Program-made: the position numbers and the translations under genes
Notes under the pieces: generated by a model
Told to the model about the DNA's origin: nothing
The model's input: only the letters and a program-made list of their open reading frames with translations
The model's database searches: none
Part shown: positions 1 through 64,000 of the stretch, in pieces
How the letters are laid out: each line of letters opens with the position of its first letter
How positions within the stretch are numbered: position 1 is the stretch's first letter
Assembly (NCBI RefSeq): GCF_026210795.1
Contig: NC_089444.1
Span: 2,842,501 to 2,906,500, forward strand
Direction: 5' to 3'
From: Rhizophagus irregularis
Taxonomy: Eukaryota; Glomeromycota; Glomeromycetes; Glomerales; Glomeraceae
Length of the DNA: 64,000 nucleotides

Positions 1-255
1 AAAAGAACAAATCAGACAACTATAGGTGAGGTATTGAATAGTGGTATAAGACAACTGGAATCATATATGAATACAATTGCAAAGGGAAGAGTTGCTGATT
101 ATTTTAGCTCAGGAATATTTGATGAACGTGTTAAAATAGTTAAATCAAATCCTAATAAATTAAAAGGATTTGTTATCTTAGTAATTGGGTTTCGACGTAT
201 TTTATGGAAACCTGTTGATGAAGTAATATCAAATTATACATATAATGTAATATAA
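1..255 (+). CDS. 3' end of a truncated gene, unknown product
   Basis: An open frame runs in from the left edge and ends at a TAA at 253-255, giving 84 residues. The visible part contains GIRQLESYM, then KGRVADYF, then a short hydrophobic strand in KGFVILVIGFRRILW. Such an alternation, with a QL helix followed by a buried strand, resembles the C-terminal half of restriction-endonuclease-like (PD-(D/E)XK) domains, which are common in repeat-rich fungal genomes, but the catalytic residues would lie outside the window. I do not recognise the family with confidence. The start and upstream exons are missing. Confidence 0.5.
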   Translation, partial: KRTNQTTIGEVLNSGIRQLESYMNTIAKGRVADYFSSGIFDERVKIVKSNPNKLKGFVILVIGFRRILWKPVDEVISNYTYNVI

Positions 256-854
256 TTTAAAGTACTATTTTAGTTTAGCAATTTAAATTATACATTTAAG
301 TGCTATTTAGTCAGTAATTTTATAACAAAATATAAAGCTATTATGAAAAAATATTAATTCATATATTCATTAACACTACATATATACTGTACTATGTGAC
401 TCAACATAATTCTACATCATTGAAAGCAATATTTAAACAGAATGCACAAATATATACAGTTACTGTACATTGAGTCATTGACTTTTAAAGTACTTTATTT
501 ATTTATTCAAATTGAATAAAATAAGTAAGTGGACTAAAAATTCACTAACATTATATCTCTTGCCTTAATCTTCATCTTTTAATTTTTCATACCTAAAAAT
601 TTCAAACTAATGTTATTTATTTAAAAATCATATTGATTTCTCAGAATTAAATACTAATATCTAAATTAATCACTTCCAAATTATAATGACAATTTTCTAA
701 AAATGTTCCAAAAAGCTTAGTATCATGAATATAAAAAAAAGTGATTAATAGCTAATAAAATTCGGGTGTAATTCTATTTAATTAAAAAATGGTGTTTGTG
801 TGACTAACATCTGTGTAAATTAATTTTGATTATAGTAAGACCCGCTTGATCGGC
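256..854. other. AT-rich intergenic stretch, nothing recognised
   Basis: This is AT-rich sequence with many stops in all frames. I see no gene, RNA gene or convincing repeat before the inverted-repeat element that begins near 855. Confidence 0.6.
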
Positions 855-2855
855 AAGTCATGTACTGTTGTACATCTAATCCAATTCCGGTTAATGAAAT
901 TTTAATCAGAATTTCATTTTTTCAGTTTTCTATCCAACCGATCTAAATTTTTTCAGTTCCCCTTTTTTTAATCTTCATTTTTTTTTCTTGAACTGATCTT
1001 TTACTTTTGTTTCTTCTTTTTCTTCGTCTTTTCTCTTTTGAAACACCTTTTTTCTTTTCCTTTTTTTTTCTTTTTTTTAAAAATTTTGTTTTTTTCCTCT
1101 TTCTTTTTTTTTGTTTTCCATTTAGAGAGTTTTTTTTCCAAAACTGAAAAATAATTATTTTTTTTATTTTTTTTTTCTTCAATTTTTCTTTCCCTTTTCC
1201 TTTTAGTTTCTTTTTTCAAAATCAGGTTCTCTGTCCATCTGCACAAATTTTTTTTTTTCATTTTTATTTTTTTCAAATTTTTTTCATTTTTTTTTCATTT
1301 TCCCCTTTTCCTTTTTTGGTTTGGCTATTTTTTTTTCAAGCTGAATTTTTTTTCCCGAATACATTCTTTACCATTTAGGTTTGGATCAGTGATCAGATCG
1401 ATGTTGTAGCGCCACAGTTTTTTCCTGATTCTTATTATTAATATAGATCGTTATAATTAATTTTTCTGGGAATTTTTTTTTTCATTATCTTTTTTGATAA
1501 AGTAGCTTACACCAGATTTTTCTTACATATATTTATAGTAAAATACCACCTTTTCTGCGCAACAAATAGTCACGTGCAATTTGCGCGATTTTGCGCGTCA
1601 CTTTAGTAACTTTATGTAAAAGAGTTACTAGTGAGATATTTTTTTTCTATAACTATAGATTGCTATAATGAGATATGGTAACAATATATATGTATTTTTT
1701 TTCAACAGTAGATGTAATTTTTTTTAATGCTACAATGTAACTTTTATGATAAAAAAAAAATTTTTTTTTTGTAATTTATACAAAATATTTTTTGTAATGA
1801 ATTTGTAAATTTCACAGTACTGCAACATTTGTTTCGTGTGATAAATAAAATTTGTATTTAATAATAATATTTCATATACTGTATAACGCTTGCACACAAT
1901 TCATTGTTATTTGTATAATCATATAAATTGTGCAATTTATTACATTTATTTCCTACTAATGCGGGAATGCCATCATAATAATAGTAAAAAACTAGACCTA
2001 TTCACACTGCATGACAATTAAAATATAAGTGTGTCATTATTACTTTCTTACTTGATGGATAAGTATTATCCCCGGCGATGATAAAAAAAAGCATTTTTTA
2101 CATCTCACGCGTGGAATAAATTTCCACCCATTTCACAAACAGAAGTACCACAAACATGTTTTTTTAACCTAATTTTGAATCATTTTGCAATTTTCCATAA
2201 AATACGTTATAAACGTTATCCTCTTATTTAAATTGACTCTTAAAGTCTTAATATAAAAATTCTTGCCCATTTTTACGTGAATACAGTAAATTCCTCTGGT
2301 AATTTGTTAAAAAGAAAAGGGTTCATCTTGTTCACATTATTAATAAATGTCTAGTAATCATATCTTAAAATGTTGTATCGTACAGGATATTAATGATGAT
2401 ACTAGCAATAATACAGTGATCTCAACACAAGATGCAAAGTCGGTTAGCCTTTATATTGGTGACGAACCATAATAGCAGAACAAAAATTTAATATTCTACG
2501 CTAAATAACAGTCAGGATACGATCAAAAACCATGATGATCAGTCAAGTAGCTGTATTACCCTGGGATGGATAAAAAAAATGTAGTAAATTATAAAGGGAA
2601 AAAATTAATAATCGGAAAAAAATTTAAAAGTAAAAAATTTTTTGGTTTTAAAAAAAGCCAAAAAATTTTATTTAAATGAAAAAATCAGATTAAATCAAGA
2701 AATTTACAATGTTGCAGGTAATTTCATGAATGGAATAAAATAAAACAAAATCAACATTCTGCTGCGGCCGATGACTGATTGCATCGTTCTAAAAAGGAGC
2801 CGAAAAATGATAAAAAATTTCATTAACCGGAATTGGAACGTGTACACATGACTTC
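855..2855. mobile_element. Inverted-repeat DNA element, about 2.0 kb, non-autonomous
   Basis: The left end (855-902) and right end (2815-2855) are inverted copies. Both contain AAGTCATGT at the outside, and a 22-base inner block starting CCAATTCCGGTTAATG is perfect. Between them there is no transposase-like reading frame, only low-complexity DNA. Sequence just outside the right end (ATATCACACGTTTCACATT, then ACACAATTCAA) recurs near 52018-52050 and 54987-55020, so this belongs to a dispersed family in the window. I could not fix a target-site duplication, so the superfamily is open. Confidence 0.55.
939..1330. repeat. Polypyrimidine tract (purine-rich on the minus strand)
   Basis: About 390 bp are almost pure T and C on the plus strand. 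Lysine/arginine-rich open frames on the minus strand here are a by-product of the composition. A matching purine-rich tract at 53946-54240 sits next to a related element end, so the tract seems to be a subterminal part of the element family. Confidence 0.7.
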
Positions 2856-2959
2856 AATAGTATATCACACGTTTCACATTACACAATTCAATTAAAGTAA
2901 TTTAAGTTCAATTTGTTTAAACATTTACAATTTTTTTTTTTTAATTTATAATTTTCAAG

Positions 2960-3431
2960 ATGTCAGAATTTTAAATATTTGGAAGTTTATATTCGTGTTT
3001 ATCAAAAATTAATTTCGAAACGCCCATGCATAAAGGATGTATTAAATTCTATTGAGTTTTGGTGTTATCATAGAAGGCAAACTGATGTCGTAATTAGTAA
3101 CAATATTATCGGATCTAATTTATTCAGGTGCAATTATAAAACCATAAGTAATAATATAAGGTTATATGATAAGAATGATCGTTTTGAAAAGAATGGTTTT
3201 CATAATTTCGGTTGTTTTGATGGAACAATTACAAATCAACTTGCCAATTCACAAAATGCCGGTTACATTTATACCTTAATGAATTGGAAACCGAATAAAC
3301 CTATTCATTCGGAAGCTGTTTACAGTAGCCGAACGTTTAGTTATAAAAGTTTACAAGATGAGATTGATATTTTGCTAAGTCGGAGAAAAAGTAACCAAAA
3401 AAGTAACCAATCATCATTGTTAAATAGGTAA
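2960..3431 (+). pseudogene. Exon-like open frame of unknown function
   Basis: A frame of about 157 codons opens after an acceptor-like AG at 2958-2959 and ends at a TAA at 3429-3431. It has no in-frame ATG near its start, so it is either an internal or terminal exon or a remnant. The protein has VYQKLISKRP, then FWCYHRRQTD, then FGCFDGTITNQLANSQ, and ends in a charged, serine- and asparagine-rich tail with a repeated KSNQKSNQ. No family is recognised. It lies directly beside the right end of an inverted-repeat element, which may have truncated it. Confidence 0.35.
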
Positions 3432-4086
3432 TAATATCTGTGTATTCGTTACATCACATTGCGAAAAAAATAATAATGATATTAAATCATGATACACTAT
3501 TTAAATCTGTGTAGTATAATAACGTATTTTTTTTTATATTTTTATCAATAAAGATATTTTATGGCTTAGAGATTCTATATACTTGTTTACCGCAAGTTTT
3601 AACCATTCTGACAACCTTTTTAAAGTAAAAAAAATCACGTTACAAAGAAAAATAAATAAAAAATAACTCTCGTAAATTTTTGTCTGTAGATAAAACTACG
3701 TACAAAGAAAATGGAATGCAATGGAAAACAAATTAGCAACCTCATTCCCGAGTTTACCAAAGACTTCGAAGAACAACACCTAAGTGTTTATTATATTTAT
3801 AACGTTTTACAGTACAATTAACAATATATAATATTTTACAGTTGTTGACTTTGTTAGTATGTTCTGTTAAAAGATTTAAATTAAAAATGTATAATATTTA
3901 AAATTTCTTGTCGACTTTTTTTGCTCATTTTTTTTTATATTATAAGTATAACGATAAGAATTTAGAGACTTTTTTATGTTTTTTTTAACCCACACCATAA
4001 AGTTTTTTTTTTAAAAAAAAATTTAAGATAACTTTATACAAAATGTTCAGACTTAAGTGTATATGGTAATTTGGGCAGGTGTATTA

Positions 4087-4449
4087 CTTTACTAAAAATG
4101 GCCAATTTTTTGAAATGATTTTGTAATAATTTTAAAATACTACAAAAATACATTTAATACATCAAAATGTTTTTATTATATTTTTGCTATTATTTTGTAA
4201 TTATATTGTATCTAGGTCTATAAAAATAACTCAAAATAATATCACAATAATTTTTTAATATTTTTGTTATTATTTTATTATTATAATATAATTAACTTTG
4301 ATATTATTTTAATATTTTAATCTCAAAAATACCTTAAATATATCTTGATATATTTTAAAAATTTTACAAAATAATTGCACAATTGTTTTGAAAGCCATTG
4401 TATCTAGGTCTATAAAAATATTTCAAAAAATTGGCCATTTTTAGTAAAG
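4087..4449. mobile_element. MITE with about 30-bp perfect terminal inverted repeats, TA target site
   Basis: The two ends are exact reverse complements for about 30 bp, starting CTTTACTAAAAATGGCCAAT. TA dinucleotides flank both sides (4085-4086 and 4450-4451), as expected for Tc1/mariner-type insertion. The interior has no open frame and contains a direct repeat of TTGTATCTAGGTCTATAAAA. Perfect ends suggest a fairly recent insertion. Confidence 0.8.
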
Positions 4450-5061
4450 TATATTAGAAATCTTTTCGCAATATGTTCATTTTGATGATACTGTACAAAG
4501 CTCGTAATACAAATAAATACTTCGAGTATACTTAAAATTATTTTCAATTTTGCTCAAATTGTGCGTACAGGAGCAAATTTCGATCTTTATATGACACCAA
4601 AATAGCTAACGTACACTCAATGTATTGCTCTTCAGAAAGTTACAATGTCGGAAATATTATATTTAGATTAGCACTATCAGCGTTTTGTTATGGCGTTTAG
4701 TGCAAATACATAATATACATGTACATAATTATAGGTCAGATATAGATTTATATTATTTGCACGTGCAATAATTTTTAATTTTTTTTGTTAATAATTCACT
4801 TTTATAAAAAAATAATTAATTTACTAATTAATAATCTGTTGTTGATGTAGTCATTTGTGATGATGATGCTACTACTCCTTTACCTTGGAATTCTCGTGGA
4901 ATTCCTTATCTAACCTACCGCTTAGTTCAAAATTAGTCAAAGCTAATAAGAATGTTTTTCAAATATCAACAAATATTAAAAGCAAACGATCATTATTCAC
5001 AGCTGTTTTGTACTAGAATTTCTTGCGATTATTCGTATCTTTTTTCTTTCATTTTTTATCT

Positions 5062-5528
5062 ATTTTGGATATTTTACACATTTTGCTCAAAATAACATCA
5101 ATTACTATAAAAACATATCTATTGCATTAGCTTATGTAATTACTGCTGATGCTAAGATTGTGCAAGTCATTGAGGGAAAAGATAAAAAAAGGGATCAAGT
5201 AGTGGTGAGAATTTACGAAGTCACTCAAAAGTATATGTGTCCTCCAATGGTAATAATCTCCCTGAATATTCATGCTCAAAACCTCAAACCCGTTCAACTC
5301 ACGGTCAAATTAAAACAACAAAATAACAATTGTGTCAATTAAAAAGATTTTCGTTCTTTGAGTGGGCAAATGTTGTAATGGGAACGCCTTCGCAGAAATG
5401 ATTATGGAAAAGAAGAATATGAAGAAGATAAAATTGATGGTCCTCTAAAATCATCTAAAGATAATGATCTAGAAAAAAATCTTTCACGGGATGAAGAAGT
5501 AGTAAATTTAGTGACACAACTTCAATGA
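5062..5528 (+). pseudogene. Decayed open frame with two in-frame stops
   Basis: One reading frame stays protein-like for about 155 codons but is cut by TAA at 5340-5342 and at 5376-5378, ending at TGA 5526-5528. Segments include KIVQVIEGKDKKRDQVVVRI and, after the second stop, WERLRRNDYGKEEYEEDKID followed by an acidic and lysine-rich end. The frame keeps charged, low-T codons unlike the surrounding noise, which is why I list it. No family is recognised and no start is evident. Confidence 0.3.
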
Positions 5529-7444
5529 CGAAAACGTCAACACTTGGTGAAAATCCAGAATTATTATTCATTAGTTTATAATTTTGTAACTCATAATTTC
5601 ATGTCACGAACAATTTATTTTTGTATTCATTTAAATATATTTTTATTACTTTACTATTTCTCTTTACAAAAATGCATACAGTATTATTATATTATCGATT
5701 GTTTCCGCTTCTATTTTATTGTACACATAATTCATCTTGTTGCTACAAAAGTATAATAAATTATAATCTTCGCAGAACAAATAAATGTTGTTATTATAAG
5801 GAAGTTATTTAATTTATTTAAGTGCAAAATTAAATTTTTCTTGTGAATATTACTTTGTAACTTCTAAAATTCTAAAAAAAAATAGTATTTCTATATTTTA
5901 TTATTTAAAAATTGTTAAAGCTATTTCTGTTAACTTTAGAATTATAGCAAATTAATGTTTTTGAAGCTTCAAAACTAATTTTGACAAAAATCTTTTTAAA
6001 AAATTTAGCTTTAATATTTCTAATTTAAAATGTTATATTTGAATATGTTATTACGCAATATTAAAAAATTTTATATTTTACCAATCTAAAGCCTTTAAGA
6101 TACTTGTTTATTTTTAATATAATTTTTTTATTTAGTTATCAATTTTCAAAAATAAAATAGAAGAAATTTATATCATATAAGAAACAAAAGTTTTATTTTA
6201 AACAGTATTAAATATATAATTAACACAAAATAATTTAATAAAATTTACCATCATGGATAAGTGAGATAACTTTTTTAGTTGAAAACTTGTTCTAAAAGGT
6301 ATCCAATACTATATTGCAATATATTTGTAGTATTATTATCGTCATAAATTTGGTAAAATTTCAATAAATCAGTATTAAAGAATAAAATTATGTCGTATGA
6401 AACAATTCTAAGACAAATTTCTTATATAATAGAAAATAAACAACTTTACATCTTCTTAACAATTATTCTATGGGTTATCCTTCTGAAAATAGTATCCTTT
6501 TTGATAGCGAATGAGAAAAGTTAATAGAAATGCGAAAAAGTGATTTTTTCTTTGAAAGAAAAACTCAATTATATATACTAGTTTATGAAATTTTAATGCC
6601 TAATTTAATCTTAAAAGTACACTTTTATTAACTTCATAAAACTTGTTATTTTATAAATTTTACATTTCAATGCTTTGTCACGAATATAATGGATTTTGAA
6701 ATTGATTTTTTTTTTTATCATTTTTTTTTAATTTTGTTTCGTTCATATTTTTATCTCATATCCCATATTTTTATTCTAATTTTTTTTAATTTTTAATCAA
6801 ATTTGCCAAGGAAAAATATATATTAATAAATTTTATTTCTCTTTCATTTCTAATATTATATTCTTTTACGCTATAAAATTTTCTTAAAAAGGGTATTAGA
6901 AGTCAAAATCAAAGAAACCTTTTTCTATTTTTCTTCTTCTACCTTGATCACAAACGTAGTAGTGTTTTTATTATAAATAAAATAAATAAAAAATTTTACA
7001 CACGAACGTAACTTCTGCGCTAAACCAAATTGTGAAACATAACGATTGTAAATCCTAAATTCTTTTTACTAATATGGTTACAACTAGGAAAGCTATAACC
7101 CGCCGTAAAGGAGAACAGCCGGAAGGCACTTGAATTCTCTTACGTTAATAGTTGTTGTATTGATAAGAATTTTACAAAGTAAAATTTTTTAATTTACAAT
7201 TTTAGTAATTCGGCCAATCAGAAATGTCGAAATGTCAAAATAATAATCTAAAAATGATCAGCGATCATAAGACATTCGACCAATCAATTTTTTTCACGTA
7301 TAATATTAAATTCACGCTCATCATTTTTTAAAAAAAAATTTTTAATTAGTTATGTACTGTACATACATGTACAGTATATAATAAACCAAATTGATAAAGG
7401 ATTAGAAAATATTTTTTTAGATTAAATGTTAATTATATTTTTTT
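5529..7444. other. AT-rich intergenic stretch, nothing firm
   Basis: Short hydrophobic open frames at 5544-5812 are compositional noise. A segment near 7020-7045 (CCAAATTGTGAAACA) recurs at 35407-35421 upstream of the paralogous kinase locus, hinting that the duplicated block may begin around 7.0 kb, but the match is short. Confidence 0.4.
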
Positions 7445-8056
7445 TTTTTTAGTCTCTTACACTAAATTTCAATAACCTAAAAAATATAAGTTAATTAGAT
7501 AAATTTCGTAAAATTAACTACATAATATTATAAAATAACAAAATAAGCAAACTTTATATATATTGGCTGCATATTGACAACTATGAAAATAATTCCTACT
7601 TTATTTAGTTTCTACTTTCTACAGCTAAAATATAAATATTAATTACCGTATTGATAAAAAAAACCAATATGAATTGAATATTTTCATGTAAATTTAACGT
7701 ATTGTCTAAAGTCAAAGAGGTCGGAGATTCTCTAGTTAGTGTGGGTTTAATGTGATTCTAATGTAGTGACTTTTCTATTCAATATTTCAATGTAATTTAA
7801 ATTAGAGGGTTTTTTTAACTCATAAACACATATTATACATGATGCATGACGTGTATTCATTATCTAAATTTTAAAAAAGAATTTGTATAACACTATAAAA
7901 AATTTGTGACGTAATCAACATAGATGATCCATTATGTAATATTATGTAATGCTTATATAAGTGATTTAAATAATTCTTTTGTGAAACGTTACTTGTACGT
8001 TACATGATTTATTATAAATAAGATTATTTGAAAGATTTTTTGAGCTTTTGAAAACA
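7445..8056 (+). promoter_or_regulatory. Upstream region of kinase gene 1, conserved with its paralogue
   Basis: This stretch aligns with 39003-39480 upstream of the second kinase. The best-conserved part is the last 75 bp. It contains GTTACTTGTACGTTACAT, an AT-rich TATA-like TTATAAATAAGAT near 8013-8025, and the leader TTTTTGAGCTTTTGAAAACA directly before the ATG at 8057. Conservation near the start, stronger than further upstream, suggests that the core promoter and leader are functional. Confidence 0.5.
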
Positions 8057-11000
8057 ATGTTTTCTCAAAATAATTTTATCACATTCTTCTATTTGAAGAT
8101 ATGTTTCACTATTTTGACTATTGTCGCCATTTTCATTATACTTTTGAAAATAAATAATATTTTTAAATATTTAACAACCAATTCTACAAATTGGACCAGT
8201 GGAAATAAAAAAATTGTTAGTTTTATTCAAGAAAGGCAATTAAAAATTGATAATTATGATGATATAGTGCTTGAATGGATACCATACGATCAGTTTAATG
8301 AAATTAAAGAGACAGGAAAAAATGAATTTATGACAGTATATTCAGCAATATGGAAGGATGGTCCATTATACAAGGAGAATAGCTTGAGTAATTATACAAG
8401 AGATTCAAATAAAGAAGTTTCTTTAAAATGTTTGCATAATTCACAAGAATCCATTGATTCCCTAATAGATGAGGTATGAAATTTCTTTAAATATTTGAAT
8501 ACTTATCTTTTTTTAATTAATATATAATCTCTTTTATTTATAATTAGGCTAACAAATATCCAATAGAATATAATGAATTTCATGCATTGTATGGAATATC
8601 TCAAATTCCAGATACAGGAGATTATATTTTAGTTCTTATCTGGACAAGTGGAAATGAAAAAATTGATGGTTTCATTCAAGAAAGGCAATTAAAAATTAAT
8701 AACTATGATGATGTAGTGCTTGAGTGGATACCATACAATCAGTTTAATGAAATTAAAGAGACAGAAAAAAATGAACTTATGACAGTATATTCAGCAATAT
8801 GGAAGGATGGTCCATTATACAAGGAGAATAGCTGGAGTAATTATACAAGAGATTCAAATAAAGAAGTTTCTTTAAAATGTTTACATAATTCACAAGAATT
8901 CATTGATTCTCTAATAGATGAGGTATGAAATTTCTTCAAATATTTAAATACTTATCTTTTTTTAATTAATATATAATCTCTTTTATTTATAATTAGGCTA
9001 ACAAATATCCAATAGAATATAATGAATTTCATGCATTGTATGGAATATCTCAAATTCCAGATACAGGAGATTATATTTTAGTTCTTATCTGGACAAGTGG
9101 AAATGAAAAAATTGATGATTTCATTCTAAAAAGGCAATTAAAAATTAATAACTATGATGATGTAGTGCTTGAGTGGATACCATACAATCAGTTTAATGAA
9201 ATTAGGGAGACAGGAAAAAATGGGCTCATAACAGTATATTCAGCAATATGGAAGGATGGTCCATCACTATGTCATTACGGACATGTAAATTATAGAAGTT
9301 CAAATAAGAAAGTTTCCTTAAAATGTTTACATAATTCACAAGGATCTATTGATTCTTTAATAAATGAGGTATGAAATTTCTTCAAATATTTTTATTTGTT
9401 AATATATTTACAATCTCTTTATTTATAATTAGGCTAAAAAATATCCAACAAAATGTAATTCTTTTCAAGTATTGTATGGAATATCACAAAACCCAGATAC
9501 AGGAGATTATATTTTTATTCAAAATAATTGTATATGGACAAGTGGAAATGAAAAAATTGATGATTTTATTCTAAAAAAGCAATTAAAAGTTAAAAACTAT
9601 GATGATATAGTGCTTGAATGGATACCATACAATCAACTTAATAAAATTAAAGAGACAAGCAAAAATGGACTTATAACTGTATATTCAGCAATATGGAAAG
9701 ATGGTCCATTATTATATTATGGGAAGCATATAAATTATAGAGATTTAAATAAAGAAGTTACTTTAAAATATTTACATAATTCACAAGAATCCATTGATTC
9801 TTTAATAAATGAGGTATAAATTTCTTCAAATATCTACTTTTTTTTAATTAGTATATTTACAATCTTTTTATTTATAATAATTAGGCTAAAAAATATTTAT
9901 CAAAACATAAAGCATTTCAAGTATTGTATGGAATATCTCAAAATCCAGATACAGGAGATTATATTTTAGTTTTTGAGTGGACAAGTGGAAACAAAAATAT
10001 TGATGATTTTCTCCAAAAAAAGAAATTAGGATTTAGAAACTATAATGATATAATATTTGAATGGATAGCATACAATCAGCTAAATGAAATTAAAGAGACA
10101 GGTAAAAATGGACTTATAACTGTGTATTCAGCAATATGGAAGGATAATCGTCCATTATTATATCATGGGAAGCATTTAAATTATAAAGGTTCAAATAAAA
10201 AAGTTGCATTAAAATGTTTACATAATTCACAAGAATCTATTAATTCTTTAATAAATGAGGTATGAAATTTCTTTAAATATTTTTCATTTGTTAATATATT
10301 TACAATCTCTTTATTTATACTTAGGCTAAAAAATATCCAAAAAAATATGAAGCATCTCAAATATTGTTTGGGATATCACAAAATCCTGATACAGAAGATT
10401 ATATTTTAGTTTTTAACTGGACAAGTGGAAACGAAAAAATTGATGATTTCATTCTAGAAAGGCAATTAAATATTAATAATTTTGATGATACAGTACTTGA
10501 ATGGATACCATACAATCAGTTTAATGAAATTAAAATGACAGGAAAAAATGAACTTACAACAGTATATTTAGCAATATGGAAGGATGGTCCAATACATAAG
10601 AAGAATAAACAGAGTAATTATATAAGAGATTCATATAAGGAAGTTTCTTTAAAATGTATTCATAATTCACAAGAATCCATTGATTCCCTAATAGATGAGG
10701 TATGAAATTTCTTTAAATATTTGAATACTTATCTTTTTTTAATTAATATATAATCTCTTTTATTTATAATTAGGCTAAAAAATATCCAATAGAATATAAT
10801 GAATTTTATGTATTATATGGAATATCACAAAACCCAGATACAGCAGATTATATTTTGGTTTTTAACTGGACAAGTGGAAATGAAAAAATTGATGATTTCA
10901 TTCTAGAAAGGCAATTAAATATTAATTATTTTGATGATATAGTGCTTGAATGGATACCATACAATCAGTTTAATGAAATTGAAAGGATAGGAAAAAATGA

Positions 11001-14000
11001 ACTTACAACAGTATATTCAGCAATATGGAAAGATGGTCTATTATACAAGAAGTATAGTTGGAGTAATTATACAAGGGATTCAAATAAAGAAGTTGCTTTA
11101 AAATGTTTACATAATTCACAAGAATCCATTGATTCCTTAATAAATGAGGTATGAAATTTCTTTAAATATTTGAATATTCTTTTTTTAATCAGTATATTTA
11201 CAATTTTTAGGCTAAAAAATATCCAATAAAATATAAAGCATTTCAAGTAGTATATGGAATATCTCAAAATCCAGACACAGGAGATTATATTTTAGTTCTT
11301 AACTGGACAAGTGGAAATGAAAAAATTGATGATTTCATTCTAGAAAGACAATTAAATATTAATAATTTTGATAATAAAGTGCTTGAATGGATACCATACA
11401 TTCAGTTTAATGAAATTGAAAGGATAGGAAAAAATGAACTTACAACAGTATATTCAGCAATATGGAAAGATGGTCCATTGTGTTATCAGTATGGTAAATA
11501 TACAAGAAATCCAAATAAAAAAATTGCTTTAAAATGTTCATATAATTCACAAGGATCCATTGATTCTTTAATAAATAAGGTATGAAATTTCTTTAAATAT
11601 TTAAATACTTTTTTTTAATTAGTATATTTACAATCTCTTTTACCTATAATAATTAGGTTAAAAAATATTCAACAATATATAAAGAATTTCAAGTAGTATA
11701 TGGAATATCTCAAAATCCAAATACAGAAGATTATATTTTAGTTTTTAGCTGGACAAGTGGAAATGAAAAAATTGATGATTTTATTCTAGGAAGGCAATTA
11801 AGGATTATTAATCATTTTGATAATATAGTACTTGAATGGCTTGAATGGATACCATACAATCAGTTTAATGAACTTAAAGAAACAGGTAAAAATGGACTTA
11901 TAACTGTATATTCAGCAATATGGAAGGATGGTCCATTAAAGTGGTATTGGAAGGATGAAAACTATACAAGAGATTCAAATAAAAAAGTTGCTTTAAAATA
12001 TTTACATAATTTACAAGAATCCATTGATTCTTTAATATATGAGGTATAAATTTCTTTAAATATTTTAAATACTTTCTTAATTTGTATATTTACAACCTCT
12101 TTTATTTATAATTAGGCTAGAAAATATTTAGCAAAGTATAAACCATTTCAAATATTATATGGAATATCTCAAAGTCCTAATACAGGAGATTATATTTTAG
12201 TTCTTAACTGGACAAGTGGAAATGAAAAAATTGATGATTTTATTCAAGAAAAGCAATTAAAAATTGAAAACTATGATGATATAGTGCTTGAATGGATACC
12301 ATACAATCAGCTTAATGAAATTAAAGAAACAGGCAAAAATGGACTTATAACAGTATATTCAGCAATATGGAAGGATGGTCCATTATGCAAAAAGAATAAA
12401 AAGAGTAATTACTATACTAGAGATTCAAATAAAAAGGTTTCTTTAAAATGTTTACATAATTTACAAGAATCTACTGATTCTTTAATAAATAAGGTATGAA
12501 ATTTCTTTAAATATTTAAATACTTTTTTAATTAATATGTTTATAATTTCTTTTATTTAAAATTAGGCTAAAACATATTCAACAAAACGAGAAGCATTTCA
12601 AGCATTATATGGGATTTCTCAAAATCCAGATACAAGACATTATATTTTAGTTCTTATCTGGGCAAGTGGAAATGATAAAATTGATGATTTTATTCAAAAA
12701 AGGCAATTAAAAATTAATAACAATGATGATATAGTGCTTGAATGGATACCATACAGTCAGTTTAATGAAATTAAAGAGATAGTTAAAAATGGCTCTGTAA
12801 CAATATATTCAGCAATATGGAAGGATGGTCCATTTTATTGGAATAATCAGAATGAAGAATATACAAGAGATCCAAATAAAAAAGTTTCTTTAAAATATTT
12901 ATACAATTTACAAGATTCCATTGATTATTTAATAAATGAAGTATGCAACGAAATTTCTTTTAATTTTTAAGCACTTTTTTTAATTGAATATATTTACAAT
13001 TTTTGTTAATTATTATTAGGCTAAAAAATATTCAGCAAAATATAAAGCATTTCAAGTATTGTATGGAATATCTCAAAATCTAGATACAAGAGATTATATT
13101 TTGGTTCAAAATTATTGTATGTACTTGGAGAATTGGTTCAGAGAAAATGAAAAAATTGATGATTTCATTCAAGAAATGAAAATTAATGACTATAATGATA
13201 TAGTATTTGAACAGATACCATACAATCAGTTTAATGAAATTAAAATGACAGGTAAAAATGACCTTATAACAGTATATTCAGCAATATGGAAAGATGGTCC
13301 ATTGCATTATCATTATAGTCAGTATACAAGAGATTCAAATAAAGAAGTTGCTTTAAAATGTATACAGTATTCACATGAATCTATTGATTCTTTAATAAAT
13401 GAGGTAATGAAATTTCTTTAAATATTTTAATACTTATTTTTTTTTAATTAGTATATTTACAATCTCTTTTATTTATAATTACTAGGCTAAAAAATATTTA
13501 ACAAAACATAAAGCATTTCAAATATTGTATGGAATATCTTTAAATCCAGATACAGGAGATTATATTTTAGTTTTTAACTGGACAAGTGGAAATGAAAATA
13601 TTGATGTTTTTATCCAAGAAATGCAATTAAAAATAAATCATCATAGTGATATAATGTTTGAATGGATACCATATAACCAGTTTGTTAATATTAAGGAAAT
13701 AGGTAAAGGCGGTTTTGCTATGGTACATTCTGCAAATTGGAAAAATGGTCCATTAGAATATAATGCAGCTAATAAAGCATATAAAAGGAATCCAAATAGA
13801 GTAATTGCCTTGAAATGTTTGCATAATTCGCAAAATATTAGCAATAAATTTTTAAATGAGGTAAAAATTTCTTTTAAAATATTTATAAGAAAAATTCTTT
13901 ATAAACATAATAATGAAATAACTATTTTTATTATATATTTTAATAGGTTAAAAAATACTCAATAAATATAAGAAGTAACATTCTTAATATATATGGAATA

Positions 14001-14810
14001 TCTCAAAATCTAAATACAAATGAATATATTATGGTTTTACAATATGCAAAAGAAGGCAATTTTAATCATTGGATAAATGAAAACTATAAATATTTTAATT
14101 GGAAAGATAAATTATCTGCATTGAAAAATATTATTAATGGCCTTAAAGAAATTCATCAAAATAATATAGTTCATCGTGATTTTCATACAGGAAATATATT
14201 ATTTTTGAGTGATATAAATGAATTTGGTAATTGTATATCAATTTCAGATATGGGATTATGTGGAGAGGTTGGTAATATAGATGAAACTAAAATCTATGGA
14301 GTTATGCCTTATGTGGCTCCTGAAGTATTAAGAAGAAAGCCTTATACCAAAGAATCAGATATCTATAGTTTGGGTATGATAATGTATTTTATAGCAAGTG
14401 GAAGACAACCTTTTGATGATTATGCACATGATTATAATTTAGCATTAGATATTTGTAAAGGAGTTAGACCTGAAATAAATGAACCAGAAGCACCAAGATG
14501 TTACATTGAATTAATGAAAAAGTGTTGGGATTTAAACCCAAATAATAGGCCAAATATTTTTGAAGTAAATGAATTAATTGCATCATTTTATAAGTTATAT
14601 GATAGGAATTTTTTTACAGTAGAAAATGAAGAAATTGGATTGCAATTTAAAAAAGCAGAAGAATATAGAAAGGCAAATCTTCCATTCATTAAAAATCACC
14701 AAATAACTACCCATCCACAAGCTATTTACACATCTCGATTACTTAATCCTTTTACAGAAGATCTTCCAGAATATGATGATAATTCTCAATGTTTGGATCA
14801 AGTAATTTAA
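8057..14810 (+). CDS. Multi-N-lobe protein kinase, gene 1 (14 exons, about 1,933 aa)
   Basis: Exons are 8057-8473, 8548-8922, 8997-9368, 9433-9813, 9885-10259, 10325-10699, 10774-11148, 11211-11579, 11657-12043, 12116-12493, 12566-12940, 13020-13403, 13486-13860 and 13947-14810. All introns are 62-86 nt, GT-AG and phase 0. Exons 1-13 each carry a kinase N-lobe unit: an EWIPYNQF linker, a glycine loop, a VYSAxWKDGPL strand, a VALKCLHNSQ strand with the ATP-binding lysine, and the alpha-C glutamate as the last or next-to-last exon residue. Copies 1-12 mostly read GKNGLITV in the loop; copy 13 reads GKGGFAMV, the canonical form. Exon 14 adds hinge, VHRDFH catalytic loop (Asp near 1724), DMG in place of DFG, YVAPEVL and SDIYSLGM. 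ATG 8057 is chosen because the preceding in-frame codon is a TTG and the paralogue starts at the same place. Residues 7-30 are strongly hydrophobic, a possible membrane anchor. Expected to be a Ser/Thr- or dual-type kinase; substrates unknown. Confidence 0.88.
8548..13485 (+). repeat. Tandem exon array, 12 N-lobe exons after the first copy
   Basis: Twelve exon-plus-intron units of 434-470 bp follow one another. Each exon begins GCTAAAAAATAT or a close variant, contains YGISQNPDTGDYILV and ends ATAAATGAG or similar. Each intron begins GTATGAAATTTCTT and ends in TATTTATAATTAG-like sequence. Exons are 369-387 bp and always a multiple of three. One unit has an extra repeat of LEW (11838-11850), showing small in-frame slippage as well. 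Confidence 0.9.
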
Positions 14811-15530
14811 ATCCAAATGAAACATATAAAAAATTTTATTTAAAAAAAAATATGAAATTATTTGCTTGATATAAATTTTATAGCTTAATTTATAGTTTAT
14901 CCAACACTAAAGATATGTAAGTTTTTTACAAAAATAAATTTAGTTTGTAATTGGTATATTGAGTATAATATTTCTTTGATTTAATAGTAAGAATTATGCA
15001 ATGTTGACACTAAATGAAATAATCTTTATAAATTATATGTATGAATTAGTACATTTATATTGCTTTTTTATTCATTAGCAAAATAAATCTCTTCATTTCT
15101 TATATTTATAAAAGTATTTAATAGGAATGACATATGAAAATTATAAATGATGCTTAAGTAAGATATTATTTTTTTTTTCTGTAAACAGAATCTTAATCAT
15201 TACTTAAAGGCAAATAAAACATAAAAAAGTAAAAAGAAATTTTGGAATTTAAGTCTTTTAATACAATGCAATATTGAGTTTAAAAATAAAATCTACGTAC
15301 TATGAGATAGAAGCAATAACATTTAATATTTTATATTTGTATTTTATCATATAAAGTTTTGACAATACAGTAATTATAATATCAATATAAACTACAAGTA
15401 TGTATTTCCTACATTAGTCAATAAAAAATAAACCAACTGAAACAATATTATCTAATAGAAATTTATTTTGTAGCTTCTAAAAAGATTTCTAGATATATTG
15501 TATTGTACAATATTATTAATAGGTCAGTTA
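14811..15530 (+). other. 3' flank of kinase gene 1, paralogous to 46294-46905
   Basis: The sequence after the stop aligns with the 3' flank of kinase gene 2, for example TCCAATAGAAATTTATTTTA-like blocks at 15455-15475 and 46831-46853. Homology resumes at about 16080-16180 against 48310-48400, after unrelated insertions in both copies. It probably contains the 3' UTR. I see no clear polyadenylation signal that stands out from the AT-rich background. Confidence 0.55.
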
Positions 15531-16403
15531 CACTAATCTAAACTCTTTTTTTTTTGATTTTTTAATCACTTTTTTTAGGAAGTAGTAAGAGTGGGACAGA
15601 CTTTTCTTTGTTTAATACAAGAAACATTTACTAGAGTAATAAAAAAAAAATTGTAAGACGGACTGATGGTCTTTTGGTCAGTCTTAGTTTGGTCCCTGTG
15701 CCATTTAAATTAAAGGGTTGTTACTAATGAAAGCTGGCAAATAATGATTTGATTTGGATAAAAACCTATGTAATAAAATTTAACATAAAACGAGTTTTCA
15801 ATAAAATTTGATAATATTTTAATATATACGAAAGTTTTTATTGAAGTAAAAAATACATATAATAGCATTTGTGATAAAATTGAGAATTGAGAATGACTAA
15901 CCGCAATTGAATTATTGAAGTGATAAAATGAAGATGTCCGCCCTGTCGGTTCAGATCCAAGTCAGCACATATCAAAATTTAACAAACTGATTTGGAACTG
16001 ATGCACCGAACCGAATGGAATCATTGGAATGAAACAACTCAAGTTGGTCAACCAAAAATTTTTCCACCATCCTTAATTGTGCAATATAATGTATAGCAAT
16101 GCAATCCAAAATTTATGAATATCATTTTTGAATATGCTCTTTGGATATACATAGTGTTATACTGTTTTTTCCGCTCTGCATTTTCTGTTCACAACAATAT
16201 TGTTAACATTCACAAATTAATGTTTTAGGTCTTTACCAGACATCTCAAAAAAAAAAATACTTTCTTCTTAAATCTTCTCATCTGAGAAGATAGTGTCAGA
16301 TTTGATGCAAATCCTATTTTTTAACCAAAATAGTTTAGTATTGTAATAATATATTGTTATAAGTAGAATTCTTCATTTCATTATTTTTATTTAAAAATTT
16401 ATT
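15531..16403. other. Locus-specific insertion beside kinase gene 1, unresolved
   Basis: About 550 bp between 15531 and 16080 are absent from the paralogous flank. The segment contains a small hairpin (GACTGA and TCAGTC arms near 15660-15685) and a GGTTCAGATCC-containing stretch. No ends with inverted repeats or target duplication could be fixed. Confidence 0.35.
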
Positions 16404-16615
16404 AGGACCCAGAAATATATACATATGGTCAGGTAATAAAAAAAATTTTTTACTATGGGCTGTACGCATTTTTTCATGGCCTGAATTATGATAATGTCAG
16501 TAGGTTACTATAATAGGAAATAAAATTCTGACTGGTGTTATCAAAAATTATCTAAAAAAGGGAAGATTTTCATGAATTTTTTAGTTCAAAATACGCAAAC
16601 TCAAAGCCATGTATA
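16404..16615. mobile_element. Degenerate copy of the AGGACCC MITE family
   Basis: It starts AGGACCCAGAAATATATA and follows the same order of blocks as the intact 212-bp MITE at 36510-36721: a GGTCAGG block, TACGCATT, GGCCTGAATTATGATAAT and then AATACGCAAACTC. The right terminus has decayed (AGCCATGTATAG instead of a copy of the left end). It has no coding capacity. Confidence 0.65.
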
Positions 16616-17649
16616 GTTTATTAATAATTAAATTATTATTTAATAAGTATTATAACAAAATAAGTGATTCAACAATTAATTCAAATTAATAGATTATTAA
16701 CTTACGAGCTAAAATATTTAAACAAAGATATAGTTAAATTAATACTATATAAGTTTTCTATAAATAAAATTTCAATAATAAGTATATATTTATCTTTAAA
16801 TTCCTTGGTACTGCGTGAAACTAGTTTATTATATTGCAGATTAGTTTGATAAATTTTAAAACAAATCTAATTTGTATTATTAAACACTCATGTTATATAC
16901 TTTTTACCTTCCTCATCATCCCGGATACATTCAGGGTAACCGAATTTTAAGCCATTACCTTCTTCATATGTATATTTTCTTTATTGAACGCTTTTATTAA
17001 TGAAAGTCATATATATAGTAGTTTGGGTATACAAAAATGCTAATTTTCAGATTTCTGAACCAGATTTACCTAATAACAGCAAGAATGTATTACAATGTTC
17101 AAGATTACAATCACTAAAAGTTACAAAGGAAATGAAAAAATCAAAAAAAAATAATTGGATAAAAAATGTGGCGTGCAAATTCTGGTATTTTTAACGTTTG
17201 TTCAATTAGGTTTCAAGTAAGTGAAATAATAATTTACCGTCAGCTGTTCCCGCGATGTACTGTAACATTTCACTATCAAAGAGAAACCATGTGATAGATG
17301 GGACCAAGTGAATACTTTCATCTTGATTATAATCTCTGGTAGAGCAATTATTGTCCATGGTACACTAACAAAGTGACCGGTGTAAGTGTGCCAAATAATT
17401 TTTCACCTAGTCAATCGGTAACAATCAGGAGGAATCTAAAGCTTTGGTATGATTACGTATCTTGAAGCGACTGGTTAACAGCCCTTTGATAATTGTGTCA
17501 TTTAGCAACTAGATATTTGTAATAAATTTGATCTAAATAAATGAACCAATACTACAATTACTACTAATATAAATTAGATATAAATGTAGCATTATTAATT
17601 TACAAATTATGAATTTTTTTTTTATATTGTTTTTATATTTTAAGTGACA
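16616..17649. other. Intergenic stretch, nothing supported
   Basis: Short open frames at 16664-16849 and 17000-17194 have AT-driven composition and no recognisable motif. No RNA gene was seen. Confidence 0.5.
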
Positions 17650-18400
17650 ATTCATCACTTAACGAGAGAAAATGATCAGCAAAAATGGAATGCCATGTTC
17701 TTCCAAAGTAAAGTCCATGAATAAAAAACTAATACTTTGGCAACTTTGGAAATATAAAAATGAAGATTTTGCCTATCATTTCGAGTTATTTTCAAATAAA
17801 ATAAAAAATAAAATTTGTGCGACAGAGATCATCAAAATTATTGCATTGCAGTAAATCACGTGACTTTTATATATAGTTTGCGTAAACTATTTCCATGGTA
17901 AAAAATGAGATAGATAACTAAGCGAAGAATCACCTTTAAAACTTTGTTCATAGGTGCAATTTGACAAAATAAACAACTTTTGTTAATGTTAAAAGTTGAT
18001 TATTAAACTAGATTTTTTGTTATTTTTAAATTTTTATTTAGCAAAATGCCAAAATCAGTAAGTTTTTGGTTATTAAAAAATTAGAATTATTCATTGTGTT
18101 TTATAATTATAAATTTATTTTAATTTAAAATTATAGTTTAAATGGAAAATATGTATAATCTGTCATAATAAAAAGTTCACAAATTTGATGCGCAGTTTTT
18201 ATATAAAATTTCAAAATGCAGCAAATTTGACGATCTCTGTCGCACAAATTTTATTTTTTATTTTATCCCGAAAATTGCACAAAATGATATGCAAAAACCT
18301 ACATTTCTATATTCCCAAAGTTGTAAAGTATTAGTTTTTTACCCATGGACTTTATTTTGGAAGAACACGGCATTCCATTTTTGCCAATCGTGCACACCCG
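17650..18400. mobile_element. Inverted-repeat element with long arms, about 750 bp
   Basis: The left arm (about 17668-17860) and the right arm (about 18205-18390) are imperfect reverse complements for nearly 190 bp. Shared blocks include CAAAAATGGAATGCC, GTTCTTCCAAA, AAAAAACTAATACTTT and AATTTGTGCGACAGAGATC. The loop is AT-rich and non-coding. An open frame in the left arm (17672-17854) is an arm artefact. Arms differ at many sites, so this is an old foldback- or MITE-like insertion. Confidence 0.7.
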
Positions 18401-18629
18401 TTGACTAACGGACTATCCCTTAAAAATATAATTAATTATAAAAGTCATTTTTTTTATAAAACATTTACAACGAAACATATGGTTTTTTTTTTATCTAACA
18501 TTAATTATAAATACAATATTATATTAATCTTTTTCATTACATTAACGTATTTTAACTTTTGTTTGATAGCTAAATTTGGAAGTATTATTTGATAAATTAG
18601 TTCAGTATTAGCGAGTCAAAAACTAAATA

Positions 18630-18801
18630 CAGTAAACTCTCGATTTAACGAACTTGCAAATTTCCTAACACGTGACATTTAACCAATCAAATACGTCAAG
18701 CATCCCTTGTTATAATGAATCAGCTCTTTAAATTCTTCGCTATAATCTTGTAGCGAACTTGAGATGAAAACCAGAGGGTTCGTCATATCGAGAGCCGACT
18801 A
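18630..18801. mobile_element. pogo-like MITE, 172 bp, TA target site
   Basis: The left end reads CAGTAAACTCTCGATTTAAC and the right end, reversed, reads TAGTCGGCTCTCGATATGAC, followed in both by GAAC. TA flanks both ends (18628-18629 and 18802-18803). CAGT-type ends with CTCTCGAT are typical of pogo/Tigger elements, from general knowledge of that superfamily. No coding capacity. Confidence 0.65.
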
Positions 18802-19084
18802 TATATTTAATGAAACCAATAAGTAATTGTAAAATTATTTAAAAATACTCCAAAATTCAGTATTCACATATTAATCTTCAGACTGAGTTCAGAGTCACAT
18901 GAAATATGACATCATTTTTCAAGATCATAAATTTTTATTAGTTATTTTTGTAAAATATCAATAGGTCATTATTTTGCAACACAATAAGTACAAAGGCATC
19001 TCTCCATGGGGACAGAATATCATTTCTCTAATACGTCACCTACATCAAGTATTTGGACGGCACTTTTTCAAAAGCGCTAAACCG

Positions 19085-19335
19085 CATTTTCTCGCCATCC
19101 AGTGATTATAGAGTCATTGGAATTATCGTAATGAGACACGATATTTTTGTATTTCTGTGATCAATAGGTGATGAATTACCGTCAAAAGTTTCTAAGCCAA
19201 AAAATACCGATGACTTTTCATCTATTAAAGTCAAAGATATGAAAATACCGCCATTCGATACGTCTCGTTACGATGAATCTAATGAGTTTCAATTATCTTC
19301 CTACGATTGTTTGGATGGGTTGGTGTATTTAGACA
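19085..19335. mobile_element. Eroded fragment of the 1.2-kb foldback family
   Basis: Blocks match sub-units of the palindrome at 32944-34143 in the same order: CCATCCAGTGATT, then an inverted stretch CCATTCGATACGTCTCG and GAATCTAATGAG, then ACGATTGTTTGGATGG. Many substitutions separate it from the intact copy, so this is an older insertion. Confidence 0.5.
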
Positions 19336-19757
19336 CTTGGTACTGTTTACAAATAGAAAGAATACGTAAAATGTTAACCACTATAAAAAGTCAAAATGAA
19401 TAAGATATTTTTTCACAATATTCCAAACAATTATATTTAAAGTGGATTTGTCGTCAATTTACCTATAATATGGTGGTAACAATTATATAATATGGTACGG
19501 AAGTTTTAATCATATAAAATATTATTTCCATATAGATTTCAGAATTCAACAGGTTACAACGATTCAAAAAAAAGAACCTAAAGAGACAAAACATTTGTTT
19601 TGCCTGTAGATGCTGTTTGTCTATGATATAAGTGATTACTTTCTAAAAGTGTATTTAGAAATTTTATTACAGTTACTTCCTAAAAGTGCATTTAGAAATT
19701 TTATTGCAAAGTCTTAATTAAAGATTTTATTCCACTAACGATAATGAAATTGATTTA

Positions 19758-20195
19758 TTCCATATCGGCTGATTGGGGAAATTGGGCCTTACTTAATTGT
19801 TTCCCTAAACTATTAATATTACGTAATCTGATTCTCTAAAACTCAAAAAAATTTCCTTTTTTATGCGTTTAAGCCCCTTTTTACTTATGTAGAATCGCGT
19901 CTAACCCTCTTTTTATTATGTATATTATTATGTAAATCACATCTAACCCATTGTCCCTCTTCGTCCCAAGTACTATGATCCGTCAAAATATTTATTGTTT
20001 ATAACAGATGAGTTTCTAGAGTATTGATGCGAGTATATATATAATAAATGTAAAGCGGTCACCAGAAGTATCTTTAAGTGGCGTTAGTTTAATTTATTGG
20101 CTGACAATTGATATGAAGGTCCCTCTTACTGATCGCAAAAATATCCCCAAAATTTTAGGGACTTCCTCAATCGGCCGATATGCCTTACTTGACCA
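19758..20195. mobile_element. Candidate inverted-repeat element, about 440 bp
   Basis: CATATCGGCTGATTGGGGAA near 19762 matches the reverse complement of the right end near 20180 (CATATCGGCCGATTGAGGAA). The interior is non-coding. I could not define a target-site duplication, so boundaries are approximate. Confidence 0.5.
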
Positions 20196-20479
20196 ATTTT
20201 AGAAACATCTATTCAGAAATAATTTGCTTTATTTTTGTGGTATTTACTTTTTTTTTGCAAAAAAAAGAAATACGAAAATCATTCTACTAAATTTTTCATC
20301 CAATCATGTGTAGAGGATGTCGAAATTTTAATAAAATATTTTTTTTTTTTACAAAGATCCAATAAAGAACATTTAATAATAAAAAAAAAACAAAGTCATC
20401 AGAATACAATTTATCTCTTCTTACGTATCAAGTTTGTTAGTATAAAGAATTAAGAAGTCGCATTCCTAATATGTCCTAA

Positions 20480-21192
20480 TGATCTGATCCGGTTCGGACG
20501 TAGAACTCCGTAAAATTTCAAATTTCACGATTTTTCCGCGACCGGATGATCAACAAATCAGCGAATGCAGCGGCTAACCTTATTTTTTTTTGATATACTC
20601 GTTTTTGTATTGTTTGTATTGTTTGTATTTTTTTTGTGTTATGTTTACCAACCGTAAAAATAATAATACAATCGTTAAAAAACTCATTTAACAAAAAAAA
20701 AAAAAAAAAAAAAGTTAATTTTTTAAAATAATGGAAAAAGATATATAAAGAGAAAAATAATTTTTTTTTCTTAAATCAAAAAAAATTTGATTAGTTAAAA
20801 AAATTTTTTTAAAATGATCCTATACCAAATATTGGGGCGCATTAAAAAAAAATTTTAAACATTTTTTTTGTACAAAATTTTAAATTTAGATCATACAAGG
20901 TTGATCATGCATTTCATGCATTTACAATTTTTACGCCAACATTTTTAATGGCGCTTTCACAACATACTCGATTTATTATTCGTTAAAAAAAAATTACGCA
21001 GAATATTACGCAGTATGGCGCAAAAAAAAAAAAATGACACAGAAATTGTCATACAATAATTACGCAGTAAATTAAAATTATAAAAGAACCCCTACCGATT
21101 GTAAATTATTATTTTTTTTTTCTCTAACCCGATTGAAATCAATCACCCGTTTTTTTTTTTAAATCAAAAATAAAAAAAAAAAACGAACAATC
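20480..21192 (+). other. Low-complexity region upstream of the F-box gene
   Basis: It contains a short inverted repeat (ATCCGGT near 20485 and ACCGGAT near 20541), a poly-A run near 20690-20714 and several T/A homopolymers. The 5' UTR and promoter of the F-box gene must lie here but no element is convincing. Confidence 0.4.
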
Positions 21193-23426
21193 ATGGAGAA
21201 ATTAATGAAAGATCTTCAAATAACTGATGATATAAGTCATAAAGTATTAGGTACACAAGAATTAATAATTAATATATTTTGTTCAGTATCTGTAAAAAAT
21301 ATTTTTAAAATGAGACTTGTGTGTAGATTATGGAATGATATTTTACAAGGTAAATAAAAGAAAAAAATTAAAAATTTTTTTGTGTATATCAACGGTATTT
21401 CTAAATTTAGTTTAACTCCTTTTTTATGCATTTCATAGATGATCACACGTGGCAAAAAATGTTTGAAGTAAGACATGAAAAAATCTCGAATCCGTTATTT
21501 CTTTATGGTCAAACATATAAAACCATTTTATTATATAAAGAATATTATGAAAAAGAATCATGGAAAAATGTACAAACAATTATAAAAACTCCACCAAATA
21601 TTAAATATAAATTATTTGAAGAAATGACATCATTAAATTCATATATATATGATATAATTAGTGTAAACATGATTAAAAATGGTATAGCGATAGCATTTGC
21701 ATCAAGACAACCATTAATTCGACGTAATGGAAATTGGTTCTCTAATATTGAACCATTAAAAGAAAGACCAACAATATCAAATATGGATTTTACTTTAGTA
21801 CCAAATTTAAGAATTGAAATATATTTAAAAATAATTAAATTTAATCAAGATGATAATCATAAAGTTTTATTATTTGATGAACAAGCAATAACAACATCTT
21901 ATAATGATATTATTAGAGATATTCATAATTGGAATGATATTGTACGTATGAAATTTGGAAAAGAATATTATATGTATTCATCATATGTATCATTGGGTAC
22001 TTGTAAAATATTTTCTTTTGATAAATTACAACCATTATGTCATTTTAATGTTAATAATCCACCTATATACGATATGGCTTTATCAAATAATCTTTTCGTA
22101 GTATTAACAAAATCTGGAAAAATTCAAATTACCACGAAATTAATTGTAGAAAATCACTCAAAACAACGAATTGATTTAGCTAATGATGAAAAACTTAAAA
22201 TAGCATTAAGAGATATAATGATTTTAGGTTCACATGAATTTGATACTAAAGTTACAATGATCTTTTATTTAGATCAAAATGATTTTATGGTTATTAATTA
22301 TATTAATCAAAACAATGAGAATGTAATTAAATGTTGGGATCTTAGAAAAATTAGAAATGTTACTTCTTTTAAGGAAGATTCCAATTATCAAGATTATTTT
22401 ATTGAATATACAGAGATATTACCAACAAAAGCACATAGTATCACCGTCAGGTGGAGAAATTCAAAAAATGGTTCTTATGAATATATACAAGAGGATGATA
22501 ATATTTTACCGGAAATAATCGTTACATGTTTAGGAGGAACTATTTTAATTTATCATCCAGTTGAACAACAAATGGATTCTTCTTTGGATAAAACACAAAA
22601 TAATCTCAAATTAGTATGGAAAATAAATACGGGATTAACATCTTGTAAAATGATTGACACTTCATTTTGGACTAAAGATAATTTTCCTAAAGATGGTGAT
22701 TGGTTATTTTTATCTGCGAAAAGATTGGTCGGTGATATGAAAGTTCCAGTCGTATTACAGGTTTTATTATCAGATACAACAAATAATAATCGAAAACAAA
22801 CAAAGTCGTATGGATATACTTGTATAGATGGTTATAATCCAAATGAATTACAAGATACTTTTATTGATAATATGACATATAAACGTCTTCCACATAGAAT
22901 TCTTTGTGACAAACTTCCTTATACCGACTCAACAATAACACAAGTTATGCCTTATCTTCCTCATTGTATTCTCGTAGTATGTCAATCTATAGAATCTAAG
23001 CGACGTCCAAAATCCGCCATTTACATTTACGATTATCATACTTCTTCAATTGCGTTAAACCAACGATATTTTTCTCCTTTGTTTTATTTATCACCCACTG
23101 GTTACTATGTTATGTCACCAAGTACGATTTGTAAAGATGATGTTGTATTTGTTCCTTTACCTAAATCTCGTACAAAGAATGTAGCTACTACAAAGATGCC
23201 TAGACCAAAGTTAACTCCTGGTAGTTCAAAGTTAAAAGTTAATCGTAAACCGGGTACAAAACGTGGTAAACAACCTAAAAGTACCAAAATTGAAAAACGT
23301 AAAAGGAATCAATCTAGTAAAGTTGCTTATTCACCAAGAGATTATGATATTGATTATGATGATGATGATGATGAATTTGATGGTAAATATGACGATTATG
23401 ACGATTATGAAGATTATGAATATTAA
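21193..23426 (+). CDS. F-box protein with acidic tail (2 exons, 714 aa)
   Basis: Exon 1 is 21193-21349 and exon 2 is 21439-23426; the 89-nt GT-AG intron splits a GAT codon and the joined frame is open to TAA at 23424-23426. Residues about 17-65 form an F-box: TQELIINIFCSVSVKNIF, then MRLVCRLWNDILQ and, across the intron, DDHTWQKMF. F-box proteins recruit substrates to SCF ubiquitin ligases through Skp1. The middle is beta-rich with an IKCWDLRK stretch reminiscent of a WD-type propeller blade, but I cannot count blades. The last 90 residues change from basic (KRGKQPKSTKIEKRKR) to a run of Asp, Glu and Tyr encoded by GAT repeats. ATG 21193 is preceded by AACGAACAATC and stops. It converges with the monooxygenase gene about 270 bp away. 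Confidence 0.85.
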
Positions 23427-23486
23427 AATTATTGAACAATTTTATTTATACTAGTAAAAATTTTTTTTCATTGTATAGATTTCTTA

Positions 23487-23585
23487 ATTTATTTTCGAGT
23501 AAAAAATTTATTTGTTTTCGAGTAAAAAATTTATTTGTTTTCGAGTAAAAAAATTTATTTTATTTTCGAGTGAAAATATTTATTT
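23487..23585. repeat. Short tandem repeat, about four units of 28-32 bp
   Basis: Units contain TTTTCGAGTAAAAAATTTAT, repeated with small length changes. It lies between the two convergent stops, probably within a 3' UTR. Confidence 0.75.
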
Positions 23586-23697
23586 ATTTTGTATCAAAAA
23601 ATCAATAATAAAAAAAAATAAAAAAATAAATAAAAAAATTTTAAAATATAAAATAATAACTTTCTCAAAAAATAAACATTAAAAAACTAATAATTTT

Positions 23698-25212
23698 TTA
23701 ATTCCTAAAAATAAAAGAATTCACATAATAATAAATATTAATCGTGAAATTAATGATTTTCATAATTGTATTCCTAATTAAAATATCAAAATAACCTCCA
23801 ACTGGCGAAGATTGTCTTAACGCGGCAGATCTAGATTTTAATACATCTGCAGATCTTTGTTTTAACATTTCACTTTCATACGTTTTAATACAAGAAATAT
23901 AATTTTCTGGTGAATAATAATTAAGTAACGCTTGAGAAAGTCTATCAGCATCTTGAATAGCATTATTTGCACCTAATCCCAATACAGGGCACATAGCATG
24001 AGCGGCATCACCTATTAATGTTACTCTACTAGTTTTCCATGAATTAACTGATAAAGGATTAATATCTTGCATTTTTCTTCTTTGTATAGTATTATAAGTT
24101 TTAAAAGGATAATTTTCTTGTTCAGTTGAAGCTGATTTAGGAACCAAATCCCATAATTCTAACATAATATCAGTATATTCACATTTTGGTCTTAATTTTT
24201 GTATCATGAATTTAGCATGTTCAACAGCTGATGCGGGATCATTATCATCAACTTTAATTCTATCAGGACCTTCATCAAATTTAGTAAGATAAGTTAAAGC
24301 AATTGTTGTTCTATAATGAAATTCACTTTTATCCTTAAAATTTTCGAGTGGAATTAAACGTAAAGCAACAAACGTTGTATCACCATTTAATCCAAGAGTT
24401 TTTTGACATAAACAATTATCATGGATTTTTAATAATTTATCCATAATATGTTTAGGAGCTGCCACATCCGCATTAATAAAAGTTACTCCATAATCGAAAA
24501 TTTCTAATTCAGGTACTTTTTGTTTACGAACTGGGGGGAACATAAATAAATTAATTATACGTATTGTATTGAATTATAGGTAAAGAAATTTAATTTTACC
24601 TGGAGAATGAACTCCATCTGCACCAACTAAAATATCACAAAATTCTCGTGATCCATCCTCAAAATTTACCCAAACACCTTCTTCAGTTTCTTCATATCCA
24701 GTACATTTTTTACCCCATTGAATTGGTACACCTTCACATAAAACATTTCTAAGTATATCACGATAAGTAAGAATAAATCCGTTATGAGTATTCGTGATTT
24801 CATAAAAATCTTTAACTTGTTTAATTAAAGGTTTCATTAAGACTTTTCCTGTATGATCAGTTATTGAAATACTATGATATTCTCCAGGAACTGGATCTGG
24901 CATTGCTTTAGGAAGGTTTGAAACAACTGAAGGTGGAATACATCTCATAAGAGATTTAATTCCATAACCGGATATTCCTATATGAAATCCTTGCCATCGA
25001 TCTTTATATACGAGAAATAAATTGTAGTCAGATCACGTGACATATTTTTAAGGTCAATATTTACAGTATATACCTTGAGGAGTGGACTCTCGTTCAAAGA
25101 TTTTGACATTAAATTCTTTTTTATCTTTATTCTTTATCAAAGAATGGTAAAGGGTAAGACCACCAAGACCCGCACCGATAATAATCACAGTTGGAACTTC
25201 TCCTTTTTGCAT
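23698..25212 (-). CDS. FAD-dependent monooxygenase (3 exons, 457 aa)
   Basis: Transcribed leftwards: exon 1 25074-25212, exon 2 24600-25001, exon 3 23698-24530. The joined length (1,374 nt) is in frame, and each intron has GT-AG ends. The protein starts with MQKGEVPTVIIIGAGLGGL, a Rossmann beta-alpha-beta with GxGxxG at residues 13-18 for the FAD ADP moiety. GADGVHSP near 172-179 is the DG motif. GDAAHAMCPVLGLGANNAIQ at about 354-373 is the GD motif binding FAD and closing the active site. This is the class A flavoprotein hydroxylase family (FAD_binding_3), which uses NAD(P)H and O2 to hydroxylate aromatic or other small substrates; the substrate cannot be told. The C-terminus is hydrophobic (about 20 residues, IINFTINIYYYV), possibly a membrane contact. 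Length is normal for the family. Confidence 0.9.
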
Positions 25213-25217
25213 TTCGT

Positions 25218-25239
25218 TATATATATATATATATATATT
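25218..25239. repeat. TA microsatellite just upstream of the monooxygenase ATG
   Basis: Eleven TA dinucleotides lie 6 bp before the start codon (minus-strand gene), so they sit in the leader or core promoter and are likely length-variable. Confidence 0.85.
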
Positions 25240-28103
25240 GTAATATTTAATTACAATTGGAAAGATGATAGGTACTCAATCTTTATATATATAGAAAAAA
25301 AAATGCCAAGAGGCTTGATAAATTTGGAGAAAAAAAATCTTTTTATTCGATTAAAAATGTAAAAGATCAATAGAAAAATTTCGCCGAAATTTATCCGATG
25401 ATCTAACTTAATATGGTAATTTTAATTTTGTTCGTGTATTTTTAATTGAATGATAAATAAACAATTTTAAAAATACTTAAATGGTAAGAATTATTTAACC
25501 TTTTGTGAAATATTTTTCACTTGTTCGGAGGTGAAATTCCGAATTTTTTTCGATTTTTTTACGTATTTTTACGTTAAACAGGTAAAATTAATTCCGTTTA
25601 TTCCGTTATGATAATTAATTAATTAATTAATTATTATTATAATCAAAATTGGTAAAATGACTCATTTTTTGTTAAACCGTAAAATTTACGTTTTGAAAGA
25701 AATCATTATTATTATTATTTTTTTTTTTGCGTTATTATTTACAAAATAAAATTTTTAAATAAAATATTTTTTTTTTTTCACGGCCAAGAGAAATTTGATT
25801 GTTCTATAAGTGTAACGAAATTATGCCGAAAAATAGCCAAGTGTGTAAATAAACGACTTGGCGTAATTTTCCAATGCAAATGTAATGCGTAGTATTATTT
25901 TTTGTAATTATGATAAATTTTAATAAACGGAACTGTTTTAATATGAATGAATTTTTATACAAAATATGTAATATTCAATCCATCATGTACTGTAGGTATA
26001 TATTCTGTTGCATAAACTCGATCTATAACTAAAATAGGATAACATAAGAGAGACATTAAGCAGGAGTTGCCACTTCTAGATAATATTAACTGAAGTTCAT
26101 TATTTTTTAACTATAAGCAAACCATGTAAATAATTACAAATAATGACTCTAGTACACATGTTTTAGCATAACCTTAATTCACGTAAATGATATTAATATT
26201 ATCCAGTAAATCATCTCAAAATAGAAAATATCCGTCGGAATTTTTTCAAAGTTAGTTTGAGTTAATTCTTTTTTTAAAAAAAGTTAAATAAATAAATAAA
26301 AGTTGAGCATCCGACCCGTCAACGCATTTTATTAAGTAAATATCCTTTTTTTTAATTAGTAAGATATTGCATCCACAAATAAATACTAAATATTACAGTC
26401 TACAGTCAGTAATTGCTAATTTTTATAGAAATAATTCGCGTGTTTACAATAAAGTAATAATTCCGACTTGACTGATGAATTTTATCATATTAATAATTAA
26501 AACGAAAAAAAACTAACGATGTTGTAAAGGTTTTAAGATGTAAAAGCGCCCAAATCAAAATTTACATAAAAGTAGAACTTTTTTTCGCTTTTTTTTTTAA
26601 ATTATAAAATTAATGAAATAATGATTTTAAAATTTCGAAATAATGTGATTTTTATATACTGTTTAAACGTCTCACGAATACGATAATCAGTTATTTTGAA
26701 TTCCTGTTAAGTCGTCATCACTAACGTCTCTTTTTATAAACATATAAACAGTATATTATTAACGTGTATTGAGTCGTCACGTTAGCTTTTCAACTAATTT
26801 GATATCAATCTTATGACGTTTTTTCTTTTCTTAAAAAAAGAAAGACGAGTATTCTCATACGTAATTAGAAATTATACAGGATGACATGAATTGTTAGGTA
26901 CGCCTAAAGTAATACAAATGGGTGATACTCATTTTGAAGTCAAGTAACTTTTTAATTTGGATATAGAAATTATGACGAGTTAAAACTCTACTATTACAGG
27001 AACTTTTATAACTTTCTTTGATTTTAACGATGTAACAATGTTGATATATAAAAAATTGTGATTATTACGTAATTATAAATGTTGCTGAATACTGTAATCA
27101 AATCTGTTTAATGAATGTTATCGATTATGTCCAAGAATTCGAGATTGAATGCCTTAACGAGTATATGATGAATATATGGTGAATTTGGACTACAACGATG
27201 ATCAGTCATGTGTGTTAAGTAAAAGATTCAGGCAAATCAGGAATCTTATCCTTAATGATTTATGTATAGTATGTTTTAAATTTCTTGAATATTGATAATT
27301 TAACCAACGTTTCGATTCACATCCTACCGTATTTAACAATGGGAAATTTTATTTTTGAAAAAAAAGGGAAAGAAATGTCAAAACGTTTCTAAATATAATT
27401 AAACTTCCATTAAGACTGCAATGTAAAAAAAAGCAGAAAAGACCCTTATAAAATCTTTCCTATAAAGTCCAGAAATCACCGTAAAAGAGGTATGACATAT
27501 CTAAGTCGGATCAGAAAAATGGATGACGATTGGAATTATATACTAGTGGTTTACGTCTTTGCGACATCACCAAACGGCTGTAAATAGGATAATAATTAAT
27601 AAGTGTAATATTAGTGTTTTGGAAAAGAATTAACGGAAATAATAATAATAATACGTTAAAATCATAAATCAACGTTCAACGATTAATGAAATTATTTTTT
27701 AGTAAAAAATATAATTCGTTTACTTGATTTGATGACGTATGCAGGTAAGTAACTTGAATGATGAGTTTTTAACTTTAATACTCTCTTCATGTTTGATACT
27801 CCCTTTACGGAGGTATCTCATATGTTTATTCAATAGGAGTATATGATGTCCATCATCAACATCACCTTTATATTGCTCTTTAATTTTACATAAGATGTTA
27901 AATTACAAATTAGGAATCAAAACATTCGTATATACTAAACATTATCATTTACATCAAGATGATGATGATGATTTCAATAATACATCACCCAATATTATTA
28001 GATATAATATACATCAATGGTTAAATTTTTATTTAATCGATAATAATAATAAATAATACATAATGAATATAAATGAATAAATATGATACAAAAATATAAA
28101 ATA
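25240..28103. other. Long AT-rich intergenic stretch, no gene seen
   Basis: The stretch has a short TTAA-rich repeat near 25613-25636 and several A/T homopolymers. The 25075-25362 plus-strand open frame is the antisense of monooxygenase exon 1 plus AT-rich noise. I found no coding, tRNA or inverted-repeat element I can support. Confidence 0.5.
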
Positions 28104-30169
28104 TTACATCGAATCTTTCCAACTAGGACCGCCATTAAAAGCATCTTTAACTTGTTTAACAAATTCATCATCAATCAAAAAATCCAAAGCAGTTAATGCA
28201 ATTCCTTTTGAAGCAATAAATGTAGCATCATGTGCAAGATCAGTTTTACAAATATCCGTGAAACCAATCGTATGATTTCCACTTCCTATAGGAGGTTTTA
28301 TATCATATAAAGCGTGAATACCAGGAATTATATAAGTTACGTTTCCTTGATCAGTTGATCCTAATACTGTATTAACTTGTTCTATTCTTGGCTTAAAATC
28401 TATTCCAAATTTTCTAAGATGTTTCTCATATCTTTCACCCAATGGAATATTTGAATTCACATCTTAAGATAGGAAGAAATAAAAAAAATTATTTAAATTA
28501 TTTAAATATTGATTCATATTTATATAAATATAAATTAATTTATCAATAAATTAACTAACCAAAATATTTGGTCTTCGGAGTGATTTTAGGATCCTTAGTC
28601 CCATTTGCTTCTGTACATCCAGTTGCCTTACCAGCTGCTTCAAAACAATTATAAACACGTGTTTTCAGATCATTTAGTTCTTCAATCGTTTTTGAACGAA
28701 TAATAAAATCCGCGGACGTATAATCAGGAATAACTAATTATAAATATAAAAATAAAAAATTAATCAATTGATAAGTCAACATAATTTATATAATCATAAA
28801 CATAATATTTAAATACCATTTGGCGCTTCTCCACCATTAGTTATAATTCCATGAATTCTAAAAAGTTTGATTAAGAATTAAAAAAAAATCATCACTTTTT
28901 TTTTTAAAAAAAAAATTTATAACGAAAAATATTTTACCTATCTGTAGGCTTGATTTGTTGTCTTAATAATCCAATACTACTATATGCTGAAGCCATAGCA
29001 TCTAATGCGTTAATTCCTTCCCATGGAATACCAGAAGCATGCGCGTTTCTTCCAAAATATTCAACATCAAAAGATTCTACGGCAAAATAGGAGTAAAAAC
29101 TTCCATCAAAAGGACTTTATAAAATAAAAATACATATAAATTAATATTGTGCGTATAAAAAAAAAATTTATTAGTTAATAACTTTACCTAGGATGAACCA
29201 TTAAAGAAACGTCTACATCATCATAAGCACCTGCTTTGATCATAAAAATTTTGCCACCTCCACCCTCTAAAATGAGAAGGTATTAATACTAATAATGAAA
29301 ATAATAAATTAACTAATAAATATTTTGTATATTACCTTCAGCAGGGGTACCAAATAATTTCACTTTTCCAGGAATTTTATGCTTTTCAAATACGGCCTTT
29401 ATCGCAATTGCAGCAGCAACTCCACTAATCGCAATCAGATCTAAATACATTATTTAATAAGGATGATTTAATAAGATATATGAGATGGTTGATTATACAC
29501 ATGATTGAGAAAATATAACTTACTGTGACCGCAAGCGTGACCAATTCCTGGAAGAGCATCATACCTATTACAATAAGAAATTAATGACTTATCTGATAAA
29601 GTTGAACCAAAAAATAACTTAATTATTAATATTTCACTTACTCAGAATTAAATGAAACAACCTTTCCTCCACCACCTTTGGATGAAAACTCTGCTACAAA
29701 CGCTGTTTCAATACCGTATGCATTACATGTTACTTCAAATCCTTAATTAGGAACGATTAATATTATATTATTAGATTGGTTGAAAAAAAAAAATGTAATA
29801 AATATTATTTAAATTTTTACCTTCGTCTTTGAGATATTTAACCAATAAATCATGAGCAAATTTTTCTTTAAAAGCTAAATAATAAAAAAAAAGATTACAT
29901 AATTATGAAAAATTTTTTACATGATAGAATATACCAAAGATTTATTTGTATTTGTAACCTAATTCCGGTTTTTCGTGAATCTAATTTAAATATATACGTA
30001 TAAATAATTTTTTTTTAAACCTTGATACGAGATAAAATAAAATAATATTATGATAAAATAAATGTACGTAATGTACCTTTAAACTGATGGATTTTAAATC
30101 TTCTGACTTATTATTAATAGCTTCTTCTGCAGTTTTTGCACATTCATTTACCAAATTGATAATTAACAT
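28104..30169 (-). CDS. M20-family peptidase/amidohydrolase, PM20D2-like (11 exons, 414 aa)
   Basis: Leftward exons: 30077-30169, 29959-29980, 29821-29874, 29642-29741, 29524-29564, 29336-29440, 29188-29266, 28938-29114, 28817-28857, 28560-28733 and 28104-28462. They sum to 1,245 nt, in frame throughout with GT-AG introns. Motifs in order: IHEKPELAFKE near residue 32; EYDALPGIGHACGHN at about 90-104, the metal-binding HxxGHN segment of M20 enzymes; GTPAEGGGGK near 135-144; YFGRNAHASGIPWEG in the dimerisation domain; ITNGGEAPNVIPDYTSADF; and IGSGNHTIGFTD near the C-terminus. M20 aminoacylase-type enzymes cleave amide bonds using bound metal; the PM20D2 subgroup acts on dipeptides. The EGGGG segment lacks the second Glu of the usual PAEEGGGG catalytic motif as I splice it, which should be checked. 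Exon 2 is only 22 nt. Cytosolic; no signal peptide. Confidence 0.88.
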
Positions 30170-30594
30170 AATTAATTTTAATTGAAAAAAAAAATTAATA
30201 ATTTTAGTAAACAAAAAAAAAATTGTTGAAACCGGTATAATATATAGACTGGGCCGGAATTTACTATATTAGGATAGTACTTAGAAGTACCATGATGACA
30301 CTATTGATCTACCATCTTTTAATCAAAAAAGGATAGTTTAAAAATTTTGTCCGACGATCAACTGACGATCGATCTTTGATCAAGTAAACTCAGCACAGGG
30401 ACGATGATTTTATGATGCAATAAATTATCAATTATGTATGCAATAAAAGCAAAATATGCATTTTTAAGTACATATGATTTTTACAATTATGTGCAAATTA
30501 TGCGCCAAAATCTGAAATTATGTAAAATTATGCACAGTTTATTATAGTAAAAAACCCGTCAAAATTTTATTTACTCCTTTATTAAAAGTTGATT

Positions 30595-32760
30595 TTAAAT
30601 CCTACGACCATTAAAATACATCATACTTAATCTTTTAAGAGAATCTTTAGAAAGATTTTGTCGATCATTATCTAAAAGGGAATTGTACATTGAAAAGCTT
30701 CGTTCAACAGAACAACTTGATATTGGCAACCAAATGTAATCCAAAGCAATATTAGAAAGGATCGGCAATTGGGTCATCTTATTTAACCAGTATTGATCCA
30801 ATTCAATTTCGCCTAAAAATTCATTCTCTAAGCCACAATAAATTCCCCATTCCTGTAATAAATCATCTGATGGATTGGTAAATTCTTTAATTACACTATA
30901 TTGTCTAATATTCTTTCGTAAAAGATCTCCAGCATAGATATATTTAGGATTGAAAACTTGACATGCATTAAAAAGTGGCCGAGATGGATGATTAGGAATA
31001 TGTGCAATAAATTTGTTATAAGCCACTTCAAATGCCATTCGGAAAATAGCATAAAATTCATTTATATCAAACCGGTACTGAGTAATTAAATTTTCCAAAG
31101 ATGGTCCAAAATCGGTTGAATTCCTATAGGATTCAATATAAGCAGTAAGATGTTGAAGTCGTAACTCAACAAGTGGGAAAACTGGTTTTTTTAATTGTTG
31201 AAAAAAATCAAGATCTTGAATAAATTCGTTAGCGTAAGATGAAATAAAATTAAGGTAAATAGTAATGATCCCTAATTCTTGTTCATTTTGTAAGCAAGAA
31301 TTAATGGCTGCTAACGTATTGTGTTTTTTGTCATCATTGAATTCTTCTTTAAAAAAATTAAGCCAATAGATAATATGATTCTTTGCGTAAATTATCATCC
31401 GGAACCAAGAATTCCAGCATGTTTTGTTGTACAAAGGAATTTTGCATGGTGAGGAAATTCCATGCATTTTCAAATAGGTTAGATATCGACCTCTCCGGGA
31501 AGGAGAATTGACAAAAACCTCTTTGACTTTATCCAAAAAGTCTTTTAAAATACGAAATTGAGGTAACGTTCTCCATGTATCCCTATAAATATTTTTTTTA
31601 TGAAATATTGAATTTATTATAATTTAAAATTTAAATGTTTAAATTTTTAAGTTAAATTTTATTTACATTATTTACACTTCTCACTAATCAATTTTTTCTT
31701 TTCTAATTATTATAGTATATAAGATTGTTTTTCTCCCGCTATCTATTATAAATACACTTGAATTTGTAATCACATCCCTCCTTTTTAAAAACTATATATT
31801 ACAAAATACTTTATTTTTAAATCTTATCTTACAGAACGCACTTCAACTTTTTTTTAAATATAATATCACATGTTAAACAGATTATTATATTTGATTAGTT
31901 TTCAGCAATTAAAATCAAATTCTACCCTTTCTATATCTTGATAATAAATTTAAAAATAATTAAAAAAAACATACCCGATAAGATTTAAAATATGCGTGCA
32001 ACACGGTGCATGAATTAGCTGAGGCATTAGTGGAGACAGAACGTCACGATAACATTTCTTCATATACGCGGCGGAGTCAGATAGAAATAGACGAGGTAAA
32101 TTGAAGGATATATTAAAATGTGTAAGGATTGTTGTAAGAACTTGTCCCATCGTAGTATTATTAACACGCTCAAGAAAATCAACTGAAACTAATTTTGTTT
32201 CATTACGATAACAAAACAGTGTGTTTACAACGCTTCATGCACAATCATCAGTGGTTTCATCCATAATTATAGCCACCGGTTTTGAATCAAAAAATAACCT
32301 AAGAGATTGGTAATGCCTGTCAAATACATCAGGTAGATAAATTTGTCTAAGGGTTGGCGCTTTAAGGATAGAACCTCCGTTTTTAATATGTTTTTTTAAA
32401 AATGGAAGTAAAGAATTGACTATTGCAAACGCTTCTATAAGGTCTTCTATAAGTTGTTTTTTTGACTCATCAGCTGCCTGAGTAGAGGAGAGGGTAAGCT
32501 GCTGTGTTTTATTACTTTTTTCTTCACAGCTTTTTATATTAGAAATATGTTTTTGACTATTACAATGATTGTCTACAACAGATTTGCGCTTCCATTCTAC
32601 AGAAACATTGCAATAATTGCAAAAGAGAATATTATCATCAACTCGAAAAACGTCTTCATATTCACTACATCTAATATGAACTGACGCGATTTTTCATTTT
32701 TTTGGAATCGTAAAAGAAAAAAAAGATGGTAAACGTTGATAATCAGTGTATCGGTCATTT
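30595..32760 (-). pseudogene. hAT transposase, broken by premature stops
   Basis: Reading leftwards, a zinc-finger segment FCNYCNVSVEWKRKSVVDNH plus a QKH end (BED-type, about 32555-32640) is followed by APTLRQIYLPDVFDRHYQSL and AIIMDETTDD of the RNase H-like core. LSDSAAYMKKCY and HAPCCTHILNLIG follow. An intron of about 390 nt (31583-31974) joins to DTWRTLPQFRIL. The C-terminal dimerisation block has SSCSVERSFSMYNSLL at about 30660-30720 and ends at 30595. In-frame TGA codons at 32694-32696 and 32235-32237 interrupt it, the second probably from a CGA by C-to-T change. The original start cannot be fixed. It cannot make full-length transposase as it stands. Confidence 0.85.
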
Positions 32761-32943
32761 TATCAACTCCTGAATCCTGATCAGCAACAAATTAAAATCA
32801 ATTTACTGCGGAATTATGCGCTCTAATATAGGGAGGTTCGAATTATGCAATTTTATGATGCAATGAACCTAAATTATGTGTTGTTGCATAATTTATGTGT
32901 TTAATGCAAAATTATGCAATTGCATAGAAACATCGTCCCTGAC

Positions 32944-34143
32944 TAAAGCTCCGAACAGTTCCGGTTTGAACCGGGAACCGATCCGGAACCGGCAAAAAAT
33001 TCGGTTCGGTTCTCGGTTCGGTTTTGGACTTGGAACCGTCCGGTTCGGTTCGGTTCTATCCGAAATTAAGAAAAAATGCGAAAAAACGAATATACGACTA
33101 TCCAGTGATCGTACAAGGACGAGCCATAGCTCGTTGGAATCCTCTCATCGAGACGCGTCGAATGGTGGTAAAATCAAGTCTCTAGCATCGATAGATCACG
33201 AGATAGCACATGGTGAGTGTTTCTTAAAAAATTTGCATTAGAAAACGATCCATTGATGCTAGAGACATGAAATTACCACCATTCGACGCATCTCGACGAG
33301 ACGAATCTAATGAGCTATAATTCGTCTTTTTACAATCACTGGATGGTCGTGTATTCGTTTTTTCGCATTTTTTTTTAAATTTTCGAACGTCAAAAATTAA
33401 AATTCCGATACAAGCGATTAAACGCCATCTATTGATTACACAAAGACGAATTTTAGCTCATTGGATTCGTCTCACTGAGATGAGTCGAATGGTGGTAAAA
33501 TGATGTCACTAGCATCGATAGATCGTTTTCTAATGCGAATTGTTTAAGAAACACTCACCATGGGCTATCTCACGATCTATCGATGCTAGAGACTTGATTT
33601 TACCACCATTCGACTCGTCTCAGTGAGACGAATCCAATGAGCTAAAATTCGTCTTTGTGTGATCAATAGATAGCGTTTAATCGCTTGTATCGGAATTTTA
33701 ATTTTTGACGTTCGAAAATTTAAAAAAAAAATGCGAAAAAACGAATACACGACCATCCAGTGATTGTAAAAAGACGAATTATAGCTCATTAGATTCGTCT
33801 CGTCGAGATGCGTCGAATGGTGGTAATTTCATGTCTCTAGCATCAATGGATCGTTTTCTAATGCAAATTTTTTAAGAAACACTCACCATATGCTATCTCG
33901 TGATCTATCGATGCTAGAGACTTGATATTACCACCATTCGACGCGTCTCGATGAGAGGATTCCAACGAGCTATGGCTCGTCCTTGTACGATCACTGGATG
34001 GTCGTGTATTCATTTTTTCGCATTTTTCTTAATTTCGGATAGAACCGAACCGAACCGGACGGTTCCGGTTCGGTTCCATTTCGGTTTTCGGTTCTACCCG
34101 AACCGCAAAAAAACCGAACCGAACCGACCCGTTCGGAGCTTTA
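32944..34143. mobile_element. Near-perfect 1.2-kb palindromic foldback element
   Basis: The ends are TAAAGCTCCGAAC and its complement, and essentially the whole element is one inverted repeat centred near 33545. It is bordered by the 8-bp duplication TCCCTGAC on both sides, so it is probably mobilised by a hAT-type transposase. Each arm holds an outer block rich in CCGGTTCGG and AACCGAACC motifs and two copies of a sub-unit with CATCCAGTGAT, then GTCGAATGGTGGTAA, then CTAGCATCGATAGATC, then GTTTTCTAATGC. No protein-coding frame is credible; open frames here are palindrome artefacts. Confidence 0.88.
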
Positions 34144-34157
34144 TCCCTGACTCAGCA

Positions 34158-34698
34158 TTTGAAGAAAAATTCTTTACCTCTTTTTTTTTTCATTTCAACT
34201 AATATTGGCATATGCTTCGCGAAATAAATATTAATTCTTGCTATAAAGAACCCCACATTATCTAAATCAAAAATATTCAGAATTATTAAAACTTTTCTTG
34301 AATAAATATATACTGTACCTCTATTGTAAGAAATAATCTATCAACAAAATTTAACATAATTTTACTTATCATTCCTCGATATAGTAGAAATATTGTTATT
34401 TAATGAACATTATTTATAAGACAGGAATAAACATTTAAAAATTTATTAAACATTGAGCTGATCCTAACTTAAAATTTAAAATATTAATTTTTTTCAAATA
34501 GCCGTTTCAAAAGTTATCAAAAAGTAATCAAAGGCAACACAAATTTACTACACATAAAAAAAAGTTATTCGTAGTTAAATTTTTTTTCTTTTTTTTTAAT
34601 AAAAAATGTATGGTTGTCAGTATAGTGTTTTTATTAAAATTAAAAATAAAATAATAATAGTGAAATATTTTCATTAAAATTTCTAGGGTATATAGCAA
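34158..34698. other. AT-rich stretch, nothing recognised
   Basis: Homopolymer-rich sequence with stops in all frames and no repeat or gene that I can support. Confidence 0.5.
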
Positions 34699-35330
34699 AC
34701 ATGTATTGTATGGTTAGCTTTGTATGTATTGTATTATTAAAACTTTTTAATGTATGTAATGTATCAATTATGTATGTATTGTATGATAAATGTGGTAGTT
34801 CATGTATTATTTAATTTAAGGATAACTTCTTGCCACACTTTTTATTACCAAATTTAATTATTTACACATTTTTCATGTACTGGCTAAAACAATTCAACGT
34901 GTATTATTATAATCTTTTCTTTTTATTTAAAAATATTTTTACCCTGTTTATTACTACTTTTTCATTTAAAAAAAAAAATATAAATATTTCTACGCGTTTT
35001 TATTACTGCAATCTTCTCTTTCTTTTATTTAAAATATTTCTATTATGTTTATTACTATGTCTAAAGTAAATCCTGTTATTCTTTACTATATCTGATGACA
35101 AAACTATATCTGAAAATGAAATTTAATTCCTTGAGTCATCATCTATGAATATAAGGAACATTTATTTTATTTATAATAAAAAATACTTAAATTTTTTTTT
35201 GTAAATTCTAATATTATGTATGGCGAAAATAAGTATGCCATACATCATTTTTAATATCCATACATGTATGGGCACAATCAAAGCATACATAAGCATACAA
35301 TACATACAACGTTAAGCATACACTACATGT
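34699..35330. mobile_element. Inverted-repeat element, about 630 bp
   Basis: The left end begins ACATGTATTGTATGGTTAGC and the right end, reversed, begins ACATGTAGTGTATGCTTAAC. Both continue with GTTGTATGTATTGTAT-like sequence for a total of about 36 bp of arm. The interior has only hydrophobic AT-driven open frames. Boundaries come from the extent of inverted identity; no target duplication was identified. Confidence 0.65.
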
Positions 35331-36140
35331 TTTATAATCACCTAAATTTCTACGCCATGTAGTTCTTTCCATAATGTATAATACATTGTTCCAAAATTGC
35401 AAAACCAAATTGTGAAACAAAGTTGTAATTAAAATTCCCTTTACTTAATATGATTAACGATAATGATAAGAAAACGTCCAATTGCTCAAAAGAGATCAGA
35501 GATCAAATATTGTCAATCTAATAATGCTTAAATTCTTTTACATTATTGTTTTATAAAATACTTTCACTGTTCATGGATCATTTCATTATAAATATTATGC
35601 TAAAATCTATTTTGCGCGCAAATCATACTCTGATGGATTAATTTTCAGATTAAATCAAATTTTTAAAAGTTTAGAAACATTGTCATTACGAACATCCAAT
35701 GCTTTAATTTTACATGATACCATAAAAATAATTATCGCAAATAAAGTTATTTAAATTAATTTCGTAATGAACCATCCCTATAAAAAATGTTTGTCTGATA
35801 AATATTAGGAATGGGATCAATTTACCGAATACTCGCATGCTATTATACAATATTTAAAGATGCGGAGATCAAGAATTTTTAACACATTATATGGTATATA
35901 CATTACACAAAGCGAACATAGGCTTAAAACGAAGCTACACGTGTCAGGAAGATCGCTACAGAACCAGAATTATGGTGTCAAAATACAGTTATAATTTTGG
36001 TAAAAATTTTAATTTTGGTCATGTGATATTATAACAGCCAATCAGAATTTCGGAATAGTTTCAGCATTTCGGAATTAAGTATTTTTCCTAAATTAATTTT
36101 ACCATTTCGGTTTCAGCAAATGGTAAAATTCCCTAATTTC
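35331..36140. other. AT-rich stretch before the cassette array
   Basis: No coding feature found. CCAAATTGTGAAACA at 35407 repeats near 7025 upstream of kinase gene 1. Short TTTCGGAATT repeats at 36040-36080 precede the array. Confidence 0.4.
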
Positions 36141-37300
36141 GGGTGGCAGCTTTGGTGAATACCATTTCCCCAGATAAGTTTCAGAACAAAAAGTTTTGAA
36201 ACTTTCTTAAAAAACGGTTTTTAACAATAAAAAATGTTTTTTTTTTATTTATTTTTGTAGGATATTAGTTCTGGCATGGATATCGATATTCCAGGTAAAG
36301 TTTTGAAAATAATTTTTGAAACTTTCTTTAATAAAACATTTTTAATAAAATGTTTTTTTTGTTTGTATAGGAAATTGACTCCAGCGTGGACGCCAATATT
36401 CCAGTTAAGTTACAAAACTAAAGTTTTGAAACTTCTTTAAAAACGTTTTTTATATTAAAAAATGTTAATTTTTTTTATTTTTGTATAGGAAATTGGCTCC
36501 AACGTGAACAGGACCCCGAAATATATATGTAGAGGTCAGGTCCAGAAGTGGTCCAAAATACGCATTCTTTCAGGGCCGGAATTACGATAATTTCAGCCAT
36601 TATCTAAATTAGGAAATATTATTTTGGCTGGGATTATCCATAAAAGGAATGATCTACATGATTTTTTGACTCATTATACGCAAACTCTGACCTGACCCTT
36701 TTATGTATATTTCGGGGTCCTACGTGAACGCTAATATTTCAGGTAAGTTTTGAAACTAAAGTTTCAAAACTTTAATAAAACGTTTTTTAATAAAAAAAAC
36801 ATTTTTTTTATTTTTATTTAGGAAATCGGTTTCAGCGTGGATACCATTTCCCCAAATAAGTTCAGAACAAAAGTTTTGAAACTTTCTTAAAAAACATTTT
36901 TTAACAATAAAAAATGTTTTTTTTATTTATTTTGTAGGATATTGGTTCCGGTGTGGATACTGATATTCTAGGTAAGTTTTGAAACAAATATTTTGAAACT
37001 TCTTTAAAAACATTTTTATATGTTATTTTTTATTTTATTGTATAGGAAATTGGCTCCAACGTGGACACTGATATTCCAGATATGTTTCAAACTATTTTTG
37101 AAACTTCTTTAAAAAAAATGTTTTTTAACATTTTTTTTTATATTTAATTATAGGGCTATCAGTTCCAGCTTAGATACTGAAATCCAAGATAAGTTTCAAA
37201 AAATTTTGAAACTATAATAAAAAAACTTTAATTTTTAAGTTTTTTTTATTTTTTGCAGGGATCAGTTCTGACGTAAATACCGAAATCCCAAAGGTAAGTT
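36141..37300 (+). repeat. Exon-intron-like cassette array, family A
   Basis: About nine units of 110-130 bp. Each has a 33-35-nt exon-like core (for example 36261-36294, 36371-36404, 36938-36971, 37046-37079) readable as EIGSNVDTDIP or DISSGMDIDIP. The core is followed in most units by a GTAAGTTTTGAAAC donor-like start, an inverted GTTTCAAAA or TTTTGAAAC arm, a T-rich tract and TATAG or TGTAG. Typical cores are 34 nt, so sequential splicing would shift frame at each exon. Several donors are degenerate (GTTAAG at 36404; none immediately after 37079). It may be the remains of a spliced repeat gene, or a minisatellite that happens to contain splice signals. Confidence 0.65.
36510..36721. mobile_element. 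212-bp hAT-type MITE inside a cassette core
   Basis: The ends are AGGACCCCGAAATATAT and its near-exact complement ATATTTCGGGGTCCT. The 8-bp duplication ACGTGAAC lies at 36502-36509 and 36722-36729. It splits a family A core: removing the element and one duplication copy restores a core like its neighbours. A decayed relative lies at 16404-16615. Confidence 0.9.
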
Positions 37301-37370
37301 TTGAAGAATCTTTTCAAAACTCTTTTTTTTAAAGGAACAATTTGCTAATCGTTTCTTTCTTTTTTTTGTA

Positions 37371-37700
37371 GGTACAGAAAAAACCAAGATTTGTAAGTAT
37401 ATACAAATCTTGGTTGTTTTTTTTTTGTTTTTTTTAATATTAATGAATGGTTACTAATAACCATTCTTTTCATTTTTTTTAGGTTTGAGTGGACTTCTAA
37501 AGATCAGAAAACCAAGATTCATAAGTATATATGAATCTTGGTTTTGTTTTTTTTATTTTTAATATTACAAATGGTTACTAATAACCATTCCTCTCTTTTT
37601 TTTATAGGTTGGGTGGAATTCTGACAAATAGATGAACCAAGATTCGTAAGTACAAATACGAATCTTGGTTTTTTTTATTTTTATTATATTTTTTTGATTT
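37371..37700 (+). repeat. Cassette array family B with hairpin donors
   Basis: Three units. Each contains a hairpin with CCAAGATT and AATCTTGG arms (37382-37415, 37508-37545, 37633-37668). The donor-like GTAAGT is at the tip in units 1 and 3; unit 2 reads ATAAGT. Units 1 and 2 also contain the perfect palindrome AATGGTTACTAATAACCATT (37446-37465 and about 37569-37588), whose centre looks like a branch-point TACTAAT. T-rich tracts and TAG close each unit. Confidence 0.75.
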
Positions 37701-38370
37701 TTTTTTCTTCTATTTTGTAGGTTTTGGCTTTGTATTGGATATATAGGTGAATTTCGAAGCAAAGGAATCAAAACTCTTTAAAATAAATTATTTTTTTTTA
37801 AATTTTTTTATTTTTTTTTCTATTTTGTAGATTCAGCTTTCAGTTCTTGGGCTTTGGATATATAGGTGAATTTCGAAGTTAAAACTTTGAAATTTTTTTT
37901 TAAAACAAGTATTTTTTTAATTTTATTTTAATTTTTTTTTCTATTTTGTAGATTTTGGCTTTCGGTTCTTGGGCTTTGGAGTTTAGATGTACGGTAAGTT
38001 TTGAAGTAAAACTTTGAAACTTTTTTTTTAAGAAATTTTTTTTTAAAAGAATTAAAAATTTTTTTATTTTTTTTCTTCTATTTTATAGGTTTTAGCTTTC
38101 AGTTCTTAGGCTTTGGATATATGGGTGAGTTTCAAAGTAAAACTTTAAAACTTTTTTTTAAAAAAATTATTTTTTTTAATTTTATTTTAATTTTTTTTTC
38201 TATTTTGTAGATTTTCGCTTTCGGTTCTTGGGTTTGGATATATGGGTAAGTTTTGAAGTTAAAATTTCAAAACTTTTTTTAAAACAAGTATTTTTTTAAT
38301 TTTATTTTGATTTTTTTTTCTATTTTGTAGATTTCAGCTTTTGGTTCTTGAGCTTTGGATATACGTAGAT
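37701..38370 (+). repeat. Cassette array family C, about six units
   Basis: Units of about 120 bp have a core with GCTTTCGGTTCTTGGGCTTT and GGATATATAGG, then GTAAGTTTTGAAGT or GTGAATTTCGAAG, a short AAAACTT arm complementary to the donor region, long T/A tracts and TCTATTTTGTAG. The organisation is the same as families A and B with a different core, so the three families look like successive variants of one design. Confidence 0.7.
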
Positions 38371-38530
38371 AATTTTGGATGAGTGGATGATGGTGGATGA
38401 TGTTAGATGATGGATGGTGGATGATGAATAGTAGATGATGGATGTGGACGATGGTTGATGATGGTTGACAATGGTTGACAATGGATAGTGAATGGTAAAT
38501 GGTAAATGGTAAATGGTAGATGGTAGGTAT
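38371..38530. repeat. GATGGTGGAT minisatellite
   Basis: Imperfect GATGGTGGATGAT units grade into four or five copies of ATGGTAA at 38495-38525. It directly follows the cassette array. Confidence 0.8.
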
Positions 38531-39002
38531 AAATAGACAGATACTGTAGATACTTGATATTTAATATGATAATTTTTAATGTGTAATTTTAATTAAGTGA
38601 AAAAACAAAATATAATTTATTTATTGTTATTGCAAAATTAAAATAAGCTAAATACATAAAAATCATTAACAATTAGACAAAATTAGACTTAATTTCACCA
38701 ACATTTGGCAATTTGAAATTTAGACGAATGACTAGTAAAAGGTTGATGAATAGTTTATTTCCGATTTTTTAATGAATTTTTGCCAATTTGTGATTGCCAA
38801 GTGGCAGGCGAACTGTGCGAATTGTCCATAATAATTTTGACAATTTTTTTGGCAATGATCGGCTAAAATTAGATCAACTTTCGTCCAACATTCGTCAATT
38901 TGAAATTTGGACGAAATGGACTATTCTGACCAATGATCTGCACTGGATCTACAAATTAATTGAGCAATGGACTGGCAATTAAATTTTATTTTTATTTTTT
39001 TG
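38531..39002. other. Intergenic stretch with a short direct repeat
   Basis: A block with CCAACATT, then GCAATTTGAAATTT, then AGACGAAT near 38698-38728 recurs with changes near 38894-38924. The open frame at 38794-38982 covers the second copy and has no recognisable motif. Confidence 0.45.
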
Positions 39003-39480
39003 GTTTCTCACACTAAATTTCAATTTAATAATGCACAAGATCTAAAAAGTGTTAGTTAATTGAATAAATTTCATAAATCAACTACATAATATTATAAAAT
39101 AATAAAAATAAACTTTATACATTAACTATATATTAACAGCTATGGAGATAATACCTATTTTATTCAACTTTCTACAGTTAGAATATATGTGTTGTATATG
39201 GTTTCACAAACACATATTATGCATGATGCAAAGTATTTATTTATTATCTAAATAATAAAAAAGAATTTGTATAAAGTTATGCAAATTTAACCAGAAAAAA
39301 TTTTGTTTCAAATAATTTTGTGATATGATCGACATTGAAATATTACTAAAAAGTTCTATTACATAATGCTTACGTACATAAGTAATTTATGCAAATTTTG
39401 TGTTACCTGTTACTTGTACGTTACATAGTTTATTATAAATAAGATTTTATTAGAAAAAAATTTTTGAGCTTTTGAAAACA
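39003..39480 (+). promoter_or_regulatory. Upstream region of kinase gene 2, conserved with gene 1
   Basis: It aligns with 7445-8056. It keeps GTTACTTGTACGTTACAT, the TATA-like TTATAAATAAGAT near 39433-39445, and the TTTTTGAGCTTTTGAAAACA leader ending at the ATG. Confidence 0.5.
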
Positions 39481-42400
39481 ATGCTTTCTCAAAATATATC
39501 TTTGACAGAAAATAATATTCTGAAATATTTAGAAACCAATTTTACAAATTGGACAAGTGGAAATGAAAAAATTGATGACTTTATTCAAGAAAGGCAATTA
39601 AAAATTAATACCTATAATGATTTAGTGCTTGAATGGATACCATACAATCAGTTTAATGAAATTAAAGAAATAGGAAAAAATGGCCTTGTAACAGTATATT
39701 CAGCAGTATGGAAGGATGGTCCATTATACAAGGAATATAATGATAGTAGTTATACAAGAGATTCAAATAAAAAAGTTGCATTAAAATGTTTACATAATTC
39801 ACAAGAACCAATTAATGCTTTAATAAATGAGGTACGAAATTTCTTCAAATATTTAATAAATACTTATTGTAATTAATATATTTAAATCTCTTTTATTTAT
39901 ATTTAGGTCAAAAAATATCCAACAATATATAATGCATTTCAAGAATTATATGGAATTTCTCAAAATCCAGATACAGAAGATTATATTTTAGTTCTAACCA
40001 ATTTTATAAACTTGGCAAATTGTAACAGTGGAAATGAAAAAATTGATGATTTTATTCAAGAAATGCGATTAAAAATTGATAACTATGATGATATAGTGTT
40101 TGAATGGATACCATACAATCAGTTCAATGAAATTAAAGAGTCAGGCAAAAATGGTCTTATAACAGTATATTCAGCAGTATGGAAGGATGGTCCATTACAC
40201 AAGAAGTATACTTATGATAGTTATACAAGAAATTCAAATAAAGAAGTTGCTTTAAAATGTTTAAATAATTCACAAGATTCCACTGATTTTTTAATAAATG
40301 AGGTATGAAATTTCTTCAATTATTTAATAAATACTTATTGTAATTAATATATTTACAATCTCTTTTATTTATTTATATTTAGGCTAAAAAATATCAAGTA
40401 AATCATAATGCATTTCAAGCATTATATGGAATATCTCAAAATCCAGATACAGGAGATTATATTTTGGTTCTAACCAATTTTATAAACTTAGCAAATTGTA
40501 ACAGTGGAAATGAAAAAATTGATTATTTTATTCAAGAAAAGCAATTAAAAATTGATAACTATGATGATATAGTGTTTGAATGGATACCATACGATAATCA
40601 GCTTAATGAAATTAAAGAGTCAGGCAAAAATGGTCTTATAACAGTATATTCGGCAGTATGGAAGGATGGTCCATTATATAAGAAATATAATAATAGTAGT
40701 TATACAAGAGATTCAAACAAAAAAGTTGCATTAAAATGTTTACATAATTCACAAGAACCAATTGATGCTTTAATAAATGAGGTACGAAATTTCTTCAAAT
40801 ATTTAATTAATACTTTAATATTGTAATATATTTACAATCTCTTTTATTTATATTTAGGCTAAAAAATATCAAGTAAAGCATAATGCATTTCAAGCATTAT
40901 ATGGAATATCTCAAAAACCAGATACAGGAGATTATATTTTGGTTCTAACCAATTTTATAAACTTGGCAAATTGTAATAGTGGAAATGAAAAAATTGATGA
41001 CTTTATTCAAGAAAAGCAATTAAAAATTGATAAATATGATGATATAGTGTTTGAATGGATACCATACAATCAGCTTAATGAAATTAAAGAGTCAGGCAAA
41101 AATGGTCTTATAATAGTATATTCAGCAGTATGGAAGGATGGTCCATTATATAAGATATATAATAATAGTAGTTATACAAGAGATTCAAATAAAAAAGTTG
41201 CATTAAAATGTTTACATAATTCACAAGAACCAATTGATGCTTTAATAAATGAGGTACGAAATTTCTTCAAATATTTAATAAATACTTATTGTAATTAAAA
41301 TATTAATCTCTTTTATTTATATTTAGGCTAAAAAATATCAAATAAAGCATAAAGCATTTCAAACATTATATGGAATATCTCAAAATCCAGATACAGGAGA
41401 TTATATTTTGGTTCTAACCAATTTTATAAACTTAGCAAATTGTAACAGTGGAAATGAAAAAATTGATGATTTCATTCAAGAAAAGCAATTAAAAATTGAT
41501 AACTATTATGATATAGTGTTTGAATGGATACCATACAATCAGCTTAATGAAATTAAAGAGTCAGGCAAAAATGGTCATATAACAGTATATTCAGCAGTAT
41601 GGAAGGATGGTCCATTATATAATAATAGTAGTTATACAAGACATTCAAATAGAAAAGTTGAATTAAAATGTTTACATAATTCACAAGAACCAATTGATAC
41701 TTTAATAAATGAGGTACGAAATTTCTTCAAATATTTAATAAATACTTATTGTAATTAATATATTTACAATTTCTTTTATTTATATTTAGGCTAAAAAATA
41801 TCAAGTAAAACATAAAGCATTTCAAGTATTATATGGAATATCTCAAAATCCAGATGCAGGAGATTTTATTTTAGTTCTCAACTGGACAAGTGGAAATGAA
41901 AAAATTGATGATTTTATTCAAGAAATGCGATTAAAAATTGATAACTATAATGATATAGTGTTTGAATGGATACCATATGATCAGTTTAATGAAATTAAAG
42001 AATCAGGCAAAAATGGTCTTATAACAGTATATTCAGCAGTATGGAAGAATGGTCCATTGTACAAAAAGAATATATGGAGTAATTATACAAGAAATTCAAA
42101 TAAAGAAGTTGCTTTAAAATGTTTAAATAATTCACAAGAATCCATTGATTTCTTAATAAATGAGGTATGAAATTTCTTCAAATATTTAAGTACAATTTAA
42201 TTAATATATTAACAATCTCTTTTATTTATATTTAGGCTAAAAAATATCAAGTAAAGCATAAAGCATTTCAAGCATTATATGGAATATCTCAAAATCCAGA
42301 TACAGGAGATTATATTTTAGTTCTTATCTGGACAAGTGGAAATGAAAAAATTGATGATTTCATTCAAGGAAGTCAATTAAAAATTGATAACTATGATGAT

Positions 42401-45400
42401 ATAGTGCTTGAATGGATACCATGCAATCAGTTCAATGAAATTAAAGAGTCAGGCAAAAATGGCCTTATAACAATATATTCAGCAGTATGGAAGGATGGTC
42501 CATTATATAAGAAATATAGTAATAGTAGTTATACAAGAGATTCAAATAAAAAAGTTGCATTAAAATGTTTACATAATTCACAAGAACCAATTGATGCTTT
42601 AATAAATGAGGTACGAAATTTCTTCAAATATTTAATAAATACTTATTGTAATTAAAATATTAATCTCTTTTATTTATATTTAGGCTAAAAAATATCAAAT
42701 AAAGCATAAAGCATTTCAAACATTATATGGAATATCTCAAAATCCAGATACAGGAGATTATATTTTGGTTCTAACCAATTTTATAAACTTAGCAAATTGT
42801 AACAGTGGAAATGAAAAAATTGATGATTTCATTCAAGAAAAGCAATTAAAAATTGATAACTATTATGATATAGTGTTTGAATGGATACCATACAATCAGC
42901 TTAATGAAATTAAAGAGTCAGGCAAAAATGGTCATATAACAGTATATTCAGCAGTATGGAAGGATGGTCCATTATATAATAATAGTAGTTATACAAGACA
43001 TTCAAATAGAAAAGTTGAATTAAAATGTTTACATAATTCACAAGAACCAATTGATACTTTAATAAATGAGGTACGAAATTTCTTCAAATATTTAATAAAT
43101 ACTTATTGTAATTAATATATTTACAATTTCTTTTATTTATATTTAGGCTAAAAAATATCAAGTAAAACATAAAGCATTTCAAGTATTATATGGAATATCT
43201 CAAAATCCAGATGCAGGAGATTTTATTTTAGTTCTCAACTGGACAAGTGGAAATGAAAAAATTGATGATTTTATTCAAGAAATGCGATTAAAAATTGATA
43301 ACTATAATGATATAGTGTTTGAATGGATACCATATGATCAGTTTAATGAAATTAAAGAATCAGGCAAAAATGGTCTTATAACAGTATATTCAGCAGTATG
43401 GAAGAATGGTCCATTGTACAAAAAGAATATATGGAGTAATTATACAAGAAATTCAAATAAAGAAGTTGCTTTAAAATGTTTAAATAATTCACAAGAATCC
43501 ATTGATTTCTTAATAAATGAGGTATGAAATTTCTTCAAATATTTAAGTACAATTTAATTAATATATTAACAATCTCTTTTATTTATATTTAGGCTAAAAA
43601 ATATCAAGTAAAGCATAAAGCATTTCAAGCATTATATGGAATATCTCAAAATCCAGATACAGGAGATTATATTTTAGTTCTTATCTGGACAAGTGGAAAT
43701 GAAAAAATTGATGATTTCATTCAAGAAAGTCAATTAAAAATTGATAACTATGATGATATAGTGCTTGAATGGATACCATGCAATCAGTTCAATGAAATTA
43801 AAGAGTCAGGCAAAAATGGCCTTATAACAATATATTCAGCAGTATGGAAGGATGGTCCATTATATAAGGAATATAGTAATAGTAGTTATACAAGAGATTC
43901 AAATAAAAAAGTTGCATTAAAATGTTTACATAATTCACAAGAATCCATTGATTTTTTAATAAATGAGGTATGAAATTTCTTCAAATATTTAAGTACAATT
44001 TAATTAATATATTTACAATCTCTTTTTATTTATATTTAGGCTAAAAAATATCTGACAAAAATCTCAAAACATAAAGCATTTCAAGTATTGTATGGAATTT
44101 CTCAAAATCCAGATACAGGAGATTATATTTTAGTTCTTATCTGGACAAGTGGAAATGAAAAAATTGATGATTTCATTCAAGAAAGGCAATTAAAAATTGA
44201 TAACAATGATGATATAGTGTTTGAATGGATACCATACAATCAGCTTAATGAAATTAAAGAAACAGGCAAAAATGGCCTTATAACAGTATATTCTGCAGTA
44301 TGGAAGAATGGTCCATTATACAATAAATATAGTTATAGTAGTTATACAAGAAATCCAAACAAAGAAGTTGCTTTAAAATGTTTACATAATTCACAAGAAT
44401 CCATTGATTTCTTAATAAATGAGGTATGAAATTTCTTCAAATATTTAAGTACAATTTAATTAATTTATTTACAATCTCTTTTTATCTATATTTAGACTAA
44501 AAAATATCCAACAAAACATAAAGCATTTCAAGTATTGTATGGAATATCTCAAAATCCAGATACAGGAGATTATATTTTTATTCAAAATAATTATATATGG
44601 ACAAGTGGAAATGAAAAAATTGATGATTTTATTCAAGAATTAAAAATTAATAACTGTGATGATATAGTATTTGAATGGATACCTTACAACCAGTTTAATG
44701 AAATTAAAGAAATAGGAAAAAGTGGCCTTGTAACAGTATATTCAGCAATATGGAAGGATGGTCCATTATATAAGAAAAGTGATATGTGGAGTGAAAATTA
44801 TACAAGAGACTCAAATAAAGAAGTTGCTTTAAAATATTTGCATAACTCACAAAATTCTGTTGACCTTTTAATAAATAAGGTATGTCATTTTAATAAATAT
44901 TCATAAACTTAATATAGTATATTTATCTCTCCTTATTTATATTTAGACTAAAAATTACTTAACAAAATCAAAAATATTTGACAGAGTAATTTGTGATATA
45001 TATGGAATATCTCAAAATCCAGATACAAATAATTATATTTTAGTTCTGGGATGGACAAGTGGGAATGAAAATATTGATAATCTTATTCAAGAAATACAAT
45101 TACAAATAAATAATCACAGTGATATAGTATTTGAATGGATACCATATAATCAGTTTAATAACATTAAGGAAATAGATAAAGGTGGATTTGCTACAGTATA
45201 TTCTGCAAATTGGAAAAATGGTCCATTAGTATGTGATACAAATAAAAAAATGTATAAAAGGAATCCAAATAGAGTAATTGCCTTAAAATGTTTACATAAT
45301 TCACAAAATATTACCAACAAATTTTTAAATGAGGTATGAAATTTCTTTAATAATTTATTTGTAGTAATAAATATGATGTTAATTTGAGCATAATATATTA

Positions 45401-46293
45401 ATTATTTCCATTATAAATACATTTAATAGGTCAAAGAATACTCAATAAATAAAAGTAGCAATATTCTTAATGTATATGGAGTATCTCAAAATCCAAATAC
45501 AAAAGAATATATTATGGTTCTCCAGTATGCAAAAGAAGGCAATTTTAATCATTGGATAAATAAAAACTATGAACATTTTAATTGGAAAGATAAATTATCT
45601 GCATTGCTTGATATTATTAATGGTCTTAAAGAAATTCATCAAAAAAATATAGTTCATTGTGATTTTCATACAGGAAATATATTATTTTTAAGTAATATAA
45701 ATATTTTTGGTAATTGTATATCAATTTCAGACATGGGATTGTGTGGAGAGGTTGGTAATATAGATGAAACTAAAATTTATGGAGTTATGCCTTATGTGGC
45801 TCCTGAAGTATTAAGAAGAAGGTCTTATACCAAAGAATCAGATATCTATAGTTTTGGTATGATAATGTATTTTGTAGCAACTGGAAGACAACCTTTTTAC
45901 AATCGTGCACATGATCATCTTCTTGCATTAGATATTTGTAAAGGACTTAGACCTGAAATAAATGAATTAGAAGCACCAATATTTTATATTGATGTAATAA
46001 AAAAGTGTTGGGGTTTAGACAAGAATAATAGACCAAATATTTTTGAAGTAGAAGAATTGATCAAATCATATCATAAATCATATGGAGGGGATCTTTTTAT
46101 AGTAGAAAATGAAGATATTAAAACACAATTCGAGAAAGCAGAAGAATATAGAAAAGCAAATCTTTCATTTATTAAAAATTACCAAATAACTACCCATCCT
46201 CAAGCTACTTACACATCTCGATTACTTAATCCTTTTACAGAAGATCTTCCAGAATATGACGATAATTCTCAATGTTTAGATCAAGTAATCTAA
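39481..46293 (+). CDS. Multi-N-lobe protein kinase, gene 2 (14 exons, about 1,944 aa)
   Basis: Exons: 39481-39831, 39907-40302, 40383-40781, 40858-41253, 41327-41713, 41790-42164, 42236-42610, 42684-43070, 43147-43521, 43593-43967, 44040-44423, 44496-44879, 44947-45333 and 45430-46293, all phase 0 with GT-AG introns of 72-96 nt. Architecture equals gene 1: 13 N-lobe copies, then one C-lobe exon. Copies 2-5 and 8 have a longer hinge insertion (TNFINLANCNSGNEK). Loops read GKNGLITV in most copies. The last N-lobe has DKGGFATV, losing the first glycine, and the catalytic loop is VHCDFH rather than HRD, though the Asp is kept; DMG replaces DFG. Activity may be altered, but the VALK lysine, alpha-C Glu and catalytic Asp are present. 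The N-terminus lacks the hydrophobic segment of gene 1. ATG 39481 lies at the position equivalent to gene 1. Confidence 0.87.
41172..43942 (+). repeat. Nearly identical 1,357-bp tandem duplication of three exons
   Basis: Exons 5-6-7 and 8-9-10 recur at a constant offset of 1,357 bp, introns included. Identity runs from about 41172 (inside exon 4) to about 42585 (inside exon 7), and from 42529 to 43942. I see only single-base differences, for example GGAAGT against GAAAGT in exons 7 and 10. Breakpoints inside homologous exons point to unequal crossing-over. Confidence 0.9.
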
Positions 46294-47052
46294 ATCTAAT
46301 CCAAATGAAACATATGATAATAAAGAATTTTAAAAATTTATACACTTGATATACATTTGTATTGCTGTTATTCTATAGAATTTGCAATTAATTTACAAAA
46401 ATAAAATCAGTTTATAATTGGACATATTGGTGTAATATTTCCTTAAACATTTGCTGGAATGATGTACTTTAATATTGACGTTTTATGATAAAATATGTGT
46501 GAATTCATATTGTTTATTTTATTTACTTCCTCATGCACTCCTTGCTTATATTTATAAAAGTATAGCATATGAAAATTATAACTATTTGATGACAAATAAA
46601 CACAAAAAAGGAAGTAAGGATTTTAAAATTTAATCTTTAATACAATGTAAATAAAATATTCATTTGAACTGAGTTTACAAATAAATCCTAGGAACAGTAA
46701 TAACGTTTAATATTTTTAGATTTATATTTTATAATATAGAGTTTTGGGATACAAAATATCACAAGTAAGTATATACTGTATGTATTGCCTAGTACGTCAA
46801 TAAAACATAAATCAACTAGAACAATATTCTCCAATAGAAATTTATTTTATAGCTTCTATTAAAGATCCCTAGATATATTGTATAATATTATAAATATATA
46901 CTGCTGTATAATTATCAGTTTGTATTATTTTTTAATTATCTAATACAATAAGAATTTAATTGCATTATCAAAAAGAATATGAACATAGATCAGACCTAGC
47001 AATAAATATATTAAGAAGATGCAGTAGCTCTTACTAAAAAAGAGAATGTGTA
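46294..47052 (+). other. 3' flank of kinase gene 2
   Basis: It aligns with the flank of gene 1 up to about 46905, then diverges. No gene or clear poly(A) signal is seen. Confidence 0.5.
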
Positions 47053-48275
47053 TCCCTATGAAAAAAGTCTGTGTGATTTTTGTTGAAAAATCATTCAATT
47101 AAATTCACTACGATTTCTGTATATTTGACCATACAATAATTGTGCTAAAAATTGCAATAAATCACACAATTATTGCATGGTAATTCATTCAATAATTATC
47201 CTATTTTTGACTCAAATTTTAGGCCATATTTTAGGAATTATAGGTTAAATTTTACAGTAATAACAGGCAATTTATAAAGTGAATTATGAATTTTTATTGA
47301 CTTAAAATATAAAAAATATACACAATATTTCATAAATAAAATACTAAATTTGATATAATCATAAATATAAAAATTTGTAAGAAAATAAAATAAAATAAAG
47401 TATGTTAATAACATGAAAGTAAATTAGTAGTATCAAAGAAGAAAGTAAATTATTAGTGTTAGTAATAAAAAAAAAGTATGAAGTTAGTGAAGAAAGCAAG
47501 TTAGTAACATTAAAATGTAAAAAGTTAGGAAAATAAAAAGATAAAGAACACAAGTTTTCTTACCTGATATTTTAAAAGAAAGTTGAAGAAAAGTTAAAAG
47601 GTTAAAAAAACAAACAAAAACATTTCGCGTCATATTTATTTTGACGATCAGATCACGTGATCAACATATATAATTTAAGAGTTAATTTTTACCGCATAAT
47701 TCTGGCCAAATTATAATTCCAGTCAGAACTAATTGTGTAACCTAATAAAAAGTTTTTGACTTTTTTTTAGTTACAAGATAATACAAAAATTTCACCAATG
47801 GGTCCGAAAGATGCCCGTTTATAAGCAAATATGCAGTTGAAATTTGTGTAACCTTACTGCATAAATCACTTTACTTAGGAAAATCTATTTGTAATGGTTA
47901 AAAGTGGTCTATTTGACCCTAAAAGTGGTCAAATGTAACCATACAGGTAAGATGGAAAGTAGTATAGTAGGATTACTCAAAAATTGCTTTCTGTATCCTA
48001 AATTTAAGTCTATTTTCAAGTTGTACAATAATCACAATTTTTATTGTACAAAAATTGAATGTTTTCTGTATCCTAAATTTAAGTTGTATAAAGATCACAC
48101 AAAAATTGAACATTTTCTATATTCTAAATTTAAGTTGTACAAAAATTGCATACTTTTAATATGCTTTGAAAAACTTCATAGCTATTTTTATCCAAAAATC
48201 TGCAATAATTGTACAATTTCCACATGGACTTGAACAAATATCGTACAAAAATTGGATGATTTTTTTTCATAGGGG
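47053..48275. mobile_element. Inverted-repeat element, about 1.2 kb, TA target site
   Basis: The left end reads TCCCTATGAAAAAAG and the right end, reversed, CCCCTATGAAAAAAAATCAT. TA lies on both outer sides (47051-47052 and 48276-48277). It interrupts the duplicated kinase flank, which resumes after it. Inside there is no transposase; it holds AAGTTAGT-like repeats (47390-47530) and a tandem repeat at 47985-48165. It is probably a non-autonomous Tc1/mariner-type element. Confidence 0.7.
47985..48165. repeat. Tandem repeat, three units of 60-85 bp
   Basis: Units share TTTTCTGTATCCTAAATTTA followed by AGTTGTA and CAAAAATTG. The open frame across 47904-48233 is a consequence of the repeat rather than a gene. 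Confidence 0.7.
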
Positions 48276-49604
48276 TAACTTTAGTGTTCTACAATTGCAA
48301 TATATATAATCATACCAAACGTATGACAATGTAATCTGACAATATATTTTAAATCATTCTCTTTAGATACATAAAGTGTTACACTTTGCATTTTCTGTAT
48401 AATCAACTTGCATCTTCTGATACTCAGCACATATAGTGGCTTCAAATAACTACTCTTATTATTTGTTTATTTAGTTATAATACTGGTAGTGCTCTGAATC
48501 ATCACAAAAAACTTGTAAAAGTAAAAAATCATTCAGTAACTGAACTAATATAAACTGATCGCAATGAAGGATTCAAGCATAGGCTACACCCACCACCGAG
48601 GCACTGACTATCTAGCTTTAAAAATTTAAGCATCCAAATGGATACTCAGATGTATGATCGAAAGTAAAAAAAATAAAAGGAAAGGGACTACTGAACTAAA
48701 AAATACATTTCACTCCTCCTTAAAACCTGCTACATTTCTACGAAAAGAAAAAAAAAGAAATTAAAACTCTAGCTACTTAATTTGTGAATCTAAGGTTAGT
48801 ATCACTTAGTAGAACTGAAGGTTTTTTCTATCCCATTATTCAAGTTGTTTTAATAACTTTTGAAGATTGACTGCGCATTAAATCAGCACCTTTGGATAAA
48901 GATAATGCAATGATCATAAATGGTAACTTGAATCTACTGTGGCAAGATCACTAAGTGAAATGATACCACAATTGGCGAAACTCTGAAGATATTAAAACGT
49001 GAGAGAAGATCAATAAATTTACTCACATGGCTATGAAGAATAACGCAGTTCACAACAACTAATTAGGGCTAAATAAGGGCGTAAGGGCGTTAATAATAAC
49101 TTACCAATGTAAACCCAAAGACTTCAGAGTGCTTTAAAAATGACGTTAAGATTTGGAAGCGCAGTAAATAAGAAATACGACGCAGTAAGTCACATGATTT
49201 GGGCGCAGCAGTCACGTAAGGTATAATTAAGCAAAACAAATATAACAATCTGAAGTAATTATTAACACGATGAAAAATGTGACACGTAATCTATTTGCGT
49301 TATCGAAAAATATATCTTAATGAACATATTAAAACAAAACAGGAAATATTACATCAATATCAGATATCATTCTCGTATCCTGCTATAAAATTAGCTTATG
49401 TGCTGTCTTTTAAAGTTGGAAAAAATTTATTTGATTTTACTTTGTTACCGAATAGTTTTATAACAATAAGTAGAATTGTTAAATTCAACGAAGAAAATAC
49501 AAAAAAAAAATTCTCGATATTAAGCATAACATGACATTTATCTGGAGTAATTTACAGAAACTATTAAAATGAGGAGCACGTATAATAATGTGGTGCTATT
49601 ATTA
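48276..49604. other. Intergenic stretch, nothing firm
   Basis: The first 130 bp continue the kinase-flank homology. An open frame at 49295-49534 has no recognisable domain. No RNA gene was found. Confidence 0.4.
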
Positions 49605-50900
49605 TGTAATCATATCAGTAAAAGGTTTAGAACGGATTTTGGTTTCACAATTTTGTTTCACAATTATTGTGAAAAAAAAAATCATTCTTAACAAAACTAC
49701 GTGACGCAGAAATTTCAACGAAAAATATTATTTTCATCATATACACCGTTGACTAATGTATAAAATCAATGTGACCTATCTAAAAAACTGTAGTAAAAAA
49801 TTTTTTGTACTACATTAAAGAAAATAGCATGATATTTTTCTTTTTAAGACCTTGTGTAGCCTACTTCCCATTTTTACTGGCCGGAATTATTAAAATTGGA
49901 CCGAATTTATAGGTATAAAACCGGATGCAATTTGTAAAAAACTGGTTTGAAAAGGGGTTGAAAAAGAAAAAATTAAATTTAGTTGTCAAAAATGAAACTG
50001 GTTCCTAAGTCACTCCTCTCTATGTAACGGCTAAAACATTCAGTTCATTAACATAAATGATAGTAAAAGTGCGCGCAATTTGTATGATTTTTTTGTAGGA
50101 CTACCCTTTATAAATTGGATAACTATTGTAGCCTAAGAAAATGCAATAGTTTATTTTTATTTATTATTATTATCAATGTATATTTTTTTAAACATTGTTA
50201 CTCGTCAAGAAGTAGCCATTTCTTAGTATAATTAAAACAATAAATAATTATCAGCGCGATAAGGGATTAAAGTTGGGGAGAATTTTATTTGATTATACTT
50301 TTATCACATGAGTAAAATTAATAAAATTTTTCTCTTAATTGTTTTCACATTTTATTATTATTTTTTTACTTACATTAAGCGTCTAACTGAGTACCTTGCC
50401 TCACTACTAATTACATTTTATTTATTTTTTTTTTACTTAAACTAAGAATCGAACCGGATACCTCAAGATAAACTATTAATATATTAAGTCTCCCAAATAA
50501 ACGTACAATAACAAGTGAATTACACATTAGTTAATTCAAAAATCGATATAAAAAGTCACATGATATTTAATTCTGACGATAGCGAATTTTATATTTGTAA
50601 AAGATAAAGTTTGGTTATTTTACAAATATAAAAATTCGCAAAAAAAAATTATTTTCATATTACACTAATATTTAAGATTATAATTTAATTCGGAATATTC
50701 CTTAATTAATTTCGGTATATTTGGCGTTTATTACGTTTATTATTATTGTAATCATATCAGTAAAAGGTTTAGAATGGATTTTGGCTTCACAGATCACAAT
50801 TTGATTTCACAATATTTATATATTGTGAAAAAAATCGAGAATAAAAAAATGAAATTACGCAGGCGAAGAAGTTTCAACGAAAAATTGTTATTTTTTATTT
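49605..50900. repeat. Direct repeats about 1.14 kb apart
   Basis: GTAATCATATCAGTAAAAGG at 49607 and 50749 begins a block of about 140 bp in each copy. Both blocks continue with GGATTTTGG, CACAATT, TATTGTGAAAAAA and AGTTTCAACGAAAAAT (AAATTTCAACG in the first). They could be ends of a solo or decayed element or a local duplication; the DNA between them has no coding signal. Confidence 0.55.
50370..50500 (-). repeat. tRNA-like 3'-half sequences, possible SINE debris
   Basis: On the minus strand GAGGTATCCGGTTCGATTCT resembles a tRNA T-arm with B box, and a second degenerate unit with AAGGTACTCAGTTAGACGCT follows about 70 bp later. Both are trailed by AAGTAAAAAAA and AATAAAATG. No cloverleaf with matched acceptor arms can be drawn, so these are not functional tRNAs. 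Confidence 0.3.
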
Positions 50901-50999
50901 TATTTTATTTTAATGACATTTTTTGTATCATATTATGGAAAAAAAAAGAACGAAAAAAAACTGTATAAGATGAAATTTTTTGTAGTAAGTCCATGTTGA

Positions 51000-51414
51000 T
51001 GTTTGATACTAACTTCAAAGATATTGAAAGGATTAATTTAAAAATTATTTTCTTATAAAAACTTGGAATGTTATATTATCTTTTCCTAGTTTTTCCGCAT
51101 CCCCTAGTTTTTTTTCACCTGTTTTCCTTTATAATTCTATATTTATTTCAAGTTTTCCCTTCCTTTTTTATTGGAAAAGGAAACTCAATTATGGTGTAAA
51201 ACACCAAATATTTTTTTTTCGTATTTCTCTATTAGTTTCTCTCGTTCATTATTAAGAAGGATATTCTGATTATTTAAATACGAAGCCAGCAAAGTAATCC
51301 ATAGAATTTCTCACATAGACCGCAGATTTATTATCAAGGAATTTCTTTCTACAATTATTCTCTCGTTAACATACATTATGACGTGACCGCTTAAAAGTGA
51401 CTTTAATTCGAATT
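51000..51414. other. Intergenic stretch, nothing recognised
   Basis: T-rich and mixed sequence without a supported gene or repeat. Confidence 0.45.
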
Positions 51415-52092
51415 TCATATACTTTATAATTAAAAACAATCCCATTAAAAAAAAATTCGTTAATTGTTAATATCAAAAATTTAATGTGAATTTATTAGTC
51501 ATAAACAATATCCATTGACTAAAAAGAATCTCTAAACATTGAAAAAGCAGCAGGACATAGTTCTAATCTGATTATAGTCTTGACCCAAACCAAAAAAGAA
51601 TAAACAATACTTTTTGGATTAAAAAAAAATTCCAAAAATTTTGATAAATTCTGATTAAAAATCCCCTAAAAAAATCCAATAAAAATAAAAGAAACAATAA
51701 TAATAAAAGGAGGGATAAAAAAATTAATAAAAAAAGACTAAAAAGGTAGTTTTGTAAAAACTGAAAAATAAATTATTATAGAAATGGTTAGTCGTGGTAC
51801 AGTAATTAAGAGCTGGAAATGGCGCAAATAAAATGCAATTAATAAGAAAAATTATACTTTTTTTTTTGTTAGTATTAATCCATCAGAATAAAAAAAAATC
51901 CAGTTAAAATTTTAATTAACTGGAAATGTATTAGTTTAAAGATTGGTTATCGTCAGGAAGGTCAATCAAATTTCCTTAATTATGATATGAATAAATACGA
52001 AATAGATCGGACGCAAGAATATCACACTTTTCAATGTTACACAATTCAAATTATTTATACAGGGTAATCTAAATATGACAAAATTTTTTTTA
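51415..52092. repeat. Dispersed repeat, copy 1 (about 650 bp)
   Basis: Direct copy of 54455-55068. Shared blocks in order: AATTAAAAACAATC, GGACATAGTTCTA, AGAAACAATAATAATAAAAG, GACTAAAAAGGTAG, ATGCAATTAATAAGAAAAAT, GGAAATGTATTAGTTTAAAG, and an end ACAGGGTAATCTAAATATGA. A local palindrome built on CCAGTTAAAATTTTAATTAA lies near 51901-51925. The right part matches the outer sequence of the 855-2855 element. Confidence 0.8.
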
Positions 52093-52199
52093 AATAAACT
52101 AGCTGTCACCCGTTGCTTCGCACCGGGACCAATGAGTTTTTTTAAATTTAATATGGTAATAATTAGGTAACAAAAAATATGCATTAAATTGGTTACGGT

Positions 52200-52440
52200 A
52201 CGTTTTGCCGAAAGCCACTTTGCCGAAACCCATTTCGCCGAAGCCATTTCGCCGAAGGGATGTTTTGCCGAAAAGATGTTTCGCCGAAGAGACGTTTCGC
52301 CGAAAGGATGTTTCACCGAAGCCGTTTCGCCGAATCATCCATTTCGCCGAAAGGATGTTTCGCCGAAACCCATTTTGCCGAAGCCATTTCGCCGAAAAGA
52401 TGTTTCGCCGAAAGCCATTTAGCCGAAAATGATAGAAATA
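52200..52440 (+). repeat. TTTCGCCGAA minisatellite, left arm
   Basis: About 15 units of 14-17 bp, each with TTTCGCCGAA or a one-base variant followed by a variable 4-6 bp such as AGGATG, ACCCA or AGCCA. It has no spacers of constant length, so it is not a CRISPR array. Confidence 0.9.
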
Positions 52441-52550
52441 TTACTTTTATAAAATTATTAATCGTGCAATCATGAAAATAAATTTTTTTTTTATTTATTT
52501 ATTAATCTCTTGATCTCTTCATGAACCTTAATTCGTAATTCATGTAAGAT

Positions 52551-52703
52551 TATATGATGGTTTTACAATACTGTAAAGATGGAAATTTGAGAAATTACTA
52601 TATGAATAAAAAATTAGATTATTATTCAAAAATTGATAAATTACAACAAATTGCAAGTGGACTTCTGGATATTCATAATTCTGGAAAAATAATTGTTAAT
52701 TAA
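52551..52703 (+). pseudogene. Captured kinase fragment (hinge to catalytic loop)
   Basis: Fifty codons read YMMVLQYCKDGNLRNYY, then KIDKLQQIASGLLDIHNSGK and end IIVN with a TAA. This aligns with the hinge, alpha-D and alpha-E of the kinases in this window (YIMVLQYAKEGNFNHWI, then KLSALKNIINGLKEIH) and breaks off just where HRD should follow. N-lobe and C-lobe remainder are absent. Confidence 0.85.
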
Positions 52704-53061
52704 CAAAATTATAGTAAAAATGCCTTGCAATTTCTTATTAATAAAGTGTGAACCAGAAGGCTCATAATTTATATTTATATACATTTTAACGTATATTAAT
52801 GGATTTTTTAAAAAAAAGTAATATAAAAAAAATAAAAAAATTATCCTATTTTAAGGCTAACAGTTTATTTTGTAAAAAAAAATTTTTAATTTTTCCAATT
52901 ATCAACTTTTTTTAAGAATTATTTGTGAAATTGTAAGATTTACAAATGTTACAATTAATACTTGAATAAAATAGATCCAATGTCAGAGTTTTCTCAGTAA
53001 AAATTTCAGCCAATTCGGCTAAAAATTGACCGATTTACCTATGTAAGAAACGCAGATTTCC

Positions 53062-53310
53062 AAAGGTTTCGGCAAAACGTTCTTTCGGCGAAATGGCTTC
53101 GGTGAAATGGGTTTCGGCAAAATGTCCTTTCGGCGAAATAGCCATTCGACAAAATGGCTTCGGCAAAATGGGTTTCGGCGAAACGTCCCTTCGGCGAAAT
53201 GGCCCTTCGGCGAAATGTCTCTTCGGCGAAACATCCCTTCGACGAAATATACCTTCGGCGAAATGGCTTCGGCGAAATGGGTTTCGGCAAAATGGCTTTC
53301 GGCAAAATGT
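53062..53310 (-). repeat. TTTCGCCGAA minisatellite, right arm (inverted)
   Basis: About 16 units in inverse orientation to the left arm. The outermost four or five units match the outermost left units almost base for base, which establishes them as terminal inverted repeats rather than an unrelated array. Confidence 0.9.
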
Positions 53311-53328
53311 CCTGATACCCATTAAATT

Positions 53329-53945
53329 ATATTTATAATATTAGAATGATATAAATAATAAATTATTTTTAAATAATGTAGCTATTTATATTAATGATTT
53401 GATGTTTGAGTGTAGAGTGAAATTCGGATGAATTAGGAATTGTGAAAAAATAATTATCAATAAAAATTGATTAAGTTTTTAGAAGTATTTTGAAAAAACT
53501 TTAATATTATGAAAATACAACAAATATTTTTATTAATTAATTATAAATTTTATAATTATCTCTTATTATTTTATATTACGTCAATTTTAAACTTATAATC
53601 AACTTAGGAAAAATATTTGAACAATTAAATATTAGAAATCTGCTCATTTCATTTATTATTATTCTTTTGATACTCATTTTTATTCAATAAATTATCAATT
53701 TAACTAAACCATTTGAATTAAATTTTTTATTCAAAAATCTGGTGATTATTTAGAGAATTTCGGATATGGATTTGGTTATAATAGTCTATTATTAAATCAA
53801 GAATTTCTTTAATTAATTAATTATAAAATATTGTAAAAATATCAATTTTTTTTTGATTTTTATGAATTTGAAAATCAAACTATTTATCCAGCGTTCAATT
53901 TAATTGAAAATCTTAATCATCTTTCTACATGTTATTATAAAAAAA
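53329..53945 (+). other. AT-rich stretch with possible gene remnant
   Basis: Fragments at about 53735-53815 (SGDYLENFGYGFGYN) and 53865-53950 (FNLIENLNHLSTCYYK) look protein-like and are reminiscent of leucine-rich F-box proteins, but the frame is broken and I give no product. Confidence 0.25.
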
Positions 53946-54240
53946 ATTGAAAGAAAAAAAATTAAAAATAAATTTGGGGGAAAGAAAAAGGATAAAGAAA
54001 GAATCGGTTCAAAAAAAGGGAAATTTTCAAAAAAAAAGGAATCTGAAAAAAAATAAGTACCGAAAAATATTTTTCAGTTTGGGAAAAAAAATTAAACCTA
54101 AACGGGAAAGAATGAGAAAAAACAAAATTTTTCGGTTTGAAAAAAAAAAACTAAACCGAAAGAAGAAAGGGAAAAATTTTTTTTTCAGTTTGAAAAAAAA
54201 TGAAAAATTTAAAATTAATAATCAAAAAAAAAATTCCGAT
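53946..54240. repeat. Purine-rich tract
   Basis: About 300 bp of nearly pure A and G on the plus strand, followed by ATTCCGATTAAGGTAAAATT and a CATGTCAC...ACACAATTCAA end like that after 2835. It mirrors the tract at 939-1330. The lysine-rich open frame here is an artefact. Confidence 0.7.
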
Positions 54241-54454
54241 TAAGGTAAAATTTTATTAACTGAAATTGTATTTGATTGGAATAAATAGATCAGGTGGAGG
54301 CATGTCACGGGTTTTAATTATATGGCATGGGATTTCAAGTTACACAATTCAAATTATTATCAGTTATGCAGAGACTAATCCAAACGTCAGACAAATTTTT
54401 TTAGTTATATAGTTTTTTTAGATATATAGATTTATCAAAAATTTATTATAGATT

Positions 54455-55068
54455 TAATTACAAAATATCTATATAATTAAAAACAATCTCACTAAAAAAA
54501 ATTCGTTAATATCAAAAAAAATTTTCACAAATTTATTAGTCAGAAACAATATTATTGACTAAAAAAAATCTCACTAAATCATCAAAAAAGCCATAGGACA
54601 TAGTTCTATAGTCTTGACCAAACCAAAAAAAAAGAATAAACTAAATTTTTTGGGTTAAAAAAAATTTGATAAACAAAACAAAAAGTTAAGTTAACCAAAA
54701 GAAACAATAATGATAAAAAGAGAGATAAAAAAATTAATAAAAAAAAAAAGACTAAAAAGGTAGTTAAGGTAAAAACTGAAAAATAAAAAAAAATTATTAT
54801 TGGTTCGTGGTAACTAAGAGAGCGGAAATGACCGCAAATAAATGCAATTAATAAGAAAAATTATACTTTTTTTTGTTAGTATTAATCCATTAGAATAAAA
54901 AAAATCAAGTTAAAATTTTAATTAACTGGAAATGTATTAGTTTAAAGATTGGTTATGATAGTCAGTTAATTAATTACGAACGCAAGAATATCACACTTTT
55001 CAATGTTACACAATTCAAGTTATTTATACAGGGTAATCTAAATATGACAAAATTTTTTTAATTAGATA
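54455..55068. repeat. Dispersed repeat, copy 2 (about 610 bp)
   Basis: Direct copy of 51415-52092 with numerous small indels. It ends in the same ACAGGGTAATCTAAATATGA block. Together the two copies bracket the Pack-MULE-like element and the purine tract. Confidence 0.8.
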
Positions 55069-56059
55069 GATAAATAAAATAGATATTATAACTCGTGTCA
55101 CAATTTTGATAAAGGGATTATTTTTGTATGGCTGATGTGGCAACGTGATTCTATCATGGGATCAGACCTTACAGTATGACTTTATTGGTAAGTAAACCTA
55201 CAACTAGGGTTGGATCGGTCCATGATCATCAATATAAGTTATATTTCTATAATTAAATACCCTTCAGGTGTTTTTATAGTTTATTTCTCATCAACATATT
55301 TCTGAGTCCACTGGAACTGTAACTGACCTATTGTACCACAGATTTTGGATTAGGTATACTAGATAACTATATGAGTTTGACCTGTAAAAGTGGAATTGAT
55401 AATACTTATGTAGTAATTACTTCAGGAAGGTCACGTGATGACAGCGTTCGTGTTAATTATATTTATCTCAGCGACTTAGAATTCTTTTGAGGACAAATGA
55501 CCTCCCGTTATATACCAAGGTTCAACGGCGTTTAATCCCTCTCTTATAAAAGCTGAAACCTACGCTATCTTACATTACTTCTTACCTGTCCTGACGTTAC
55601 TATTTACACCCCGGATAATTATAGTTGAGGTCACATCCGACTATGTTTTAATCTTTATACATTATTTATCTTATAATTTTATTAAGTTAATATTATAAAA
55701 TAATATAGAAAAAATGTTTCTTTTAAAGAAAAGAATCATTTGATACCAAAATTATTGATTAAAATTAGAGATAAAGTTGTGTAACAAGGCAAAATTTGGC
55801 AAAAAATTATACACTTTTTCACTATCAGTTTACATAGAAATTTTCAAAAAAATAAAAAACTACATTATTAAATATTACTTTTTAAATTACAAAGTTATAA
55901 ATAGTAGGAAGGCACTATTTTATTAAAATTTTACATTTATATCTTTTAAAATAAATTAAGATGGCAATAATAAATTTTTAAAAATTCTTAACATAGGGGA
56001 CATAACCTTGATTATAATTATCTGGGGTCCTACAAAACTTACTTCACACTGACGTATTT
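55069..56059. other. Intergenic stretch, nothing firm
   Basis: A TATA-like CTTATAAAAGC lies near 55542-55552 but no gene follows it. The rest has no recognisable feature. Confidence 0.4.
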
Positions 56060-57285
56060 TAAAAATCAACAACCACAAAGCTTGGCGTGTAATTGACTCA
56101 ATAGTTTAGAAAAAAGAATTATCAATCTCGTTCATCAAAGTCAAAGTACATTCTGGTGACCCTTTTAACTATTTGGTCGACGGACTAGCGAATGAAGCTC
56201 CTATCACCATCAACGTCCAGAAATTCCTGATACCCTCATGACTCCCATATAAGCGTCCTTAGGGCCTATTGACCATGCCTACGCAAATTTACACGTATGA
56301 TAGTTTCCTCCACAACAAACCACTTCAAGCTATTCTCAATGACAAAGAAATCAACTGGTCCCTTACTAGGGATTGGCTTCATCAAAATCACACAGATGAT
56401 CCCGTACAACAGCACACGACTCCTTTAAAACAGAATGTCTCAATCACATCCTCTCGTGTGGAGACATCCTATTAAAACACTATCCATCGCTCTGCCCGGA
56501 TGAGGGTATTCCTTGTCCGATCAGTACAAATCACAAGGACACTAATTCCCACTTGGGATTTTGCAACCAACTACTCCCTTTCTTAAATCAAACCCTACGG
56601 GAACATCAAAAAATTTTAATTGACCTTATTACAGAATATAGTTCAGCGGAGCGTATTACATATTTCTTAAAGGAAGATGTTTTACAATCCGAACTCTTCT
56701 CTGAAGTGCAGAATCAATCTCATATTATTACTTACTTTTACATCAATTTATCCCACACAGCCTTACTTATTTTATCAATTCGTATACCAACAAGTATCAG
56801 TAAGACGTCATGTGACCATTAAACTTTATTACAAAATTACAAAAACTAAAGCAAGCAATATGGACCACGCCGAACGCTCGTCACGTGCCACCTGCGGACC
56901 GGAAACGCACCTTGTTCTCCAACCACCCAAATGTTAATAATTAGATACGAGAATCATCCACATCTGAATTGGCGACTGGCTGTTTGGACTTCTTTTTTGA
57001 ATAATTTTTAATTATAGTATAGATTTTTATAATTACAATGTATTGTTTTTAGATTTTTTTTCTTTTTTCTCTTCATATTATAGGATTCCGGATTTTTATT
57101 TTATTTCTTCTAGTTCGTTTTACAGTTCTGGTTACTCCTTTATACAAAAGTAGGCAGGACGATTCTTTCGAGGGTTGGGTTATTATTTAGATAGGTGTAG
57201 TTTCGAGTCTCTTGTAGAGTACTCCGCTCCCATACTTGTAATGCCCCGTAACTGTCTTAATTTTTAAAATAAAATAAAATAATAA
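56060..57285 (+). mobile_element. 3' end of a LINE (non-LTR) element, decayed
   Basis: A frame at about 56130-56240 encodes KVKVHSGDPFNYLVDGLANE, the tail of an RNase H domain. INWSLTRDWLHQN follows, then after a frameshift FKTECLNHILSCGDIL, CPDEGIPCP and TNSHLGFCNQLLPFL, a Cys/His segment typical of the C-terminus of fungal LINE polyproteins. Stops and frameshifts break it. A 3' UTR-like tail ends in AAAATAAAATAAAATAATAA near 57265-57285. The 5' portion, including reverse transcriptase, is missing, as in 5'-truncated LINE copies. Confidence 0.65.
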
Positions 57286-57546
57286 TTTTTTTGAAGGCGC
57301 AAAATGTCTCGCCCTTTATGCACTATTAATATTTGTGCTACGCGAGGTGGTGTGGTAAGATTTTTTTTTTTAAAAAAAAAATTCAGGTGATGATTGCAAA
57401 TCTAATGAGTAATGATTAATCGTTTAATGTAGTGATTAATAATATTAATTATTTTTTTATTAATTATAATAATTATCTGCTGTATTTCGTCATAACAAAC
57501 CAACTATCAGGAGTATGTTTTATTATTAATCAAAAAAGTCAAAAAG
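57286..57546. other. Spacer between the LINE remnant and the nuclease-like gene
   Basis: AT-rich with a T/A homopolymer pair at 57361-57381. No feature beyond the promoter listed next. Confidence 0.4.
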
Positions 57547-57663
57547 TATAAAAGCTCTCAAACTTTCTCAAGACTTTTATTCTTTATAACTACTTTTTTT
57601 TAAAACTTATTTCTTCTCTGCTTCAAACTATCGCTTTCGCACTACTGGTTCAAGATATCAAAA
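57547..57663 (+). promoter_or_regulatory. Core promoter and leader of the nuclease-like gene
   Basis: TATAAAAGCTCTC at 57548 is a good TATA box about 115 bp before the ATG. The leader that follows is pyrimidine-rich and has no upstream ATG that I can see. Confidence 0.5.
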
Positions 57664-59857
57664 ATGTTTCAAACAAAATACGAATTCGAATATGCTAAAA
57701 GTCGCGATGATAATATTTTCAACGATGTAAAAAAAGAAATAATAACTGCAAAAACACCAGAAGGAAATGACTTTGATATTGTAACTGAACCTGGATATGG
57801 GGAAAGTAATTACTTATAACTTGTATTAGATATCTGAAATTCAATATGTATTTATGATTTCAGTATTCTGTATAATACATTGTTTCTTTATATGATTCTG
57901 CCATAATATTAGGAGCTACACTTATAATGTTTCAAGAGGAAGGAACTGCACACTATTCGGCAACCGAAAATCAAGAGTAAAAAATCATTTAATAAATTAA
58001 GATATAATTTATTTCTGTATAAATTTAATTTCTTTTTTTGATTTGCGTTAAAAAATTATCTAGCCAACAAATGCAAATACATGTTTCACAGCTTTCACTT
58101 GCTCCAACCACATCTAAAAACTCTAGCGAAGAACAAACTGGAGAAGATAAAATTGAAATTACCCAGGAACTGATTTCGTAAGTTAATTTAAATGTATTAA
58201 TTATCTTATATTTCATTTTGTTTTTTTAATCTGCGTCCAATATTCTGACTTGTCTAGGCAACAAGAACAGCCACAGCTTATCGAAACGGAAGAATCTATG
58301 TTTGTAGAGTTTTGGCAAATGACCCAGGAACAAACTATTTCGTAAGTTATCATCATTAATCTTAACGTATTATGTATATTGACTATCTATTATATTATGT
58401 CTATAATTTCATTTGTTCTTTATACTATAGATATAGACAAAAGGGTATTTAAACTTTTATACCATACTATTATTTTTCTGTCTGGTTTACTAATGAGGAG
58501 ATCCCAAAAACGTTGATTATTTAGAAAAAAATGTTGAAGAGAAACTATTTAAACAAGAAGACCAAAAAGAGGAAAGTGAGAGTGAGACTCAAGGGAAAAA
58601 AAATAAAATAGAAAGCAATAGAAATAATGATATAAATGGTATGTTAAAATAATTTATTTTGGATTATGATTCTGCTGTAACATTATTAAATCGATTTTAT
58701 TATTCTTTTTTTAATAATAGCCAAATTAGATGCAATTTTAGAAAGGCTAAAAAAGTTAGATGAGTTAGAAAATAAATTAGATAAATTGGAAAGTAAATCA
58801 AACAAATTCCAAAAACAAACCAATGAAAGATTTAAACATATAGACAACAAGATTGACAAAATGCAGAAAGATAGTGGATATATCTTTGAAATGATTGCAA
58901 GATCTGAAATCTCGAAAAGATACGGACAACGCTATTCAGAGAAATTTTTGCTATTTGACACAAACGGAATTACCAGACTTTCATTGCCAAGTGCAATGTT
59001 AAAGCCCATAAATTCTATTATGAATTTGAAATATAGCAGTCAAGGTTATACGATAGAATTTTACAATAAAAAACTAGCTAAGCATATCTGGGTAAGTAGT
59101 TATTATTTATTGAGTATTTAATATTTATAGTAAAGATAATTTCATTATTGTAATAATAATTATTATTTCAGGACATAAAAGATGATCTTGTGGAACGAAT
59201 TAAAGAAGTAAAATGCCACCCAAAAACGCATAATAAAAAAGGCTATCTTGCCCTTTGCGAAAGAGCAGAATATTTGCTTGATAAAGCTAAATGTAAGGAG
59301 TTTCTTTTATTTGAATTTTAAAGAGAAGAATTAAATTAAATTCTATTTTGTTTATTAGCGGCAGATGATACATTAGAATTCTTAATTCATCACTCCAATT
59401 TAGGAGTAATGATACTTACAGCTCATTTAATAAACTTCGAAGACTCTATTAAATTCAACCAGGTAAAAGAAATTGCAAAACTTTTTGAAGTTTTTTCATT
59501 ATTTTTAGGACTAAATTGTTGAATTTTATTCCTTAGTCACCTTTTTTCGAAAATATAGAGATTGATGTTAGATGTAAAAATGAGTTGATTGATCAAGATA
59601 CTATTACTATTGAGATTGGAGAGATAAAAAGCTCTATTGATGAAAAGTCGATATGCAAAGCATATCAACAATTGTATTTACGTTTAAAAATACTTTTTCA
59701 TACATCTAAGATATTATTCCCAGAGAAAAAAATTATTTTAATAGGAAGACTATTTGTTGGTGGAAATGTTAACCAAATTCGAAATCACATCTGGGATAAA
59801 TATCGGGAAGAACAGGGTATTAGTGATTTAATTAATATAATACCCACATTAATCTAA
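57664..59857 (+). CDS. Coiled-coil protein with C-terminal PD-(D/E)XK nuclease-like domain (10 exons, 491 aa)
   Basis: Exons: 57664-57805, 57913-57976, 58064-58177, 58258-58341, 58431-58444, 58498-58638, 58721-59091, 59172-59292, 59359-59462 and 59537-59857, together 1,476 nt in frame. Exon 5 is a 14-nt micro-exon inferred because it alone restores the frame; its downstream intron is 53 nt. Exons 3 and 4 both begin with QQ after the splice codon and end TQELIS or TQEQTIS, a likely exon duplication. Residues about 130-260 are highly charged with a coiled coil (LERLKKLDELENKLDKLESK). The last exon has EIDVRC (Asp 395) and TITIEIGEIKSS (Glu 414, Lys 416), then AYQQLYLRLKIL, the D...ExK pattern and following helix of restriction-like nucleases. 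It may be a mobile-element- or effector-related nuclease; targets unknown. No signal peptide. Confidence 0.75.
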
Positions 59858-60270
59858 AGGTAAAGTAAATGGAAATTTAAAGCGGTTAAATATGAGTTAT
59901 GTTAATAATTTTTTATATCCATTTCTTAGGAAGAAATTATGAGATCATTAAATGACATCATTCAAAGTGGAAAAGCAAGTTATTTATTGTTCTTGAGTTT
60001 TCATTTAAAGCAAATAATTTTTTTTCGAAATTTTATTTAAAAAATAGATTAGGTTTTTTATGTTGCTTCATGCTAATACATTGCTGATTACATGGGTGGA
60101 AGTATGAAATTATAATTATTAAGATATTAATTATTAGGTTAATGGATATTACAAAACGCGTTATAATATGTTGGATCGATCGTTAGTAGAAATACAAAAT
60201 TGAGTTAACCGATGCTTTAGGCAATGGGTTTTGAAAAATTTTCTAGATATTGTTGAAATTTAGCTAATAA
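59858..60270. other. 3' flank of the nuclease-like gene
   Basis: It contains short protein-like pieces after the stop (EEIMRSLNDIIQSGKASYL near 59931) that may be remains of a longer ancestral C-terminus or an alternative last exon. Otherwise AT-rich. Confidence 0.3.
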
Positions 60271-60555
60271 TCGTTAATTGTCTTCAAGACATTAGTCTCG
60301 CTAGCAAATTCTCATCGAAAATTAACAAAATTAGCTCTTGAAATTCTAAGGAAAAATTTATACATAAAGATTCATAATGACGAGAATATGAACAGATTTA
60401 AAAATTATTTTAGAGTATCTAAACCAGGGGAGTTAGTACAATTAGAAAATCGCTTAAAAGAAGTTCGTAATTTGAATAAATTTTTCTCTCGTGAAAGAAA
60501 CAATCAAAAACAATTTAAGAGATTTGATAGTTTTAAAAGAGTATCCAAGAATTAA
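60271..60555 (+). pseudogene. Exon-like open frame of unknown function
   Basis: Ninety-four codons open after a TAA at 60268-60270 and end at TAA 60553-60555. The sequence is charged and helical: LANSHRKLTKLALEILRKNL, then RFKNYFRVSKPGELVQLENR, then KEVRNLNKFFSRERNNQKQF. The first in-frame ATG is at 60388, giving a 55-residue product. No family is recognised. It may be the last exon of a lost gene. Confidence 0.35.
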
Positions 60556-61739
60556 TAAAAAATGTTGATAAAAGTTCTTTTTGCACCTTGCGATGCTTTT
60601 TTGATTACTGTTATCCACAAATCACATTCTAGTCTCAAAATTCTTTATATCTAGAGTTTAGTTTAGTGAGTTAACCTAGATTCGTCTTTGTGAAAAAGCC
60701 CATTTAAGATATCAGTTTGTTTTAACTAGATAGGTTTCTATGTTTCAGTAAACACCACCATTTCAAAAAAAAATTTTTACGAATTAATTTAGTAAAAACT
60801 TTGGAAGATGATCTCACACTACTCTGTAATAAAACCTTCATATCTAAGTTAACAACTTTGGTTGTGATCTCACATTTTCTGATTCCGTTTCACACTTTGT
60901 GAATAAAATTTTTAAGGTTGAAATTTGCCGTTAAATTTCCTTATAGACAAATTGTTTCTTAAAATCTTCTAAATTGAAATCTGTTCGACGCATAGAATTT
61001 TACAACACTCTTATAATGCGGAATTCACGTGACATTCTGTTGTTACTATTTTTTTATTGAAAAAGTTGCCATAGTATTTACCCGTTATACCTCGCCTAAA
61101 ACTCTCCCCAAGTGTGGATATTTTACACTCCATGCCTAATAAATAGTGAAGTTTCTTTACACAATATACACAAAATTTTTTTTACCAATATCAACAATTA
61201 CTTTTCCTCCATCGTAAAATTCTTTCTGAAAAATTTCACGTGACCAAACCTAATAGGTCAAGTTACAAGATCTACGAAATTTGACACTCAAAGAAAGATG
61301 TACTAAAAAACTCTCACCGCTAATCCTCAAAATTTGTAAAATGGCGCAGCAGAAATTTTAAAACTTCTAGTGTTCTCGTAATACTTCACTTAAAACCCAA
61401 ATCAAGTGCGAATAAAAAACACTCCAAACCTAATAGTATATACGTATGGTTAAGGTTTCGGCCTTAAAAAGAATTATACAGCTGTTTTTCAGTGAAGTTT
61501 ATCGAACACCCTTTTTTATATATTATAGATAACAAACAACTACCTGATTTTTTCAGCGTAACCATAGTCTACCCACTATAAACTTTTTTTTTGGTTATTT
61601 TTCACTTCTTTATTTCATAATATTTCATATATAACAATATGTCTTTTTCAAAACCTATCGTCTTTTCTCCGTCAAAAAATTCTTTTGAATAAATTGCACG
61701 TGACGAAAACAAACACCGGTTACAACAATCAAACAATCA
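60556..61739. repeat. Degenerate imperfect repeats, non-coding
   Basis: Related blocks recur: CAAGTGTGGATATTTTACAC near 61109 against CAAGTGCGAATAAAAAACAC near 61402, both followed by CCTAATA. AAATTCTTTCTGAAAAATTT near 61218 resembles AAATTCTTTTGAATAAATTG near 61677, both followed by CACGTGAC. I take these as eroded copies of one unit upstream of the retroelement-like block. No gene is seen. Confidence 0.45.
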
Positions 61740-63900
61740 AAGAAGCTTCCTTTTTGAGCTAGCCGATCAGAACACCAACACCAACGAAATTCATTTAAAG
61801 ATACACACAAATGATATCGCATGAAAAGTACTCCTATTCCAAGAGTAAATTTCCCAATCACAAATACCAAATTAGCACAATGCTCAGACACTTTTTTTCC
61901 TTACAAAGAGTTTTGTCTCGACGAATTCAACAAAAATATTTTATACAAAGAGTCGCTAATATTAAATCACATGCAGATAAAGACGCTCAAAGAAATATTA
62001 CAACTAGAACATTTTTTAATTTTCTTACAAACGTTATCGATTTTATTTTGGTATTTATGTGACTTATGACAAACCTGGATGGATAAAGAAAAATGGAGCT
62101 CACTCTAAAACAGACACCTTAGATGAAATAGTCTTTGAAGAATTTAACCCCAAAAAGACAGGATGCCTAGTCCTTTTATCATGTCACACAACAGACGCGC
62201 TTGCATCATACACCAAAATTTAATCTTCGCGCACCAAGTTTTCACTAACTTGGAAAATAAATCGAACAATCAAAACGTTCCTCCTAACGAAAACGATAAG
62301 AAATTTCACACAAAATATATAGGGCTTGGCGTTATAATCAAGATAAAGAGGTCTTCTCTTGCAGATTAGACATCTTACACCATTAAATATCAGGCCAATG
62401 GTCAATGTTTCATTACCGGTAACGGTAGTCGATATATGTACAAAAAATCAATTAACTTTATACACACCCCTAATGCTTTGCAGCGCACGCGGCGAAAGCA
62501 GACTAAACGATTTGAACAACACTGTAGAAGAATTTTTAAACCTAACAAACCAAACGCCCCGATCACTGACGAATATAAACTCCTTGCTGCAAGGAGACGT
62601 AATTTTTTATTTGTTGAATCACAAACCGTCACCAAAATGATTAAACGCCTCAAATCCTCAATATCGGAAAAGGCTATTATACCAGCTGTTGAAGATTATG
62701 ACTTTCCGGCATTTTTCTTTAATTTTACCCTACGCGCACAAAATTATATTAAAAACAATTACCTATATCCACCTCTTTATCTATCTATCACCCTAGTCCA
62801 GAATTACTGGACAATTCAGCTTCTTCATCAACGGGTGCTACAGTTACACCATTCAACCATCTTCCTCCTCCAAGTATTCATGTTCCTGAGGTACGTCATC
62901 AATTTATACCTAACAGGCCAATATACTCTAACAAAGAAGGGAACTTTTACTCTAGGATCACCACAATGGTTTCAACATTTACGAGATAAAACCAAGGATC
63001 ATGTGAAAAAAATTTTAACAAAAAAAGAACGCAAAGAACGAAAAGCATGTATAAATACGTGAGCGTGAGATCACTCATGAAAATCAATGACACTAAACGC
63101 TATAAACCACGGGACGAGTGTGAAGATACTCGATCATCGCACCTGTACTACAGATGCGCTTACGCTTCATAATAACAATTTTCATGGACGTATATCCAAT
63201 AGTTGTCAAACCTGATAAACGAGAAAAATTAGAAGAAATTGTTACAAACCGCAAATCCTTACGACGATTATGGACGATCATAGATGGAATGATCGGTATC
63301 CTGAATCGGATACATCGGACGAAACACGCGAATTAGAGAAATGACCTAACAAACGTACAACAAAAACTAACACTAATCTTGATTTATTTGGTCCACACAA
63401 AGACAAAAAGTTACGTCCCACGCCGGTCGAAGGTCGTGTTTATTAGGATAATTTTTTTTTTCTTTATTTTATTTTATTTTAGGAGTCATTTATATTTTTT
63501 CTAGTTGTAGATAACTTTTACTACACCATTCATAATCTATACAATTCAGAATAGAGTAAATCATTCCACCTCTAACAGTATTTACAGGTGGCGACTTTTT
63601 AGTCGAAAGAAAATACGGATCACTTATAGCTTACTGAAGCTTGATAATATTATACGCGCCTTCAAAACATATGTATAATTAGTTTTTTTTTTTTCTTTTA
63701 TATCAGTTTGTTCCTTTTAGTTTAGCTTTTTATATTATACTGTTTCTTACTAGTCTTAGTACTTAACAGGCGGTGCTCTCCGATTCAAGTTACGTGGGTG
63801 TAAGTGTTTGCAATGTTGCTCTAATTTTTCATTAGGAAATAGTTTAGACTCCTATTGTACTCCTGCTTGACAGAGATAAATAAAATAAATAAATATTTGA
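61740..63900 (+). pseudogene. Degenerate retroelement-like repeat with frameshifted protein
   Basis: Protein-like segments lie in changing frames: PRVNFPITNTKLAQCSDTFF and PYKEFCLDEFN (61843-61930); PGWIKKNGAHSKTDTLDEIV and EEFNPKKTGCLVLLSCHTTD (62074-62200); a long frame 62163-63062 with one TAG at 62367-62369, including KYQANGQCFITGNGS, INFIHTPNALQRTRRKQ and KAIIPAVEDYDFPAF; then HLPPPSIHVPEVRHQF in another frame (62850-62905). A 3' tail ends at a GATAAATAAAATAAATAAAT run (63873-63892), as in fungal LINE-type elements. No reverse transcriptase is visible. I regard it as an ORF1-type remnant; the family is uncertain. Confidence 0.5.
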
Positions 63901-64000
63901 CTCAAGAAGTTTCTTTTTGGGTTAGCAGGTCGTCAATCTATACAATTCGTTATCCACGAGTCAACTTTCCACACTTTTTTTCCCTACAAAAAGTTCTACC
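63901..64000 (+). mobile_element. Start of a second copy of the preceding repeat, cut by the window edge
   Basis: CCACGAGTCAACTTTCCACA and CTTTTTTTCCCTACAAAAAG match CCAAGAGTAAATTTCCCA-type sequence and the CTTTTTTTCCTTACAAAGAG block at 61838-61910. The copy begins directly after the A-rich tail at 63892, so the two are in head-to-tail order. Confidence 0.5.

Follow-up and report, generated by a model that had tools for sequence, protein, structure and literature searches.

Tandem kinase N-lobes in front of a single C-lobe: a family of array genes in Rhizophagus irregularis

Introduction

A kinase N-lobe by itself cannot catalyse, and in kinase-pseudokinase tandem proteins such as JAK, GCN2 and the plant tandem kinase proteins, which carry a degenerate kinase-derived domain before a kinase, the pseudokinase has both lobes. 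In a window of R. irregularis DNA (the whole stretch analysed, 64,000 nucleotides), a gene that we call gene A, located at 8057-14810 on the + strand, encodes 13 kinase N-lobes and a single C-lobe. The terminal N-lobe and the C-lobe of gene A form a kinase of the TKL-like kind (PF07714), from which the gene differs by 12 extra N-lobes in front. Like the kinase-pseudokinase tandem proteins, gene A and its relatives, referred to here as arrays, put a degenerate kinase-derived domain before the kinase; however, in them it is only the N-lobe that is repeated, as many as 24 times, and no C-lobe is present beyond the terminal one. To our knowledge, N-lobe repeats before one complete kinase are known nowhere else. 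The original prediction for this locus knew of no named kinase architecture like this, and no description was found among the titles and abstracts of the open-licence papers listed in literature searches.

Fungal NLRs offer another comparison. The genes het-d and het-e have highly conserved WD repeats (PMC1805685), and the domains listed for fungal NLRs include protein kinase and serine protease (PMC4986451). As far as the accessible text of these papers goes, fungal NLRs with highly conserved repeats are similar to the arrays in their variable repeat number, the exchange within the family and the presence of an output domain. They differ in that the repeat of the arrays is a kinase N-lobe, in that most unit pairs are less than 85% identical, and in that the arrays have only two diversifying sites after calibration. 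With the NLR repeat criterion of at least 85% identity over at least 100 amino acids as reference, pairs of units at least 85% identical amount to 15/66 in gene B (a second array in the window), 1/66 in gene A and 41/45 in array L006, with none in L003, L009 and L018. With a threshold of E 0.1, none of the 14 gene A exons matched a NACHT or NB-ARC domain.

In the accessible text of the papers on this organism, the kinase repertoire of R. irregularis is described as expanded, with 2,533 members (PMC10234402), tandem arrays of duplicate genes are reported (PMC8647823), and tyrosine kinase-like genes are noted to have expanded (PMC4219462). Very likely, the array genes belong to this expanded repertoire. 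In these descriptions (PMC10234402, PMC8647823) it is genes that are repeated and reach a high copy number, whereas here N-lobes are repeated inside one gene. For the chromosome-scale assembly of strain DAOM197198, the authors state in the text available that Illumina and Nanopore coverage is uniform and that repeats are fully resolved (PMC10234402).

Organization of gene A

When its exons are spliced together at the observed boundaries, gene A gives a single frame of 1,933 residues, from the ATG at 8057 to the stop at 14810. It consists of 14 open exons, all with a length divisible by 3; the 13 introns of 62-86 nt are all GT-AG, and retention of any of them would close the frame. A tandem period of 449 bp with a TRF score of 6334 indicates that the repeat did not arise by chance. 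The 13 N-lobe copies and the one C-lobe exon that had been predicted are present at this place and on this strand. It was also proposed that 13 exons each encode an N-lobe; exons 1-13 do carry N-lobes, but the exons are not whole N-lobes, since the intron is placed directly behind the alpha-C Glu and an internal exon thus comprises beta4-beta5 of one lobe and beta1 to alphaC of the next. In the protein, the order within a unit is beta1-beta2-beta3-alphaC followed by beta4-beta5 (AKKY...YGISQNPDTGDYILV), and units are joined at the hinge, the site where a C-lobe would start, to the N-terminus of the next unit (WTSGNEKIDDF...). The features of gene A are the following:

7985..8056, + strand: promoter-side and 5' leader block found in most array genes (GTTACTTGTACGTTACA..TTATTATAAATAAG..TTGAGCTTTTGAAAACA), from the upstream alignment of 17 arrays
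8057..8473, + strand: exon 1, with the ATG, an N-terminal extension and N-lobe 1 (beta1 to alphaC)
8090..8146, + strand: hydrophobic membrane-span-like insert in exon 1 (Kyte-Doolittle 2.62, residues 12-30)
8548..8922, + strand: exon 2, beta4-beta5 of lobe 1 and N-lobe 2
8997..9368, + strand: exon 3
9433..9813, + strand: exon 4
9885..10259, + strand: exon 5
10325..10699, + strand: exon 6
10774..11148, + strand: exon 7 (structure modelled)
11211..11579, + strand: exon 8
11657..12043, + strand: exon 9
12116..12493, + strand: exon 10
12566..12940, + strand: exon 11
13020..13403, + strand: exon 12
13486..13860, + strand: exon 13, beta4-beta5 of lobe 12 and the terminal N-lobe (GKGGFA at about 13702-13719)
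13947..14810, + strand: exon 14, beta4-beta5 of lobe 13, C-lobe and stop (HRD at about 14172, DMG at about 14247)

The membrane-span-like insert is found in gene A only, and is absent from the other 16 arrays with a 5' end.

Internal and terminal lobes

The loop of the terminal copy of gene A is GKGGFA, and the terminal domain has the full set of kinase motifs (GKGGFA, IALK, NE, HRD and DMG). For the remaining copies the original prediction held that Asn replaces a loop Gly, with GKNG in most of them, and that the VAIK-type Lys and the alpha-C Glu are kept. Asn is indeed present at the second loop Gly in all 12 non-terminal copies, but the literal GKNG appears in 4 of the 12; the Lys is kept in 12/12, and the Glu in 10/12, with Lys in its place in copies 8 and 10. 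When 18 arrays are considered, this loop position is Asn in 95% of 187 internal units and Gly in 16 terminal units; units were sorted by loop motif for these statistics, yet the same 16 are terminal by position in a separate scan. The beta3 Lys is retained in 94% of the internal lobes and the alpha-C Glu in 88%. That the 12 copies are not enzymes alone, as predicted, agrees with the finding that no C-lobe other than the terminal one is present in gene A, nor is there one between units in any of the 18 arrays. The loop Gly is missing from 12 of 13 lobes and persists in the one adjacent to the C-lobe, which suggests a split of roles, with one catalytic pair accompanied by many non-catalytic lobes.

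Profile searches recovered the terminal kinase of gene A. Exons 13 and 14 joined matched PF07714 (E 1.9e-39) and PF00069 (E 4.2e-38), and exon 14 alone matched PF00069 (E 1e-33). The nearest solved chains are those of Dictyostelium Roco4, followed by DAPK-type and RIPK1 chains. None of exons 1-12, each searched alone, gave a Pfam kinase match at E 0.1, and neither did one internal unit placed in the N-lobe register. Exon 13, which carries the terminal N-lobe, was also below the Pfam cut-off when alone (E 0.063); the silence of Pfam on exons 1-12 is therefore due in part to their length.

The internal units align with the terminal N-lobe without large gaps, and this homology is firmer ground than structural modelling for assigning them as N-lobes. 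The model of exon 7 (pLDDT 68, pTM 0.60) shows beta4, beta5, a helix, beta1, beta2, beta3 and alphaC, in the order implied by the exon. With a second aligner, the best 50 matches listed were all kinases, aligned over the N-lobe, although these matches were weak (Z 3.6-4.4); Foldseek returned nothing below 0.001 for the exon 7 and two-unit models, and the two-unit model was poor (pTM 0.41). The models thus weakly suggest an N-lobe-like fold for the internal unit.

A second array in the window

A second array of the same make, gene B, is located at 39481-46293 and also has 13 N-lobes and one C-lobe; when joined, it encodes 1,944 residues. Its features are:

39481..45333, + strand: exons 1-13, with 12 degenerate-loop N-lobes and a terminal N-lobe with DKGGFA
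45430..46293, + strand: exon 14, C-lobe with HCD replacing HRD, DMG and stop (Pfam PF07714, E 2.4e-31)

The presence of DKGGFA and HCD makes kinase activity of the gene B product appear less sure. Units 5-7 and 8-10 of gene B are near-identical blocks.

Array genes across the genome

A genome search with one unit gave 4,334 candidates, of which 150 matches were scored; by eye, these 150 are spread over 12 contigs, at no fewer than some 35 sites. A pattern based on the loop signature gave 240 matches, against 30 in the control, and served only to locate sites, of which 100 were listed. Sixteen further arrays were taken (18 stretches, given that two arrays comprise two stretches each) and scanned with profiles from genes A and B. 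With these two included, the 18 arrays lie on 11 contigs and have 6 to 25 N-lobes each, for a total of 210 units. Of these, 16 end in an N-lobe with a GGF loop plus a single C-lobe exon, and 5-24 degenerate-loop N-lobes come before that last N-lobe. The plan of gene A is therefore that of a family and not of a single odd kinase. One exception is L006, where the terminal lobe is present and the C-lobe is lost after a few codons; the other is L005, in which ten lobes are followed by a different, non-kinase C-terminal region. The latter gave no Pfam match above the cut-off and no convincing PDB match; from its motifs, it may be trypsin-like. As for individual C-lobes, part of the tail is duplicated in L004, the L015 copy breaks off where the stretch analysed ends, and L013 shows no H-x-D motif.

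A related exon 1, often with a sequence near MFSQNIPLTxNNILKYLETNFTN, is present in 17/17 arrays with a 5' end; L018 lacks this end, hence the first-exon and leader comparisons comprise 17 of the 18 arrays. Exact leader motifs were detected upstream of 14 of these 17 and inside none of the 18. The region upstream of L010 and L017 is a different one, and the ATG used in the other arrays does not lie in frame in L006. Together with the upstream alignment and the single frame, the related first exon and the placement of the leader motifs make it very unlikely that the exons are separate small genes. Searching with the first exon yielded 29 matches at E <= 1e-7, a level that gene A and L004 do not reach. 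Arrays that were read account for 15 of them; with the 14 matches beyond these arrays counted in, some 30 genes of this class, class 1, may exist in the genome.

At the profile edges, 194 of 203 introns are GT-AG; the other nine correspond to seven edge offsets and two odd ends (L003 unit 9 and L007 unit 4). The N-lobe matches were 215, 10 of them partial; two of the other 205 have no beta4-beta5 partner, and the remaining 203 were used for dN/dS. Unit matches derive from stop-to-stop frames, so that being stop-free is true by construction for a full match, and for this reason broken units, seen as split or partial matches, were counted instead. Among the 210 units, five proved to be broken or truncated: two in L014 and a single one in each of L009, L013 and L018. 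Some arrays are thus decaying, as seen by the broken units of L009, L013/L014 and L018 and the lost C-lobe of L006. A genome-wide ratio of N-lobes to C-lobes obtained from patterns (1,356 and 282 matches) was dropped because the N-lobe pattern found only 82 sites in the loci studied, far below their number of units, and because both patterns also matched other kinase subfamilies.

Other kinases of the subfamily were sampled from matches to H-x-DFHTGN without Lys at x, among 100 of 282 listed, on contigs C1-C6. Every third of the first 34 was taken, which gave 12 kinases, one of them an already known array and 11 of them new. Nine of the 11 have at least four N-lobes within 5.3 kb upstream, broken and partial ones counted; L034 is a decayed array with three partial N-lobes, and L029 has a single N-lobe. 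A CxxC...WCxxC stretch is found between units in most of the 11 and in a further set of five stretches. The loop pattern is kept in 14 of 15 terminal lobes (the single lobe of L029 included), the exception being L025, and in 0 of 66 lobes scored as internal, among which unit 2 of L027 (KGGFI) comes nearest; because L034 is a decayed gene, its last lobe (GEGCFA) was counted among the internal ones. In L032 two introns between units have been lost with the frame kept, which fits units that would be read through as one protein.

L035, picked for its regular pattern matches, has 11 degenerate-loop units, a lobe with AKGGFGKVY and a C-lobe. In a FastTree tree with 20 random internal and 16 terminal class-1 units, from which L034 and L038 (a misplaced fragment that overlaps L039) were omitted, the units of L035 group with its own terminal lobe in a single clade (0.94), separate from the internal units of class 1 (0.994); support values come from FastTree, as IQ-TREE on 130 lobes gave a tree without support. 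From this separate placement, the array plan may have arisen more than once. Three hand-picked HKDFHSGN kinases have a single N-lobe in about 3 kb upstream, with the same exon structure. A pattern search gave 98 stretches in viral contigs and 23 in genome contigs, none of which was confirmed, in sets without another fungal genome.

Evolution of the units

Neutral substitution would leave about 0.1% of the units stop-free. Open frames might reflect the needs of the terminal kinase, and for this reason amino-acid change was also tested. Pairwise dN/dS has a median of 0.53 for internal units from different arrays, 0.57 for internal units of one array and 0.37 for terminal units. Counting on the tree gives 0.645, compared with 0.87-1.21 when neutral change is simulated and stops are rejected, and two runs with calibrated expectations gave 41 and 38 constrained sites of 124 tested. 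The constraint on internal units, as judged from these rates, is real but mild. HET-like diversifying selection was considered, given that 14 of 125 sites had p<0.05 when uncalibrated; after calibration on simulated neutral change the number is 2/124, so that a recognition role is weakly backed, and no claim of such selection is made. Residues 60-67, in the beta2-beta3 loop, account for 8 of the 15 fastest sites, with 1.5 to 2.4 times the simulated rate.

In trees built from nucleotides and from proteins alike, the 16 terminal lobes make up a clade without other members (support 1.0), with the internal units separate, which indicates that the internal type is old and shared; the nearest neighbour is in the same array for 128 of the 187 internal units. 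Both results suggest an old array plan, with tandem copying that would still be ongoing inside arrays.

Possible roles of the arrays

In gene A, gene B and many relatives, a continuous frame runs from a shared ATG exon through the run of N-lobes to the C-lobe and the stop. The original prediction had named binding, decoy, self-inhibition and dimerisation as candidate roles for the non-catalytic lobes. We tentatively propose, as the likeliest role though one we hold at somewhat below an even chance, that these genes encode long proteins in which non-catalytic N-lobes are repeated interaction modules for the terminal TKL-like kinase, with a copy number that is reshuffled. The array genes would be constitutively spliced, yielding proteins of about 1,900 residues for A and B, and the lone N-lobes would fold as beta-sheet modules that are no longer half of an active site. 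Through their repeated contact surfaces, these modules would bind each other or partner proteins and in this way control or place the single terminal kinase. Tandem duplication and exchange within an array would add, remove and copy units, such that the array length and the exposed beta2-beta3 loop change quickly and the fold is kept. Against contact surfaces stand the mild constraint alone that a dN/dS near 0.6 represents, the weak structural match, the decay of some arrays, the terminal lobe of L025 without the loop motif, and the KGGFI of L027 unit 2. An extension that we consider unlikely is that the N-lobe is a repeat module comparable to WD or ankyrin repeats in giant receptors, whose arrays would recognise partners or nonself. 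Repeat number and loops would be diversified by exchange, and the outputs would be exchangeable, a kinase in most and a protease-like region in L005, making these proteins a possible fungal counterpart of repeat-bearing NLRs built from half-kinases.

The main rival of contact surfaces, which we judge to be rather unlikely, is that the N-lobe exon multiplies by unequal exchange and its copies are idle, staying open only to spare the terminal kinase, which stops or frameshifts in copies sharing its ATG would cut off. Recent block copies (in gene B, units 5-7 and 8-10), the mild dN/dS, the broken units of some arrays and the existence of L029, a relative with a single N-lobe, are in agreement with idle copies; nevertheless, stop-free drift gave a simulated dN/dS above the one observed (0.87-1.21 versus 0.645), constraint is seen at 38-41 of 124 sites, 10 of the 11 sampled kinases carry at least two N-lobes when broken ones are included, so that an array is the rule, and the separate lineage of L035 has an array too. 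Inhibition in cis, where spare N-lobes would compete with the terminal N-lobe for the C-lobe until a signal frees the kinase, comes next among the rivals and seems to us decidedly unlikely. A non-productive partner could look like the internal lobes, which keep Lys and Glu and lose the loop Gly, and the terminal place of the intact-loop lobe fits as well, but one spare lobe would be enough, yet 5-24 are found, and the ten such lobes of L005 precede a region that is not a kinase.

It is improbable that the arrays are a reservoir of exons, alternatively spliced so that different N-lobes adjoin the C-lobe. The internal exons of A and B have lengths divisible by 3 and the same phase (0) at start and end, and any of them could be skipped; however, the intact loop is terminal in 16/16 class-1 arrays and in 14/15 of the other set, where 0/66 internal lobes match its pattern, and the internal lobes thus lack a loop that would be required in an active pair. 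An assembly artefact or many short separate transcripts had been named beforehand as what could overturn the prediction; tandem repeats do pose difficulties for assembly, and each exon is its own open frame. Both look very improbable in view of 18 recurring arrays on 11 contigs whose units differ, of leader motifs that lie upstream of 14/17 arrays and inside 0/18, and of the uniform coverage and resolved repeats reported, in the text available, for what is very likely the same assembly (PMC10234402), which makes an artefact unlikely.

Significance

If true, these arrays would imply that a kinase N-lobe can stand alone, and a long tandem repeat made of half a catalytic domain would represent a new route to a regulatory protein. 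The finding also bears on how kinases are counted in arbuscular mycorrhizal fungi, whose kinase set is very large, since the extra lobes of gene A escape Pfam and may be absent from gene models. Should the arrays recognise something, they would be candidates for how these fungi tell partners apart.

Variation within and between the arrays

Arrays, the genes with tandem kinase N-lobes, vary in the HRD motif of their terminal kinases. HRD is replaced by HCD in gene B, an array of the window (C-lobe exon, window 45430-46293), and in locus L018, and by HHD in locus L017; an HRD-type motif was not found in the terminal kinase of locus L013. These altered or missing motifs suggest that certain arrays may end in a kinase with little or no activity. 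At the other end of the gene, exon 1 of gene A carries a membrane-span-like insert (window 8090-8146) that none of the 16 other first exons shows; given this insert, the gene A array might be membrane-anchored. Loci L019-L027 and L030-L033, which belong to another class of the same kinase subfamily, have a zinc-ribbon-like CxxC...WCxxC stretch between beta5 and the next WTSGNEK, the N-terminus of their units; this stretch is absent from class-1 arrays, the class of genes A and B.

An array with a different C-terminal region

In locus L005, ten N-lobes are followed by a partial next unit, an intron and a 509-aa frame:

L005:830-2653 (contig C9 of the window's own assembly, G000, about 3,338,830-3,340,650), minus strand: C-terminal region of L005

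The frame contains the stretches NYHVL and DEGDSG, which look trypsin-like. Comparison of the region with Pfam gave no match above cut-off, and with PDB no convincing match. Its four closest relatives are located on C20, C13, C11 and C21 of G000, and adjoin no array unit among the matches listed in unit and first-exon searches of this assembly.

Other repeats and genome distribution

Other tandem repeats are also present in the window:

33071-34026: tandem repeat with a 328-bp unit
52203-53313: short TTTCGCCGAAAGCCA-like repeats in two blocks of mutually opposite orientation

One TTTCGCCGAAAGCCA-like block lies on each side of a kinase C-lobe fragment (window 52563-52682). In the genome, arrays concentrate on G000 contig C16, at about 2.4-4.7 Mb: counted by eye among the matches listed, roughly two in three array places fall on this single contig, as if it were a nursery.
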